DNA of 64,000 nucleotides from positions 310,001-374,000 of the forward strand of contig NZ_OCTN01000002.1 of NCBI RefSeq assembly GCF_900231835.1, read 5' to 3'. Every line of letters begins with the position of its first letter. Position 1 is the first letter of the stretch. The position numbers and the translations under genes were made by a program. This DNA is from Pontivivens marinum (GTDB lineage: Bacteria; Pseudomonadota; Alphaproteobacteria; Rhodobacterales; Rhodobacteraceae). Below are positions 1 through 64,000 of the stretch, piece by piece. The notes under the pieces were generated by a model. It was not told the DNA's origin. It searched no databases and saw only the letters and a program-made list of their open reading frames with translations.

Positions 1-1
1 T

Positions 2-403
2 GACCCGCTGACAGTACCCACACCAACCACACCGAATTCCTTCCGCATGGTTCCTGTGATCGAGGGGTATGATCCTGTAACCGAGGAGCGGATCGACCTT
101 GCTTCACCGATCTACGACGCAAATCCAGCGCTGATTTCACAGGCTTTTGATGAGTTTGTGCTGCGCCAACCCCGCACCCAACGTATTGCAGGCACGCCAG
201 AAACTGGTTGGATGACCTATGTTCAACAGACGGAGTTAATGCGTTTTCCCGACTATATCTCGGTTCTGTTTTTGGATCTGGGAAATGGGCAGTCAACGGT
301 CGCGATCTTCTCGCGCTCGCGCTATGGCCGGTCCGATCTGGGCGTGAATGGGCAGCGTGTGGAACGTTGGTTGGAGCCATTAAGCTCGTTCGTGGCGGAG
401 TAG
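2..403 (+). CDS. DUF1499 family protein (5' end outside window)
   Basis: The reading frame is open from base 2 to the TAG at 401-403, so the gene starts upstream of the window and only the C-terminal ~133 residues are visible. A methionine at 47 is internal, because good-looking sequence (P-N-S-F-R) precedes it. The tail with [13 protein letters not shown] and [18 protein letters not shown] matches the conserved C-terminal half of the DUF1499 family, whose function is not established. It ends 38 bases before prfA on the same strand and could be cotranscribed. I cannot say whether a lipoprotein or TM signal was present at the missing N-terminus. Confidence 0.75.
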
Positions 404-441
404 GGCTTGACCATTGGACCTCGCTGGGGACAGATCAAGCA

Positions 442-1503
442 ATGATACCTTCAGATAAAATCGACGATATTCTGGGCCGCTTTGATTACCTCGAAGCGAA
501 GATGGCGACAGGTTTGAGCGGCGCTGACATGGTCGCGACCGCTCAGGAATATGCCGAGCTGCGTCCAGTGGTTGAGCAGGCGCGGTCCTATCGCACATTG
601 CTAAACGATATTTCCGGTGCGGAGGAAATGCGCGCCGATCCGGAAATGCGCGCAATGGCGGATGAGGAATTATACGAACTGCGCGGTTCGCTGCCCGAGG
701 TTGAGGCCGCATTACAACGCGCTTTGTTACCCAAGGACGCGGCGGATGCACGGCCTGCGATTCTAGAAATTCGGGCCGGTACTGGTGGCGACGAGGCGGC
801 GCTGTTCGCAGCCGACCTGTTTCGCATGTACCAACGGTTTTGCGAGGAAAACGGCTGGCGCGTTGAGGTCGTTGAGGAAGCATCAACCGAGTTGGGTGGC
901 TTTAAGGAGATTGTCGCAAATATTAACGGCGCCAACGTCTTTGCTCGTTTGAAATTCGAAAGCGGCGTGCATCGTGTTCAACGTGTACCAAGCACCGAAA
1001 GCGGCGGACGTATTCATACCTCGGCTGCGACAGTTGCCGTTCTGCCAGAGGCGGAAGAGGTTGATGTTGAAATCCGGAACGAGGATATACGTATTGATAC
1101 GATGCGTGCGAGTGGTGCCGGTGGGCAGCACGTTAACACCACGGATAGTGCCGTTCGGATCACGCATATTCCCAGCGGGATTGTGGTGACGAGTTCAGAA
1201 AAATCTCAACATGCCAACCGCGCAAAGGCGATGCAGGTGTTGCGGACGCGCCTATATGACATGCAGCGCGCCGCCGCGGATGCTGAACGCGCGGCTGATC
1301 GGCGCGGGCAGGTGGGATCGGGTGATCGTTCGGAACGGATTCGGACGTATAATTTCCCGCAGGGTCGCCTGACGGATCACCGCATTAACCTGACGCTGTA
1401 TAAGTTGGATCAAATTATGCAGGGCGATCTGACAGAAGTTATTGATGCGCTAACCGCAGCGGATGAGGCGGAGCGCCTGGCCGCGATGGCCGAACGTGCC
1501 TGA
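442..1503 (+). CDS. prfA: Peptide chain release factor 1
   Basis: RF1 recognises UAA and UAG stop codons in the ribosomal A site and triggers hydrolysis of peptidyl-tRNA. The 353-residue protein has the usual RF1 length. The GGQ catalytic motif is at residues 227-229 ([18 protein letters not shown]). The codon-recognition PxT motif appears as PST at 183-185, where E. coli has PAT. The start is set at ATG 442 because the frame further upstream overlaps DUF1499 and has no RF1-like sequence. The next gene, prmC, starts 8 bases before the prfA stop, the classic pairing of a release factor with the methylase that modifies its GGQ glutamine. Confidence 0.97.
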
Positions 1504-2305
1504 TATTGCAACGATTTTACGTGCTGGTGCCGCACGTTTGAATGCGGCTGGTGTGCCTGATCCAGCAGGTGACGCACGCCGATTACTGTCGCGACATGTC
1601 ACCGGAACTCTGGCCGCGATGATGCGAGATGAGATTGCGCCAGTTGTGGCGGAGCTGTTCGAGGCCGATATTGCGCAGCGTGAGAAGCGGCGGCCTGTCT
1701 CACATATCTTAGGCTGGCGTGAATTTTGGGGGAGACGTTTTGTTGTCACTCAGGATGTATTGGATCCGCGGCCAGACACTGAGACATTGATCGAGGCTGC
1801 GCTCTGCGGGTCAATCCCAACGCGAATTTTAGATTTAGGCACAGGTAGCGGCGCAATATTGGCTACTCTGTTGGCCGAGTGGCCACAGGCAACGGGGGTG
1901 GCAACGGATATTTCAGATGCAGCGCTTTCCGTAGCGCGTGAAAATCTGGCGTCACATGCGCCAAATCGTTGGCAGGCTATCCGGTCTGACTGGTTCACAG
2001 ATGTTACCGGAACTTTCGATCTAATCGTGTCTAACCCGCCCTATATTACAGCGGAGGCGATGAAGGGACTTGAGCCGGAAGTAACTGAGTATGAACCACA
2101 TTTAGCGTTATCCCCGGGCGGGGATGGCTTGGATGCCTATCGTATTCTGGCCCGCGATTTTCGGCAGTTTTTGGCCCCACACGGGCGCGCGCTGTTTGAG
2201 ATCGGGTATGATCAAGGTGATAGCGCTGCTGGATTGTTCACCCCAAACAGGGTCGAGGTTTTGAACGACCTGAATGGAAAGCCTCGCGTTCTTTCCGTCA
2301 CCTAA
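1496..2305 (+). CDS. prmC: Release factor glutamine methyltransferase
   Basis: PrmC uses S-adenosylmethionine to methylate the glutamine of the GGQ motif in RF1 and RF2, which raises termination efficiency. With a GTG start at 1496 the protein has 269 residues. An alternative ATG at 1463 would add 11 residues that read as prfA in another frame. The SAM-binding motif DLGTGSG is at 113-119 and the substrate-binding NPPY signature at 180-183. An N-terminal helical domain of about 100 residues precedes the Rossmann fold. It overlaps prfA by 8 bases and is translationally coupled to it. No clear Shine-Dalgarno sequence precedes the GTG, which fits coupling. Confidence 0.93.
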
Positions 2306-2382
2306 CTGCCGGCAATTAAATCTAGAATATCAACGCAATTGACGGCTTTGCACTTGTATTACCCAAGAAAGTTTCGATAATA

Positions 2383-2536
2383 AGAGGAGTTCCATCGCGG
2401 TGAGTGTATTTCCTGCGATGTGTGGAACGGAGCTTCGATCAGCGTTATCCGCTTATGCAAGACAGGCAAGTTGCCTGGACTGAGGCATCAGAAAGACCGC
2501 GATAGGCTTGGCCTCATGCGGCAGAAATCGGACAAG
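2383..2536 (+). other. Structured leader upstream of the DUF4167 gene
   Basis: The 231 bases between prmC and the DUF4167 gene hold no established gene. An interrupted hairpin pairs 2389-2398 with 2415-2428 (GTTCC/GGAAC and ATCGC/GCGAT, with a four-base bulge). A second hairpin has the stem CAGGCA...TGCCTG near 2464-2478, and a third is AGGC-TTG-GCCT just before 2516. AGAGGAG at 2383-2389 precedes a possible 27-codon ORF (GTG 2400 to TGA 2483) that runs through the first hairpin. This may be a regulated 5' leader, but the short ORF has no support beyond its ribosome-binding-like sequence. Confidence 0.3.
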
Positions 2537-3091
2537 ATGAGACAACCGAATAAAAACCGTTCGCGTAAGAACAACAGAAATAACAACAATAATAACAAAA
2601 ATATGGGCAACGTGACGAACCGTGTGTTCGACAGCTCAGGCCCCGAGGGGAAAGTGCGCGGTACGCCCTCGCAGATAGTTGAGAAATATCAGGCGCTTGC
2701 ACGTGATGCACAGCTATCTGGTGACCGGGTGAATGCGGAAAATTTCCTGCAACACTCGGAGCATTATGCGCGCCTGATGGCCGATGCGCAGCGCCAAATC
2801 GATGCACAAAATGCCAAGCGTGAAGCCGAACAGGCAGAACGCGCGCAACGTGAGGCTGAACAAGCCGAGCGCGCCGCAGCAGAACGTGCCGCCGCCGAGG
2901 CGAGCGAGGCTGAAGCAGCTGCCGCACAGCCAGAGCCTGCGCAACCTGCTGATGAACAACCAAATTTGGTTGAGACACCTGAGCAGGAAACACCAAAGCC
3001 GCGCCGGACACGTTCGCGCCGATCAAACCGCAGCAATGGTGGTGATGACGCACAGCAGGCAGAAGCCCCCGCACCAGCGGCAGAAGCTTAA
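2537..3091 (+). CDS. DUF4167 domain protein
   Basis: An alphaproteobacterial protein of unknown function, 184 residues from ATG 2537. The N-terminus ([13 protein letters not shown]) leads into an asparagine-rich stretch, then the DUF4167 core with [40 protein letters not shown] and QHSEHY. After the core comes a low-complexity Glu/Ala/Arg coiled-coil-like region and an acidic, proline-rich tail with a basic [11 protein letters not shown] patch. The start is chosen by the family's conserved MRQ-N-K beginning; an in-frame ATG at 2516 is possible. The basic N-terminus and location beside translation genes hint at RNA or ribosome association, but that is inference. Its 3' end overlaps the convergent rsmA by 4 bases. 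Confidence 0.85.
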
Positions 3092-3924
3092 GGCTTCACC
3101 GCACGTGCCAAGGCGCAAAACTGTTCAAGACTAATTTCCTCCGCCCGTTGGGTGGGGGAAATGCCGACAGAGTTCAGCAAATCTTCGATATCGGGCCGTA
3201 GGCTACGCAGACTGGCGCGCAACATTTTGCGTCGCTGATTAAATGCACGCGCAACGATGTCATTCAACACACGACCATCCGCGGGATAGCGCGGTTCATC
3301 CAAGCGGGTCAGGTGAACAACTGCCGAGCTGACTTTTGGGGCCGGCGTAAATGCCTGTGGCGGCAGATGCATCACAATTCGCGTATCACAACGCCACTGC
3401 GCCAGAATGGCGAGACGGCCATAGGCCTTTGAGCCGGGTTTCGCTGTAATCCGCTCCGCCACTTCCTTTTGAAACATCAAGGTCAGGCTCTGCCAGAACG
3501 GCGGCCACTGTTGCGGTGTTAACCATCTTACCAGCAATTCCGTGCCGACATTATAGGGCAGGTTTGCAACAATACGGATCGGTGCGGTTAAATGCTCCGC
3601 CGGATTGATGGCCAGTGCATCGCCGTCAATTACTGTTAATCGACCGGGCGCGGCGGCTGATATTTCTGCTAGTGCGGGCAGACAGCGTGGGTCGCGCTCG
3701 ATCGCTACAACTTTGCGCGCACCCTCAACCAGTAACGCACGAGTTAGGCCGCCCGGACCAGGTCCAATTTCCAACACGTCGCATTGGCTCAAATCGCCAG
3801 CCTGGCGCGCAATTTTTCCCGTTAGGTTCAAATCCAGAAGGAAGTTCTGGCCGAGTGCTTTTTTCGCATGCAGGTCGTGATTGTGAATTACATCACGCAG
3901 CGGGGGCAGGGTGTCTAAGTTCAT
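3088..3924 (-). CDS. rsmA: 16S rRNA dimethyladenosine transferase (RsmA/KsgA)
   Basis: RsmA dimethylates two adjacent adenines in the 3' terminal helix of 16S rRNA late in 30S assembly. At 278 residues it has normal length. Visible signatures are the N-terminal ALGQNFLLD (23-31), the SAM-binding [10 protein letters not shown] (52-61) and the catalytic NLPYN (121-125). A C-terminal RNA-binding domain contains [13 protein letters not shown]. It is the last gene of the minus-strand lptF-lptG-lptD-surA-pdxA-rsmA run and its ATG overlaps the pdxA stop (ATGA). There is no room for a terminator, because its stop overlaps the convergent DUF4167 gene. Confidence 0.96.
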
Positions 3925-4874
3925 TTGCGGCGCTCCGCCATAAGGGTGGCCATGTCCATCGCGGCGAACAGGCTGTCTGGACGGGCAATGTTCTTGCCCG
4001 CAATATCGAATGCAGTGCCGTGATCGGGCGACGTGCGAATGAAGGGCAAGCCGAGAGTGACGTTGACGCCGTCGTCAAAACTGAGTGTTTTCAACGGGAT
4101 CAGCGCTTGATCGTGATACATGCAAATAGCAACATCATAGTTCTGACGGGCAGCCGCATGAAACATCGTGTCCGCTGGCATTGGATCAGTCAGGTTGAAC
4201 CCTTGCGCCCGCAATTTTGTCAGAACGGGCATCAGCAATTCAATCTCTTGCCGTCCCATCACGCCACCCTCACCCGCATGGGGGTTTAAGCCCGCAATTG
4301 CGATGCGAGGTGAGGTAATTCCAAGGTCACGCCGTAATCCTGCATCGGTGACGCGGATAGTTTCCTCAAGCAATTCAGCGGTTAGCGCCTGCGGCACATC
4401 GGCAAGCGGGATGTGGATTGTGACCGGAACAACGCGCAGATCCGGTCCCGCCAACATCATAACGGGACGTGGCGCGCCAGATAGATGGGCGAGGAATTCA
4501 GTATGCCCAGGATGTGCGAAGCCACCACCATCCTTCAGGATTTTCTTGCTAATTGGCGCGGTGACCAGCGCGCTGACTTGACCGCTTTGGGCGAGGCGGG
4601 CGCCCTGTGTGATAGCCTCGATAACGCCCGATGCGTTTCGTGGATCGGGCGTTCCGAAATTCACCTCAGCAGATGTCGGTATGTTGAGGACGGGCAGGGC
4701 ATCAATGTTTCCCTGCGCATCCCGCACGGATGCCACGGCCACAGCTGGAACATCGAAGCGCCGCAAAATATCCGCGCTGCCAATTGCGAGGAAGCGATGT
4801 GTCTTACGCCTCCACGCTGCGGCGGCAAGTTCAGGCCCGACCCCCGCAGGATCGCCGAGTGTCAGGGCCAACAT
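3921..4874 (-). CDS. pdxA: 4-hydroxythreonine-4-phosphate dehydrogenase
   Basis: PdxA oxidises 4-phosphohydroxy-L-threonine in the DXP-dependent route to pyridoxal 5'-phosphate. It is 317 residues, slightly shorter than the E. coli enzyme, starting directly at the conserved [14 protein letters not shown]. The metal-binding histidine regions are visible (HPGHTEFLA at 121-129 and [12 protein letters not shown] further on), as is the C-terminal [17 protein letters not shown]. It shares a 1-base TAATG overlap with surA upstream and a 4-base overlap with rsmA downstream. The surA-pdxA-rsmA order is widespread in proteobacteria. Confidence 0.95.
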
Positions 4875-6076
4875 TAGCGAGTCTCAACAATGGCGTCGCG
4901 CAGCAATTCCTGCATGTAACCATCGGCATAGGCACCAATCCGGTTTGCGAAAATCTGATCTTGAACAACGCGACGCGTCTCCTCGTCAAGCTCGACATTC
5001 CGCGAACAGATCACAATGATCGAGAGGCTATCGCCGGTCCGAATAGGCTGACTGACCGATCCAGTTTGGGCTGTCGCGATCACGGAAAACAGCGCCGGCG
5101 AAATACCCGCCAATGTAACGGGACCAACTGTGCCACTACCCTCGCCAAAGGAGCCAGCCTCGACATCACTGCAAGTCTGAATTTCACGGCGAGCGGCCAG
5201 TGCGGCAGTCCGTGCAGCCTCCTCACCCAGTGATAGAGGGAAGGTCGCGCGGGCATATGTAAGTGTAACGGTATCATTATCCTGCGCAGCGATCTGGCGC
5301 TCACCATTTACGGCGAGCAGTGATACGCCGCGTGTGATCGGGATGGGGCGACTGACACCACCAATATCAATCAGATCAACCTCCGCGCGCATTGCTGGCG
5401 GCAGATCGGTCACTGCAATCCAGCCAATTTCCCCTCCGTTACTGCGGGTTGGGGTGCGGCTGTACTGGCGGGCGGCGGCGGCGAAGTCACCACCAGCTTG
5501 CAGTTCGGCGGCCAGTTCAACGATTAGCTCTCTGGTGCGAGCCTCGCCGCGCTCGGCAAATGGAATTGCGATCTCTGCGAGCAGAACCTCACGCGTTGTG
5601 CCGGTGGCGTTCAGCAGAACAGCCTCCTCCAGATCGGTTTGATCGGGAATTGCGCGGCTGCGGAAGCGAGCCTGCATTGCCTGCTGCCAGCCAAGTTGCG
5701 CGTCGATTTGCTGCATCACAGTATCAACATCGATGCCGCCGCGGCGCAATGCGGCGGTAAAACCCTCAGGGCTTGCATCGCGGGCTGCGGTATAGCTCTC
5801 AAACGCGGCGCTGATTTGTGCATTGCCGATATCAATACCCAACCGGTCTGCCTCCTGACGCATCAGGGCTTCCTCGGTCAGATCCTCGACAACGCGATCA
5901 TCCAGCAGATCCCCATCCAGGCCATAGGCACGGTATAGCGCACGGCGCTGTGCCAGATCATAATAGGTGATCATATCCTCGTTCACGATGATCGCAGGTG
6001 CGAATGGCGTGCTTTGCGCGTTAACGGGGGCGGCGGTCACAATGACTGCGGCCAAAAGGCTCAGAAATCGGGTCAC
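4874..6076 (-). CDS. surA: SurA-type periplasmic chaperone / peptidyl-prolyl isomerase
   Basis: SurA escorts unfolded outer-membrane proteins, including LptD, across the periplasm. The 400-residue product starts with a signal peptide (MTRFLSLLAAVIVTAAPVNA, cleavage probably after AQA-like residues near 20). It continues with the SurA N-domain (IIVNEDMITYYDLAQR) and a parvulin-type PPIase domain in the middle (FAAAARQYSRTPTRSNGGEIGWI). A weaker second half ends in a C-terminal helix. It lies directly downstream of lptD, a known SurA client, with a 14-base gap, and overlaps pdxA by one base. Divergence from gamma-proteobacterial SurA is high, so assignment rests on domain order and context. Confidence 0.88.
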   Translation of the reverse strand: MTRFLSLLAAVIVTAAPVNAQSTPFAPAIIVNEDMITYYDLAQRRALYRAYGLDGDLLDDRVVEDLTEEALMRQEADRLGIDIGNAQISAAFESYTAARDASPEGFTAALRRGGIDVDTVMQQIDAQLGWQQAMQARFRSRAIPDQTDLEEAVLLNATGTTREVLLAEIAIPFAERGEARTRELIVELAAELQAGGDFAAAARQYSRTPTRSNGGEIGWIAVTDLPPAMRAEVDLIDIGGVSRPIPITRGVSLLAVNGERQIAAQDNDTVTLTYARATFPLSLGEEAARTAALAARREIQTCSDVEAGSFGEGSGTVGPVTLAGISPALFSVIATAQTGSVSQPIRTGDSLSIIVICSRNVELDEETRRVVQDQIFANRIGAYADGYMQELLRDAIVETR

Positions 6077-6090
6077 GTTAAGTCTCCAAC

Positions 6091-8205
6091 TCAGATTCCG
6101 CAGGACCGGCGGCGGCGTTCAGCCGCGTCGCCCTGCGTGCCAAGGCCGGCAAGACGCATGGTCAGGCCAAACTCGGTCGATGGTTCCACGTTATTGGAAG
6201 TGGTAAAGCGGCGCGACACTGAAAACTCGAATGTTGCGCATTCATTACCCCAGGTTAATCCTGCATCGGCAGAAATAAAGGCGTCATTTTCTAGATCACG
6301 GCGAAAGCCTAGTTCGCCCGACCAATTGTCGTCGATCTGGTATTCCATATCCATCACCAGCTCTGCCCGATCAACCACGGATGTCGCATCCGCCCGCAGA
6401 TAGACATAGGTGGAGCTGAACGAAACATCCGCACCGGTATAGTCGAATTGAAGCTCGGTCCGACTAAGCTCAAAATCATCATCCGCCAGCGCGCTGCCCG
6501 AAAATGAAATAGTGTCCGTCGCGTCATAGCCAAACGCGACCACGTAATCAGAGTTCAGACCGTCCAGACCTGTACTGTTGGCAAAACTGGCCAGTGGCTT
6601 ATCACGAAACACACGACCGACAGTACCGGTCAGGTTTCTACCGCTGGGGGTAATGCTCTCATACCGCAAGCCGACATTGGCATAGGTTCCCGTCTCGTAC
6701 CGATCGGTGCCGGGGAAGCGGTTTGTGGAGAACAGGCTGGTCTCGTCAAACTCGACCAGAACGCTATCCTCGTTTGGAATGTCGTTGATGTTGCCGCTTT
6801 GCTCACCATGAACCAGCTGCAAAATCGGCTCGACAATCTGCGTCAACTCGGCTGTTCGACGAACAAAGGGCATGCGAAATTCCATACCAACAGTTGAGCG
6901 TAGGCGCGTTTCATCCACGTCGCCCAATGTCGCGTCATTGCGCACCGAATAGATGTCACCCGACACATCGGCAAAACCGCGCAGCACCAGACCCGGTTCC
7001 GTCACATAGCTTTGATCCAAGCCCGCACCAACGGTTGCGCGGGACAGGTCGCGGCCTCTCGTGCGTGTATAGGACAGGATATCGGCGTTTACCTCGGCCC
7101 GCGCAGTGCCCAGATCAAAGGATTGGCGATATTCCGCCTCGGGCAAAATCATAGGCACGGTATCCTGCGATTCCGTGGTGCGCAGGCTGTCGAAATAAAC
7201 GGTCGATACGGTCCAGAAGCTGTTCTGCTCGAATTTCTCGAGTGATAATTCGGATGTAATCCGGTCATCATCAGAATAGCCAAAGGCCGTCAAAAACGCA
7301 TCGTCTGAAAGCAGCGTCATATCAATGCGGCCAACCACATCGAAGCCCAGCTCGTAATGCCCAACCGCGCTGAGATATCCGCGCATGTCGCCAACATCGT
7401 CGGATTGCAGTTTGCTGACGCCGCTCAGCTCCAGCTCACCCCGATCAAAGACGCGGCGGTATTCAGCCTCAAGCAGCACGCCTTCCTCAGCAGTAGTGAA
7501 GGGGGTAAGCGTTGCGTCGCTGCTATCATCAATGACGATATGATAGGGCAGTTTGAACCCGAACCCGTAAATATCCGAGCTGTTGAATTCAGGGCTTAGA
7601 AAACCGCTGGCCCGATCAACCGAGGGATCAGGGTGCCGGAAATAGGGAAGGTATAGAACCGGTACGCCGAACAGTTCGAACACCGCGTTTTCATAGTGGA
7701 ATTCCAGCTCCGTCGAATCGCGCACCACACGTTCGGCCCGAATGGACCAGATCGGGACGGGGTTTTCCTCGCAAATGGTGCAGCTAGACGCGACAATCTG
7801 GTTCATAACCGTGAAGCGCCCATCGACCTGCTGCGCAGTGGTCGCTGCGACCTGTAGCTGATTGTCGATCAAAGCGCGGGCACCGGCGATCACACCTGCC
7901 TGCAAACCGGAATCTAGCTCAGCGAAATCGGCGTATAGGACCAGCGCGTCACCCTGCTGGATCGTCATCGCGGCGGGTACACTGACCGTTCCGTCAGTCT
8001 CGTTATAGATCAGGCGGTCGGTTTGCAGAGTGGTTTCGCCACGAATAATCGTAACGTTCCCCTCCGCAATCAGGGCTCCAGTTTCCGCGTCCACGCTAAT
8101 GCGATCTGCCACCAATGCGACTCGATCGTTCTGCTGCGCAAAGGACGGCACGGCGATCGCCATAGCGACCGCGAGGGTACAAAAGAGTCGGGGCAGTCTA
8201 TCCAT
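6091..8205 (-). CDS. lptD: LPS-assembly protein LptD
   Basis: LptD is the outer-membrane beta-barrel that, with LptE, inserts lipopolysaccharide into the outer leaflet. The 704-residue protein starts at ATG 8205 with a signal peptide ending near SFA-QQ (residue 23). The N-terminal OstA-like domain reads RVALVADRISVDAETG and EGNVTIIRG. The barrel follows, with alternating aromatic beta strands (e.g. LYLPYFRHPDPS). Cysteines at 142 and 145 and a C-terminal pair could form the periplasmic disulfides seen in LptD proteins. A longer open frame runs upstream but reads as lptG in another frame, so 8205 is preferred. The start overlaps lptG by 8 bases. Confidence 0.93.
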   Translation of the reverse strand: MDRLPRLFCTLAVAMAIAVPSFAQQNDRVALVADRISVDAETGALIAEGNVTIIRGETTLQTDRLIYNETDGTVSVPAAMTIQQGDALVLYADFAELDSGLQAGVIAGARALIDNQLQVAATTAQQVDGRFTVMNQIVASSCTICEENPVPIWSIRAERVVRDSTELEFHYENAVFELFGVPVLYLPYFRHPDPSVDRASGFLSPEFNSSDIYGFGFKLPYHIVIDDSSDATLTPFTTAEEGVLLEAEYRRVFDRGELELSGVSKLQSDDVGDMRGYLSAVGHYELGFDVVGRIDMTLLSDDAFLTAFGYSDDDRITSELSLEKFEQNSFWTVSTVYFDSLRTTESQDTVPMILPEAEYRQSFDLGTARAEVNADILSYTRTRGRDLSRATVGAGLDQSYVTEPGLVLRGFADVSGDIYSVRNDATLGDVDETRLRSTVGMEFRMPFVRRTAELTQIVEPILQLVHGEQSGNINDIPNEDSVLVEFDETSLFSTNRFPGTDRYETGTYANVGLRYESITPSGRNLTGTVGRVFRDKPLASFANSTGLDGLNSDYVVAFGYDATDTISFSGSALADDDFELSRTELQFDYTGADVSFSSTYVYLRADATSVVDRAELVMDMEYQIDDNWSGELGFRRDLENDAFISADAGLTWGNECATFEFSVSRRFTTSNNVEPSTEFGLTMRLAGLGTQGDAAERRRRSCGI

Positions 8206-9304
8206 CCTCAAGGTGTAGCAGAAGGCTCGTCGCGAGCAACAGTGCAGCAACAGGCGGCACCCATGCAGCAACGAATACCGGAATAGTACCGGCCGCGCCA
8301 AGGGCTTGGGTAAAGTCTGACAGGAAGAAAATGCCAAATCCGACGATGACGCACAGCAAAACCCGCACACCAACCGAGCCAAAGCGCACATGGCGCATTG
8401 AGAATCCGGCGGCAATCAGTACCATCGCGGCAAACATCAGCGGTCGCGCCAGTTCGGTCTGCATGTACAGCCGGTGGCGTACCGATGAAAATCCTGATGC
8501 ATCAAGGGTATCGATGAAATCGCTAAGGTCCCAAAAGCTCAACGCTTGCGGGTCGGCGAAGCTTTCCAGAATACGGCTGGAGGTCAGGTCCGTCGGCACC
8601 TCAATCGCATCAACATCACGGCCACGGACCATGGCAAAGGCGCCCTCACCGTCGATATCCCAGATGCGGGCGCGTTGAACCTGCCATGCACCGGGGGACA
8701 GGGTCGCACTGCGCGCAGACATCCGCCGATCCAGCACACCATCAACGTCGAACTCAAAGATCGAGACGCCGATCAGCTCCTCACCATTAGCCGAGGCGCG
8801 GGTGGCGTTGATAACCGTCTGCCCCTCAGGACTGGATTGGCGCAGCCACAGCCCCTCAGCCGACAGGGAAAGCAGGCTTTCACGCCCATCAAAATGGCGA
8901 CTGTCCAGAACCTCATACCGTGCAAGAGAAGTCGCCGCGATAGGGTTCCAGACGGAAAAGGTTAGCGCGCCCAGCACGATAGCGCATAGAACCGGCATCC
9001 TCAGGATACGCCAAACCGACAGTCCCGCAGCGCGGATCACCACCAGCTCCGATGAGCGGGCCAAGCGCAGGAATGCAGCCAACGAACCCAGCAGCACGAT
9101 AAAGGGCAGCGTTTCCGATAGAATAGAGGGCGCATGCAGCATCGCCATGGTCAGGATCGGGGCAGGGTCTGCACCAACGGCCAGACGCTCACCCGATAGC
9201 TCCACCAAATCCCCGACAAGCACGAGGATCAACGCCGCACCGAGCGCCATTATCAGCCCTGCCAGATGCCTGCGCAGGATATAGAGGTTCAGTGCGCCGA
9301 TCAT
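8198..9304 (-). CDS. lptG: LPS export permease LptG
   Basis: LptG is one of the two inner-membrane subunits of the LptB2FG ABC transporter, which extracts LPS from the inner membrane. It has 368 residues, with three TM segments in the N-terminal third (about 14-34, 60-80, 100-120), a periplasmic beta-jellyroll region and three TM segments at the C-terminus. The YjgP/YjgQ family feature LYILRRHLAG is near the N-terminus and MRHVRFGSVGVRVL precedes the last TM pair. It overlaps lptF by 4 bases (ATGA) upstream and lptD by 8 bases downstream. The gene is called G rather than F from gene order and similarity. Confidence 0.92.
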   Translation of the reverse strand: MIGALNLYILRRHLAGLIMALGAALILVLVGDLVELSGERLAVGADPAPILTMAMLHAPSILSETLPFIVLLGSLAAFLRLARSSELVVIRAAGLSVWRILRMPVLCAIVLGALTFSVWNPIAATSLARYEVLDSRHFDGRESLLSLSAEGLWLRQSSPEGQTVINATRASANGEELIGVSIFEFDVDGVLDRRMSARSATLSPGAWQVQRARIWDIDGEGAFAMVRGRDVDAIEVPTDLTSSRILESFADPQALSFWDLSDFIDTLDASGFSSVRHRLYMQTELARPLMFAAMVLIAAGFSMRHVRFGSVGVRVLLCVIVGFGIFFLSDFTQALGAAGTIPVFVAAWVPPVAALLLATSLLLHLEDG

Positions 9305-10416
9305 CCTGCCACCTGCCTGTTGCGTTGCGGCCTATTGCGCCGCGCCAGATAAACATAGGAGCCCAGCATTACCAGAATGGGCACGACATATAGCGCGGGC
9401 CACAGCGTGATATTATCCTGCACCGCAGATTGGGTCGCGATCCCGATTGACCGCACCAGAACCGCGATGCCTACAGCCACAGCAACACGTATACCCACAC
9501 CACCGCGCCGGAAGCTGCCGCCAACGATGGCAGCAAGCGCCAGCATCGGAAAGGCCAAGGCGTATAGCGGCGAGGACAGCTTATCATGCCCCTCGGCCAC
9601 CAAGCGGTTGCGCACATCCACATCACCGTTCCACAGCGCATCCGGCGGGTTCAGCAGCTCACCAATTCCGTATTCAGCGGGTTTGCGGGTACGGGTCACA
9701 TCCTCGGCCACCAGCGGGCCCAGATCATAGGCGAGGCGGTCAAAATCCAGAATGCTCAGCGCGTTACCGGCATCTTCGAATTGTTGGGCAGCGCCATCAA
9801 ACATCACCATTTGCAGGCGACCGTCCGATTTAACCAATTGCGCCTGCGTTGCCGTATAGGTCACGGATTGGGAACCGCTGCGGGCATCGTGGATGAAGAT
9901 ACCCAGCATCTCACCCTCCGCATTTGCTTGGCGCAGATAGACGGTCACGCCGGGGATTGGGTGGTTAAAGCGCCCCTCGCGCAGCAGCGAATTAGCAAAC
10001 TCTGCCCGCAGCTCCGTTGTGCGATCGCTTAGCTCGGTCGCGGCGCGTGGCGCCAGATAGATCGTCAGCACAGTTGTTAGAACCGCCGCAATCACGCCCA
10101 GGAAAACCGCAGGCCGCAGCAGTGAAACCCGACTTTGCCCTGCGGCCATCAGTACTGTCAGCTCGGATTCGCTATATAGCCGGTTGATGGTAAACAGCGT
10201 CGCGGATAGGGCGGCAATCGGCACAACCAGCATCATCACGCCGGGCAGCAGCAGGGCGGACAGCTCCAGAAAAACCGTGGCGGATTGATTGTTATTAACG
10301 ACCGTATCCACAATGCGCAGGCTTTGCGTTAGCCAGATCACACCGGTAAAGATCAGGGCGAAAAAACCCATCGGTCCGAGCAGTTGGCCCAGAACATATC
10401 TGTCGATCTGGCGCAT
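9301..10416 (-). CDS. lptF: LPS export permease LptF
   Basis: LptF partners LptG in the LptB2FG LPS extractor. With ATG 10416 the protein is 371 residues and begins MRQIDRYVLGQLLGPMGFFA, typical of the family. Upstream in-frame methionines give an Arg-rich, unlikely extension. TM segments lie at about 10-30, 50-75 and 95-115, followed by a periplasmic domain and three C-terminal TM segments (LSSPLYALAFPMLALAAI and so on). It is the first gene of the six-gene minus-strand operon and is divergent from pepA across a 173-base spacer. The periplasmic SDRTTELRAEFANSLLREG region matches the LptF/G periplasmic fold. Confidence 0.92.
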   Translation of the reverse strand: MRQIDRYVLGQLLGPMGFFALIFTGVIWLTQSLRIVDTVVNNNQSATVFLELSALLLPGVMMLVVPIAALSATLFTINRLYSESELTVLMAAGQSRVSLLRPAVFLGVIAAVLTTVLTIYLAPRAATELSDRTTELRAEFANSLLREGRFNHPIPGVTVYLRQANAEGEMLGIFIHDARSGSQSVTYTATQAQLVKSDGRLQMVMFDGAAQQFEDAGNALSILDFDRLAYDLGPLVAEDVTRTRKPAEYGIGELLNPPDALWNGDVDVRNRLVAEGHDKLSSPLYALAFPMLALAAIVGGSFRRGGVGIRVAVAVGIAVLVRSIGIATQSAVQDNITLWPALYVVPILVMLGSYVYLARRNRPQRNRQVAG

Positions 10417-10459
10417 CTGCGATGTGATCCCATCCGGCCGTTTACGTCTGCGTTCCGTC

Positions 10460-10488
10460 TGACTAGGCAAGCAAGCCGTGCGGGTCAA
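10460..10488 (-). promoter_or_regulatory. Possible lptF operon promoter
   Basis: On the minus strand TTGACC (10488-10483) and TAGTCA (10465-10460) are separated by 17 bases, about 44 bases before the lptF start. The -35 match is good and the -10 match is poor, so the call is tentative. The only other open space is the pepA side of the same divergent spacer. Confidence 0.3.
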
Positions 10489-10589
10489 GCATAGGTGCCA
10501 TGCCATTACCACGGATTGGGGTCACGACCTTGCCCTTTGCCGGACCGTCCTGCTACGGCTGGTACATTGGATTTAACGAAGGAATTGCC

Positions 10590-12086
10590 ATGACTGCGCC
10601 GCTCAACATTCGCTTTACCGAGCCTGACATCGAAGCAATCGCAACGTTGCAGGGGCGGGTTGCCGTGATCCTGGGACCGGACGGGCAGATGGATAAGCTG
10701 GCACGTCGCGTCAATCGCCTGACACGCGGCGCCTTGGTTCGGTTGGCTGAGAGCGAGCGCTGGGAAAAAATGGCGGTTGGTGCGGCAATCAGCCTGCAAA
10801 TGCCATCGGGTATGGCGGCTGAGGCTGTGATTGTGCTGAAATTTGACCGCCGCAGCACACCCACACTGGCCCGTCAGGCCGGTGCTGCACTGAATGCGCA
10901 ACGTGGCTTGGGCGAATTGCACGTCCTGTTGGCTTCACATTCCAAATCGGCCGAGATCAGCTACGGCCTCGCACTCAGCGCATATTCCTTCACCCCGCAT
11001 AAAACCGCAGATCAGCCGGAGCCGATCGTCGTCTCCTTTGTCGTGACCAAGCCGGAGGAAATCTCGGCCGAGGCAAAGGACATGGCCGCCGTCGTTGAGG
11101 GCGTCTTTTTCACCCGCGATCTGGTGAACGAGCCTGCAAATGTGCTGACCACCGATGATTTCGCCGCCCGTCTGGCTGCCATGGGTGAGCTGGGTATGGA
11201 GGTTGAGATCCTTGAGGAGGAAGAGCTGGAAAAGCTCGGCATGCGCACCTTGCTGGCCGTTGGCATGGGGTCCGATATGCCATCCAAGGTGGTTGTGATG
11301 AATTGGCGCGGGGGCGGTGATGAGCAGCCTCTGGCGCTGATCGGTAAGGGCGTGACCTTTGACACCGGTGGTATCAGCCTGAAGCCTGCGGGCGGCATGG
11401 AGGATATGACCATGGATATGGGCGGTGCCGGCACCGTCGCGGGCACCATGCGTGCCTTGGCCCTGCGTGGCGCTAAGGCGAACGTCGTGGGCATTGTCGG
11501 CTTGGTTGAGAACATGCCCTCCGCCCGCGCGCAGCGCCCCGGTGACGTTGTGAAATCCATGAAGGGTGACACGGTTGAGGTTATCAACACCGACGCCGAG
11601 GGCCGTTTGGTTCTGGCCGACGTGCTGTGGTACGCGCAGGAGCGGTTCAAGCCATCCGCGATGATCGACCTTGCCACGTTAACCGGCGCCATCATCATCG
11701 CATTGGGCCATGAAAACGCTGGTGTTTTCACGAATGATGATGAGTTTGCAAGCCGCTTCCTCAAGGCTGCACGGGATGAGGATGAGGGCGCATGGCAGAT
11801 GCCAATGGGCGCGGCCTATGACAAAAAGCTGAAATCGCGCGTTGCGGATATTCGCAATGTTGGCGGTGGGCGTGATGGCGGCTCGATCACAGCGGCGCAG
11901 TTCCTCAAGCGGTTTGTTAAGGACGACGTGCCGTGGATTCACCTCGATATTGCGGGTACGGCCTCGACCAAGACCAGCACGACATTTGCACCAGCCGGTG
12001 CAACAGGTTGGGGTGTGCGGTCGCTGGACCGGTTGGTGCGCAATGAATATGAGCCAAAGCCCGCAGCCGCGGCACCAGTTAAGTAA
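10590..12086 (+). CDS. pepA: Leucyl aminopeptidase (M17)
   Basis: A cytosolic hexameric metallopeptidase that removes N-terminal leucine and other residues from peptides. The 498-residue product starts at ATG 10590, with GAAGGA six to twelve bases upstream. The M17 catalytic domain shows the metal-binding GKGVTFDTGGISLKP and the family signature NTDAEGRL, plus the C-terminal GATGWGVRSL. The N-terminal macro-like domain is about 170 residues. In E. coli PepA also binds DNA at Xer sites, but nothing here tests that. It directly abuts holC, an arrangement seen in many proteobacteria. Confidence 0.95.
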   Translation: MTAPLNIRFTEPDIEAIATLQGRVAVILGPDGQMDKLARRVNRLTRGALVRLAESERWEKMAVGAAISLQMPSGMAAEAVIVLKFDRRSTPTLARQAGAALNAQRGLGELHVLLASHSKSAEISYGLALSAYSFTPHKTADQPEPIVVSFVVTKPEEISAEAKDMAAVVEGVFFTRDLVNEPANVLTTDDFAARLAAMGELGMEVEILEEEELEKLGMRTLLAVGMGSDMPSKVVVMNWRGGGDEQPLALIGKGVTFDTGGISLKPAGGMEDMTMDMGGAGTVAGTMRALALRGAKANVVGIVGLVENMPSARAQRPGDVVKSMKGDTVEVINTDAEGRLVLADVLWYAQERFKPSAMIDLATLTGAIIIALGHENAGVFTNDDEFASRFLKAARDEDEGAWQMPMGAAYDKKLKSRVADIRNVGGGRDGGSITAAQFLKRFVKDDVPWIHLDIAGTASTKTSTTFAPAGATGWGVRSLDRLVRNEYEPKPAAAAPVK

Positions 12087-12545
12087 GTGGATATCCTGTT
12101 CTACAGGTTGGACGGCGCCACGCTAGAGGCGACCGTCACCACTTTCGCCGAGCGCACTGTTGGTCGGGGTGGGCGGGTCGCAATACGCGGCACCGCCGAC
12201 GCCCGCCTGAATGCGCTCGACGCCCATCTGTGGACCTATCGTGACGACGCCTTTCTGCCCCATGGGCAGGCGGGCGACGATCACGAGGCGATCCAGCCTA
12301 TTTTACTGACAACAGCGACGGACATTCCGAACGGAGCCAAGACATTGCTATTGGTCGATGGTGCCCGTCTGAAGGTGGCGGAGCTGGACAGCTTTGACCG
12401 CGTTGCGCTGATCTTTGACGGTAATGATGATGCGGCAACGCAGGATGCGCGGGCGGATTGGCGCTTGGTCACGCAAACATCCCATACAGCCGTTTTCTGG
12501 TCCGAGGATGATGGCCGCTGGGTTGAAAAGGCCCGCAGCGGTTAA
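12087..12545 (+). CDS. holC: DNA polymerase III chi subunit
   Basis: HolC (chi) binds SSB and the clamp-loader psi subunit at the replication fork. The 152-residue product uses a GTG start that follows the pepA TAA with no spacer, so it depends on translational coupling. Recognisable elements are the N-terminal DILFYRLDGATLEAT and the block RLNALDAHLWTYRDDAFLPHG. The C-terminal half reads RVALIFDGNDDAATQDARADW. The convergent membrane aspartic protease gene begins its stop at the next base, so there is no intergenic terminator. Confidence 0.9.
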   Translation: MDILFYRLDGATLEATVTTFAERTVGRGGRVAIRGTADARLNALDAHLWTYRDDAFLPHGQAGDDHEAIQPILLTTATDIPNGAKTLLLVDGARLKVAELDSFDRVALIFDGNDDAATQDARADWRLVTQTSHTAVFWSEDDGRWVEKARSG

Positions 12546-13127
12546 TCACCGCTCCAGTATCATCCGGTCATCGTCGATCACAATGCGGCTGAACCGGTTC
12601 AGATAGGCCAAGCCCAGCAGCGATGTATCCAGATCGCCATCATTCACGCTGGCCGGTACGCGGGTATCCACGGCCTTACCAATTGTGAAACTGTCGAGCA
12701 GGACATTGGCGAACCGCACCTCACCATTCGCGGTGCTGGCGATGCCGGTAAAGTTCAACCCATCCAGATCAAAGCCCACGCGGGTCGCGTCCGCACGGCT
12801 CAACACGATCAGGCTGGCACCGGTATCGACGATAAAGGTCACAGGCGTTTCATTGACCAGTGCGCGCACCTCGAAATAGCCGCTTTCATTGCGCAACAGG
12901 GTGACATTTCCGGCGTTATCAGTGCTTTGCGGGCCTTCATAAAGAATGCCCTCGAACAAGTGCTTGTTGTCATATCCGATGACCAGCGCGGCACAGATTG
13001 CCACCCAGATCAGGAATTGCACGACCATTCGGCGAAATTGCCCACGATATAGGGTCAGCACAGACCCGCCGATCGCCAGCAGTAAAATACCTAGATATAG
13101 CAGTTGGAACGCACTATCCGAGCTCAC
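12546..13127 (-). CDS. Membrane-anchored retropepsin-like aspartic protease (clan AA, TIGR02281 type)
   Basis: A 193-residue inner-membrane protein with two N-terminal TM helices (about 7-26 and 36-52), followed by a periplasmic single-copy aspartic protease domain. The catalytic motif is FIVDTGASLIVLS, with Asp101, and the flap/second half reads GLAYLNRFSRIVID. Such enzymes act as homodimers, like retropepsins; the substrate in alphaproteobacteria is not known to me. It is the last gene of a three-gene minus-strand run after the ABC-F ATPase and the MarC-like protein, with only 3 bases between the MarC stop and its start. Confidence 0.85.
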   Translation of the reverse strand: MSSDSAFQLLYLGILLLAIGGSVLTLYRGQFRRMVVQFLIWVAICAALVIGYDNKHLFEGILYEGPQSTDNAGNVTLLRNESGYFEVRALVNETPVTFIVDTGASLIVLSRADATRVGFDLDGLNFTGIASTANGEVRFANVLLDSFTIGKAVDTRVPASVNDGDLDTSLLGLAYLNRFSRIVIDDDRMILER

Positions 13128-13130
13128 CCC

Positions 13131-13754
13131 TTAGGCTCCGCCCAAGCCGCTAGCGCGCAGGCCGTCCAGAATGAATTGAACCGACAGCGCGGCAAGCAGC
13201 ACGCCCAGAATGCGCGTAACCACGTTCACACCGGTGCGCCCCATCAACCGTTCCATCAGGCCCGAGATTTGGAACAGCCCCAGCGTAATCAACAGCACAG
13301 CGCCCATCACGCCAACAACGGCGATTTGCGCTGTCAGGTCATCCTCTAGCTGGCCCATCAGCAGAACCATGGTGGCCATCGCACCCGGACCGGCCAACAG
13401 GGGCAGGGCGAGGGGGAAGACGGAGGGGTCGTGTTCCGGCTCTGGATCATCCGCCTGTGTGGAGCGGCGCGGGTTCCGTTTTTCAAACAGCATTTCCACC
13501 GCGATCAGGAACAGCAAAACACCGCCCGAGATACGGAATGCCGGCATGCTGATACCGATAGCGCCTAGCAATGCCTCACCAAAAAAGGCGAAGGCGCAGA
13601 GGATGAAGAATGCAATCACCACAGCTCGTACAGCGATCCGGCTGCGCTGTGCACGGTTCATATCCGGCGTCAGCGCAACGAAAATCGGCGTCAGGCCGAT
13701 TGGATCGATGATCACAAATAATGTGACAAAGGCGGTGATTGCGATTTCGATCAT
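13131..13754 (-). CDS. MarC family integral membrane protein
   Basis: A 207-residue polytopic protein with about six TM helices, matching the MarC/UPF0056 family. The family markers are FVIIDPIGLTPIFVALTP at the N-terminus and PLLAGPGAMATMVLL in the second half. MarC was once linked to multiple antibiotic resistance, but that was withdrawn and the function is unknown. A hydrophilic loop (about 92-112, rich in Arg, Asp and Glu) separates the two halves. Its ATG overlaps the ABC-F stop by 4 bases. Confidence 0.9.
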   Translation of the reverse strand: MIEIAITAFVTLFVIIDPIGLTPIFVALTPDMNRAQRSRIAVRAVVIAFFILCAFAFFGEALLGAIGISMPAFRISGGVLLFLIAVEMLFEKRNPRRSTQADDPEPEHDPSVFPLALPLLAGPGAMATMVLLMGQLEDDLTAQIAVVGVMGAVLLITLGLFQISGLMERLMGRTGVNVVTRILGVLLAALSVQFILDGLRASGLGGA

Positions 13755-15610
13755 CCGGCCTTCTCCAGCTTGGTGGAGATGTCGAGCCAGATCGCCTCGG
13801 CCCGTTCCAGACCCTTCATCACCTCAGCGCGTTTCTTGCGAAGCATGTTTTGGCGCTCAGTATCGCCGCGCTCATAGATGCGAGGATCGGCGAGACCCTC
13901 GTCGATCTTGTCGCGCATTTCCTCAAGCTTGGCGATGCGGCCCTCGGCCTTGACCAATTCCGCTCGCAGTGGCGCAGTGGCGCTGCGCGGCGTTGATTTG
14001 GCCTTGGGTTTCTCGGCTTTCTCAACCTTGTCCTTGGCCGGTTTGCCGCCGCGCTCGCTTAGCAACATGCGGCGATACTCATCCATGTCGCCCTCGAACG
14101 GAACAACTGCGCCGTCCTTGACCAGCCACAAGCGATCAGCCACAGCCTCAACCAAATGCGGATCGTGGCTGACGAGGATCACCGCGCCCTCATATTCGGT
14201 CAGCGCCATGACCAGCGCCTCACGGCTTTCGATATCGAGGTGGTTTGTCGGCTCATCGAGGATCAGCAGATGCGGTGCGTCGATAGTACATAGCAACATG
14301 GCCAGACGGGCCTTTTGCCCACCGGACAGACGCTTTACCTCAACATCCGCGATGTCCGCTCCGATACCGCCGGCTGCCAGGCGCGCGCGCTGTTTTGCGG
14401 CACCTTCGGCGGGGCGCAGAGTGCGGATATGCTCTAACGGGGTTTCATCGGGGAACAATTCGTCCAACTGGTGCTGGGCAAAATAGCCGATGCGCAGCTT
14501 GTTCGACGTAACCACATTGCCGTCAGTGGTTTCCAGACGACCCGCGATCAGCTTGGACAAGGTGGACTTGCCCTGACCGTTCGAGCCGAGCAGCGCGATG
14601 CGGTCGTCCTGATCGATCCGCAGGTCCAGCTTACGCAAGATCAGCGGGCCACCATAACCAACGCTGGCGTCGCGCATGTTGACGATGGGGGGCGATAGCT
14701 CCTCGGGCGCGGGGAAGGAGAACGCGGCGACGTTGCTTTCCACCACACCGGCGATGGGCTGCATCTTCTCAAGCATTTTCACGCGGGATTGTGCCTGCTT
14801 CGCCTTGGAGGCTTTTGCCTTGAACCGGTCAACGAAGCTTTGCAGGTGGGCACGTTGCGCGTCCTGCTTTTTCTTCGCGGACATCTGCTGTTCCAGATTG
14901 GCGCGGCGCATCCGGTCGAACTGATCGTAATTGCCCTGATAGAAAGTCAGGTTTTGCGAATCCAAATGCAGGATGCCGCCAACCGACCGGTTCAGCAGGC
15001 CGCGATCGTGCGAGATAACCAGTGCTGTGTGCGGATAACGGGCTAGGAATGTCTCAAGCCAAACGGTTCCCTCCAGATCGAGGTAGTTTGTCGGCTCATC
15101 CAGCAGTAGCACATCGGGCTGGCTGAACAGAACGGCGGCCAGTGCGACGCGCATGCGCCAACCGCCCGAGAAATCCTTGCACGGGCGTTGCTGTGCCTCT
15201 GCGTCAAAACCCAGACCCGTCAGGATGGACGCGGCGCGTGCCTCGGCGGAATGGGATTCGATATCGGCCAGCCGCGTGTGGATGTCAGCGATGCGGGTGG
15301 CATCCTTGGCTGTCTCGGCCTCCAGCAACAGCGCGGCACGCTCGGTATCCGCGGCAAGCACGGTTTCCAGCAAGGTGGCGTCAGAGGCCGGTGCCTCCTG
15401 CGCAACACCGCCGATGCGCGCCTGTCGGGGGATTTCGATTTCCCCACCATCCAGCGCCCACTCGCCCCGGATCAACCGGAACAGCGTCGTCTTGCCTGTG
15501 CCATTGCGCCCGACGACGCCCACCTTGTGACCAGCGGGAATCGTTGCTGTAGCCCCGTCGAACAGACGGCGGCCTTCCAGCGTGAAGGTTATATCTTTAA
15601 TCGTCAGCAT
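13751..15610 (-). CDS. ABC-F family ATPase (ribosome-associated type)
   Basis: A 619-residue cytosolic protein with two fused ABC domains and no TM segments, as in ABC-F translation factors that bind the ribosomal E site. First domain: Walker A GRNGTGKTT, signature FSGGWRMRVALA, Walker B LLLDEPTNYLDL. Second domain: GSNGQGKST, LSGGQKARLAM, LLILDEPTNHLDI. The linker between them is charged and helical, and a coiled-coil C-terminal extension (Lys/Glu-rich, about 535-619) resembles the YheS/Uup group. A TTGACA hexamer sits about 31 bases upstream (15646-15641, minus) but no convincing -10 follows. First gene of the operon with the MarC-like protein and the aspartic protease. Confidence 0.9.
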   Translation of the reverse strand: MLTIKDITFTLEGRRLFDGATATIPAGHKVGVVGRNGTGKTTLFRLIRGEWALDGGEIEIPRQARIGGVAQEAPASDATLLETVLAADTERAALLLEAETAKDATRIADIHTRLADIESHSAEARAASILTGLGFDAEAQQRPCKDFSGGWRMRVALAAVLFSQPDVLLLDEPTNYLDLEGTVWLETFLARYPHTALVISHDRGLLNRSVGGILHLDSQNLTFYQGNYDQFDRMRRANLEQQMSAKKKQDAQRAHLQSFVDRFKAKASKAKQAQSRVKMLEKMQPIAGVVESNVAAFSFPAPEELSPPIVNMRDASVGYGGPLILRKLDLRIDQDDRIALLGSNGQGKSTLSKLIAGRLETTDGNVVTSNKLRIGYFAQHQLDELFPDETPLEHIRTLRPAEGAAKQRARLAAGGIGADIADVEVKRLSGGQKARLAMLLCTIDAPHLLILDEPTNHLDIESREALVMALTEYEGAVILVSHDPHLVEAVADRLWLVKDGAVVPFEGDMDEYRRMLLSERGGKPAKDKVEKAEKPKAKSTPRSATAPLRAELVKAEGRIAKLEEMRDKIDEGLADPRIYERGDTERQNMLRKKRAEVMKGLERAEAIWLDISTKLEKAG

Positions 15611-15804
15611 AAGCGGAGCGATGGACCAGTGCCCCCCTTATGTCAATGCGTCCGATGGTCTTTACGTTGCATTGCACATAATGCCGCTGCGGTGTTGCCC
15701 GGACGCGCGGGCGATAAAGCGGGGTGTGGGGCCCACGCAACCTCTTTCTTCTGGCGAAATGGCATGTTAGTGGCGGCGCAATCTTTAACGCCTAGGAGGC
15801 TCCC

Positions 15805-16227
15805 ATGGCCGTACAACGCACTTTCTCGATCATCAAACCAGACGCAACAAACCGGAATCTGACCGGCGCGATCAACGCAAAGCTGGAGGCTGCTGGCCTG
15901 CGCATCGTCGCACAAAAGCGTATCCACCTGACCAAAGCACAGGCTGGTGTTTTCTACGGCGTACACGCCGAGCGTCCATTCTACGACGAACTGTGTGAAT
16001 TCATGTCCTCCGCACCTATCGTTGTTCAGGTTCTGGAAGGCGAAGACGCCGTTCTGAAGAACCGCGAAGTTATGGGCGCAACCAACCCGGCCGAAGCTGC
16101 TGAGGGTACGATCCGCAAGGAGTTCGCACTGTCCATCGGTGAGAACTCGGCACATGGTTCCGACGCTCCTGAGACGGCTGCGGTTGAAATCGCTTACTTC
16201 TTCTCCGGCCTTGAGCTGGTTGGCTGA
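15805..16227 (+). CDS. ndk: Nucleoside diphosphate kinase
   Basis: Ndk transfers the gamma phosphate of ATP to other nucleoside diphosphates through a phosphohistidine, balancing NTP pools. It is 140 residues, the standard length. The start is fixed by a perfect AGGAGG (15794-15799) before ATG. The active-site histidine is His117 in ENSAHGSD, and [11 protein letters not shown] is the N-terminal signature. The gene is monocistronic, with a strong terminator starting 26 bases after the stop. Codon use looks optimised (GTT, CGT, AAG), consistent with high expression. Confidence 0.98.
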
Positions 16228-16252
16228 TCCCATCCGGATCACCGAATTATAG

Positions 16253-16283
16253 AAAGGCCGGAGTGTTTGCTCCGGCCTTTTTC
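16253..16283 (+). terminator. Intrinsic terminator of ndk
   Basis: An 11-bp perfect stem AAAGGCCGGAG/CTCCGGCCTTT with loop TGTTTG, followed by T residues. It lies between ndk and the convergent GST gene; the A-rich left arm gives T residues on the minus strand too, so it may work both ways. Confidence 0.9.
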
Positions 16284-16312
16284 GTTTTACAGTACTGATT
16301 TTGGTGCGCGCG

Positions 16313-16930
16313 TTACTGAGGCATTTCCTTGGCCAAGGCGCGCTGCGTCGCTGGCCGTGCCGCAATCCGTGCGCGGTGGTCACGAATACGGGGCAGGGTG
16401 TCGATGTCGATCCCGTCGCCCTCCATCCAGTTTGCAACAGTGAACAGGTAGATATCCGCGATGGTCATTCTGTCGCCAACCAACCAGTCGCCGGTCAGTT
16501 TATCTTCGATGGTGCGGATGGTTGCCTCAACCACCTCTGGTCCCTTGCGCGTCAGTTCGGCAATGGCAGCGGGGTCATCGGCCCAGCGCGAGCCGCGGCG
16601 GATATGGGCGTGGGCGGGGTGAACCGTGGCGCAGAGATAGGCCATGATGCTGTTCACCTGCGCACGACCAAACGGATCGGTCGGCATCAGGCCCGCATCA
16701 GGGTACAGTTCCGCAACATAGGCCAACAGAGCAGGGCTTTCCGTCAGCACACCCTGATCCGTCACCAACACAGGAACGCGGCCATGAGGGTTCATTGCCA
16801 GAAAGGCTTCGGTTTTCTGTTGCTCCTCAGCGAATCTCACAATCGTCAGGTCAAAATCAGCTCCGGCTTCCTCCAATGCGATCAGCGTGGCGCGGCCGCA
16901 GGTGCCCTTGGCAGTGTAGAGATGCAGCAT
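16313..16930 (-). CDS. Glutathione S-transferase family protein
   Basis: A 205-residue soluble protein with an N-terminal thioredoxin-fold GST domain (LYTAKGTCGRATLIALEEAG; NPHGRVPVLV; LTESPALLAYVAELYP) and a C-terminal helical domain (DRMTIADIYLFTVANWMEG). Cys11 sits where beta-class bacterial GSTs carry their catalytic cysteine. The substrate is unknown; detoxification or a role in glutathione-dependent redox is inferred from family only. It follows the cinA-domain gene after 10 bases and appears to be the last gene of the ispDF-pgpA-cinA-GST run. Confidence 0.85.
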   Translation of the reverse strand: MLHLYTAKGTCGRATLIALEEAGADFDLTIVRFAEEQQKTEAFLAMNPHGRVPVLVTDQGVLTESPALLAYVAELYPDAGLMPTDPFGRAQVNSIMAYLCATVHPAHAHIRRGSRWADDPAAIAELTRKGPEVVEATIRTIEDKLTGDWLVGDRMTIADIYLFTVANWMEGDGIDIDTLPRIRDHRARIAARPATQRALAKEMPQ

Positions 16931-16940
16931 GGTCAGCCTC

Positions 16941-17417
16941 CTATGTGTCCTGAATGGCAGTCAAAAGCATTTTGAGTGCGTGCTCAACGCTGGCCTTGCG
17001 CACATTATCCCGCCCGATCGCGCCGAATTCACAATGGTTGGACAGGACATAATCACCAGCGGCGACTGCGAAATGCACAAGCCCCTCTGGTTTCTCATCC
17101 GAGCCACCAGGCCCCGCGACACCAGTAATGGCAACGGTCACATCAGCATCAGATACCGCCAATGCACCAATCGCCATTTCCCGCGCAACAGTTTCTGATA
17201 CCGCACCATGCAGGTGCAGACTGGTGAGACTGACATCCAGCATTTTAACCTTGGCGGCGTTTGAATATGTGACGAACCCGCGATCCACCACGGCCGATGA
17301 ACCGGCAATATCGGTCAGTGCCGCAGACACCATTCCGCCAGTGCAGCTTTCCGCCGTGGCGATCATCCATCCGCGTGCCTTGGCCGCGTCGATAACTTCG
17401 ATAGCTAGATTGCTCAT
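16941..17417 (-). CDS. CinA C-terminal domain protein (nicotinamide-nucleotide amidase type)
   Basis: A stand-alone CinA C-terminal domain of 158 residues; such proteins (PncC) deamidate nicotinamide mononucleotide to recycle pyridine nucleotides. Conserved blocks are ATAESCTGGMVSAALTD, GFVTYSNAAK, AVSETVAREMA and ITGVAGPGGSDEKPEGLV. The start at 17417 gives MSNLAIEVI and overlaps pgpA by 4 bases; a longer frame to 17459 lies inside pgpA and is rejected. The N-terminal COG1058 domain of full CinA is absent, as usual in proteobacteria. Confidence 0.88.
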   Translation of the reverse strand: MSNLAIEVIDAAKARGWMIATAESCTGGMVSAALTDIAGSSAVVDRGFVTYSNAAKVKMLDVSLTSLHLHGAVSETVAREMAIGALAVSDADVTVAITGVAGPGGSDEKPEGLVHFAVAAGDYVLSNHCEFGAIGRDNVRKASVEHALKMLLTAIQDT

Positions 17418-17908
17418 ACAAACACCATATGCGCCAAGGCGCCCAAAGCTGCGACGCAAAGCCCCGCCATCACGCCTGCAATGACATCATCCAACATCAC
17501 GCCCAGCGCATCACCACGCCGGTCGGCCCAGCCCACCAGCCACGGCTTGCGAATATCGAACAGCCGGAACAGCGCGAAGCCGAATACATATCCGGGCCAC
17601 GGGAATCCCCAGCTGTCAAATCCCATCCACCACAGGCCGAATGACATGGAGAACAGGGCCAACCACTGACCCACCACCTCATCCACGACGATCCAACCGG
17701 GATCATGGTCGACTTGGGCACGAGTAACCTGCGCGGTGGCCCACCAGCCCAGGAAAAACACTACCACTGTGGCGGCCAGAACCAGCGGGAATTCTCCTAT
17801 CCCGTGTAACAGCCAGAATGCGGGTAGGGCGATCAGGCTGCCCCATGTGCCCGGAGCCTTTGGCAGAAAACCAACGCCGCCGACCGATGCAATCATACGC
17901 GCGATCAT
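17414..17908 (-). CDS. pgpA: Phosphatidylglycerophosphatase A
   Basis: PgpA dephosphorylates phosphatidylglycerophosphate to phosphatidylglycerol at the inner membrane. It has 164 residues with about four TM helices. Conserved acidic sites are visible in DPGWIVVDEVVGQWLAL, FRLFDIRKPWLV and GVMLDDVIAG. The N-terminus GFLPKAPGTWGSL is typical. It overlaps ispDF by 4 bases (ATGA) upstream and the cinA-domain gene by 4 bases downstream, so the three are tightly coupled. Confidence 0.93.
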   Translation of the reverse strand: MIARMIASVGGVGFLPKAPGTWGSLIALPAFWLLHGIGEFPLVLAATVVVFFLGWWATAQVTRAQVDHDPGWIVVDEVVGQWLALFSMSFGLWWMGFDSWGFPWPGYVFGFALFRLFDIRKPWLVGWADRRGDALGVMLDDVIAGVMAGLCVAALGALAHMVFV

Positions 17909-19032
17909 GGCAACATCACCGTGGCAGATGCCATCGCGGCGATCCCCTCACCACGGCCCGGAAAGCCTAAACGCTCGGACGTGGTGGCCTTAACACTGAC
18001 CCGATCAATATCGAGGCCGCAAATTTCCGCAATCCGTGCGCGCATGGCCTGTGCGTGTGGCCCGATCTTGGGCATTTCGCAAATGATTGTGCAGTCCAGG
18101 TGGGTCATGCGCCCCCCGCGTGCGGAGACACGTTCAACCGCCTTTTCAAGAAAAATATGGCTGGCCGCGCCCTTCCACTGCGGATCGGTCGGCGGGAACC
18201 ACTGGCCGATATCCCCCTCGGCCAAGGCACCAAAGATTGCATCGGTAATTGCGTGCATCGCGACATCCGCGTCAGAATGGCCCGACAGTGCCTTATCAAA
18301 GGGGATCTCGATCCCGCACAGCGTTACGTGATCGCCCTGCACCAATCGGTGGACATCAAAGCCTGTGCCATTACGTGGGTCCATCTGAAACTCCCTCTCA
18401 GCACGCACCATATCGGCGGGTGTTGTGATTTTGAAATTACGCTCGCTTCCAGTGGTGGCAACAACGTCCAAGCCAACGGCGCGGGCAACTGCCACATCAT
18501 CAGGCAGGTCCGCAGTGTTATCGCTATGCGCAGCAAGGATCGCGTCAAAAGCAAAGCCCTGCGGCGTTTGGGCGCGCAGCAACCCGTCACGGGGACGCGC
18601 CTGATCCAGCGTATCAGCGCCGACCCATAGGGCGTCCACAACACTCAAACAGGGGCAAGCACCCTGTGCGTCCTGTAATGCGGCACGGACACCGGCGATG
18701 ATATCGGCATCGACAAAGGGGCGCGCAGCGTCGTGAATCAGAACGTGATCCGGCGCGGCGTCAGCCAAGGCCATCAGGCCCGCACGCACGCTGACGGCAC
18801 GGGTTTCGCCACCGAAAACAGGCGGCGGCAGGTCAAAATCGACCGTCGCGGCCTGATATAACGTGACATCATCCGGATGGATAACAACGTGCAGCATATC
18901 CACATGGGGCAGCATGGCACGGATGGTGTGGGTCAGGATCGGCGCACCGGCTAAGGTGGCGTATTGCTTTGGCAATTCACCGCCCATTCGTGTTCCGCGT
19001 CCGGCTGCGACGATCAGTGCGGCGGTTGTCAT
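17905..19032 (-). CDS. ispDF: Bifunctional MEP cytidylyltransferase / MECDP synthase
   Basis: One 375-residue polypeptide carries two non-consecutive steps of the MEP isoprenoid pathway. The IspD part (about 1-215) starts TAALIVAAGRGTRMGGELPKQY and transfers CMP to methylerythritol phosphate. The IspF part (about 220-375) contains the metal-binding DVHRL (Asp226, His228) and GHSDADVAMHAITDA, and makes the cyclic diphosphate. IspDF fusions are known in alpha- and epsilonproteobacteria. The start at 19032 is supported by AGGAGG five bases upstream; a frame up to 19062 adds only a non-conserved leader. It is the first gene of the operon and is divergent from dusB. Confidence 0.96.
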   Translation of the reverse strand: MTTAALIVAAGRGTRMGGELPKQYATLAGAPILTHTIRAMLPHVDMLHVVIHPDDVTLYQAATVDFDLPPPVFGGETRAVSVRAGLMALADAAPDHVLIHDAARPFVDADIIAGVRAALQDAQGACPCLSVVDALWVGADTLDQARPRDGLLRAQTPQGFAFDAILAAHSDNTADLPDDVAVARAVGLDVVATTGSERNFKITTPADMVRAEREFQMDPRNGTGFDVHRLVQGDHVTLCGIEIPFDKALSGHSDADVAMHAITDAIFGALAEGDIGQWFPPTDPQWKGAASHIFLEKAVERVSARGGRMTHLDCTIICEMPKIGPHAQAMRARIAEICGLDIDRVSVKATTSERLGFPGRGEGIAAMASATVMLP

Positions 19033-19164
19033 GGGGCCTCCTGTTGGGTTCGGCGCGAACATGTGGCAAAAAACAAGTCACGGCAAGTCGGCCCGAAGGC
19101 GCATCCGCAGATTGATCCTGCCTGATTTTTGCGCTATCGGCTAAGCTTGCCTAAGGAATTTGCA

Positions 19165-20148
19165 ATGACGCTTCGGATTGGCCCGCACGTACTCAACAGC
19201 AGTGTACTGCTCGCACCGCTTGCGGGGATCACTGACCTGCCTTACCGGCGGCTGGTGCGCAGTTTTGGCGCGGGTCTTGTTGTGTCCGAAATGGTCGCCT
19301 CGCAGGAGATGGTGCAGGCCCGACCCTCGGCGCATTCCAAGGCTGAGGTCCATGGTGATCTGGGTATCGCATCCGTACAACTTGCCGGTCGTGAAGCCTA
19401 TTGGATGGCCGAGGGCGCGCGTATGGTCGTGGATCGCGGCGCGCAGATCGTTGATATCAACATGGGCTGTCCGGCCAAGAAGGTGACGAACGGCTATTCC
19501 GGCTCTGCCTTGATGCGAACACCCGATCATGCGCTCACCTTGATCGAGGCTGTGGTGCAGGCCGTTAATGTTCCCGTAACGCTAAAGATGCGACTGGGCT
19601 GGGATGATGACAGTCATAACGCTGCAACAATTGCGCGGGCGGCACAGGATGTCGGCGTGCAGATGATCACCATCCACGGTCGCACCCGCTGTCAGTTCTA
19701 TAAGGGACAGGCAGATTGGCGTGCAATCGCGCAGGTGGTTGATGCCGTAACCGTGCCCGTCATCGCCAATGGCGACATTGTAGACACCGATGCCGCGCGT
19801 CAGGCGCTAGACCAATCCGGCGCTGCCGGCGTGATGGTCGGGCGTGGCGCACAGGGGCGCCCATGGCAGTTGGCTGTGATCCATGCCGGACTTAACGGGT
19901 TGCCCCCACCGGAAATACCACAGGGGCAGAATCGCGCCGACATGATCATCGCGCATCATGCCGAGATGCTGGATTTTTACGGTCCCGAAATGGGACTGAA
20001 ATGCGCGCGCAAACATTTGGGTTGGTACATGGACGATATCGATACCCCCCGCGAGATGCGCCGCGCCGTGCTGACCGCCCGTGATCCGGCACAGGTACAT
20101 GACCTGATCCGTGACGCGCTGTCTTCCTCCGAACGAGTTGCCGCATGA
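19165..20148 (+). CDS. dusB: tRNA-dihydrouridine synthase (NifR3/DusB type)
   Basis: A flavin-dependent TIM-barrel enzyme that reduces specific uridines in the tRNA D-loop. The 327-residue product starts at ATG 19165, preceded by AAGGA. Signature features are LAPLAGITDLPYRRLVRSFGA, SEMVASQEM, the catalytic-cysteine motif NMGCPAKKV (Cys102), and VMVGRGAQGRPW. The name NifR3 reflects its constant position at the head of ntrBC operons in alphaproteobacteria, which is the case here: the stop overlaps ntrB by 4 bases (ATGA). Confidence 0.94.
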   Translation: MTLRIGPHVLNSSVLLAPLAGITDLPYRRLVRSFGAGLVVSEMVASQEMVQARPSAHSKAEVHGDLGIASVQLAGREAYWMAEGARMVVDRGAQIVDINMGCPAKKVTNGYSGSALMRTPDHALTLIEAVVQAVNVPVTLKMRLGWDDDSHNAATIARAAQDVGVQMITIHGRTRCQFYKGQADWRAIAQVVDAVTVPVIANGDIVDTDAARQALDQSGAAGVMVGRGAQGRPWQLAVIHAGLNGLPPPEIPQGQNRADMIIAHHAEMLDFYGPEMGLKCARKHLGWYMDDIDTPREMRRAVLTARDPAQVHDLIRDALSSSERVAA

Positions 20149-21211
20149 CCGAGAATTGTCCGTTTGAAGCTGCGTGGAATGCGCAGCCCTATCCATCCCT
20201 GATGATCGATGCGCAGGATAAGATCGCGCGGGCCAATGCCTCCGCCGAGGTTTATCTGGGCCTGTCCGAGCGTCAGATGGTGGGCCGTGACCTGACCAGC
20301 TTTACCGGTGAGGGCGCGCTGGTTATCTCGATGCTGGGGCAGGTGCGAGCTTACGGCGTGTCCTACTCACAGCATGATATCGAGCTATCGTGGGCTGACC
20401 ATAAACCACGCCTCGCGAATATTCAGGTTGCCCCGATTGATGGCAGTCTGGTGCTGCTACAACTGCAACCTCGCAGTATTGCGGAGAAGATGGACCGCTC
20501 GCTATCCTCACGCTCCGCCGCGCGGTCCGTGACAGGTATGGCGGCAATGTTGGCACATGAGATCAAGAACCCGCTGGCCGGCATTTCCGGCGCGGCGCAA
20601 TTGCTGGCCATGAACCTGTCCGATGACGATCAGGAGCTGACCAGTCTGATCCGTGAGGAAGCGGAGCGGATCGGTAAGCTGTTGGGCCGTGTCGAACAAT
20701 TCGGTGATCTACGCCCCGTATCCCGCGATCCGGTAAATGTGCATGACGTGCTGAACCGCGCAAAGCTATCTGCGCAATCCGGTTTCGCTGCCAAGGTCCG
20801 CTTTGTTGAGGATTACGATCCCTCGCTGCCCCCAACGCCCGGTGATGCGGATCAATTGATGCAGGTCGCGTTGAACCTGATCAAAAATGCAGCAGAGGCC
20901 GTGCCCAAGATTGGTGGCATGATTACCCTGCGCACAGCCTATCGCGCCGGTGTCATGCTGTCGCTGCCCGGTGGTGGGCGCGAAAGCTTGCCGCTGGAAA
21001 TCAGCGTGATCGATAATGGCAGCGGCGTTCCGCCAGATATTAAAACCGATCTATTTGAACCGTTTGTAAGCACTAAGGCAGCGGGCTCCGGCCTCGGCCT
21101 CGCGCTGGTGTCCAAGATTGTGGACCAGCATGGCGGTGTTGTTGAGTGTGAGAGTGAACCCGGCTGGACAGCATTTCGTCTGCTGCTGCCGGTATGGAAG
21201 GAGCCCCGCTA

Positions 21212-21212
<1 letters not shown>
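20145..21212 (+). CDS. ntrB: Nitrogen regulation sensor kinase NtrB
   Basis: NtrB phosphorylates or dephosphorylates NtrC according to PII status, reporting nitrogen supply. The soluble 355-residue protein has an N-terminal PAS domain (about 10-110), a DHp domain with phospho-accepting His138 in [13 protein letters not shown], and an ATPase domain with NLIKNAAEA (N box), VIDNGSGVP (G1) and [13 protein letters not shown] (G2). It is translationally linked to dusB (4-base overlap) and to ntrC (TAATG, 1-base overlap). Confidence 0.95.
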
Positions 21213-22660
<1,448 letters not shown>

Positions 22661-22693
22661 TTTTGCAACAGGGAGCCATCAGGCACCGACGCT

Positions 22694-24976
22694 TTGTTCA
22701 CAGTTAACCGCCGTTTCTGGATCAAGAAATTCGCTCGCCTGTATGCGATATCGCAGAGCCGTGCGTGGCGGGGCGGCATGACGGCTGTGATCGTAATTCT
22801 CGGCCCCATTCTGGCCTTTGCGACATGGGCGGCATTTGACGGGATCGGGTCCAGCACTTCGGACCTGTTGCGCACCGTCCTGATGCTGGATCTGGTCTAC
22901 GTGATTGTCGTTGTCGGGCTGGTTGCACAACGGATCGCAGGGATGATCGCGGCGCGCAGGGCCAAATCGGCCGGTTCGCAATTGCATTCCCGCCTGACCA
23001 CTGTGTTCTCTATTGTTGCGCTTGGCCCGACCATCCTCGTCGCGATTTTTGCCGCGATTACGGTGAATTTCGGGCTAGAGGGCTGGTTCTCCGAGCGTGT
23101 GCAGCGGGTTGTTGGCAATAGCTTCGCCGCCGCGCAAGCCTATGAGACGGAGCATCGCGGAAACCTGGCCGCCGATGCCGAGCTGCTGGCCGATTATCTG
23201 AACCGGAACAAGGCGCTATACCCGCTGATTACACCATCTGAGTTGCGTGAGTTGCTGGCCGCAGGGCAGGCGCAAATGCAGCGAGAGCTCAGTGAAGCCT
23301 ATGTCATTGACGGCAGTGGCACGTTACAGGCGCGGGGCAATCTGTCCTATCTGTTCGGGTACGAGCCGCCATCCCCCGCGCTGATCGATCGGGCGCGCAC
23401 GACCGGCGATCCAGTCATTATCGAGGATTGGGAATATTCCGAGTTTCGCGCTCTGGTGCACCTGCCGACCTTTGCCGACCGCTATGTCTATGTAACGCGC
23501 AATGTTGACGGTCAGATTCTGGAGCTGCTGGACGAAACCCAATCCACCGTGATGCTGTATCGGCAGCTCGAGGCGGATCGCGGTGAATTGCTGTTTGAAT
23601 TTGCACTGATCTATCTGGGCTTTGCGCTGATCGTGATCCTCGCCGCGATCTGGATGGCCTTTTGGTTCGCGGATCGCCTGTCACGCCCCGTTGCGCGGCT
23701 GGCCGGTGCGGCGGCACAGGTTGGGTCCGGTAACTTTGACATGCGCGTGCGCGAGGAACCTGGCGATGATGAGATTGCCATGCTGGGCCGTGCCTTTAAC
23801 CGTATGACCGCACAGGTGAAACGCCAGCGCGATGCACTGCTGGAGGCCGGTGAGGAAAGCGAGCAGGCTCGCCGCCTGTTCGAAACCGTCCTGTCCGGCG
23901 TCAGCGCGGGCGTAATCGGTCTAGACCCGATTGGACGGGTCGAGGTGCTGAACGCCGCCGCCCGCGAAATCCTCAGCCTACCGGTTGAAGGGGTCAAGGG
24001 CAGCTTGCTGGCCGATCTGGTTCCCGAATTCTCCGCGCCCTATGAGCGGTTATTGCGGGAACGGCGTGAGAGCGTTCAGACCCAACTGCACCTGCAAACG
24101 CCCAAGCGTGAGGAGGAGCTTCTGATTCGTATCGCCCGTCACCGGCTGGACGACGAACATCACGGCTATGTCGTGACATTTGACGCGATCACCGATCTTG
24201 TCAGCGCGCAACGCATGGCCGCATGGGGTGACGTCGCCCGCCGCATCGCGCATGAGATCAAGAACCCCCTGACGCCAATCCAACTGGCAGCGGAGCGGAT
24301 GAAACGGAAATACGCCAAGCTATTGGCACCAGAGGACGCTGACGGTCTGTCGCAATATTCTGATGTCATTGTACGCCAAACTGGTGATCTGCGCCGCATT
24401 GTTGATGAGTTTAGCCAGTTCGCGCGCATGCCAGAACCACGTCGTGCAAATTGTGATTTTGGCAAGCTGGTGCGCGATGCCGTATTGCTGCGTGAAAACG
24501 GAGCATCCGCTGTGCAGATCGAGGTTAATGCCCCGGAAACGCCCGTAATTGTGTTCGCGGATGAAACCCTGATAGATCAGGCGCTGAATAACCTGCTTAA
24601 GAACGCTGTCGAAGCCATTGATACCCGTAAGGAAAGTACCGAATTTGATGGTATTGGTATCCTTCGCGTCACCCTTGACAAGTTGGAGCGGACAGCCACC
24701 CTAACGATTGAGGATAACGGCAACGGTTTGCCCGAGGGTAAAACCGACCGCTTGTTTGAGCCCTATGTGACCCACAGAGATAAAGGAACCGGTCTAGGCC
24801 TGCCGATCGTGAAAAAGATCATCGAGGAACATGGCGGAATGTTGACCCTGCACCGTGCAGGCGAAACCGCGCCGGAGCCCAATCAGGGTGCCCGCGCCGT
24901 TATGGTTCTGCCACTGCACGATGAGGGCACAGCCCCATCATCGCCAAGACCAGCCAATGAGAGTGAACATGCCTGA
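22694..24976 (+). CDS. ntrY: Sensor histidine kinase NtrY
   Basis: NtrY is the membrane kinase of the NtrYX pair, linked in alphaproteobacteria to nitrogen, redox and envelope control. About 760 residues contain four TM segments (roughly 28-48, 60-83, 97-122 and 300-325), then HAMP (ADRLSRPVARLAGAA), PAS (about 390-500), DHp with His520 in [21 protein letters not shown], and an ATPase domain (NLLKNAVEAI; IEDNGNGLP; KGTGLGLPIVKKII). The periplasmic loop between TM3 and TM4 is about 175 residues. No ATG fits the N-terminus: the best start is TTG 22694, with GGGAG 19 bases upstream, so the exact start is uncertain. Confidence 0.92.
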   Translation: MFTVNRRFWIKKFARLYAISQSRAWRGGMTAVIVILGPILAFATWAAFDGIGSSTSDLLRTVLMLDLVYVIVVVGLVAQRIAGMIAARRAKSAGSQLHSRLTTVFSIVALGPTILVAIFAAITVNFGLEGWFSERVQRVVGNSFAAAQAYETEHRGNLAADAELLADYLNRNKALYPLITPSELRELLAAGQAQMQRELSEAYVIDGSGTLQARGNLSYLFGYEPPSPALIDRARTTGDPVIIEDWEYSEFRALVHLPTFADRYVYVTRNVDGQILELLDETQSTVMLYRQLEADRGELLFEFALIYLGFALIVILAAIWMAFWFADRLSRPVARLAGAAAQVGSGNFDMRVREEPGDDEIAMLGRAFNRMTAQVKRQRDALLEAGEESEQARRLFETVLSGVSAGVIGLDPIGRVEVLNAAAREILSLPVEGVKGSLLADLVPEFSAPYERLLRERRESVQTQLHLQTPKREEELLIRIARHRLDDEHHGYVVTFDAITDLVSAQRMAAWGDVARRIAHEIKNPLTPIQLAAERMKRKYAKLLAPEDADGLSQYSDVIVRQTGDLRRIVDEFSQFARMPEPRRANCDFGKLVRDAVLLRENGASAVQIEVNAPETPVIVFADETLIDQALNNLLKNAVEAIDTRKESTEFDGIGILRVTLDKLERTATLTIEDNGNGLPEGKTDRLFEPYVTHRDKGTGLGLPIVKKIIEEHGGMLTLHRAGETAPEPNQGARAVMVLPLHDEGTAPSSPRPANESEHA

Positions 24977-26393
24977 GAGCGCAAAGTCTGACATCCTGAT
25001 CGTGGACGATGAGGCGGATATCCGCGAGCTGATCGCCGATATTTTACAGGATGAGGGGCACAGTACCCGAACCGCCCATGATGCGGACAGCGCCATGGCG
25101 CATATGAACACCAGCGCACCAGCGTTGATGATCCTTGATATCTGGCTAAAGGACAGCCGGATGGACGGGATTGAAATCCTCAAAACCGTCAAACGTGATA
25201 ACCCTGATGTGCCGGTCATCATCATCTCTGGCCACGGCAACGTTGAAATCGCGGTCGCAGCGGTCAAGCAGGGCGCCTATGATTTCATCGAAAAGCCCTT
25301 CAACATCGATAAGCTGCTGATGACGGTGAACCGCGCGCTGGAGGCATCGCGCCTGCGGAGAGAGAATACCAGCCTGCGGGGCAAAAGCGTTCAGGTCTCT
25401 GACCTAATCGGTGGCGGTGCGGCGATACGCACCCTGCGCCAGCAGTTGGATCGGGTTGCCCGCTCGAATGGTCGCGTCCTGCTATCCGGCCCTCCGGGTT
25501 CGGGCAAGGATGTGGCGGCGCATTACCTGCACCGTCAATCCGAACGCGCCGACCGTCCATTCGTCACGGTTTCCTCGGCCTCCATCGCCCCCGACCGGAT
25601 GGAGGAAGTTCTGTTCGGCGTGCAGCACGAGGCCAGGGCCCATGTCCCCGGCCTGTTCGAGCAAGCCCATGGCGGCACCCTGTTCTTTGACGAAGTGGCC
25701 GATATGCCGCTGGGCACCCAGTCAAAAATCCTGCGCGTGCTTGTCGATCAGGCGTTCACGCGGATCAACGGCTCTGAAACGGTACGCGTCGATGTGCGGG
25801 TGATTTCAGCGACCAATAAGAACCTGACGCTTGAGATTGAGCAGGGTCGTTTCCGGCAGGATTTGTTCCACCGCCTGAATGTTGTCCCGCTGGATGTGCC
25901 CGGTCTGGACAGCCGCCGCGAGGATATCCCGACATTGGTTGAGCATTTCGTTACTCAGCTAAATGGTGAGCAGGGGCTGCCCGTTCGCACCTTGTCCGAG
26001 GATGCCGCCGCCGTCCTACAAACCCTGCCGTGGCCGGGTCATGTCCGCCAGTTGCGCAACCTGATCGAACGTATCCTGATCCTCGGCCCTGATAGCGGTG
26101 AAATTCAGGCCTGCGAATTGCCGCAGGACAAGGACGGTGCGGAAACGGATGGCCGCGATGCGCTAAGCGCAGCCCTGGCCGGATTGCCCCTGCGCGAGGC
26201 ACGTGAGGTGTTTGAGCGTGAATACCTGATCGCGCAGATCAACCGTTTCTCGGGCAATATCTCTCGTACGGCCAGCTTTGTCGGGATGGAGCGGTCCGCC
26301 CTGCACCGTAAGCTGAAGTCACTGAACATTGTTACGATGTCGCGCGGCGGCACACGCATGGCCTCGATTGATGAGGTTGAGGATGACGAATAG
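24969..26393 (+). CDS. ntrX: Response regulator NtrX (GAFTGA loop absent)
   Basis: Partner of NtrY, 474 residues: receiver domain with Asp57 in LMILDIWLKDSRMDG, AAA+ domain with Walker A GPPGSGKD (174-181) and DEVADMP, and a C-terminal Fis-like HTH (GNISRTASFVGMERSALHRKLK). The segment that should hold GAFTGA reads LFGVQHEARAHVPGLFEQAH, about four residues shorter than in the neighbouring NtrC, so sigma-54 activation is unlikely; it may act as a repressor or with sigma-70. The start at 24969 overlaps the ntrY stop by 8 bases; an in-frame ATG at 24957 is an alternative. Confidence 0.93.
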   Translation: MPESAKSDILIVDDEADIRELIADILQDEGHSTRTAHDADSAMAHMNTSAPALMILDIWLKDSRMDGIEILKTVKRDNPDVPVIIISGHGNVEIAVAAVKQGAYDFIEKPFNIDKLLMTVNRALEASRLRRENTSLRGKSVQVSDLIGGGAAIRTLRQQLDRVARSNGRVLLSGPPGSGKDVAAHYLHRQSERADRPFVTVSSASIAPDRMEEVLFGVQHEARAHVPGLFEQAHGGTLFFDEVADMPLGTQSKILRVLVDQAFTRINGSETVRVDVRVISATNKNLTLEIEQGRFRQDLFHRLNVVPLDVPGLDSRREDIPTLVEHFVTQLNGEQGLPVRTLSEDAAAVLQTLPWPGHVRQLRNLIERILILGPDSGEIQACELPQDKDGAETDGRDALSAALAGLPLREAREVFEREYLIAQINRFSGNISRTASFVGMERSALHRKLKSLNIVTMSRGGTRMASIDEVEDDE

Positions 26394-26516
26394 CATCCTT
26401 GATCTGTTGCGCTGTTGCTGCACTGCGGCACGGATCATCGCGCCCCCACTTGCGGCGGGAAACATGGTCTGGCCTATCAAGGATAGAACGGCTCACCCGA
26501 TGCAAGGATCCGCGAT

Positions 26517-27896
26517 ATGAAGGTCATCGTCTGTGGCGCAGGTCAAGTCGGTTGGCAAATTGCCCGCCATCTGGCCTCGGAAAACAACGACGTTACTGTA
26601 GTGGATAACAATCCATCGCTGGTGCGACGCATCACGGATTCGCTCGACGTTGGCGGCGTTTCTGGTTTTGCGTCGCATCCCGATGTTCTGCAACGTGCCG
26701 GCGCACGCGATGCGGATATGATCATCGCGGCGACATTTTCCGACGAGGTGAACATGATCGCCTGTCAGGTCGCACACTCCGTTTTCACCGTACCGCGCAA
26801 GATTGCGCGCGTGCGGGCGCAAAGCTATCTCGATCCGATCTGGTCCGATATTTACCAGCAGGATCACATGCCGATCGACGTGATCATCTCACCTGAGAAG
26901 GAAGTTGCGGAGGCCGCTTTGCGCCGCCTATCCGCACCTGCTGCGTTCGAGATTCACGGATTTCTGGACGACAGCGCACAATTGGTAGGCCTGACGCTCA
27001 GCGCGGATTGCCCTGTTCTGAACACGCCGTTGCGACAATTGACCGAACTTTTCTCGACGCTACGGGCCTATGTTGTGGCGATCCGGTCCGAAAACCGGCA
27101 ATTGCGTGTTGCCGATAGCGACGATCAATTGTTTGCCGGTGATCAGATTTATCTGTTCGCGGCCAAGGAGGATCTGGACCGCACGCTTGAGATTTTCGGC
27201 AAGCAGGCCTCCGCCGGCAACCGCTCCCTGATCCTTGGCGCGGGCAATGTCGGCCTGGCCGTGGCGAAGGTGCTGGAGGGGCAAGGCAAGCGTAACCGCC
27301 TCAAGCTGATCGAGCGGGATCGCGCTCGCGCCGAGGTGGCCGCGGATAGTCTGGAGCGTACCATTGTTCTGAACGGTGACGGCTTGAATAAGGACATCCT
27401 TGAGGAAGCCGGCATCAACTCCGTCGATAGTTTCCTTGCCGTGACAGATGATGACAAAACGAACCTGCTATCCTGCGCGCGAGCAAAATCGCTGGGTGCG
27501 AAGCTGACGGTTTGCCTGATCAACGATCCATCGCTGGCACCGCTGATGCGACCGCTGGGCATTGACGCCTATATCAACCCGCGCGGCACCACGGTCAGCT
27601 CGATCCTGCGCCATGTGCGTCATGGCCGTATCCGCGCCGTTTATTCCGTTGGCGATGCGGAGGCGGAGGTGATCGAAGCACAGGTTTTGGGCACCTCGGC
27701 CATTGCGGGCAAGCGCGTCCGCGATACACACTTGCCTGAGGGCGCGATTATCGGGGCAATCCAAAAGGGCCATAAACTGGTCATCCCCCGCGCCGACACC
27801 GTCATTGCTGAGGGCGACAGCGTCACGATCTTCGCCATGGCCGAGCAGGTCCCGCAGGTCGAACGGTTATTCCGCGTCGCAGTCGATTTCTTCTGA
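26517..27896 (+). CDS. trkA: Trk potassium uptake regulatory subunit TrkA
   Basis: TrkA is the cytosolic NAD(H)-binding ring that gates the TrkH/G potassium channel. The 459-residue protein has two RCK modules: the first Rossmann motif is GAGQVGWQIA near residue 7, the second is GAGNVGLAVAKVLEG near 241, each followed by an RCK-C domain. It lies 123 bases after ntrX, a spacer without a clear terminator, and its stop overlaps the trkH start (TGATG). TrkA in the ntr cluster is a constant feature of alphaproteobacteria. Confidence 0.95.
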   Translation: MKVIVCGAGQVGWQIARHLASENNDVTVVDNNPSLVRRITDSLDVGGVSGFASHPDVLQRAGARDADMIIAATFSDEVNMIACQVAHSVFTVPRKIARVRAQSYLDPIWSDIYQQDHMPIDVIISPEKEVAEAALRRLSAPAAFEIHGFLDDSAQLVGLTLSADCPVLNTPLRQLTELFSTLRAYVVAIRSENRQLRVADSDDQLFAGDQIYLFAAKEDLDRTLEIFGKQASAGNRSLILGAGNVGLAVAKVLEGQGKRNRLKLIERDRARAEVAADSLERTIVLNGDGLNKDILEEAGINSVDSFLAVTDDDKTNLLSCARAKSLGAKLTVCLINDPSLAPLMRPLGIDAYINPRGTTVSSILRHVRHGRIRAVYSVGDAEAEVIEAQVLGTSAIAGKRVRDTHLPEGAIIGAIQKGHKLVIPRADTVIAEGDSVTIFAMAEQVPQVERLFRVAVDFF

Positions 27897-29404
27897 TGGT
27901 GCTGTGGCGGCGCATTCCTCTATTCGTGTTCTTCCTGATTGCCGCTGGTGTGATCATGCTGGTGCCCAGCCTGTATGCCTATGCGCAGGGAAATCACGAC
28001 GTCGCACGGCCATTTTTCTACGGATTTATCACGACCATGGTGATGGTTGTGATGTTCACGCTGACGCTGATTAACCGGACACCACGGGTCACGGCGCGAT
28101 CGCATCTGCTGACCTTGATGGGCACTTATATCCTGCTACCGATCTGGCTATCTATGCCACTGATTGCCGTTGTTCCGACCCTGACGCCAGTCGTTGGCTA
28201 TTTCGAGATGGTCTCCGCACTGACAACAACGGGCGCTACTGTGTTCGATTTGCCCACTAATTTTCCAATCACGGTGCATCTATATCGGGCATTAGTCGCG
28301 TGGAGCGGTGGTTTTTTGATCCTGCTCGCCGCAATAGCGATCATGTCTCCACTGAACATTGGCGGCTTTGAAATTCGTTCTGTTGTGTTGGGTGGACGTA
28401 GTGGAGGTGCGCAGATTGCTATTGCCGAGGCATCGGACCGCCTCGTCCGGTTTGCTGGAATGATCTTCCCCATCTATTTTGGACTGACCGCCGTTCTGGC
28501 CCTGCTGCTGGCTGGAACTGGGCAATCTGGACTCGTCGCGATTATGACAGCGATGGCGACGGTTTCGACCTCCGGCATTTTGCCTGTGCGCGATTTGGCG
28601 GCTGCGGGCGGCGGCGTTGCGTCCGAGGTGATTATCGCCGTGTTTCTGGTGATCGGAGCAACCGCGCTGATCTACGACCCGCAACGTCGTCGTAATATGC
28701 GTGAGGTTGGCGGTGATCCCGAACTGCGAATGCTGGCTGCACTGTGCATCGGGCTGCCCGGCGCGCTGTTCCTGCGGCACTGGCTAGGCGCGTTGGAGCT
28801 GGATGGCGGGCAGGGCGGCTTTGTACTCGCGTTACATGCCCTGTGGGGCGCGGTGTTCACTGTCCTCTCGTTCCTGACCACATTCGGCTTGGAGAGTGCG
28901 TCATGGGATGATGCGCAGGGATGGTCCGGGCTGGCGACGCCGGGATTGTTACTAATGGGTTTGGCTATGTTGGGTGGTGGTGTCGCAACGACCGCCGGCG
29001 GGGTAAAGTTGCTGCGGATATATGCGCTCTACAAGCACGGTACACGTGAATTGCGGCGGCTGACCATGCCGCATTCCATCGGTGGTGATGGTCAAGCTGC
29101 ACGGCGCATTCGGACACAGGGTGCGTTTATCGCGTGGATTTTCCTGATGCTGTTCCTCCTGGCGCTGGCATTGGTCCTGCTGGTCCTAACCGCATTCGGA
29201 CTACCATTTGAGGAAGCGTTGCGGGCTGGCACCGCAGCGCTGACCAATACCGGACCCGGTTATCTGGTCCTGCATGAGGCCCCACGCCGCTACGCCGATT
29301 TCAGCCCCGTTGTTCACATGACGCTGACCGCTGCGATGGTTGTGGGGCGGCTGGAAACTCTTGCATTGATTGCATTGCTAAACCCTGAATTTTGGCGCAG
29401 ATGA
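27896..29404 (+). CDS. trkH: Trk potassium channel subunit TrkH
   Basis: The channel-forming inner-membrane subunit of the Trk K+ uptake system, 502 residues with about ten to twelve hydrophobic segments. The four selectivity-filter-like loops can be picked out: LTTTGATVFD, VSTSGILPV, FLTTFGLES and LTNTGPGYL. Its start is shared with the trkA stop (TGATG), so translation is coupled. The first TM begins at residue 6 (PLFVFFLIAAGVIML). Confidence 0.93.
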   Translation: MVLWRRIPLFVFFLIAAGVIMLVPSLYAYAQGNHDVARPFFYGFITTMVMVVMFTLTLINRTPRVTARSHLLTLMGTYILLPIWLSMPLIAVVPTLTPVVGYFEMVSALTTTGATVFDLPTNFPITVHLYRALVAWSGGFLILLAAIAIMSPLNIGGFEIRSVVLGGRSGGAQIAIAEASDRLVRFAGMIFPIYFGLTAVLALLLAGTGQSGLVAIMTAMATVSTSGILPVRDLAAAGGGVASEVIIAVFLVIGATALIYDPQRRRNMREVGGDPELRMLAALCIGLPGALFLRHWLGALELDGGQGGFVLALHALWGAVFTVLSFLTTFGLESASWDDAQGWSGLATPGLLLMGLAMLGGGVATTAGGVKLLRIYALYKHGTRELRRLTMPHSIGGDGQAARRIRTQGAFIAWIFLMLFLLALALVLLVLTAFGLPFEEALRAGTAALTNTGPGYLVLHEAPRRYADFSPVVHMTLTAAMVVGRLETLALIALLNPEFWRR

Positions 29405-29430
29405 GCATCTGTCGATAATTCTTTGCGACG

Positions 29431-29455
29431 GGTACTGGAAATAATGCTCAGTACC
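29431..29455. other. Hairpin between trkH and hfq
   Basis: A 7-bp perfect inverted repeat GGTACTG/CAGTACC with an 11-base loop, in the 127-base trkH-hfq spacer. It has no T tract, so it is not a typical terminator; a processing site or regulatory fold in the hfq leader is possible. Confidence 0.3.
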
Positions 29456-29531
29456 GACCAATATCAATCGAGCGAAACAAAAAACGTATTGCCGGGGATG
29501 AATCGCCTCGGCCAACTTGGAGTGTGTGACC

Positions 29532-29768
29532 ATGGCGAATGATAAGCAAAACCTGCAGGATGCCTTTCTAAATAACGTACGTAAGGCGAAAATTCCCGTA
29601 ACAATATTTCTCGTAAACGGTGTGAAATTGCAGGGCGTCATCACTTGGTTCGACAACTTCTGCGTATTACTGCGCCGTGATGGGCAGAGCCAACTTGTGT
29701 ATAAGCACGCGATTTCGACGATTATGCCGTCACAACCGGTTAATCTATACGAACCTGAAACAGACTGA
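29532..29768 (+). CDS. hfq: RNA chaperone Hfq
   Basis: Hfq forms a hexameric Sm ring that helps small RNAs pair with mRNAs. The 78-residue product is the short alphaproteobacterial form with almost no C-terminal tail. Sm1 reads [19 protein letters not shown] and Sm2 contains the RNA-binding YKHAIS (57-62). ATG 29532 is preceded by GGAG at 29519-29522; the in-frame GTG at 29517 is rejected because Hfq begins MANDKQ here. It is followed after 5 bases by hflX, the standard hfq-hflX pair. Confidence 0.97.
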
Positions 29769-29773
29769 TTTTA

Positions 29774-31120
29774 ATGACACGCACCGCTGTACTACATCCT
29801 GATCTCCGCAAGGGGCATCAAAGACGTGCGCCAGAAAACGCGCTCGCCGAAGCTATTTCGCTGGCCAATGCGCTGTCCGGCCTAGAAGTGATCGAGGGGA
29901 AAGTTGTCCCTGTACCCAAGCCGCGCGCCGGCTATCTGTTCGGTTCGGGTAAGACGGCTGAACTGGCCCAATGGATCGAGGATGAGAAAATCGAGCTCGT
30001 CGTCATCGACGGGCCGGTTACTCCTGTTCAGCAGCGGAACCTTGAAAAAGCGCTTAAATGCAAGCTGTTGGATCGAACCGGTCTGATCCTGGAGATATTT
30101 GCCGATCGCGCGCAAACCCGTGAGGGCGTGTTGCAGGTCGATCTGGCTGCGCTGGGTTATCAGCGTACGCGGCTGGTGCGATCGTGGACACACCTGGAGC
30201 GGCAACGTGGCGGATTGGGCTTCGTTGGTGGCCCCGGTGAAACGCAGATCGAGGCAGATCGGCGGGCTTTGGATGAGCGGATCAACCAGATCCGTCGTGC
30301 GCTGGAAAAGGTTGTCAAAACCCGTGGTCTGCACCGTAAGGCGCGGGCCAAGGTGCCATATCCGATTGTGGCCTTGGTTGGATATACAAACGCTGGAAAA
30401 TCAACGCTTTTCAATAAGTTGAGCGGTGCAGATGTGATGGCGAAGGACATGCTGTTCGCCACATTGGACCCGACGATGCGGTCCATTGAGCTGCCATCAG
30501 GTCAGAACATTATCCTGTCAGATACGGTTGGTTTCATCTCGGACTTGCCGACGCAATTGGTTGCTGCGTTCCGCGCGACGCTGGAAGAAGTGCTGGACGC
30601 TGACCTGATCCTGCATGTCCGCGATATTTCCCATCCGGAGAGCGAGGCGCAGGCCAAGGACGTGCGTGACATTCTGGAAAATCTGGGCGTTTCCGAGGAG
30701 CAACGCGACGGGATGATCGAGATTTGGAACAAGGTCGATCTACTTGATTCCGAAGGTCTTTCTGCGGCGGAGCGCGTTGCCGGACGGCATGAGAAGCATC
30801 TAGCGATCTCTGCCACGACGGGCCGTAATCTGGACCAATTATGCGACATGATCGACGGCACAGTACGTGATCCGATCCTGTATGAAACGCTGGACATGCC
30901 GATCAGCGCCGGTGAAGCGACTGCGTGGCTATATGCGCGAAAGCTTGTCGTATCCAGCAATATCAAGGATTTGCGGATGCTGTTGGAGGTCGAGTGGACC
31001 CATAAGCAGAAAGAGCAGTTTTATAAGCTGCATCGCGGCGATTTCGACATTCCTGATCTCGAACCCGAGGAGCCTGAGGTCGATGAGTCTGAAAAGACGC
31101 CTTGGCACCCAGATGACTGA
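29774..31120 (+). CDS. hflX: Ribosome-associated GTPase HflX
   Basis: HflX is a GTPase that splits stalled or stress-inactivated 70S ribosomes. The 448-residue protein has an N-terminal nucleotide-binding domain (GYLFGSGKTAEL, VIDGPVTPVQQRNLEK), a glycine-rich helical linker (RQRGGLGFVGGPGETQIE) and a G domain with G1 GYTNAGKS (203-210) and G3 DTVG (250-253). The C-terminus is acidic. It starts 5 bases after the hfq stop. Confidence 0.95.
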   Translation: MTRTAVLHPDLRKGHQRRAPENALAEAISLANALSGLEVIEGKVVPVPKPRAGYLFGSGKTAELAQWIEDEKIELVVIDGPVTPVQQRNLEKALKCKLLDRTGLILEIFADRAQTREGVLQVDLAALGYQRTRLVRSWTHLERQRGGLGFVGGPGETQIEADRRALDERINQIRRALEKVVKTRGLHRKARAKVPYPIVALVGYTNAGKSTLFNKLSGADVMAKDMLFATLDPTMRSIELPSGQNIILSDTVGFISDLPTQLVAAFRATLEEVLDADLILHVRDISHPESEAQAKDVRDILENLGVSEEQRDGMIEIWNKVDLLDSEGLSAAERVAGRHEKHLAISATTGRNLDQLCDMIDGTVRDPILYETLDMPISAGEATAWLYARKLVVSSNIKDLRMLLEVEWTHKQKEQFYKLHRGDFDIPDLEPEEPEVDESEKTPWHPDD

Positions 31121-31250
31121 TTTAACATAATTATCATTATGCAGCACTTCATCGAGACAATTCCGGGTCGAAAACCGTCCTCGACTAACTGGCTGCAAAG
31201 CGGCTTATTTCCGGCTGCTATGTGGCTGCGCACTAAAACAGTCAGGAACT

Positions 31251-31281
31251 CGCGGCCTAAACAGACTTACTTTGGGCCGCG
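31251..31281. other. Hairpin between hflX and DUF502 gene
   Basis: Inverted repeat CGCGGCCTAAA (31251-31261) and TTTGGGCCGCG (31271-31281), 11 bp with one G-T pair and a 9-base loop. It lies in the 207-base spacer after hflX. No T run follows on the plus strand. It could end the long ntr-hfq-hflX transcript or separate it from the DUF502 gene. Confidence 0.4.
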
Positions 31282-31327
31282 TCCTCTCCTAGATTGAAAG
31301 CTAACTCTCACGAAGTGGTCCGGATTG

Positions 31328-32050
31328 ATGGCAAAAGCACCTAGAACCCGTCGCAGGACGAAACGTCGTGCGACGGTTGCGCAGCGTTGGCGTGGAAACT
31401 TTCTGACCGGTCTGGTGATCGTTGCGCCGATTGGTTTGACGATCTGGCTGATTTGGACGGTCATCACCTTCATCGATGCGAAGGTCGTTCCGTTGGTGCC
31501 CAGCGGCTATAATCCGGGCACCTATCTTGGCAATGATGTCCCCGGCTTTGGCGTCATCATTTTTTTGCTGTTCACGGCTGTGATCGGTTGGCTGACCAAG
31601 GGTCTGGTTGGTCGATCCATCCTGCGCTGGGGTGAAAATCTGGTTGAACGTATGCCGGTTATCGGTGGCGTTTATAACGGCATCAAGCAGATAGCTGAAA
31701 CGATCCTGAGCCAATCCGGCAGTTCGTTCAAGCAAGCCTGTCTGATCGAATATCCGCGCAAGGGAATTTGGGCTGTCGCGTTCGTTTCGACCGAGACCAA
31801 GGGTGAAGTGTCGAACCGCCTGCCAGAGGAGCAGCTGATCTCCGTCTTTCTGCCAACCACTCCAAACCCGACCAGCGGGTTTCTGTTATTCGTACCGCGC
31901 GCCGAAATGGTGATGCTGGATATGGATGTGGAGGATGCGGCGAAGTTGATCATCTCCGCCGGTCTGGTCACCCCCCCTACTGCGGCGGAGAAAGCTGCCG
32001 GTGTGCGAGTTGCAAATCGTAAAGGCGAGCCTGTGCGGCGCAGCGCGTAG
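31328..32050 (+). CDS. DUF502 family membrane protein
   Basis: A 240-residue inner-membrane protein of unknown function. A basic N-terminus (many Arg/Lys in residues 4-22) precedes TM1 (25-48) and TM2 (72-92), then a soluble domain with RMPVIGGVYNGIKQI, VAFVSTETKGEV and VFLPTTPNPTSGFLLFVPR, all typical of DUF502. The topology is probably N-in/C-in. The start is ATG 31328; an adjoining TTG one codon upstream is ignored. It ends 125 bases before the convergent binding-protein gene, with a strong stem-loop between. Confidence 0.88.
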   Translation: MAKAPRTRRRTKRRATVAQRWRGNFLTGLVIVAPIGLTIWLIWTVITFIDAKVVPLVPSGYNPGTYLGNDVPGFGVIIFLLFTAVIGWLTKGLVGRSILRWGENLVERMPVIGGVYNGIKQIAETILSQSGSSFKQACLIEYPRKGIWAVAFVSTETKGEVSNRLPEEQLISVFLPTTPNPTSGFLLFVPRAEMVMLDMDVEDAAKLIISAGLVTPPTAAEKAAGVRVANRKGEPVRRSA

Positions 32051-32119
32051 TATAGATGGAGCTATAGTTAAGTATCTAAATGCAATAATCTGACGCATAC
32101 TGATAATTATGTTATTTAT

Positions 32120-32154
32120 GGCGATTTCGCAATTATATTAACTGCGAAATCGCC
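32120..32154. terminator. Stem-loop between convergent genes
   Basis: A 12-bp perfect stem GGCGATTTCGCA/TGCGAAATCGCC with an 11-base AT-rich loop, midway between the DUF502 gene (plus) and the solute-binding-protein gene (minus). The flanks are AT-rich but without a long T run, so bidirectional termination is likely rather than certain. Confidence 0.6.
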
Positions 32155-32175
32155 AAGTATAGATTCCGCCTTTAC

Positions 32176-33963
32176 TTATTTTACCTCTGACCACCACACA
32201 TCAGGCATAAAGCCGATCCAGTAACCGTAGATTGGCAGATTGTCCGCGGGGTAATGCAGCTCCGCCTTATGTGCCACGCGCACCAGAGGTGAGTACCAGA
32301 ACGGGATCACGTAGCGACCGGTCGTCAGAACGCGGTCCAGTGCGTTGACAGCAGAGACGAAATCCTCGCGTCCCTCGGAGGACAGGATCGCATCGATCAT
32401 GGCGCCAGCGGCAGGAGCATCTATGCCCGCGTAGTTCCGCGTGCCCTGCCCCTGAACCCCGCGTGAGCCCCAGTAATTGATCTGCTCTGTCCCCGGCGAC
32501 AATGACAGGCCCCATGTGTGGGCGATCATGTCGTAATCATAGGTGTTCAGGCGTTCGGCATATTGGGCGCTGTCTACCAGTGACATTTCCATCGTGATGC
32601 CCAGCCGTTGCAGTGCCTCGGCGAAGATGTTGGTCACAGCCTCGTTGGCGGAGGAGGATAGCAACATCTCAAACACAAAGGGCTCACCTGCCCCGTTTTG
32701 CAGTACGCCATCATTTAGCGTCCAGCCCGCCTGTGTCAGCAGATCCTGCGCGGCACGCAGGTTGCGGCGGTTGCGCAGATCGGCTGTGCCAACCGGCAGC
32801 GTGTAGTCGCTGAGCACGTCGGCGGGCAGATCGGTGAGGTATGGTTCCAGCAATTCGCGCTCACGCGCGGATGCCTCTCCCTCAAACCCCAGCAAAGAGT
32901 TGTCGAAGTAGCTTTCGATCCGGCCAGGTACCCCGGCATTCAAACGCTCATTGATGAATTCGAAGTTAAAGACGTGCAGCAAGGCATCGCGCACACGGAT
33001 ATCGGCAAAGATCGGTGAGCGTGTGTTAAAGACGAGGCCAGACATGCCTGTTGGCCGCTGATGTGCCACCTCTGACTGCACGATGTCGCCACGCTCCACT
33101 GCGGGGAAGTTATATTGCTCAACCCATTTCGCCTCATCATATTCGACGTGATAGGATGTTTCACCTGAGGTGAAAGCCTGCCATGCGGCCTCTCCATCTC
33201 CGAAGAACTCGTAGCGGATCGCGTCGAGGTTATGGCGGCCCACGTTGAAATTCAGGTCGGCGCCCCAGTAGTCGGGATTGCGGTCAAACTGGATAAAGCG
33301 GCCCGTGTCGAAATCCCCGATTGTGTAGGGACCGGATGCAATGAAGGGGCGCAGCGAGCTTTCCGTGAAATCGACATCGTCCCAATCTGCCTTTTTCAGC
33401 ACGGGGCGCAGGCCGAGGATCAGGGGCAATTCGCGGCTGTCACCCGTCAGGTTAAAGCGGACAGAACGCTCACCGGTTTGTTCGGTACTGACGACGCCAT
33501 CCCATGCGGAGCGGTAGCGGGCGTGGCCCTGCTCACCCATAGTTTCAAAGGACCAGATCACGTCCTCAACCGTGACGGGTGAACCGTCAGAGAATCGGGC
33601 GGCGGGGTTCAGGTGGAATTCAACCCATGTGCGATCGTCTGCCATCTCCACCGATTCGGCCAATAACCCGTATAGGGTGAATGGCTCATCATAACTTCTA
33701 CCCAAGAGCGATTCTGCCACATGGGCGCGGGTTCCATATGGCGCACTTCCTTTTTGAATAAAGGGGTTGAGGCTATCAAACGACCCGCGAGCGCCCTCAA
33801 CAATGATTCCGCCAGTGGGTGCTTCTGGGTTAACGTATGGTAAATGCGCGAAATCTGGTGGCAGAGCAGGCTCTCCATACATTGCAATGCCATGTTGGGG
33901 CTGCGCGGCGGCAGCCGAGGCAGTCAGAAGGACCACCGCTGCTATTGAACTAATTCGTGACAT
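32176..33963 (-). CDS. Peptide-type ABC transporter substrate-binding protein (YejA-like, family 5)
   Basis: A 595-residue periplasmic binding protein with a signal peptide (MSRISSIAAVVLLTASAAAA). The family 5 (SBP_bac_5) features include HGIAMYGEPALPPDFAHLPY, GSFDSLNPFI, SVEDVIWSFE-like region VTVEDVIWSFETM and FNPDYWG-like FDRNPDYWGAD. The N-terminal sequence and size resemble YejA, a binding protein for oligopeptide/microcin-C-type substrates. No permease or ATPase gene lies nearby, so it either serves a distant transporter or is an orphan. A divergent promoter pair lies upstream, and a probable small RNA gene runs the other way. Confidence 0.88.
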   Translation of the reverse strand: MSRISSIAAVVLLTASAAAAQPQHGIAMYGEPALPPDFAHLPYVNPEAPTGGIIVEGARGSFDSLNPFIQKGSAPYGTRAHVAESLLGRSYDEPFTLYGLLAESVEMADDRTWVEFHLNPAARFSDGSPVTVEDVIWSFETMGEQGHARYRSAWDGVVSTEQTGERSVRFNLTGDSRELPLILGLRPVLKKADWDDVDFTESSLRPFIASGPYTIGDFDTGRFIQFDRNPDYWGADLNFNVGRHNLDAIRYEFFGDGEAAWQAFTSGETSYHVEYDEAKWVEQYNFPAVERGDIVQSEVAHQRPTGMSGLVFNTRSPIFADIRVRDALLHVFNFEFINERLNAGVPGRIESYFDNSLLGFEGEASARERELLEPYLTDLPADVLSDYTLPVGTADLRNRRNLRAAQDLLTQAGWTLNDGVLQNGAGEPFVFEMLLSSSANEAVTNIFAEALQRLGITMEMSLVDSAQYAERLNTYDYDMIAHTWGLSLSPGTEQINYWGSRGVQGQGTRNYAGIDAPAAGAMIDAILSSEGREDFVSAVNALDRVLTTGRYVIPFWYSPLVRVAHKAELHYPADNLPIYGYWIGFMPDVWWSEVK

Positions 33964-34004
33964 ATCTGCACCAGTTATCTGTTTCTTATGGGTTAATTGG
34001 GATC

Positions 34005-34033
34005 ATACTACAGGCCCAGATGCGGGTCGGCAA
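34005..34033 (-). promoter_or_regulatory. Likely promoter of the binding-protein gene
   Basis: On the minus strand TTGCCG (34033-34028), a 17-base spacer and TAGTAT (34010-34005) lie about 40 bases before the binding-protein start. It is back to back with the plus-strand promoter at 34044-34072, with an A tract (34032-34038) between the two -35 elements. Confidence 0.5.
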
Positions 34034-34043
34034 AAAAATAACT

Positions 34044-34072
34044 TTGTCATGCCCCGACATAATCCCTATATT
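34044..34072 (+). promoter_or_regulatory. Strong sigma-70 promoter of a putative small RNA
   Basis: TTGTCA at 34044-34049, an exact 17-base spacer and TATATT at 34067-34072: five of six matches to each consensus hexamer. Transcription would start near A34079. No protein gene lies downstream on this strand before the terminator at 34127-34154. Confidence 0.65.
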
Positions 34073-34078
34073 GGGCTT

Positions 34079-34154
34079 ACTGCTCGATAGGTTTCTTGCC
34101 TGTATGAAACCTGCCTCAATACTTTACCCCCTCGCGTGCGAGGGGGTTTTTTTT
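34079..34154 (+). ncRNA. Putative small RNA of about 76 nt
   Basis: Between a near-consensus promoter (34044-34072) and a textbook intrinsic terminator (34127-34154) lies a stretch with no complete ORF: the only ATG (34104) runs through the terminator. The predicted RNA has a first hairpin, AGGTTTC/GAAACCT (34089-34095 with 34106-34112, loop of 10), a single-stranded linker with UCAAUACUUUA, and the terminator hairpin with eight T residues. This is the layout of a trans-acting small RNA, and the 3' poly-U would suit Hfq, which is encoded at 29.5 kb. I do not recognise an Rfam family. The promoter-terminator pairing is seen directly; the function is inferred. Confidence 0.6.
34127..34154 (+). 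terminator. Strong intrinsic terminator without an upstream protein gene
   Basis: A 9-bp perfect stem CCCCCTCGC/GCGAGGGGG with a two-base loop as drawn (likely opening to four), followed by eight T residues. Its orientation is plus, while both neighbouring protein genes are minus, so it ends the putative small RNA. Confidence 0.92.
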
Positions 34155-34194
34155 CGGGTTACGTCTGGCAAATTTCAGCATCCCTGAATCGAAA

Positions 34195-34221
34195 CATCCG
34201 CCAGCGGTCAGCCAGCGGATG
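34195..34221 (-). terminator. Hairpin downstream of the YHYH gene
   Basis: Inverted repeat CATCCGC/GCGGATG with a 13-base loop; on the minus strand it is followed by TTTCG, about 50 bases past the YHYH-gene stop. It overlaps one copy of a 13-base direct repeat CCGCCAGCGGTCA (34198-34210 and 34251-34263). The T run is weak, so terminator function is moderate in confidence. Confidence 0.4.
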
Positions 34222-34267
34222 CTTGATCTAGATCGGAATGTACGGCGTTGCCGCCAGCGGTCAAATT

Positions 34268-35443
34268 TTAACGTGGAGGTTGTGGCAAAACCGCGCGCAA
34301 CTCGTCCTCGCTAACACCCAATGCGTGTGCTGCTGCGGCAACGTCCAGATCACGCCCGCCTGCGTCCTCAACTGCCTGCATGAATGTATCGGCTGTAACG
34401 CCCAATGTCGCAGCGGCCTCCTCAAAGCCCGGAGGCATCATTCCGTCAGGTCCACCATCCGTGGGGCGAGGAGGTTCGTTCCGGCCACCAGCGCCCGCGT
34501 TCTGCGCGCCTACGCCCGCTGTTGCTGTAGTGGTGAAGTTATCCACGGCCTGCACACCGTTGAGGCAGGATGGCAGGTTCGGGAACTCGTCCGAGGCGTG
34601 GTAGTGATACACCTCCTCACCCGTTGCGGTGATACCCACATGGCCACCACATTGATCTAGCCCCTCAGGCGTGGAGCCGTCCGCCTCCAGACTGCCAAAC
34701 ATCGCGAAGCCGTCAAAGGCGTAGCCGAACTGCGCGGTTGCATCCTGTGTCACGGTGCAATCGGCGATGACGTCCTCATTTTCGAACACTGTCTGAACGT
34801 CGGTGGAGGTGGCGTGCCAGTGATACCAACCGCCCGGATCAATATGCCCGCCGCAGGTGTCCAGTGCGGGCATATGGCCTGTCGCCTGAATCGAGGGGGC
34901 ATCAGAAAAGATCGGAACGCCGTCCAGCGCCACGCCGACCTTTACTACCGTGCCTAGGCTGGTTGGCTCATCTGACATAACGGGATAAACGGGCAGCAGG
35001 ATCGTGATTTCAACGCTTTCATCAGCGGAGACGTTGATACAGGCGTGATCGACCGTTGGCTGTTCTGTCGCGTTATCCACGACGTGCACGTTGCCGTCCT
35101 CATCATAGAAGGTGTAGCCCAGCTCATCCATCATGGTCAGGTAGTCACGGTCGATGCGGTACAGGCCCGCATTCTCGCCGGTCCATTCCCAGATGCCGCC
35201 CGCCTCATCCAGCGTTGCCGGACAGAAGGGTCCGATCTCCAGCCCCTCTGGCAGGTAGCCAACCTTGATTTCATGACACTGCGTTTCGGTGCCGTCCTCT
35301 AGCGTGCAGTCAACGATCTGTGGTGCCTCGGTAAAGGCGGTGTCGGTGAAATATGCCGTATCGGAATGAGCCAATGCATAGCTAGGCGCCAGAAGGCACG
35401 TTGCCATCGCCAGATAGACTGGAGTTCGGTTAATAACTGTCAT
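34268..35443 (-). CDS. Exported YHYH-domain protein
   Basis: A 391-residue protein with a signal peptide ending near ALA-HS (residue 26). The central region has the paired motifs GGWYHWHAT and GEEVYHYHAS that define YHYH proteins, plus several cysteines (TQCHE, FCPAT, DTCGG, DQCGG, SCLNG) suggesting disulfides. A Gly/Pro-rich linker (NAGAGGRNEPPRPTDGGPDG) leads to a C-terminal helical segment with two similar units (ATLGVTADTFMQAVEDAGG and HALGVSEDELRAVLPQ). The function is unknown; the His-rich motifs suggest metal binding. It is 14 bases downstream of a MarR regulator and probably cotranscribed with it. Confidence 0.8.
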   Translation of the reverse strand: MTVINRTPVYLAMATCLLAPSYALAHSDTAYFTDTAFTEAPQIVDCTLEDGTETQCHEIKVGYLPEGLEIGPFCPATLDEAGGIWEWTGENAGLYRIDRDYLTMMDELGYTFYDEDGNVHVVDNATEQPTVDHACINVSADESVEITILLPVYPVMSDEPTSLGTVVKVGVALDGVPIFSDAPSIQATGHMPALDTCGGHIDPGGWYHWHATSTDVQTVFENEDVIADCTVTQDATAQFGYAFDGFAMFGSLEADGSTPEGLDQCGGHVGITATGEEVYHYHASDEFPNLPSCLNGVQAVDNFTTTATAGVGAQNAGAGGRNEPPRPTDGGPDGMMPPGFEEAAATLGVTADTFMQAVEDAGGRDLDVAAAAHALGVSEDELRAVLPQPPR

Positions 35444-35457
35444 TTGAAAGTTCCTTT

Positions 35458-35922
35458 TCAGGAGTTTGAAGCAGTCTTTGCCTGTTTCATTCCCGGTGCA
35501 CTACCACCGAGACTGTTGCGCAATTTGCGCGTTAAAGCGGCAAGGGTCGCGGCGTCCTCTGGCCCGATCAGTTCCGCAATTTCGTCATCAATGCTGCGCC
35601 ATGCCTGATGAATGGTATCGAGCAATTCCGTGCCCTGTGGCGTTAGGCGCAGGACATTGCTCCGGGCCTGATCGGGGTCCACTTGTCGTGTAATCAGGCC
35701 AGCCGCCATCAGGCGCACGGTCATTGTGCTCATGCTTGCCGCAGTCACATCAAAGGCACGTGCCAGCTCAACCTGCGACGTCGGCTCCATTCGCGACAGG
35801 GCGTCCAGCACCCGTGCCTGCCGTGGGTGCAGGTCGAGTTCATTGAGGCGGCGGCGCAACTTATCCTCAACCAGATCGCTGGCATGTAAGAGGAAGTGCA
35901 TGAGGTAAGCATCGTTTTTCAT
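35458..35922 (-). CDS. MarR family transcriptional regulator
   Basis: A 154-residue winged-helix regulator. The recognition region reads TSQVELARAFDVTAASMSTMTVRLMAAGLI and the wing DPDQARSNVLRLTPQG. MarR proteins usually repress their own operon and a neighbour until a phenolic or oxidant ligand binds, so the YHYH gene 14 bases downstream is the likely target. Direct repeats ATGCTA (35921-35926 and 35935-35940) flank the start and could be operator half-sites. No Shine-Dalgarno sequence is visible, and a possible promoter (TTGAAA, 17 bases, TACTAA) would place the transcript start at or very near the ATG, so translation may be leaderless. Confidence 0.88.
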   Translation of the reverse strand: MKNDAYLMHFLLHASDLVEDKLRRRLNELDLHPRQARVLDALSRMEPTSQVELARAFDVTAASMSTMTVRLMAAGLITRQVDPDQARSNVLRLTPQGTELLDTIHQAWRSIDDEIAELIGPEDAATLAALTRKLRNSLGGSAPGMKQAKTASNS

Positions 35923-36070
35923 GCTACAGTTAGTATGCTAATGATTGTGTGTTTTCAAGAGGTGCCGCCGCTAACAGCTCGCAATCTGTGAAAATTTACC
36001 ACGCCGCTGTGGCCTTCGCGCGTGCAGCATATACATAGTGGGACAGGAAACACTCGAAAGGAGATCTGCC

Positions 36071-36856
36071 ATGTCTGTTAAAGATAAAGTCGCAATCATC
36101 ACCGGCTCCAATTCCGGTATCGGCCTTGGCGTGGCGGAGGAGCTGGCGCGTTTGGGCGCGCGGGTTGTCCTGAACTCCTTTAGCGATAGTGAGGAAGATC
36201 ACGCGCTGGCCGAACGCATCGCAGCCGAACACGGCACCGATGTGATCTATATCAGCGCCGATATGTCCGACGCGGAGGCGTGCCGTAGCCTCGTCACCAA
36301 GGCTGCCGAGCATTTCGGCACCGTGGACATCCTGATCAACAATGCTGGCATTCAGCACGTTGCCGCGATTGAGGAATTCCCGATCGGTAAGTGGGACGCA
36401 ATCATCGCCATCAACATGTCCAGCGCATTCCACACCACCGCGGCCGCCCTGCCCCTGATGCGCAAATCCGGCTGGGGTCGTGTTGTTAACATCGCCTCCG
36501 CGCATGGTCTGACCGCCTCGCCCTATAAATCCGCCTATGTCGCCGCAAAGCACGGCGTTGTCGGCCTGACCAAGGTTACAGCACTGGAAACCGCGCAGGA
36601 GCCGATCACCGCAAACGCTATCTGCCCCGGCTATGTCATGACGCCTCTGGTGGAAAAGCAAATCCCCGAGACAATGGAAAAATACGGCATGGATCGTGAT
36701 ACCGCCGTTAAGGAAGTCCTGCTGGCCCGTCAGCCATCCAAGGAGTTCGCAACGGTTGAGCAGATTGGCGGCACGGTTGCCTATCTATGCTCGGACGCGG
36801 CGGAGCAGGTTACCGGCACTACAATCAGCATCGATGGCGGCTGGACCGCGCTTTGA
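36071..36856 (+). CDS. bdhA: D-3-hydroxybutyrate dehydrogenase
   Basis: A short-chain dehydrogenase that interconverts 3-hydroxybutyrate and acetoacetate with NAD, used in polyhydroxybutyrate turnover. It has 261 residues: cofactor motif TGSNSGIG (11-18), NNAGIQHV, catalytic Ser143, Tyr156 and Lys160 (SAYVAAKHG). FATVEQIGGTVAYLCSDAAEQVTG and the C-terminal IDGGWTAL are typical of bacterial BDH. The start at 36071 follows AAGGAG by 8 bases; the in-frame ATG at 36038 lacks this. It lies upstream of a patatin-like lipase on the same strand, with a stem-loop between. Confidence 0.93.
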   Translation: MSVKDKVAIITGSNSGIGLGVAEELARLGARVVLNSFSDSEEDHALAERIAAEHGTDVIYISADMSDAEACRSLVTKAAEHFGTVDILINNAGIQHVAAIEEFPIGKWDAIIAINMSSAFHTTAAALPLMRKSGWGRVVNIASAHGLTASPYKSAYVAAKHGVVGLTKVTALETAQEPITANAICPGYVMTPLVEKQIPETMEKYGMDRDTAVKEVLLARQPSKEFATVEQIGGTVAYLCSDAAEQVTGTTISIDGGWTAL

Positions 36857-36865
36857 TCTACACCA

Positions 36866-36895
36866 CCCCACCGGCGGTACGTTTTGCCGGTGGGG
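36866..36895 (+). terminator. Stem-loop after bdhA
   Basis: A 10-bp perfect stem CCCCACCGGC/GCCGGTGGGG with a 10-base loop, followed by GTATTT. It sits 31 bases before the patatin-like gene, so it may attenuate read-through rather than end all transcription. Confidence 0.55.
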
Positions 36896-36925
36896 GTATT
36901 TCACGACAGCAGAAAGCAGGCCCCG

Positions 36926-37936
36926 ATGGTCAAGACAATCAACCTTGCCCTACAGGGTGGTGGCGCACATGGGGCGCTGACATGGGGCGTGCTGGACCGG
37001 CTGCTGGAAGAAGAGCAGCTGATGATCGAGGGGATCACCGCGACCTCCGCCGGTGCGATGAATGCCGCCGCGTTGAAATGCGGTTGGGTTGCTGGCGGGC
37101 GTGAGGGGGCGATCAAGCATCTGGATGCCTTTTGGAGCGGTGTGGGCAAGCACAGCCCCTCCTCCAACCCGATGATGCAGTGGTTGCAGGCCGTGAACCC
37201 GATGCTGATGGAGGGTATGAGCGGCCCGATGCAATTTGCGGGCGAAACGATGACCCGCATCTTTTCCCCCTATGATTTCAATCCGTTAAACTATCACCCG
37301 CTGCGCGATCTGATTGGTGAGCTGAACTTCGGCACCATGGATGAGCCTGAGGGGCCAAAGCTGTTCATCTGCGCCACCAATGTGCGCAGCGGTAAGATCA
37401 AGGTGTTCGAGAACGACGAAATTACCACCGACGCGATCCTTGCCTCCGCCTGCCTGCCCACGCTGTTTCAGGCGATTGAGATTGACGGAGAGGCCTATTG
37501 GGATGGCGGCTATACCGGCAACCCCGCGCTGTTCCCGCTGTTCTACGAGACGAAATCGCGCGACATTGTTGTCGTGCACATCAACCCGATTGAGCGGGAT
37601 GAGGTGCCACACCGCGCCCCGGATATTCTGAACCGGATCAATGAGATATCGTTCAACTCATCATTGCTGCGTGAGCTGCGCAACATCGAGCTGATCAAAC
37701 GGTTGATCTCTGACGGTATTCTAACGGGTGATCGGTTTAAGGACGTTTTGATCCATTCGATCCGCGATGATGAAACGATGACCGAGCTGGGCGTACAGTC
37801 AAAGCTGACGCCCGACATGGCCATGCTGCAAAACCTCCGCGAGAAAGGTTACGCAGCCGGTGACGCGTTCCTGCGCGATAGCTGGGGCAATCTGGGAGAG
37901 CGGTCCAGCGTCAATCTGCGGCAGATGTTTGAATAG
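36926..37936 (+). CDS. Patatin-like phospholipase family protein
   Basis: A 336-residue cytosolic serine hydrolase with the patatin oxyanion motif GGGAHG (11-16), the nucleophile Ser41 in ATSAGAMNA (the first Gly of GxSxG is Ala) and the dyad Asp193 in WDGGYTGNP. Ser and Asp are both present, so it should be active. Its place after bdhA suggests a role in storage-polymer or lipid turnover; this is inference, since patatins also act as phospholipases. The start at 36926 gives the conserved KTINLALQGGGAHGA beginning; an earlier in-frame start at 36884 would overlap the stem-loop. Confidence 0.88.
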   Translation: MVKTINLALQGGGAHGALTWGVLDRLLEEEQLMIEGITATSAGAMNAAALKCGWVAGGREGAIKHLDAFWSGVGKHSPSSNPMMQWLQAVNPMLMEGMSGPMQFAGETMTRIFSPYDFNPLNYHPLRDLIGELNFGTMDEPEGPKLFICATNVRSGKIKVFENDEITTDAILASACLPTLFQAIEIDGEAYWDGGYTGNPALFPLFYETKSRDIVVVHINPIERDEVPHRAPDILNRINEISFNSSLLRELRNIELIKRLISDGILTGDRFKDVLIHSIRDDETMTELGVQSKLTPDMAMLQNLREKGYAAGDAFLRDSWGNLGERSSVNLRQMFE

Positions 37937-37939
37937 CGC

Positions 37940-38560
37940 CTAGCGCTGGGTCGTCACCCACAGGATTTCCGCATCATCATCCGATATTGAAACGACGTTA
38001 TGCCCCATGGCGGCATCGTAATAGGCGCTGTCGCCGCGTTCCAGATCGACCGCCTCGTAGAACTCCGTCAGGAACCGGATGCGGCCAGTCAGAACGTAGA
38101 GGAATTCCTCACCGTCATGGCGCACCCAGCCGTCGAAATCGTCGAAGCTGCGGGCGCGGATGCGGGCGCGATAGGGCAGCATGGTTTTGCGGGTCAGCTC
38201 ACTGGCCAGCAATTCATGTTCGTAGGTGGCAGTAATGTGGGGTTTCCCCTCACCCCGGCGCGTAATTGTGCGGCGGGCCATCGCCTTGTCCGAGGACGGC
38301 GCGGTGAACAGTTGGGGGACGGAAATGTCCAAGCCCTTGGCCAGTTTCTGCACCGCATCAAAGGTCGGTGACATCTGCTCGTTCTCGATTTTCGAGAGGG
38401 TCGATCGGGCAAGGCCGGCCTGCTTTGCCGCCTGCTCCAACGTCCAGTTACGTGCCTTACGCAGGGCGCGCACACGCTCCCCCAGCTTAACAGGTTCCGC
38501 CGATTGGCTGGGACCACCCTGTCGGCCGATATCAAGTACGGAGGGATTATCGTTTGTCAT
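37940..38560 (-). CDS. XRE-cupin transcriptional regulator
   Basis: A 206-residue regulator with an XRE helix-turn-helix (about 26-80; LEQAAKQAGLARSTLSKIENEQMSPTF split over helices 2-4) and a C-terminal cupin domain (about 130-203; GEEFLYVLTGRIRFLTEF, ERGDSAYYDAAMGHNVVS). Such two-domain proteins sense small molecules and often control adjacent catabolic genes. The start at 38560 gives MTNDNPSVL. It is convergent with the patatin gene (3-base gap) and divergent from the acyl-CoA synthetase remnant, which may be the relic of its former target. Confidence 0.88.
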   Translation of the reverse strand: MTNDNPSVLDIGRQGGPSQSAEPVKLGERVRALRKARNWTLEQAAKQAGLARSTLSKIENEQMSPTFDAVQKLAKGLDISVPQLFTAPSSDKAMARRTITRRGEGKPHITATYEHELLASELTRKTMLPYRARIRARSFDDFDGWVRHDGEEFLYVLTGRIRFLTEFYEAVDLERGDSAYYDAAMGHNVVSISDDDAEILWVTTQR

Positions 38561-38666
38561 GCAAAAGCAATAGGCGATGGACGCATCCGGCACAATATGG
38601 GATGAATTGCTATGCTTTCGATCCGAAAAGAAATACGGACCATGGCCTCGCACTATCCTCAGGCTC

Positions 38667-38783
38667 ACTGATCCCGAGGATGTGATGACCCGGCTTGCCA
38701 CGCGACTTGCCCCATATAAAATGCCAAAGCATACCCGATCCATCACAGAATGGCCCCGCCGTCCGACTGGCAAGGTTAGGTAA
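38667..38783 (+). pseudogene. Remnant of an acyl-CoA synthetase (AMP-binding C-terminal domain)
   Basis: About 38 codons before the TAA at 38781 read as the extreme C-terminus of an adenylate-forming enzyme: TDPEDVMTRLATRLAPYKMP, then PRRPTGKVR. The RLAPYKxPK and P-R-x-P-T-G-K-V signatures contain the A10 lysine of this superfamily. Nothing upstream (38561-38666) resembles the rest of the gene and there is no room for it, so the main body has been deleted. The surviving frame is intact but too short to fold alone. Its position beside an XRE-cupin regulator is consistent with an old regulator-synthetase pair. Confidence 0.65.
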
Positions 38784-38819
38784 GGGGCTGCACGAACTAT
38801 ATGTACAAAGGGAGCGGCT

Positions 38820-39464
38820 ATGACCCGTCTCGAAATTATCTCCGATCCGATCTGCCCGTGGTGCTACATTGGTAAGGCCAAACTAGATAAGGCTTTGGAA
38901 ACCGCGCCCAATCCGTTTGAAATCACATGGCGTCCGTTTCAGTTAAATCCGGACATGCCCGCCACTGGTATGGATCGCCGCGCCTATCTGGAGGGAAAGT
39001 TCGGCAAGGATCGTGCGACTCCCGTTTACGCGCAGATCGAGGCCGCCGCGGTGGAGGCTGGTCTGGATGTAGATTTCTCGCAAATCAAGCGGACGCCGAA
39101 CACTGTCGATGCACACCGGATGATCCGTTGGGCGAAAACCAGCGATCATCAGACCGCCTTGGTTACAGAGCTGTTCGCACGGTATTTCAAGCTGGGTCAG
39201 GATATTTCGGATCACGCGATCCTGCTGAACGCGGCTGAGGTTGTTGGTATGGACACCGAGGTCATGTCCCGCCTACTGGCCGGTGATGTAGATCGGGACG
39301 TTGTCATTCGCGAGGATACCGAAGCCCGCGAAATGGGCGTTTCCGGCGTACCCACTTTCCTGATCGGCGGACGCTATGCGGTACAGGGTGCGCAGGATGC
39401 GGCAACCTGGGCGAATATTATCGCGGAGATCAGCGAAGCCTCTGCTGCGATGCCACAGCAATAA
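38820..39464 (+). CDS. DsbA family oxidoreductase (FrnE / 2-hydroxychromene-2-carboxylate isomerase-like)
   Basis: A 214-residue cytosolic thioredoxin-fold protein, with no signal peptide. The active-site CPWC is at 12-15 in SDPICPWCYIGK, and the cis-proline region is GVSGVPTFLIGGRYAVQGAQ. FrnE-type proteins catalyse thiol-disulfide exchange; HCCA isomerases share the fold but lack the CxxC, so the oxidoreductase reading is preferred. GGGAG-like sequence (38810-38815) precedes the ATG. It is followed by a stem-loop. Confidence 0.87.
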   Translation: MTRLEIISDPICPWCYIGKAKLDKALETAPNPFEITWRPFQLNPDMPATGMDRRAYLEGKFGKDRATPVYAQIEAAAVEAGLDVDFSQIKRTPNTVDAHRMIRWAKTSDHQTALVTELFARYFKLGQDISDHAILLNAAEVVGMDTEVMSRLLAGDVDRDVVIREDTEAREMGVSGVPTFLIGGRYAVQGAQDAATWANIIAEISEASAAMPQQ

Positions 39465-39471
39465 TGAAAAC

Positions 39472-39494
39472 GGCGCCTGCATTTTGCGGGCGCC
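39472..39494 (+). terminator. Stem-loop after the DsbA-family gene
   Basis: GGCGCC (39472-39477) pairs with GGCGCC (39489-39494), with an inner GC/GC pair and loop ATTT. It is followed by ACATTT rather than a full T run. It lies between convergent genes. Confidence 0.5.
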
Positions 39495-39506
39495 ACATTT
39501 GGAAAA

Positions 39507-39686
39507 TCAGGCTGTCAACGTGATTTCGAAATGGGGCAACTGCCCACCACTCAGCTCAAAACTGCTGATATCAAAGCTTGGAAGCTCGATCTCACGCGTC
39601 TGCTTCACATCGAAAATCGAAAAGAAACACAGGCTAAAGAATAGGCCGAGAGCAATTCCAACACGTTTTGTCATGGCGAAGTCCAT
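39507..39686 (-). CDS. Small hypothetical membrane-anchored protein
   Basis: A possible 59-residue protein starting MDFAMTKR (ATG 39686; a second ATG at 39674 gives 55 residues). It has one hydrophobic stretch (VGIALGLFFSLCFFSIF), then a polar tail with alternating acidic and aromatic residues (ELPSFDISSFELSGG, PHFEITL). No family is recognised. It lies 64 bases downstream of mfd on the same strand, in a space otherwise empty, and could be cotranscribed. Support is limited to composition and position; an alternative is that the space is non-coding. Confidence 0.4.
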   Translation of the reverse strand: MDFAMTKRVGIALGLFFSLCFFSIFDVKQTREIELPSFDISSFELSGGQLPHFEITLTA

Positions 39687-39750
39687 CTGAGTGAATACCG
39701 TCATTCATCAGATCAACCCCTACGTGTGTGATTGGTTCCAAGTTCCCCTA

Positions 39751-42700
39751 TTACTTTTTCGCCAAACGGGCCAAATCCCGTGCGATGACGAATGACCCGT
39801 TGATGCGGGCGGCGTCATCGGGCCAGTTGCGGGCGATTACCACCTTGTTATCCTTGATCTTTGCGCGGCCCTTCTGATCCTGAATGAACTGGATCAGCCC
39901 CTCAGGGCGGGCATATCTATTCTCGTGGAATTGGACGGTCGCGCCCTTTGGCCCGCTATCAAGACGGCCAATATTGGCCTTGCGGCACATCGCCTTGATC
40001 CGGACGACACGGAGCAACGTGTCCACCTCGGGTGGCAATGGACCAAAGCGGTCGATCATTTCTGCGGCGAAGCCCTCCAGCTCCACCTTGGTATTCAGCG
40101 ACGACAACCTGCGGTAGAGGCCGAGGCGCACGTCCAGATCAGGCACGTAAACCTCTGGTATCAGAACAGGTACGCCCAAATTGATCTGCGGCGACCATTG
40201 GCCGTCAATTGCGAGGCCCTCACCCTTGCCCGAGCGCAGCTTGTTGATCGCCTCCTCCAGCATGTCCTGATACAGCGCGTAGCCGACCTCCTTGATCTGG
40301 CCGGATTGCTCCTCACCCAACAGGTTGCCAGCGCCGCGAATATCCAGATCCTGCGAGGCCAGCGCGAAACCGGCGCCCAGACTGTCCAGCGAACCGAGCA
40401 CCCTCAGGCGTTTTTGCGCGGCGGGGGTCAGCTTTTTGCGTTTCTTGGTGGTCAGATAGGCATAGGCGCGGATTTTGGAGCGCCCCACCCTGCCCCGAAT
40501 TTGGTACAGCTGCGACAGGCCGAACATGTCGGCGCGATGGACCACCAGCGTATTTGCCGCCGGAATATCAATGCCGGATTCCACGATGGTCGTCGCCAAC
40601 AGCACGTCATATTGCCCGTCGTAAAAGGCGTTCATCCGGTCGTCCAGATCACCGGCGGCCAGTTGGCCGTGTGCGGTGATGAAGGAAACCTCGGGCACTT
40701 CCTCACGCAGGAAATCCTCGATTTCCTTTAGGTCCGTGACGCGCGGCACGATGTAGAACGCCTGCCCGCCGCGATATTTTTCGCGCAGCAATGCCTCACG
40801 TATCGTCAGCGTGTCGAATTCGGAGATATAGGTGCGGATGGCGAGGCGGTCGACAGGCGGCGTGCCGATGACGCTCAGCTCACGCACGCCAGACAGGCTG
40901 AGCTGCAAGGTACGCGGGATCGGCGTGGCGGTCATGGTCAGGACGTGAATGTCCGAGCGCAGTTCCTTGAGCCGTTCCTTATGCTGCACGCCGAAATGCT
41001 GTTCCTCATCAATGATTAGCAGGCCCAGATTGGCAAATTTCATGCCCTTGGCCAGCACGGCATGGGTGCCGACAACGATCTCGACTTCGTTCTTGGCAAG
41101 CCCCTCACGCGTGGCGGCCATTTCCTTGGTCGAGACGAACCGCGACATTTGCCGTACCTTAACCGGCAGACCACGGAAGCGCTCTGAGAATGCCTTGAAA
41201 TGTTGCCGCGCCAGCAGGGTTGTGGGTGCAATCACCGCGACCTGCGTACCAGACATTGCAGCGACAAAGGCGGCGCGTAGGGCGACCTCCGTCTTGCCAA
41301 ACCCAACATCGCCGCAGATCAGGCGGTCCATCGGTTTGCCCGAGGCCATATCGTCCAGCACATCATCAATCGAGGAAAGCTGATCGTCGGTTTCCTGATA
41401 GGGAAAGCGGGCGCAGAATTCATCCCAGAGGCCATCGGGCGCGCTTAGAACTGGTGCCTTGCGCAGCGCACGTTCGGCGGCAACTGCGATCAGGCGTTCG
41501 GCGGCTAGCTTGATCCGCTCCTGCAAGCGAGCTTTCTTCGCCTGCCATGCGCCGCCGCCCAGTTTGTCCAGCAGGCCTTCCTCATGACCGAAACGGGTCA
41601 GAAGCTCGATATTTTCGACCGGTAGATACAGGCGGGCATTATCCGCATATTCCAGGCTGAGGCATTCATGGGGCGCACCGGTAACGGTGATGGTTTCCAG
41701 CCCGTGATAGCGGCCCACGCCATGTTCAACATGCACGACCAGATCACCGGGGCTGAGAGATGTCGCCTCGGTCAGGAAATTCTCGGCCCGCCGCTTACGA
41801 CGGCCACGGCGGACCAGGCGGTCGCCCAGCACGTCCTGTTCGGCGATGACCGTCAGGTCCGGTGCCTCAAACCCTGAATCCAGCCCCCAGACGGCAAGGG
41901 ACAGGCTGCCCTTACCACCCGCATCTGTCAGCCGGTCGATAAAGGTCGCGTCGCCCACGCCACTATCGCTGAGCAAGGTGCCCATGCGTTCGCGCGCACC
42001 AACGGAATAGGAGGCGATAACAACGCCGGTTTTCTTACGCTTATCCGCCACGTGTTTGGCCAGCGCACCGAACAGGCTTAGATCCTCGGCCTGTCGTTCC
42101 GGCGCAAAGCTACGCCCCATCCGTGCGCCTGCGTCAATAACACCGGGGCCGGAGGGCGTGGGATTGGGCGAGAATTTGCGCAGCGCCCGCGCATGCATCG
42201 CGGCGGCCCAATCGGCATCGTCCAGGTAGAAACTCTTCGGCGGCAGTGGTTTGTAGGCTGCATCGCGGCGGCCCTTTTTCTCCGCCAGCACCTCACGGCG
42301 CGATCTGTAGTGATCCTCAATCGTTTCCCAACGAGCCGTGCGGGCGGCGTCAACCTGATCGTCCAGCGTAACGGGCGCGTCCGGCAGATAGTCGAACAGG
42401 GTTTCCAGCCGCTCATGAAATAGCGGTGCCCAATGCTCATATCCCTGATGTTTGCGACCGGCGCTGACGCTTTCGTAGAGCGCGTCCTCGGGTCCCGGCT
42501 GGCCGAAAATCTCTCGATAACTCTTGCGGAACCGCTCAATCGCAGGGGCGTCGAGGACAACCTCGGACACGGGGGCCAGTTCGATCCGGTCGATATTTTC
42601 CAAGGTCCGCTGTGTGTCGGCGCGAAAACGGCGGACGGAATCCAGCACGTCGCCGAACAGGTCCAGCCGCACCGGCCCCATTGGCCCTGGGGGATAGATG

Positions 42701-43206
42701 TCGATCAGGCCGCCACGAATGGCGTAGTCACCCGGCTCCGTCACGGTTGAGGTTTGCGAAAACCCCATGCGGACCAGCCAGTTGCGAAGCTTATCTTCAT
42801 CCAGCCGCGAACCTGCTGTCGCGGTAAAGGACGCATCGGCCACCACGGCGCGCGCGGGCACACGCTGCGTTGCGGCGCTGAGCGTTGTAATGATAATCGC
42901 GGGGCGGGTGAATCCATCGGCCAAGGTAGCGAGGGTTGCCATGCGCTTTGCCGAAATCTCCGCTGCGGGTGAAATCCGGTCATAGGGCAGGCAATCCCAT
43001 GCGGGGAAATTCAGCACCGGTAGATCGGGCGCCACGAATTTCAGCGAGCTGGCCAGCGACGCCATGCGCACATCATCGCGCGCGACGTGGATCAGCGGCC
43101 CGCCCTCGCGTCGCACGTAATCTGCAATCAGCCGCGCGTCGTGACCCTCGGGGGCACCACCGACCAGCACGGCCCCGCTCTTGAGAGGTCCAGCATCCTT
43201 CATCAC
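39751..43206 (-). CDS. mfd: Transcription-repair coupling factor
   Basis: Mfd removes RNA polymerase stalled at DNA lesions and recruits UvrA. The 1151-residue protein has the full domain set: the UvrB-like N-terminal region ([18 protein letters not shown]), the RNA-polymerase-interacting domain ([18 protein letters not shown]), the translocase motor with Walker [16 protein letters not shown], Walker [15 protein letters not shown] and motif [18 protein letters not shown], and a C-terminal TRCF domain. Two adjacent ATG codons open the frame. It is flanked by a short unknown ORF downstream and a divergent-length gap of 43 bases to a membrane protein gene upstream on the same strand. Confidence 0.97.
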
Positions 43207-43249
43207 AGGCGAGTTAGCCCGACCAACCGGTTACTGCAAGTGTAACCGA

Positions 43250-43771
43250 TCACCAAAGCAGATAGCCGCTTTGTTGTAGAGCCGTCAGCGCGCCCATTGA
43301 GGCCGCTAAAAGAAGCGAAAACAGCCCGGTCGCCTGGTTCAGAAAACGCCGCCAAACCAAGGCACGGCGCAGGTGATAACCGCGCAAGCCGGTATCATGA
43401 ATGCGCAACGCCAGCCTGATATCGCCAAACGCGGCAATCGCCATCGGTACGGCCACCGCCGTTAATCCCCGCACAAACTGGCTTTGCGTAACGATACTGC
43501 CGGTGACCAGCGCGGCCAGTGTAAAGGTCACAATCACCACGCCCCAAACCCCGCCGCCACGGGCAAAGTAATTCACGCGGCGCGACATGATCTGGGCGAG
43601 CTTATCCAGATCCTCCTCCCACTGTTCACCACGGCGTTCTGCGCGCACAATCGCGTCAAAGGGAATGCTGATGGTCCAATGCGCCCGCGATGACCATGCA
43701 AGGGCTATAAAAACCCAGTACCATGCCGAGGTGAACGTCAAATATTCCAATGTTTCTAGGAAGGCGGGCAC
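43250..43771 (-). CDS. Rhodobacterales-type membrane protein of unknown function
   Basis: A 173-residue protein with four hydrophobic segments (about 12-28, 73-95, 100-118, 148-168). The N-terminal pattern AWYWVFIALAWSSRAHW followed by PFDAIVRAERRG resembles a small membrane-protein family I associate with Rhodobacterales, some members of which carry the transferred name component of SufBCD complex; I know of no experiment supporting that name. It lies 43 bases upstream of mfd on the same strand, and divergent from hemB. Confidence 0.7.
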   Translation of the reverse strand: MPAFLETLEYLTFTSAWYWVFIALAWSSRAHWTISIPFDAIVRAERRGEQWEEDLDKLAQIMSRRVNYFARGGGVWGVVIVTFTLAALVTGSIVTQSQFVRGLTAVAVPMAIAAFGDIRLALRIHDTGLRGYHLRRALVWRRFLNQATGLFSLLLAASMGALTALQQSGYLLW

Positions 43772-43876
43772 ATGAAATCCTAATCTTTTACGTGGAATAA
43801 CATAGTCACCGGACCACGGGCCACAAGCGGGTTTTCACTTGAGCGCCATCATAGCCACGTGCGACAACGCCTGTAA

Positions 43877-44926
<1,050 letters not shown>

Positions 44927-44937
44927 TCAGGTCCCGT

Positions 44938-44970
44938 CACGCGGTTGGTTAGATATCAACCGCGTGGCTT
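44938..44970 (+). terminator. Terminator of hemB, embedded in the DUF2237 coding end
   Basis: A 10-bp perfect stem CACGCGGTTG/CAACCGCGTG (44938-44947 with 44957-44966), 9-base loop, then GCTTTT. The right arm is also the last codons of the convergent DUF2237 gene, whose stop is at 44949-44951. Confidence 0.65.
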
Positions 44971-45317
44971 TTCAGGGTCTCGAAGTCGCACACCTCTAAT
45001 GCGCGCTGGTGCGTTGCGCTCAGCACAACCTTGGGCGCGCATCCCTCATCCGCAGCTTGCGCCCAACGGCTGGCGCATAGGCACCATGGATCGCCTGCCT
45101 TCAACCCGTTAAACCCGAATTCAGGGCGCGGTGTGCTGAGGTCATTTCCGACATATTTGGAAAAGGCCAAGAACTCCGCATCCATGATCGCGCAAACGGT
45201 GTGTGAGCCTGCATCCTCGGCGCAGGTGTCGCATTTACCGTTGCGATACCAACCCGTTACGGGATCGCCACCGCACACCATAAGCGGTTGGCCAAAGACA
45301 TTTACGCTCTCATACAT
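44949..45317 (-). CDS. DUF2237 family protein
   Basis: A 122-residue soluble protein of unknown function. Conserved features of the family are the start NVFGQPLMVCGGDPVTGWYR, the CDTCAEDAGSHTVCA cysteines and the WCLCASRWAQA motif, with Cys-rich patches that suggest metal or thiol chemistry. Its ATG overlaps the rpe stop by one base (TGATG), so it is translated with rpe. Its last codons form half of the hemB terminator stem. Confidence 0.85.
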   Translation of the reverse strand: MYESVNVFGQPLMVCGGDPVTGWYRNGKCDTCAEDAGSHTVCAIMDAEFLAFSKYVGNDLSTPRPEFGFNGLKAGDPWCLCASRWAQAADEGCAPKVVLSATHQRALEVCDFETLKSHAVDI

Positions 45318-46018
45318 CAGACCAGTACTCCGGTCGCCTTTTCGGCTGCGGCGCGGATTGCGCGGATATTTTCGCCATAGGGGGCCGGGTTTGTGACCGA
45401 ACCACCCTTGAACACCGCGGAACCGGCGACCAGAACGTCCGCGCCAGCAGCGGCCATCAGGGGGGCGGTTGTCGGGGTCATGCCGCCGTCAATCTCGATA
45501 TGAATTGGCCGATCACCGATCATCGCGCGCAATTGGCGGACCTTCTCAATCTGGCTGTCGATAAAGCTCTGCCCGCCGAAACCGGGGTTCACGGTCATCA
45601 CGCAGATCAGATCGATCCGGTCGAGCACATATTCAACGGCATTTGCAGGCGTGGCGGGGTTCAGCGCGACGCCAGCCTTACAGCCCAAATCGCGGATCAT
45701 CTGGACGGAGCGGTGCAGGTGCGGCCCTGCCTCAGCATGCACGGTCAGTACATCTGCGCCTGCCTTGGCAAATTCAGCCAGATAGGGATCGGCGGGGGCG
45801 ATCATCAAATGCACGTCCATCACGCCCTTGATGTGCGGGCGGATGGCGGCACAGGTCGCGGGGCCGAATGTAATATTGGGCACGAAATGCCCGTCCATTA
45901 CGTCAACGTGGATCCAGTCGGCGCCCTGTTCCTCAACCGTGGCGCATTCAGCGCCGAAATTGGCAAAGTCGGCGGCGAGGATCGACGGGGCGATCTTGAT
46001 GGAACGGTCGAATGTCAT
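45317..46018 (-). CDS. rpe: Ribulose-phosphate 3-epimerase
   Basis: Rpe interconverts ribulose 5-phosphate and xylulose 5-phosphate in the pentose phosphate pathway. It is a 233-residue TIM barrel: [52 protein letters not shown] and [12 protein letters not shown] are all standard. The start at 46018 is supported by AGGAGG 7 bases upstream; the frame continues further to 46069 but without family similarity. It is coupled to the DUF2237 gene. Confidence 0.96.
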
Positions 46019-46099
46019 GGGCTGTCCTCCTGCTGCCCCGTACCTAGCGGCCAAGGGGGCCGGCATCAATAACGCGCAACCGGATTGCCCAAAATACTA

Positions 46100-46127
46100 C
46101 CGCCGCAGGTGTTGTGTCCTGCGGCGG
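46100..46127 (-). terminator. Terminator of the hydroxyacid dehydrogenase gene
   Basis: A 10-bp perfect stem CCGCCGCAGG/CCTGCGGCGG with an 8-base loop; on the minus strand it is followed by TAGTATTTT. It sits 64 bases past the stop at 46191. Confidence 0.75.
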
Positions 46128-46190
46128 GTATCAGTCGCGTCCCATCGAACGACAGAAGCGCAATCGCCGCGTTGATGGGATCAGGTCGAT

Positions 46191-47069
46191 CTATTCGGAA
46201 TCGAGGCGTCGCAAGCGTTGGATAAGACTTGATGTATCCCAACGCCCGCCGCCCATATTCTGCACGTCCTGATAGAACTGATCGACGGTTGCAGTGATTG
46301 GAACCGACGCGCCGATATTGCGGGCCTCGTCCAAAACGATGCCAAGATCCTTGCGCATCCAGTCCACCGCGAAACCGTAATCAAATTTGCCGTCCAGCAT
46401 GGTGCCACCACGGTTCTCCATCTGCCAACTGCCGGCAGCACCCTTTGAGATCACATCCACAACGGCGTGTCCGTCCAAGCCTGCCTTTTGCGCGAAGTTA
46501 ATCCCCTCGCTCAACGCTTGCACGAGTCCTGCGATACAGATCTGGTTCACCATCTTGGTGATTTGGCCGGCACCTGCGGCGCCCATCAACAGGCAGGATT
46601 TGGCAAAGGCCGCGATGATCGGCTCTGCGCGGTCATAGGCCGCCTGCTCCCCACCACACATCACGGTCAGAACACCGTTTTCCGCGCCCGCCTGACCACC
46701 GCTAACCGGTGCGTCGATGAAGTGGAAACCTGTATGGGCGGCGACTTCGGCCAATTCACGGGCAACATCTGCCGAAGCAGTTGTGTGATCGACAAAGACA
46801 GCATCGGGGGAAATGGTGGCAAAGGCGCCGTCCTCACCCGTTGTGACAGATCGCAGGTCAGCATCGTTGCCAACGCAACAGAACACGAATTCCGCGCCCT
46901 TGGCTGCCTCGGCCGGAGTGGCCGCCATTGCGCCGCCATGCTGGTCAACCCATGCTTCAGCCTTTAGCGAGGTGCGGTTATAGACGGTAACCTCGTGACC
47001 GGCAGCCATCAGATGCCCTGCCATTGGGTAGCCCATAACGCCCAGTCCGATAAATGCGCAGCGTGCCAT
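46191..47069 (-). CDS. Beta-hydroxyacid dehydrogenase (3-hydroxyisobutyrate / tartronate semialdehyde reductase family)
   Basis: A 292-residue NAD(P)-dependent enzyme. The Rossmann motif GLGVMGYPMAGHL (8-20), the substrate motif DAPVSGGQAGAENG and the catalytic lysine region GAGQITKMVNQICIAG mark the family. Candidates are 3-hydroxyisobutyrate dehydrogenase of valine breakdown or 2-hydroxy-3-oxopropionate reductase; the sequence alone does not decide, and no valine-catabolic neighbours are present. It is divergent from the penicillin-acylase-family gene across about 100 bases. Confidence 0.9.
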   Translation of the reverse strand: MARCAFIGLGVMGYPMAGHLMAAGHEVTVYNRTSLKAEAWVDQHGGAMAATPAEAAKGAEFVFCCVGNDADLRSVTTGEDGAFATISPDAVFVDHTTASADVARELAEVAAHTGFHFIDAPVSGGQAGAENGVLTVMCGGEQAAYDRAEPIIAAFAKSCLLMGAAGAGQITKMVNQICIAGLVQALSEGINFAQKAGLDGHAVVDVISKGAAGSWQMENRGGTMLDGKFDYGFAVDWMRKDLGIVLDEARNIGASVPITATVDQFYQDVQNMGGGRWDTSSLIQRLRRLDSE

Positions 47070-47171
47070 TGTGGTATCCTCTCAATGTTGTTTGGCACAG
47101 GTTTCCGGCCCGCATTGAACCAAGTCAAGGCCGCTGCTACTGCTAAGCTCTGCAATGGATGGAGTATCGGT

Positions 47172-49631
47172 GTGGTTACACTCTTTATATGGTTGGCACG
47201 GATATTTCTGGGGCTGGGCGCGTTGTTCCTGCTGGCGCTGGCATTGGTCTGGTATTTGGCCAGCGGGTCGCTGCCGGAATATGACAATCGGGTCGAGGTT
47301 GCAGGCCTGACATCGCGCGTCGAAATTGTCCGCGATCGCAATGCCGTGCCCCATATCTTTGGTGAGACGAACGAGGACGTTTATTTCGGCCTTGGCTATG
47401 CCCACGCACAGGACCGGCTGTGGCAGATGACCATGCTACGCCGCACCGCGCAGGGCCGGTTGAGCGAGCTGTTTGGTGAGGCAACCTTTGATATCGATCT
47501 GCTGCTGCGCAATCTGGACCTGTACGGTGTCGCCCGTCAGATGGTCGCCAACCAAAGCGAGGAAACCCAAGCCGCCCTACGTGCCTATTCCGCCGGTGTG
47601 AACGCACGGCTGGGTGAGGTGCGTGAGGAGGCGCTGGGCCGTGGTTCGCCCGAATTCTTCCTGTTCTCGCGTGAAATTTCGCCGTGGACCCCGACGGATT
47701 CCATTGCTGTAAACCGCGTCATGGCGCTGCAACTGTCCGGCCATGCCGGATATGAGGTGCGCCGCGCCGAGCTGTCCCTGCTGCTGGACCCTGAGCGTTT
47801 GCGCGATGTCATGCCAGAGGCCCCGCGTCTAGCCACCGTTGGTCAGCCGGAATTTGCTGATTTGTTTGACATGCAGCCGTCGAACACCCCCCTGCCCGAA
47901 CGGCATGCTTTCGATCCGGTTCAGGATTACGGCATGGCGGGCGCGTCAAATGCTTGGGCGGTTGATGCCACGCGATCCGCCTCGGACAGCACATTGTTGG
48001 CCAGCGATCCGCATCTGGGGTTAAGCGCGCCCTCGGTCTGGATGTTGGCGCGGTTGGAGTTTCCAGATGGCGGCGCGATTGGTGGCACCATCCCCGGTAT
48101 TCCGGGCATTATCGCCGGCCGGAACGAGGATTTCGCGTGGGGCCTAACCACCGCCTATACCGACGATCAGGATCTATATATCGAGCGGTTGAACCCTGAC
48201 GATAGCTCGCAATATTTAACACCAGATGGTTATGCGCAGATCGAAACTCAGGACGTCCTGATCGGGGTTGGCGATGAGCCTGCGCGCACGGTAACACTGC
48301 GCCGCACACGCCATGGTCCGGTGCTGCCCGGAACCGCCTTTGGTGCGGACCGGATTACACCTCCGGGTCATATTGCGGCCCTTGCATGGACTGCGCTGGA
48401 CCCTTCGGACCGGTCGATGGACACGTTGATTGAGCTACAGCACGCTCGTAATATTTCCGAGGGGCGGGCCGCGCTGGAGGGCTTGATCGCCCCCAGCCAG
48501 AATTTCACCATGGCGGATGCAAACTCCGTCGCCTTTGTTGTGGGGGGCAAGGCACCGCTGCGTCAGGACACACATCAGGGCCAAGGGCGCATGCCTGTAC
48601 CCGGTTGGGTCGCGCAGAATGATTGGCAGGGCTATGTTCCTGCCGATCAGATGCCCGCCATTATCGACCCGCGATCCGGGATTGTCTTGAACACCAACAA
48701 CCGGACCACGGATCGTGAATTTCCCTACCATGTCAGTTTTGTCTGGGGCGATACACAGCGCATACAGCGCGCCCGTCGATTGCTGACGGAGCGTGAATTC
48801 CACACCGCTGACAGCTTTGTTGAGGCGCAAACCGATACGGTCAGCCAGACCGCGCGTATCCTGCTGCCCCTGATCGGGCGTGATCTGTGGTGGACCGGAT
48901 CGCCGGTTGAGGATGATGCCCTATCCCCCCTACGCCGCGTCGCATTGGAGCGCTTGGCCGAGTGGAATGGTGAGATGAACGAGCACGGGCCAGAGGGCCT
49001 AATCTACGCTGCGTGGGTGCGACATTTGCAGCGCAATTTGGTGCGCGATGATTTGGGCGGAGCTATGGCGGATCGAATGACGCGCTTGGAGCCGCTCTTC
49101 ATCGAGCGTGTTTTCCGCGATATCGACGGAGCCTCTGCATGGTGCGATATCACAACCTCGCAGGCGGTAGAGACCTGTTCCGACATGGCGCTGCGGGCGC
49201 TGAATGATGCGTTGGCCGAGCTGCGGGATAAGTACGGAGCCCGAGTGGAATCGTGGCAATGGGGGGATGCACATCTGGCCATGCAGGAGCATGAAGTTCT
49301 GGGCCGCATTCCGGGCGTCGCGCTGATCGCCTCCATCGTGCAGCCAACGGGTGGTGGGGATGACACCTTGATGCGGGGTCGCCTATCGGGCGAGCAGCCC
49401 AACCCCTACGCCAATGTGCATGCATCAGGCCTGCGATTTGTTGTGGATTTCGGTGATCCGGAAAACTCGCGCTACATCATTTCAACCGGTCAATCGGGGC
49501 ACCTGCTGTCGCGCCACTATGATGACCTGTCCGTTCTATGGCGTCGTGGTGAATACATCCCGATGAGCCTGAACGAGGAGCGCGCCCGTGCTGATGCAAT
49601 CGGGGTCACGGTACTGGCGCCACGCAGTTAA
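47172..49631 (+). CDS. Penicillin acylase family protein (Ntn hydrolase)
   Basis: An 819-residue enzyme with an N-terminal membrane anchor (residues 6-28), then a proenzyme that should self-cleave before the nucleophile Ser259 (GASNAWAVDATRS). The A-chain motifs VEIVRDRNAVPHIFGE and YAHAQDRLWQM, and B-chain LLASDPHLGLSAPSVW and GIVLNTNNRT, fit the family, which includes beta-lactam and acyl-homoserine-lactone acylases; the substrate here is unknown. The start is GTG 47172, with GGAG 7 bases before; the frame is open far upstream but overlaps the divergent gene. It ends at a strong bidirectional terminator. Confidence 0.9.
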   Translation: MVTLFIWLARIFLGLGALFLLALALVWYLASGSLPEYDNRVEVAGLTSRVEIVRDRNAVPHIFGETNEDVYFGLGYAHAQDRLWQMTMLRRTAQGRLSELFGEATFDIDLLLRNLDLYGVARQMVANQSEETQAALRAYSAGVNARLGEVREEALGRGSPEFFLFSREISPWTPTDSIAVNRVMALQLSGHAGYEVRRAELSLLLDPERLRDVMPEAPRLATVGQPEFADLFDMQPSNTPLPERHAFDPVQDYGMAGASNAWAVDATRSASDSTLLASDPHLGLSAPSVWMLARLEFPDGGAIGGTIPGIPGIIAGRNEDFAWGLTTAYTDDQDLYIERLNPDDSSQYLTPDGYAQIETQDVLIGVGDEPARTVTLRRTRHGPVLPGTAFGADRITPPGHIAALAWTALDPSDRSMDTLIELQHARNISEGRAALEGLIAPSQNFTMADANSVAFVVGGKAPLRQDTHQGQGRMPVPGWVAQNDWQGYVPADQMPAIIDPRSGIVLNTNNRTTDREFPYHVSFVWGDTQRIQRARRLLTEREFHTADSFVEAQTDTVSQTARILLPLIGRDLWWTGSPVEDDALSPLRRVALERLAEWNGEMNEHGPEGLIYAAWVRHLQRNLVRDDLGGAMADRMTRLEPLFIERVFRDIDGASAWCDITTSQAVETCSDMALRALNDALAELRDKYGARVESWQWGDAHLAMQEHEVLGRIPGVALIASIVQPTGGGDDTLMRGRLSGEQPNPYANVHASGLRFVVDFGDPENSRYIISTGQSGHLLSRHYDDLSVLWRRGEYIPMSLNEERARADAIGVTVLAPRS

Positions 49632-49642
49632 GCGCACAAAAA

Positions 49643-49672
49643 AGCCCGCCGCAAATACGATTGCGGCGGGCT
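49643..49672. terminator. Bidirectional terminator between the acylase gene and clpP
   Basis: A 12-bp perfect stem AGCCCGCCGCAA/TTGCGGCGGGCT with a 6-base loop. On the minus strand it is followed by six T residues (ideal for clpP); on the plus strand by GTATCATT. Confidence 0.9.
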
Positions 49673-49691
49673 GTATCATTCTGACGGCTGA

Positions 49692-50264
49692 TTAGCCCAG
49701 ATCGGCGCGGTTCGTAATTACGCGGTCCAGAATGCCGTATTCAATCGCCTCGGACGTATCCATCCAGTGATCGCGATCGATGTCCTTCATCACGCGCTCA
49801 ACAGGTTGACCGGTTGCATCGGCGATTGTGTGGGCAAGACGCTCACGCATCTTCTCGATCTGGCTGGCCTGAATAGTGATGTCCGTCACCTGACCGCCAA
49901 CACCGCCCGATGGCTGGTGGATCAGGAAGCGGGTGTTTGGCAGGCAAACGCGATCTTCCTTAGGTACGGACAGGAAGATATGCGTGCCGGCGCTGGCAAC
50001 CCAGCCGGTTCCGATGATACGAACCTTTGGCGTGATAAAGCGGATCACGTCGTGGATTGTATCGCCTGCCTCAACATGGCCGCCCTGCGAATTCAGGAAC
50101 AGGGTGATCGGCTCATCGCTTTCCTCGGCCATGGCCAGCAGTTGCGCGGTTACGCGCTTGGCCATTTTCTGGTCGATCCCCTCGCAGATGATGATCTGCC
50201 GGGATTTGAGGAGGCGGTCGGCCATTGGGTCGGATTGCTTGTCGTCTTTATTGTCATCGCTCAT
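49692..50264 (-). CDS. clpP: ClpP-type serine protease subunit
   Basis: A 190-residue ClpP-fold protein. The triad is visible as Ser91 (GWVASAGTHIF), His116 (FLIHQPSGGVGG) and an Asp in DIDRDHW (161-167). Compared with canonical ClpP (AASMGA), the nucleophile loop is altered to VASAGT, and no clpX or tig gene is adjacent, so it looks like the second, ClpP-like paralog found in many alphaproteobacteria rather than the main ClpP; this is inference. The start follows AGGAGG. It lies 70 bases downstream of sufS on the same strand. Confidence 0.88.
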   Translation of the reverse strand: MSDDNKDDKQSDPMADRLLKSRQIIICEGIDQKMAKRVTAQLLAMAEESDEPITLFLNSQGGHVEAGDTIHDVIRFITPKVRIIGTGWVASAGTHIFLSVPKEDRVCLPNTRFLIHQPSGGVGGQVTDITIQASQIEKMRERLAHTIADATGQPVERVMKDIDRDHWMDTSEAIEYGILDRVITNRADLG

Positions 50265-50334
50265 TGCGGCCTCCTGAAATGATGTCGCTCATAGGTGCGT
50301 AGCGCGGCCCGAATGGCAAGGGCCAGCGGGCATT

Positions 50335-51555
50335 TTACCCGAGTAGTCGGTGGCAAGTTTCCAGTGCATCGACCAGAACGTCCACCTCATCCACCGTATT
50401 ATACATGCCAAAGCTGGCGCGGCAGGTTGCGTTAACGCCCAGATGTTGCATCAGCGGCTGGCAGCAATGATGCCCTGCCCGCACGGCCACACCCTTTTGA
50501 TCCACAATGGTTGAGATGTCGTGCGGATGCGCGCCACCATCCATTGTGAACGAGAATATCGCGCCCTTATTCGCGGCTGTTCCCTGTAGGTTCAGCCAAT
50601 TCAAGGCACGGAATTTATCCTGCGCATAGTCGCGCAAGCTTGCCTCATGCGCGGCAATATTCGCCATGCCGATATTGGTCATATAATCGATGGCAGTGCC
50701 CAGACCGATCATCTGCACGATGCCGGGTGTTCCAGCCTCGAACGTATGGGGGGGATCGTTATAGGTGATCTCATCCCGCGTGACCGTGCGGATCATATCG
50801 CCGCCGCCCATAAAGGGGCGCATCTCGGCCATGCGCTCCGACTTGATCCAAACGGCACCGGATGCGGATGGGCCGTATAGCTTGTGGCCCGTGATGCAGT
50901 AGAAGTCAGCGCCCAGCGTCGTCAGATCAACCGGCATATGAACGCTGGCCTGCGAGCCATCGACCGCCAAGGGGATGCCCCGTGGTTTCAGGATTTCAGC
51001 AACCGCCGCGATATCCACTACTGTGCCTAGCACGTTGGACATATGGGTTAGAGCAACCAGCTTTGTGCGGTCGTTCAGCACCTCAACCACGCGGGCGGGG
51101 TCAAAGGAACCGTCGGCCTCGGGCTCCACCCAGACCAGCTTCACCCCCATGCGCTCGCGCAGGAAATGCCATGGGACGATATTTGCGTGATGCTCCATAA
51201 CGCTCAACACAATCTCATCCCCAGCGGTCAGGTTTTGCATCGCCCAGCCATAGGAAATCATGTTGAAACCATGGGTCGCACCGGTGTTGAAGATGATCTC
51301 CTCCTCCGCCACGCCCCCCAGGAAGCCCGCAATCTTGCCGCGCACCGCCTCGTAATTCTCCGTCGCGATGGTGGACAGCGTATGCAGCCCGCGATGCACA
51401 TTTGCATATTCGTGGGAATAGGCATGGCTGATCGCGTCAATCACCACCTGTGGTTTTTGCGCGCTGGCGCCATTATCAAGGTAGACCAGCGGCTTGCCAT
51501 TTACCTCACGAGAAAGGATCGGAAAATCGGCGCGGATAGACTGGATGTCATACAT
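50335..51555 (-). CDS. sufS: Cysteine desulfurase SufS
   Basis: SufS takes sulfur from cysteine as a persulfide for Fe-S assembly by SufBCD. It has 406 residues. The PLP lysine is Lys225 (TGHKLYGPS) and the persulfide cysteine is Cys378 in NATCRASF, preceded by RAGHHCCQP, all typical of class II desulfurases. The start at 51555 gives MYDIQSIRADFP; the frame runs on upstream without similarity. It is the last suf gene in this operon: no sufA, sufE or DUF59 gene follows before clpP. Confidence 0.95.
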   Translation of the reverse strand: MYDIQSIRADFPILSREVNGKPLVYLDNGASAQKPQVVIDAISHAYSHEYANVHRGLHTLSTIATENYEAVRGKIAGFLGGVAEEEIIFNTGATHGFNMISYGWAMQNLTAGDEIVLSVMEHHANIVPWHFLRERMGVKLVWVEPEADGSFDPARVVEVLNDRTKLVALTHMSNVLGTVVDIAAVAEILKPRGIPLAVDGSQASVHMPVDLTTLGADFYCITGHKLYGPSASGAVWIKSERMAEMRPFMGGGDMIRTVTRDEITYNDPPHTFEAGTPGIVQMIGLGTAIDYMTNIGMANIAAHEASLRDYAQDKFRALNWLNLQGTAANKGAIFSFTMDGGAHPHDISTIVDQKGVAVRAGHHCCQPLMQHLGVNATCRASFGMYNTVDEVDVLVDALETCHRLLG

Positions 51556-51627
51556 GGGGAATCCCTTCTGGCGCGGGCGCAGTGACCCACGTCGCAACAG
51601 GCGCTAGGCCCTGCGCGTCAGTAATGT

Positions 51628-52266
51628 TCAGATAAGTCCGGCGGAGCTGGCCGCAAGGGCGCCGATCAATGTCGCGACCGTCAAAACCGACAGCGCCAGA
51701 AAGATCGGAGCGAAGCGCATGCGCTGTGCCTCGGCCAAACCGGCTGCGATAAACCAGATGAACGGTATCAGGCTGATCCAATAGAGCGGTATCATATACC
51801 ACGATCCCGTTGGTGATGCCTCGCCGTGTGACGCGGCCAAGCCGACGGTTATCAGTGAGGCAAGCAGGCTGAACGGAGCGGCCACGAAGCCCCCCCAGAA
51901 CACGCCCGCGCGCGTATCGCGCCAACTGCCCGTGCCGCCCAGAATGCGCAGCGCGGATCCTGCGACCGCCGCAAAGACGTACATAATCGCCGTGCGCCCC
52001 ATCAGCATCAGCACCAACCACAGGCTGATCTGTAACGGAATTGGCGCGTCGGGATGCGGCACGATCACTGTTTTCAGCGTCCACGACAGGAACACAACGA
52101 TATCGGCCATCAGAACGTAAAACAGCAAACGCCCCTCGGCCGGATCCTCGCGGATCAAGCGACGGGTGGAGCGGCCCATATTGCGCCATGCATCCATGAT
52201 GCGCCATGCGAGGCCCGCATGTTCGTCCTCGAAGTGCCCATGTGTGATGTCGAATTCCTCGGGCAT
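51628..52266 (-). CDS. Yip1-type membrane protein in the suf operon
   Basis: A 212-residue protein with a cytosolic N-terminus (MPEEFDITHGHFEDEHAG...) and about five TM helices from residue 50 on. The layout resembles the bacterial Yip1 domain family (PF04893-like): TM helices with a GGTGSWRDTRAGVFWGGFVAAP segment containing the conserved Trp-Arg-Ala motif region. The function is unknown. It is the second of two such genes between sufD and sufS. Its stop is 72 bases before the sufS start. Confidence 0.75.
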   Translation of the reverse strand: MPEEFDITHGHFEDEHAGLAWRIMDAWRNMGRSTRRLIREDPAEGRLLFYVLMADIVVFLSWTLKTVIVPHPDAPIPLQISLWLVLMLMGRTAIMYVFAAVAGSALRILGGTGSWRDTRAGVFWGGFVAAPFSLLASLITVGLAASHGEASPTGSWYMIPLYWISLIPFIWFIAAGLAEAQRMRFAPIFLALSVLTVATLIGALAASSAGLI

Positions 52267-52335
52267 GTGTCTCGCTCCTGCTAACTGCAATGCAGCATGA
52301 CGCGGAATTTAGGTCAAATTCAGGCAAGGCCCGTC

Positions 52336-52935
52336 TCACGCCGTGATTCCGATTGTCAAAGCAGCGTAGATTCCCCCTAGGATCAACGCCATACCCAACA
52401 GTGTTGGCCATGAGCGTTTAAAGCCCTCCGCCTCGGCCAAGGAGCCGGACCAGACGTGTAGCAGGACGAATTGCATAGCCAGCCCGATGAGGAAGCTTGC
52501 CTCAAACAACCACGTCGCCCCCGTCACAACACCCGCCGCCAACACGATACCCGAGAGCAGCGCAAGCGGTGTCACCGTCAGAAGCGCCCAGAACAGCGCA
52601 AGCCGCGTGGTCGCCCAGCTGCCAACACCGCCAAAGGCACGTGCGATCAAATGGCTGATCGGCGCCGCAATCAGGCCCGCAACTGCCATCGCAACAGCGC
52701 CGATTGCCACCTGAAAGAACCGCGCCGCCATCATTGCAGCAGCCGGTTCCGAGCCAGGGTCATTCGTCAGACCGCCCTGCATCATCGCACTGGGAAGGTT
52801 GCCGATGGACAGCAAAATACCCGCGATCAGGATGAAGGTCAGCGCGCGACCGTCAATGTCGCCCTCGTTCATCTGATCACGCATAACGCCGCGCGGGTTT
52901 CCCCACGCAGCGAAAATACGGCCTGTCGTGCTCAT
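52336..52935 (-). CDS. Yip1-type membrane protein in the suf operon (first copy)
   Basis: A 199-residue protein with a cytosolic N-terminus and about five TM helices (starting LTFILIAGILLSIGNLP). The segment FGGVGSWATTRLALFWALLTVTP parallels GTGSWRDTRAGVFWGGFVAAP in the next gene, so the two are probably distant paralogs. It starts 5 bases after the sufD stop and is clearly in the suf transcript. A role in Fe-S assembly has not been shown to my knowledge. Confidence 0.75.
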   Translation of the reverse strand: MSTTGRIFAAWGNPRGVMRDQMNEGDIDGRALTFILIAGILLSIGNLPSAMMQGGLTNDPGSEPAAAMMAARFFQVAIGAVAMAVAGLIAAPISHLIARAFGGVGSWATTRLALFWALLTVTPLALLSGIVLAAGVVTGATWLFEASFLIGLAMQFVLLHVWSGSLAEAEGFKRSWPTLLGMALILGGIYAALTIGITA

Positions 52936-52940
52936 CCGCC

Positions 52941-54236
52941 TCAGCCTGCGCTGTGCCGGTCGAGCCAGCCAGCGATACGGCCGCGCACATCATCGGCGAT
53001 TGCCTCGTCGGCGATTTCCTGAACGGCCTCATCCATGAAGGCTATGACCAGCATGTTCTGCGCCGCAGCCCGTGGAACACCACGGCTGAGCAGATAGAAC
53101 AGGCCGGTCTCGTCCAGACCACCGCTGGTGGAACCATGCGAACAGATCACGTCATCCGCGTAGATTTCCAGCTCGGGCTTGGCGAGGAAGTTAACCTCAT
53201 CATCCAGCAGCAAACCCTGACTAATCTGATAGCCATCGGTTTTCTGCGCGCCCTTTTTCACGAGAATCTTGCCCTGAAACACACCGGTTGCGCCGGATTT
53301 CAGGACTTTCTTAAAGACCTGACGGCTCTCGCAGTTCACGGCATCATGGGTGACGAAAACGGTATCGTCGTTGTGGAAATCACCCTCACCCATGCAGGTT
53401 CCGGCAACATGCGCGGCAGCATCATCGCCAGTGAATTCAACAACTTGCTCGTTACGGGTCAGCACGCCATTCATCGCCAAAGTAAACGACTTGTAGGTGC
53501 TGCGTGCGCCAAGGCGGGCAAACATCGCGGTAAAGACCTGACGGTCGTGATCGCGCCCCTGAGTGCGAACGTGATGCAATGCGCCGTCATCCGCGATGTC
53601 GATCTCGAACACCGTGTTGCAACGTGCTGCAATCGTTCCGCTTTCCAGAATGGTCAGCGAGGCGCCTGCATCAACCTTTACCAGATTGCGCATAACCGCA
53701 TCCGAGGTTGCCGACGTTTGCACATAGTTGAACCGAACCGGACGCGCCACAACCTGCGTCGCGCGCAGGACAAAGCCCTCGGTCGCGACGGCGGTGTTGA
53801 GCATAGTCAGCTCACGCGGGACCGGATTCTGGCCCGCTTCCTCAAGCACACCGAACACGTCCTTTGCCCAATGGATATCTGTGCTCAGTGCATCGGCCAG
53901 AGTTTGAATCTCCAACCCTTCACCCGCCAGATCGCCCGATTGCGCCGGATCAAAAACACCGTCCACAAAGGTCAGGACCAGCGCGTCAGCATCCGCAAAG
54001 GAGGCTGCCTCATCCGCAGCAAGCGGTGTGGACACAGCAGGTTCGTTGCTGACGAAACCGGTCGGGTTCGTGAACGACCAATATTCATCGCGACGCTGTG
54101 GTGCCCCGACAGTCGAAAGACGGGCGCGCGCCGAAGCACGAGCCGCATCTGCCCAGCCCGAAGCAGAGGGTGCAGCCGCGTGGCGCGACAGCATCCCATC
54201 CGTTGGGGCCAGCTTTTTTGCCTTAACCGAAACCAT
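52941..54236 (-). CDS. sufD: Fe-S assembly scaffold subunit SufD
   Basis: SufD pairs with SufB in the SufBC2D complex on which Fe-S clusters form. It has 431 residues: variable N-terminal helices, then the beta-helix core and the conserved C-terminal part IYADDVICSHGSTSGGLDETGLFYLLSRG. It starts with a 1-base TAATG overlap on the sufC stop. A long open frame on the opposite strand (52953-54359) is a codon-bias shadow. Confidence 0.94.
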   Translation of the reverse strand: MVSVKAKKLAPTDGMLSRHAAAPSASGWADAARASARARLSTVGAPQRRDEYWSFTNPTGFVSNEPAVSTPLAADEAASFADADALVLTFVDGVFDPAQSGDLAGEGLEIQTLADALSTDIHWAKDVFGVLEEAGQNPVPRELTMLNTAVATEGFVLRATQVVARPVRFNYVQTSATSDAVMRNLVKVDAGASLTILESGTIAARCNTVFEIDIADDGALHHVRTQGRDHDRQVFTAMFARLGARSTYKSFTLAMNGVLTRNEQVVEFTGDDAAAHVAGTCMGEGDFHNDDTVFVTHDAVNCESRQVFKKVLKSGATGVFQGKILVKKGAQKTDGYQISQGLLLDDEVNFLAKPELEIYADDVICSHGSTSGGLDETGLFYLLSRGVPRAAAQNMLVIAFMDEAVQEIADEAIADDVRGRIAGWLDRHSAG

Positions 54237-54991
54237 TATGCCACCTCGGCCAGAATGTCGGCATATCCGTTTTGCTCAACCTCAAGCGCCAGCTCGGGCC
54301 CACCGGTTTTCACGATGCGGCCATTGGCCATGATGTGCACGACGTCAGGCTTAATGTGATCCAGCAGGCGCTGGTAGTGGGTGATGACGAGGAAGGCACG
54401 CCCCTCATCCCGCAGCGCGTTCACGCCCTCGGACACCAGTTTCATTGCGTCAACGTCCAGACCAGAATCTGTTTCGTCGAGGATGCACATCTTTGGCTCA
54501 AGCATCGCCATTTGCAGGATCTCGTTGCGCTTCTTCTCACCACCCGAGAAACCTACGTTTACCGGACGTTTTAGCATATCGGCGTCGATTTTCAGGCTCT
54601 TTGCCTTCTCACGCACAACCTTCAGGAATTCACCTGCGGTCAGCTCCTCCTCGCCACGCGCCTTACGCTGTGCATTCACAGCGGTGCGCAGGAAGGTCAT
54701 ATTGCCAACGCCGGGGATTTCCACGGGGTATTGGAAGGCAAGGAACAGGCCCTCGGATGCGCGCTCCTCCGGCTCCATGTCCAGAATGTCGGCACCGGAC
54801 AGCGACGCGGAACCGTCGGTGACCTCGTAGCCGTCACGACCGGCCAGAACGTAGCTGAGCGTGGATTTGCCCGAACCGTTCGGCCCCATGATCGCGTGGA
54901 CTTTGCCAGCCTCAACCGTCAGGTTCACACCCTTGAGGATGACCTTGTCTTCTTCTTCAAGTTTTACGTGCAGGTTCTTGATATCAAGCAT
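54236..54991 (-). CDS. sufC: Fe-S assembly ATPase SufC
   Basis: SufC is the ABC-type ATPase of SufBC2D. The 251-residue product has Walker A GPNGSGKS (36-43), Q-loop FLAFQYPVEIPG, the SufC-typical signature FSGGEKKRNEI and Walker B MCILDETDSGLDVDA. ATG 54991 is used; an adjacent ATG at 54994 is equally placed behind AGGA. Its start overlaps the end of the small membrane-protein gene upstream by about 8 bases. Confidence 0.96.
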   Translation of the reverse strand: MLDIKNLHVKLEEEDKVILKGVNLTVEAGKVHAIMGPNGSGKSTLSYVLAGRDGYEVTDGSASLSGADILDMEPEERASEGLFLAFQYPVEIPGVGNMTFLRTAVNAQRKARGEEELTAGEFLKVVREKAKSLKIDADMLKRPVNVGFSGGEKKRNEILQMAMLEPKMCILDETDSGLDVDAMKLVSEGVNALRDEGRAFLVITHYQRLLDHIKPDVVHIMANGRIVKTGGPELALEVEQNGYADILAEVA

Positions 54992-55241
54992 CATTTTTAT
55001 CCTCAGAAGTCTTATTGTATGGGGCGTCCAGCTCCGGATCGTAGTCGTAAAATCCGAACAGCTTGCCCAGAAAGCCGTGAATGACATGGAAGCCCGCAGT
55101 GAAAATCGCGGTCTTCATCAGGGACCAGAGCGCCAGCGCAAAGGTCGTGCGTGTTGTTGCCTCGAACCACAGGTCCGAGAAAAAGCTCATGCAGAAATAG
55201 ACGAGCGCCGCGATGATCGTGGCGGGGATATAGTGTTTCAT
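54984..55241 (-). CDS. Small suf-operon membrane protein of unknown function
   Basis: An 85-residue protein with two hydrophobic helices (YIPATIIAALVYFCMSFF and TFALALWSLMKTAIFTAGFHVIH) and a charged tail (GFYDYDPELDAPYNKTSEDK). It overlaps the sufC start by 8 bases and the preceding AT-rich ORF by 4 bases (ATGA), so it is translated within the suf message. I do not recognise a named family. Its place between sufB and sufC suggests a link to Fe-S assembly or membrane localisation, without direct evidence. Confidence 0.7.
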   Translation of the reverse strand: MKHYIPATIIAALVYFCMSFFSDLWFEATTRTTFALALWSLMKTAIFTAGFHVIHGFLGKLFGFYDYDPELDAPYNKTSEDKNDA

Positions 55242-55594
55242 GTGTCCACCGTAAGGCGATCCGCTAGCCCAATCACCGACGGAAGGTGTGCGTAGGCTTC
55301 TTCATTACTAAAAATAGCCCTTGCGGAAATAAGGCACATACGCTGTGCCTCATACGCATTAACTATTGATCCATCAGGATCGCCGAGATTGCTCTCAATT
55401 ACAAAAGATGCAAATCCTGCACACCGTATCTTAAAGAACGGCGCCCAAAAACTATCCTTATTCAGAAAAACAAATTCCGAGAAATTACCTGCATTTATTT
55501 CACTACTGAACTTATACGAATAAATGCCATTCAAATCACTCACAATTTGATCATGTAGCTCCCTATGCTCATCAAAATGGTCGTTACCACCCAT
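55238..55594 (-). CDS. AT-rich orphan ORF inserted in the suf operon
   Basis: A 118-residue soluble protein beginning [16 protein letters not shown], with no TM segment and no motif I recognise. Its ATG overlaps the sufB TGA (TGATG) and its stop overlaps the next ORF (ATGA), so both junctions are coupled. By hand count 55261-55594 is about 42% GC, and 55441-55560 about one third, far below the flanking suf genes, which points to recent acquisition. A toxin/immunity-like or other mobile cargo origin is possible but unproven. The intact frame and precise overlaps argue that it is expressed. Confidence 0.65.
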   Translation of the reverse strand: MGGNDHFDEHRELHDQIVSDLNGIYSYKFSSEINAGNFSEFVFLNKDSFWAPFFKIRCAGFASFVIESNLGDPDGSIVNAYEAQRMCLISARAIFSNEEAYAHLPSVIGLADRLTVDT

Positions 55595-57120
55595 CAGCCA
55601 ACCGACCCTTCGAGCGAGATAGCGACCAGCGCCTGTGCCTCCATCGCGAATTCCATGGGCAGCGCTTGCAGCACTTCCTTACAGAACCCGTTGACGACGA
55701 GGGCGACGGCCTCCTCCTCATCCATGCCGCGCTGACGGCAGTAGAACAGTTGATCGTCGTCAACCTTGGATGTGGTTGCCTCATGCTCCACACGGCTCGA
55801 GTTATTCTTCACCTCGATATAGGGAACCGTGTGCGCGCCGCACTGATCGCCGATCAGCAAGCTGTCACATTGGGTGTAGTTGCGCGAATCCTTGGCGCGG
55901 GGGTGCATCGACACCAGACCGCGATAGGTGTTTTGCGCCTTACCGGCGGAAATGCCCTTGGACACGATGCGCGACTTGGTACGCTTGCCCAAGTGGACCA
56001 TTTTCGTGCCGGTGTCAGCCTGCTGGTAGTTGTTGGCGATAGCGATGGAGTAGAACTCACCCTGACTATCGTCGCCGCGCAGGATGCAGGACGGGTATTT
56101 CCATGTGACGGCGGAGCCGGTTTCGACCTGCGTCCACATCACCTTGGACCGATCGCCACGGCAATCCGCACGCTTGGTCACAAAGTTATAGATGCCGCCC
56201 TTGCCGTCCTCATCACCGGGGAACCAGTTCTGAACGGTGGAGTATTTGATCTCCGCATCCTCAAGCAGCACCAGCTCAACACAGGCCGCGTGCAGTTGCG
56301 CGATATCACGCTGTGGGGCGGTACAGCCCTCCAGATAGGACACATAGGCGCCCTTATCCGCGATGATCAGCGTGCGCTCGAACTGGCCAGTGTTTTCCGC
56401 GTTAATGCGGAAATAGGTGGACAGCTCCATCGGGCACTTCGTTCCCTCAGGCACATACACAAACGATCCGTCCGAGAAGACAGCCGCGTTCAGCGTCGCG
56501 TAGTAGTTATCGGATGCGGGGATCACCGTGCCGAGGTATTTTTTGACCAGCTCGGGGTGATCCTGAATAGCCTCGGAGATCGAGCAGAAGATCACGCCTG
56601 CCTTGGCCAGTTCGTCCTTGAAGGTCGTGCCGACGGAAACGGAGTCGAACACGGCGTCTACGGCAACCTTGCGGTTGGGGTCCATGTTTTCCGCGCCATC
56701 AACACCGGCGAGGAGCATCTGCTCCTTCAACGGGATGCCGAGTTTTTTATAGGTTTCCAGCAGTTTGGGATCTACATCGTCCAGGCTCTTGGGCTTTTCT
56801 GCCATGCTTTTCGGGCGCGCATAGTAGTACTGATCCTGAAAATCGATCTTGGGGTAATCGACCATGGCCCAGTCAGGCTCATCCAGTTTCAGCCAGCGGC
56901 GATAGGCATCCAGACGCCATTCCAGCATCCACTCAGGCTCGTTATTCTTTTCCGAGATCAGGCGGACGATATCCTCGGTCAGCCCTTTCGGGGCGTATTC
57001 CATCTCGATATCCGTTTCCCAGCCGTATTTGTATTTGCCAGCAAGGGATTGAACAGCGGCGACGGTTTCTTCCTCGACGCCCTCTTTTGCGGTCATTTGG
57101 ACTTCATCCAAAACACTCAT
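55594..57120 (-). CDS. sufB: Fe-S assembly scaffold subunit SufB
   Basis: SufB is the main scaffold where sulfur from SufS and iron are assembled into a cluster. It has 508 residues. The conserved core includes [68 protein letters not shown] and the C-terminal [22 protein letters not shown]. The start at 57120 is chosen because AGGAAGG lies 9 bases before it; the ATG at 57129 directly abuts that sequence. It is followed by two unknown coupled ORFs before sufC, an unusual separation of sufB from sufC. Confidence 0.96.
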
Positions 57121-57161
57121 GTTACTCATCCTTCCTGTCGGCCCGTTGGGCGCAATATCTG

Positions 57162-58205
57162 TCACGCCGCACGGGCGCGGAATTTCTCGAATTGACGGAG
57201 CCACGCGGCGGCAAAGCCCCGTATCTCGGCCTGTGTTGTTGTCGCGCCGATGGAAATGCGGATCGTGCTAGAGGCAATATCCTCATCATATCCCATCGCG
57301 CGGATGACCTTTGATGCCTTCACCTTGCCGCTGGAACAGGCCGAACCGGCGGAAATCGCGTAACCGGCCAAATCCATTTGCATCACCTGCGTTTCACCCC
57401 GCCAGCCGGGAACGGCGATACAGGTCGTGTTGGGCAGGCGCTCTGCCCCTTGGCCCAGTAAGATAAGGTCGGGGCAACCCTGTCTCAACGTGTCTTCTAG
57501 AATATTTCTAAGTTCGGCAACTTCCTGCATCCGCCCTGCATCCAGATCCGCCGCCGCAGCCGCCGCAGCAGCACCGATACCTGCGATTGCGATGACGTTT
57601 TCCGTTCCCGCACGCCGCCCCATTTCCTGACCACCACCGCGCATTTGCGATGGTATATCAATGCCTTGCCGCAGGATCAGTGCGCCGATCCCCTTCGGCC
57701 CACCGAATTTATGGCCTGAAATCGCCGCCATCTGTGCGCCGGACCATGAGAAAGCAAACGGCACCTTGCCCACGGCCTGCACCGCATCGGTAAAGGCCAG
57801 CCCCTGTGGCAGTGATTGCATCACGCCGGTTTCGGAGTTCGCCAATTGTAGCGCGCTGTTCGCAGAATCCGGCACAGTTGCGATGCCGTTGCGATCAACG
57901 GCCAAATCCTCAGCCACCCACGCGCCGACGCAATCATGCTCCACCGCTGTTGCAGCCAGTTCACGACCTGATAGGGCCAGCGCCGCGGCCTCCGTCGCGC
58001 CGGAGGTAAAGACGACATCTGCATCCATTGCGCCTGTCGCCTCGGCCACCTGTGCGCGTGCGGTTTCCACAATCATCTTGGCGGCACGGCCCTCCGCATG
58101 GACGGAGGACGGATTGCCCACAACATCCATCGCCGCAATCATCGCGGCGCGGGCCTCTGGCCGTAATGGCGCAGTTGCATTCCAATCAAGATAGGTGCGG
58201 CTCAT
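57162..58205 (-). CDS. IscS-type cysteine desulfurase
   Basis: A 347-residue class I (IscS/NifS-like) desulfurase, distinct from the SufS at the end of the operon. The PLP lysine is Lys166 ([10 protein letters not shown]), and the flexible-loop cysteine is Cys290 in SAGSACSSG. The start at 58205 gives [18 protein letters not shown] and overlaps the iscR stop by 4 bases. Two desulfurases of different class in one operon is the usual Rhodobacterales arrangement. It is somewhat shorter than IscS of E. coli. Confidence 0.92.
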
Positions 58206-58660
58206 TCGTCTACCAATTGCAGGATTGCGGGAACCGCCGGGCATGGCGCCATCTGGTCCCGCGTAATATCGCTCAACCTAGTCTGGTGCAGAAAAACGTA
58301 AACATGGGCCGAAAGCTGCTCCCACAACTTATCCGTCAATGCCTGCGCAGGTGTTCCGCCCGACGCGCCGGACACGCCAGCACCACGCGATAGCGCGTTC
58401 ATGGTTTCATCCACGGCGGACAGAATTTCGCTCACCCGAATCTTGTCCGCATCCCTTGCAAGGCGATATCCGCCACCCGGCCCTCGTACGCTTTCCACCA
58501 GACCCGAACGGCGCAGCTTCACAAAGAGCTGCTCCAGATAGGCAAGGCTGATATCCTGACGGCCCGAAATCTCGGACAGGGTGATCAGCGCATCCGCCGG
58601 TTGCGTCGCCAAATCGGCCAATGCGATCATGGCGTAACGCCCCTTAGTGCTGAGCTTCAT
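58202..58660 (-). CDS. iscR: Rrf2-family Fe-S regulator IscR (single-cysteine type)
   Basis: A 152-residue winged-helix regulator leading the Fe-S operon. The HTH reads ITLSEISGRQDISLAYLEQLFVKLRR and the wing RGPGGGYRLARD. The canonical three-cysteine cluster site (E. coli Cys92/98/104) is missing: the equivalent stretch is ALSRGAGVSGASGG, and the only cysteine is Cys140 near the C-terminus. This matches what I recall for Rhodobacter sphaeroides IscR, reported as a new Fe-S-binding type acting as an iron-dependent repressor. It is divergent from the alpha/beta hydrolase gene across 183 bases that hold a promoter and an Irr-like box. Confidence 0.92.
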   Translation of the reverse strand: MKLSTKGRYAMIALADLATQPADALITLSEISGRQDISLAYLEQLFVKLRRSGLVESVRGPGGGYRLARDADKIRVSEILSAVDETMNALSRGAGVSGASGGTPAQALTDKLWEQLSAHVYVFLHQTRLSDITRDQMAPCPAVPAILQLVDE

Positions 58661-58689
58661 TTAGTCCTCTCCCAACAAACGCGACGCGC

Positions 58690-58718
58690 AGTATAGGACC
58701 AGCCTATTGACGCAAGCA
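58690..58718 (-). promoter_or_regulatory. Probable iscR-suf promoter
   Basis: On the minus strand a good -10 hexamer TATACT (58695-58690) lies about 30 bases before the iscR start. The best -35 with a 16-17 base spacer is GCTTGC or TGCTTG (58718-58712), which is weak and typical of a regulated promoter. Confidence 0.45.
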
Positions 58719-58766
58719 CTGGCAAGCTTTACCTGCCATCATTCAGAGGCTGCACTTGCAGCACAA

Positions 58767-58783
58767 TTTAGAATAGTTCTAGG
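58767..58783. promoter_or_regulatory. Irr/ICE-like iron box
   Basis: TTTAGAA-TAG-TTCTAGG is an imperfect palindrome close to the alphaproteobacterial iron-control element (TTTAGAA-N3-TTCTAAA), differing in the last two bases. It lies 107 bases from the iscR start and 61 from the hydrolase start. A second imperfect palindrome, GACTGGGTTAGTC (58790-58802), follows within 7 bases. Irr control of suf genes is known from comparative studies of alphaproteobacteria; which of the two divergent genes is controlled here is open. Confidence 0.55.
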
Positions 58784-58843
58784 TTTTCCGACTGGGTTAG
58801 TCAAGCATTCCGTCGGGCCAGACATACGAAGAGGTTGCGCCAT

Positions 58844-59497
58844 ATGCCAGAGGTGATTTTCCCCGGTCCTGAGGGACGTTTGGAAGGACGCTATCACCCG
58901 CAGAAGGCAAAGGACGCCCCGATTGCAATCATCCTGCACCCGCACCCGAAATTCGGTGGCACGATGAACAATAAGGTCGTCTATAACCTGCACTATGCGT
59001 TCCACGAAATGGGCTTTACCGTCCTGCGGTTCAACTTTCGCGGCGTGGGCCGTTCGCAGGGTGAATACGATCAGGGCATCGGTGAACTGTCCGATGCAGC
59101 ATCCGCGCTGGATTACCTGCAAGCACAAACGCCAAATTCGCGTCAGTGCTGGGTTGCGGGATTCTCGTTCGGTGCATGGATCGGCATGCAATTGCTGATG
59201 CGGCGGCCCGAAGTTGCCGGCTTTATCAGCGTCGCGCCACCTGCGAACATGTATGACTTTACGTTCCTTGCGCCCTGCCCGTCCTCGGGCCTGATTATCA
59301 ACGGGGAGGCGGATCGCGTTGTTCCGCCTGCTGACGTGACAACCCTGACCGAGAAGTTGCAGCAGCAAAAGGGCATTACAGTCACCCATAAGACAATTCC
59401 GGGTGCTGGCCACTTCTTTGAAAACGGCATGGACGAGATGATCGGAAACGTAAAATCCTACGTGACCAAGCGTCAGAGCGAGCCGAATATTCGCTAA
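58844..59497 (+). CDS. Alpha/beta hydrolase (COG2945-like)
   Basis: A 217-residue cytosolic alpha/beta hydrolase. Visible: HPHPKFGGTMNNKVV, RFNFRGVGRSQG, the nucleophile elbow GFSFG (Ser108), acid region INGEADRVVPP and the catalytic His in GAGHFF. The substrate is unknown. It is divergently placed against iscR, and members of this family are often found by suf genes in Rhodobacterales, as far as I recall. The start at 58844 is 9 bases after GAGG-type sequence. Confidence 0.9.
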   Translation: MPEVIFPGPEGRLEGRYHPQKAKDAPIAIILHPHPKFGGTMNNKVVYNLHYAFHEMGFTVLRFNFRGVGRSQGEYDQGIGELSDAASALDYLQAQTPNSRQCWVAGFSFGAWIGMQLLMRRPEVAGFISVAPPANMYDFTFLAPCPSSGLIINGEADRVVPPADVTTLTEKLQQQKGITVTHKTIPGAGHFFENGMDEMIGNVKSYVTKRQSEPNIR

Positions 59498-59503
59498 GAT
59501 AAT

Positions 59504-59530
59504 GTCCGGGGCGGTTAGGCCACCCCGGAC
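59504..59530. terminator. Stem-loop between convergent hydrolase and kinase genes
   Basis: GTCCGGGG (59504-59511) pairs with CCCCGGAC (59523-59530), 8 bp plus an inner GG/CC pair. It has no T tract on either side, but its position between convergent genes suggests a terminator. Confidence 0.55.
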
Positions 59531-59540
59531 GACCACTGCG

Positions 59541-60560
59541 CTAGAATGAAATCACGAAGCAGGTGCCTGGTGCATCCCGCTGAACGGTGACTTCAGCTGC
59601 CAATTGGCGCGCAAGCGTCGTGACAATCGTCATGCCAAGGCCGCCACTGCTCTCCAGATCGAAATCAGCCGGCAATCCAATGCCGTTATCGCGATAGGTA
59701 ATGACCCGCTTATCCGCCATCTGTTCGATCAACAGGCTAATTTCGCCGGTTTCGCGCCCCTCAAACGCATATTTCAGGGAATTGGTCATCAGCTCATTCA
59801 CGCTGAGCGCCAGTGGAATCACCTGATTGACCGGCAGCACGATTTGATCGGGCGCCATACACTCAACCGTGATGGGCGTTTCACCGCCAATGGCCTGTGC
59901 GACATCCTGCATCATCTGCACGAAATAGGTACCAACATCGACCGAAGCCGCCTTATCCGAGCGGTATAACGCGCTGTGGATCGAGGCCATCACCTGAATT
60001 CGGCTTTGCACCTGATCCAGTACCGAAATCGCCTCTGCCGCATCGGTTCGTCGGCGTTGGTAACGGACCAGAGAAATCAACAGGCTAAGGTTGTTTGCGA
60101 CGCGGTGATTCACCTCGTCCAGTAACATCGCCTGCGTTTCATTGGCTTGCTGTAATTCCACCAGATCCCGTTCACGGGTGGTGCAATCGCGCAAAGTAAG
60201 AACGGCGCCCAACACGACCCCGCTCTCATCATAGACGCGACGGGCCGATCCCTCGGCAACGACTCGCGTTCCGTTGGGACGGTCGATCAGCCACATCTCG
60301 TTCTCGACCACCTCACCATCACGCACAGCGCGTGCAAGGGGCAATTCATCTGACGGATAGGCCGTGCCATCAAGCCGCAGCAGATTATAGGTTTCGGAAT
60401 AATCGGTGGCCTCAACCCCCAATTCCTTAACCCCGTGCATATCTGCGGCGGCCCGATTCACAAATCGGATGACACCACTTGGATCGGTAATGATCATACC
60501 TTCACCAAGCTGGTTCCACGCCTCGGCCTGAAGCGTGGAAAGGATATCTGCGTCACCCAT
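59541..60560 (-). CDS. Orphan PAS sensor histidine kinase (HisKA_2 type)
   Basis: A 339-residue cytosolic kinase: a PAS domain (about 15-130), a HisKA_2-type dimerisation domain with His152 in LLDEVNHRVANNLSLL, and an ATPase domain (LSVNELMTNSLKYAF; YRDNGIGLPADF; GLGMTIVTTLA). HisKA_2/HWE kinases are abundant in alphaproteobacteria, where they feed the general stress (PhyR) or single-domain regulators. No response-regulator gene lies next to it. The input ligand cannot be read from the sequence. Confidence 0.9.
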   Translation of the reverse strand: MGDADILSTLQAEAWNQLGEGMIITDPSGVIRFVNRAAADMHGVKELGVEATDYSETYNLLRLDGTAYPSDELPLARAVRDGEVVENEMWLIDRPNGTRVVAEGSARRVYDESGVVLGAVLTLRDCTTRERDLVELQQANETQAMLLDEVNHRVANNLSLLISLVRYQRRRTDAAEAISVLDQVQSRIQVMASIHSALYRSDKAASVDVGTYFVQMMQDVAQAIGGETPITVECMAPDQIVLPVNQVIPLALSVNELMTNSLKYAFEGRETGEISLLIEQMADKRVITYRDNGIGLPADFDLESSGGLGMTIVTTLARQLAAEVTVQRDAPGTCFVISF

Positions 60561-60601
60561 AGATTGCTGCTTTCACAAGAAATATAAATTCAGCGGGGAA
60601 G

Positions 60602-61768
60602 TTACACTCTGGGCTGGGCAGTTTCCACTACCTTTACGAACCATGACGCACCGATAGCACTGATATCATCATTAAAATCAAATTCAGGGTGATGCAGACC
60701 CGCGCCGCCGCCACCGCCAAGGAACAGATATGCGCCGGGGCGACTCTCAAGCATGTAGGAGAAGTCCTCAGCACCCATCATCGGGGCAGTATCCGTATCG
60801 ACGTTTTCCTCGCCCGAGATTGCGCGCGCGACGCCCGCAGCAAACTCTGTTTCGGCGGCATGGTTCACGGTGACGGGGTAGCCGCGGCGATAGCTTACCT
60901 TTGCAACGGCGCCATGTGCGGCAGCGACATTGGTTGCGATCTCCTCCATCCGTGCGATAACCATCTCGCGGACTTCCTCGTCCAGCGTGCGAACGGTGCC
61001 GCCGAGTTCCGCAGTTTCGGGAATCACGTTATGGGCCGAACCGGAATGGATTGTGGTGATGGACACAACGCAGCTTTTTAGCGGATCGGTGTTGCGCGCA
61101 GCTATCATCTGAAGGCTTTGTGCAATCTGACAGGCGACCAGCACGGTATCGATGCCCAGATGCGGCATAGCGGCGTGCGCGCCCTTGCCCGTTACGTCGA
61201 TGGTAAAGGTATCCGCCGCCGCCATCAGGGGGCCAGGCCGGGTGTGGAACGAACCAAGCTCCTGCCCCGGATGGTTGTGCAGGCCGTAAACCTGACTGAT
61301 GTTATAGGTGTCCATCACACCCTCTTCACACATGGCCAGACCGCCACCGCCGCCTTCCTCTGCCGGTTGGAACAGCAGGGCAACGGTGCCGGTGAAGTTC
61401 CGCGTTTCCGCCAAATAGCGCGCGGCACCTAGCAGCATGGTTGTGTGCCCGTCATGGCCACAGGCATGCATCTTGCCTTCATTCTTTGACTTATACGGAT
61501 GGTCGCGGACCTCCTGAATCGGCAGTGCGTCCATATCTGCGCGCAGGCCGATGGTCGGGCCATCGCCGCCCTGCCCGTGGATCAGTGCAACAACGCCAGA
61601 CTGTGCGACGCCGGTTTGGATTTTATCCACGCCAAAACTCTTGAGCTTATCAACAACATAGGCTGCTGTTTCGTGGCAATCATACCCCAGCTCCGGGTTG
61701 GAGTGGATGTGCTGGCGCCACTCCTTCATGTCTTCGTTGAATTCGGCGATACGGTTAATGACGGGCAT
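60602..61768 (-). CDS. M20 family amidohydrolase (hippurate hydrolase-like)
   Basis: A 388-residue zinc-dependent amidohydrolase that cleaves N-acyl amino acids. Characteristic blocks: RQHIHSNPELGYDCHETA, GLRADMDALPIQE, KMHACGHDGHTTMLLGAARYL, FQPAEEGGGGG and APMMGAEDFSYMLE. The specificity among N-acyl or aminobenzoyl-glutamate-type substrates is unknown. The start at 61768 follows AAAGGAG; the frame runs upstream without similarity. It is divergent from mazG across 118 bases. Confidence 0.92.
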   Translation of the reverse strand: MPVINRIAEFNEDMKEWRQHIHSNPELGYDCHETAAYVVDKLKSFGVDKIQTGVAQSGVVALIHGQGGDGPTIGLRADMDALPIQEVRDHPYKSKNEGKMHACGHDGHTTMLLGAARYLAETRNFTGTVALLFQPAEEGGGGGLAMCEEGVMDTYNISQVYGLHNHPGQELGSFHTRPGPLMAAADTFTIDVTGKGAHAAMPHLGIDTVLVACQIAQSLQMIAARNTDPLKSCVVSITTIHSGSAHNVIPETAELGGTVRTLDEEVREMVIARMEEIATNVAAAHGAVAKVSYRRGYPVTVNHAAETEFAAGVARAISGEENVDTDTAPMMGAEDFSYMLESRPGAYLFLGGGGGAGLHHPEFDFNDDISAIGASWFVKVVETAQPRV

Positions 61769-61886
61769 TGCAGCGACTCCTTTGGTTCGGGGTGGAGGTT
61801 CTGCCTGCTTTGACCGGGGGTCAAGCCGCTGTCTTTCGCAATTGCAGCACTTGCGCAAATCCGCCGCAAGGGACACGCTTCGCGAT

Positions 61887-62732
61887 ATGAAACCTCTCGA
61901 TGATAGAACCGCCTCCGATACGCTCGTTTTACAGGGTGATAACCGCCTTGAGCGACTGACAGAAATCATGGCCCGCCTGCGTGCGCCTGATGGCTGCCCG
62001 TGGGATATCGAGCAGGATTTCGCCTCGATCGCACCCTATACGCTGGAGGAAGCGGCCGAGGTTGCGGATGCAATTGCCCGAAATGACATGCCGGATTTGC
62101 GGGATGAGCTGGGCGACCTTCTCCTTCAGGTTGTATATCACGCGCAAATGGCCAGCGAATCAGGTGACTTCGCCCTGCCAGATGTTATCCGGTCGATTAG
62201 CGATAAAATGGTCCGTCGGCACCCTCATGTCTTTGGCGATGCCCCCGGTCGCAGTGCCACCGAACAGACCGCTGATTGGGAGCGGATCAAGCAGCAGGAG
62301 CGTGAGCAATCCGGTAAGGCCGAGGCAAGAACGCTGGATGGTGTCGCCCTTGGCCTGCCCGCATTGACCCGCGCGGTTAAGCTGCAAAACCGTGCTGCCC
62401 GCGTCGGGTTTGACTGGCCCGACACGTCCCATGTTTTAGACAAAGTGCAGGAGGAGAGCGCCGAATTGGTTGAGGCCCGCGACACCCTACCCTTTGATAA
62501 ACAGGTTGAGGAATTCGGCGACCTGATGTTCGTGATGGCCAACCTCGCCCGTCATCTAAAGATTGATCCGGAGCTCGCCCTGCGTGGGGCAAATACCAAA
62601 TTCGAACGCCGATTCAGGTTTATAGAGGATTCTCTTGAGGCACAGGGTTCGAGTGTTGAACACGCTGATCTCGCGCAAATGGATGCATTCTGGGATCAGG
62701 CAAAGGCCGCAGAACGTAAATCTCACGAGTAG
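61887..62732 (+). CDS. mazG: Nucleoside triphosphate pyrophosphohydrolase MazG
   Basis: MazG hydrolyses NTPs and dNTPs to monophosphates, removing aberrant nucleotides. It is a 281-residue full-length form with two tandem MazG domains: the first has RLRAPDGCPWDIEQDF, EEAAEVADAI and RDELGDLLLQVVYHA; the second has EESAELVEAR and EEFGDLMFVMANLAR. The start at 61887 gives MKPLDDRTAS; the frame upstream overlaps the divergent gene. Its 3' end overlaps a minus-strand ORF by about 110 bases. Confidence 0.95.
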   Translation: MKPLDDRTASDTLVLQGDNRLERLTEIMARLRAPDGCPWDIEQDFASIAPYTLEEAAEVADAIARNDMPDLRDELGDLLLQVVYHAQMASESGDFALPDVIRSISDKMVRRHPHVFGDAPGRSATEQTADWERIKQQEREQSGKAEARTLDGVALGLPALTRAVKLQNRAARVGFDWPDTSHVLDKVQEESAELVEARDTLPFDKQVEEFGDLMFVMANLARHLKIDPELALRGANTKFERRFRFIEDSLEAQGSSVEHADLAQMDAFWDQAKAAERKSHE

Positions 62733-63087
62733 GATCCGGCTTTGGAATGATCGGGCGGCTTTTGCGCAGCGCCCGATAATCAGTGTCTGTTTTCTGCCGG
62801 TTCACCCGCGCACGCGGACCGCGACGGCCCGATTTTTCAAAGGTGGCTAAGGCTCTCTGCGTACCTGCGCGACGCCCGCGCATGTACCAGGCAACCGACA
62901 CAACAATGAAGATCGTCAGCAGACTGGCAGCTAATATCATATGTGCACTGACCTGAATATCGCTCAACATCGTGAAGATGTCACTGCTACGAACGGACGC
63001 GACTATCTCATGCGCAACCGGTCCATCCTGTACCGGCACAGGCTCCAAAACAACGTGCAGCGCACTAGTGCTCTCAATACCTGCCAT
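62620..63087 (-). CDS. Hypothetical single-pass membrane protein
   Basis: A 155-residue frame (ATG 63087; 63102 is a less likely alternative). The N-terminal half is polar, then SDIQVSAH leads to one TM helix (ILAASLLTIFIVVSVAWYM), followed by a strongly basic tail (RGRRAGTQRALATFEKSGRR, RKSRPIIPKPD). Its last ~37 codons overlap the end of mazG antisense, so the true C-terminus is uncertain. The SDIQ-TM-basic layout recurs in the next ORF at 63183-63428. No family is recognised. Confidence 0.5.
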   Translation of the reverse strand: MAGIESTSALHVVLEPVPVQDGPVAHEIVASVRSSDIFTMLSDIQVSAHMILAASLLTIFIVVSVAWYMRGRRAGTQRALATFEKSGRRGPRARVNRQKTDTDYRALRKSRPIIPKPDPTREIYVLRPLPDPRMHPFARDQRVQHSNPVPQENPL

Positions 63088-63182
63088 AACACCCTCGCAC
63101 ACAACTAATGTGTACAGATCATAGCATATATTAGGTATTTAACTATACTTATGGGTATTCGCGCACTGGTTGAATCTATTCG

Positions 63183-63428
63183 CTAAATATCACGAGGCAT
63201 TCGCTGCTGACGTACATTGCGGAGATCACTGCGCTCTCGCGCCGTCATCGGCTGTTTTCTAGCGACAGCACGATGGCGAAGTGTTCGAAGCAAAATTACA
63301 AATACGACGAAGGATGCGAAAATGATGGACAGCAACTGAATGTCAGATGGCAAAAGTCCGAGTTGCTGAACGATGACATTAACATGCCTCGTCATGAAAA
63401 TCATAATCGCAGTAGTTGGATCAGTCAT
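63183..63428 (-). CDS. Hypothetical single-pass membrane protein (similar layout to its neighbour)
   Basis: An 81-residue protein with a short N-terminus, SDIQLL, one TM helix (SIIFASFVVFVILLRTL) and a basic tail (RHRAVARKQPMTARERSDLRNVRQQR). The shared SDIQ-TM-basic-tail pattern with the ORF at 62620-63087 suggests distant paralogs. The surrounding DNA is AT-richer than the rest of the window. No function can be assigned. Confidence 0.5.
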   Translation of the reverse strand: MTDPTTAIMIFMTRHVNVIVQQLGLLPSDIQLLSIIFASFVVFVILLRTLRHRAVARKQPMTARERSDLRNVRQQRMPRDI

Positions 63429-63508
63429 GCCTATGCCCCCAAGCTATCTCAGGCTTGGCGTAATTCGCACACAAACAACCTATGATTGCAACAATTTTAT
63501 CAATACGA

Positions 63509-64000
<492 letters not shown>

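Follow-up and report, generated by a model that had tools for sequence, protein, structure and literature searches.

A conserved small RNA gene of Pontivivens marinum, most likely an StsR orthologue, with complementarity to the mraZ leader

Positions 34079–34154 on the plus strand of the window (the whole stretch of 64,000 nucleotides of Pontivivens marinum DNA that we analysed) very probably encode a trans-acting, StsR-type small RNA (sRNA) that is transcribed from its own promoter (likely recognised by RpoHI/RpoHII), is probably Hfq-dependent, and pairs with the mraZ leader and UpsM. On comparative sequence grounds, the locus is a real, highly conserved small-RNA gene rather than a product of chance. 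An earlier note on this DNA had proposed a free-standing small-RNA gene at this place, complete with promoter and terminator, a proposal that the comparative evidence supports, and to which we add the StsR-like family, the mraZ leader/UpsM as the partner, and near-invariance across the order.

Anatomy of the transcription unit

The promoter, the predicted start at 34079, the predicted 76-nt transcript, the first hairpin and the strong terminator that the note had described were all found at 34044–34154, and the two flanking minus-strand genes are also as it had described them. The features, in window coordinates, are these:

32176–33963, minus strand: family-5 solute-binding protein (SBP_bac_5; Pfam E 9.7e-61), the divergent neighbour
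34031–34043, plus strand: AT-rich element 5′ of the −35 box, corresponding to the conserved CAAACTTTTAG block that relatives have
34044–34049, plus strand: −35 element TTGTCA (TTG at −35 to −33 in 91–99% of loci)
34067–34072, plus strand: −10 element TATATT (TAT at −12 to −10 in 95–98% of loci)
34079–34154, plus strand: StsR-like small RNA of ~76 nt (92.5 bits against covariance model R1, which includes the window's own copy; fold z −4.5)
34079–34118, plus strand: near-invariant 40-nt core ACTGCTCGATAGGTTTCTTGCCTGTATGAAACCTGCCTCA, from BLAST-retrieved loci
34080–34086, plus strand: RNA 5′ end CTGCTCG, complementary to the CGAGCAG of most mraZ leaders (the exact CGAGCAG site is absent here)
34088–34113, plus strand: hairpin 1 of the predicted fold, an 8-bp stem (34088–34095/34106–34113) with a 10-nt loop
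34095–34107, plus strand: CTTGCCTGTATGA, loop and 3′ arm of hairpin 1, a 13-nt perfect complement of this genome's own mraZ leader (locus L180)
34126–34154, plus strand: Rho-independent terminator of the predicted fold, a 9-bp stem (7 GC; 34126–34147) and eight T (34147–34154)
34268–35443, minus strand: YHYH protein

The TTGTCA and TATATT boxes, which are separated by a 17-nt spacer and match the consensus at 10 of 12 positions, form the top-ranking promoter-like site across 3.5 kb. Conservation of the promoter columns, computed over 152 distinct loci, is high at both boxes, and the promoter region of the relatives, which reads CAAACTTTTAG-C-TTGG, ~17 nt and TATAAA, is also conserved, as is A34079, position +1 of the conserved block. 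The CAAACTTTTAG block lies at −47 to −37 in the relatives, directly 5′ of the −35 box, and may serve as a site for an activator or as an UP-like element; at that position the window has only an AT-rich counterpart, CAAAAAAATAACT, in its place.

Work on RpoHI and RpoHII promoters in R. sphaeroides found the −35 TTG and A−12 to be essential or highly informative, with T−9 favoured by RpoHI and C−14/T−13 by RpoHII (PMC3441632). The promoter in the window has the TTG and, when +1 is shifted one base downstream, C−14, T−13, A−12 and T−9 (CTATAT). We infer the promoter class from this sequence, which is compatible with RpoHI/RpoHII and also fits sigma-70. The same genome has genes for two RpoH-like sigma factors.

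The predicted folding energy of 34079–34156 is −26.4 kcal/mol, compared with −15.6 ± 2.4 kcal/mol for shuffled sequences. Hairpin 1 appeared in the predicted fold at 156 of 159 loci, whose RNAs range in length from 71 to 81 nt (median 76, the length in the window), and a terminator hairpin was predicted in each of the 130 distinct RNAs, built from 43 different stems that are all paired. The nearest upstream gene on the plus strand, encoding a DUF502 protein, ends at 32050, which means that the terminator is no relic of transcription running on from a gene close by.

No protein gene fits on the plus strand here, and the sole ATG, at 34104, reads through the terminator, both as the note had claimed. 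The position of this ATG inside the invariant core might suggest a tiny protein gene, but the GCCTGT that precedes it is no ribosome-binding site, and in relatives the frame either closes after 5, 6, 7, 8 or 11 codons or stays open. Because the length of the frame differs among species, the ATG does not mark a conserved gene, and we regard the peptide reading as hardly credible.

Conservation and gene neighbourhood of the sRNA

The note had named a lack of conservation in relatives among the findings that would refute an sRNA gene; the unit was instead found conserved both by BLAST and by covariance model. BLAST detected it in 35 of 36 further members of the family, the one without it being a genome of 74% completeness, and gave no match in 24 other alphaproteobacteria. 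Within the genus around a Paracoccus locus, 124 of 125 genomes had the unit as well, and a pattern scan of named genomes returned at least 118 loci, including those of Ruegeria, Sulfitobacter, Leisingera, Paracoccus, Jannaschia, Rhodovulum, Planktomarina, Neomegalonema and many others. Covariance model R1, built from 30 of the sequences so collected, found exactly one copy in each of the 101 genomes of the order that were sampled. When applied to a sample of the class, it matched three of 190 genomes, all three from the same family, and none of the 187 genomes outside it. Phage records contained no match to the sRNA gene, and matches in a plasmid collection fell only on large secondary Paracoccus replicons.

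Conservation is concentrated in the first 40 nucleotides. Positions +1 to +40 hardly vary across the loci compared, and in all 30 loci found by BLAST they are identical, except for position 19 in one of them (L010); we limit the statement of invariance to these 30 because part of the wider set was picked by a pattern inside the core. Past position 40 the sequence drifts, and the terminator stem varies yet remains paired.

A family-5 solute-binding-protein gene lies divergently beside the sRNA gene at no fewer than 122 of the 148 loci, with a median distance of ~112 bp. An adjacency kept so widely could mean that the sRNA acts in cis on the peptide-binding-protein gene, as a regulator or leader, or that this gene is its main target, but the sRNA sits on the opposite strand and has a terminator of its own at which it ends, and no excess complementarity to the sRNA core was observed around the start of the binding-protein gene (mean z −0.35, n = 58). 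We consider such a role quite improbable, and because that region lacks complementarity to the core, the conserved neighbourhood looks inherited rather than regulatory. Also in the vicinity is the gene for Hfq, the RNA chaperone on which StsR draws in R. sphaeroides (29533–29768, plus strand), directly upstream of hflX and ~4.3 kb from the sRNA gene, a distance that is similar in congeners G002 and G003 and not in G001, G004 and G013.

Complementarity to the mraZ leader

In R. sphaeroides, the trans-acting sRNA StsR pairs with UpsM, an sRNA that cleavage releases from the long mraZ leader (PMC8307010; PMC8625941), and the UpsM leader has been described as exclusive to Rhodobacteraceae (PMC5089854). 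We therefore examined mraZ leaders, reading 24 loci from 23 genomes (one genome twice). Every one of the 24 contained a perfect complement of the sRNA core, 9–18 nt in length, which spanned 15–18 nt in most leaders (typically GCAGGTTTCATACAGGCA) and 9–14 nt in the others, and 17 of them added CGAGCAG, the complement of the sRNA 5′ end, 44–60 nt downstream. Most of the sRNA–leader duplexes were stronger than every shuffle, and in accessibility-aware cofolding most of the relatives tested favoured pairing, with values of about −15 to −31 kcal/mol versus about −8 ± 3 kcal/mol for shuffles. A genome-wide search for the 12-mer TTTCATACAGGC as a rule yields no place beyond the sRNA gene and the mraZ leader; the additional matches seen in a few genomes lie inside genes or unrelated sequence, with no gene in common.

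The mraZ leader of the same genome (L180, on contig 20 of G000) carries a 13-nt complement, TCATACAGGCAAG, a match with a chance probability of ~3e-4 by our estimate (28 13-mers in 800 nt). The cofolding gain for this leader (−11.4 kcal/mol) was not significant relative to shuffled leaders (−8.5 ± 3.2 kcal/mol), and the CGAGCAG second site is absent from it; pairing in this genome draws its support chiefly from position and homology. The leader has diverged in this genus (L180, ~1020–1275), with CGAGCAG lost and TCATACAGGCAAG replacing GCAGGTTTCATACAGGCA, while the sRNA core is unchanged. For rpoE, the other published StsR target, we observed no excess pairing in seven parsed relatives with uncertain start codons (mean z −0.73).

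In the mechanism that we propose, the sRNA would be transcribed from its own promoter, likely by the stress sigma factors RpoHI/RpoHII, and would end at its own terminator. Hairpin 1 would then, through its loop and 3′ arm, pair with UpsM and with the long 5′ leader of the mraZ operon, which serves division and the cell wall, and a second leader site ~50 nt downstream would in most relatives be paired by the sRNA 5′ end. By analogy with R. sphaeroides, pairing may remodel the leader and expose it to RNase E, and expression of the division genes would be lowered under stress and in stationary phase. Hfq and RNase E would likewise be expected to take part in P. marinum, with a corresponding effect on its division.

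Family assignment and comparison with known sRNAs

Searching Rfam 15 at curated thresholds returned no family for the sRNA. Among the best sub-threshold matches was RF00519 (24.2 bits), the alpha-r8 (mmgR/SisA) family, whose members have a C/U-rich anti-Shine-Dalgarno core. We judge membership in this family very improbable: the score is under the 41-bit gathering threshold, both here and in the relatives searched; another, unrelated stretch outscores the sRNA against RF00519; the 10-nt core motif of alpha-r8, UUUCCUCCCU (PMC12559287), is absent from 34079–34154; and an alpha-r8 gene is present elsewhere in the same genome. The alpha-r8/mmgR identity was rejected on account of this separate, high-scoring gene. 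The true alpha-r8/mmgR gene (L033; G000:C8:7731–7805) lies on another contig and scores 70.4 bits against RF00519.

StsR of R. sphaeroides is an orphan sRNA of 72 nt under RpoHI/HII control that binds UpsM, the dcw 5′ UTR and Hfq, and promotes RNase E cleavage (PMC8307010; PMC8625941). The gene in the window is most likely its orthologue, an assignment made by partner, size, promoter and phylogenetic range, and not by StsR sequence. The gene might instead encode some other conserved sRNA whose main partner is likewise the mraZ leader. This we consider unlikely, as it would require a second single-copy, family-wide sRNA with the same size, an RpoH-compatible promoter and the same partner, and in most genomes the 12-nt complement of the leader is found, the leader itself aside, at this gene alone.

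With the assignment to StsR, an unannotated gene gains a name and a partner, and a regulator characterised in R. sphaeroides is found in essentially all sampled genomes of the order. The covariance model and the conserved pairing site are now provided, and how stress slows division in roseobacters, Paracoccus and their relatives can be tested in a wide range of species. A core so nearly invariant also prompts one to ask which further RNAs constrain it. We suggest tentatively, as a reading that we would not yet favour over its negation, that StsR and the mraZ leader have acted as an order-wide stress brake on division since the Rhodobacterales ancestor, and that invariance of the 40 nt far beyond what the leader needs reflects further partners that lock the sRNA.

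With mmgR/alpha-r8/SisA-D (RF00519), the RNA shares the general form of a short alphaproteobacterial sRNA (one weak hairpin, a pyrimidine-containing linker and a terminator) but differs in its core motif. UpsM, from the mraZ 5′ leader (RSs0682), corresponds here to the partner RNA, a homologous leader encoded elsewhere, and not to this gene. Compared with the pairing in many relatives, this genus has lost the second leader site, and the first spans 12–14 nt rather than 15–18 nt. The gene resembles StsR (formerly RSs0827) of R. sphaeroides in several features: both are orphan intergenic sRNAs of Rhodobacterales, ~72–76 nt long, with the mraZ leader/UpsM as partner, and the promoter here is, by its sequence, compatible with the RpoHI/HII control of StsR.
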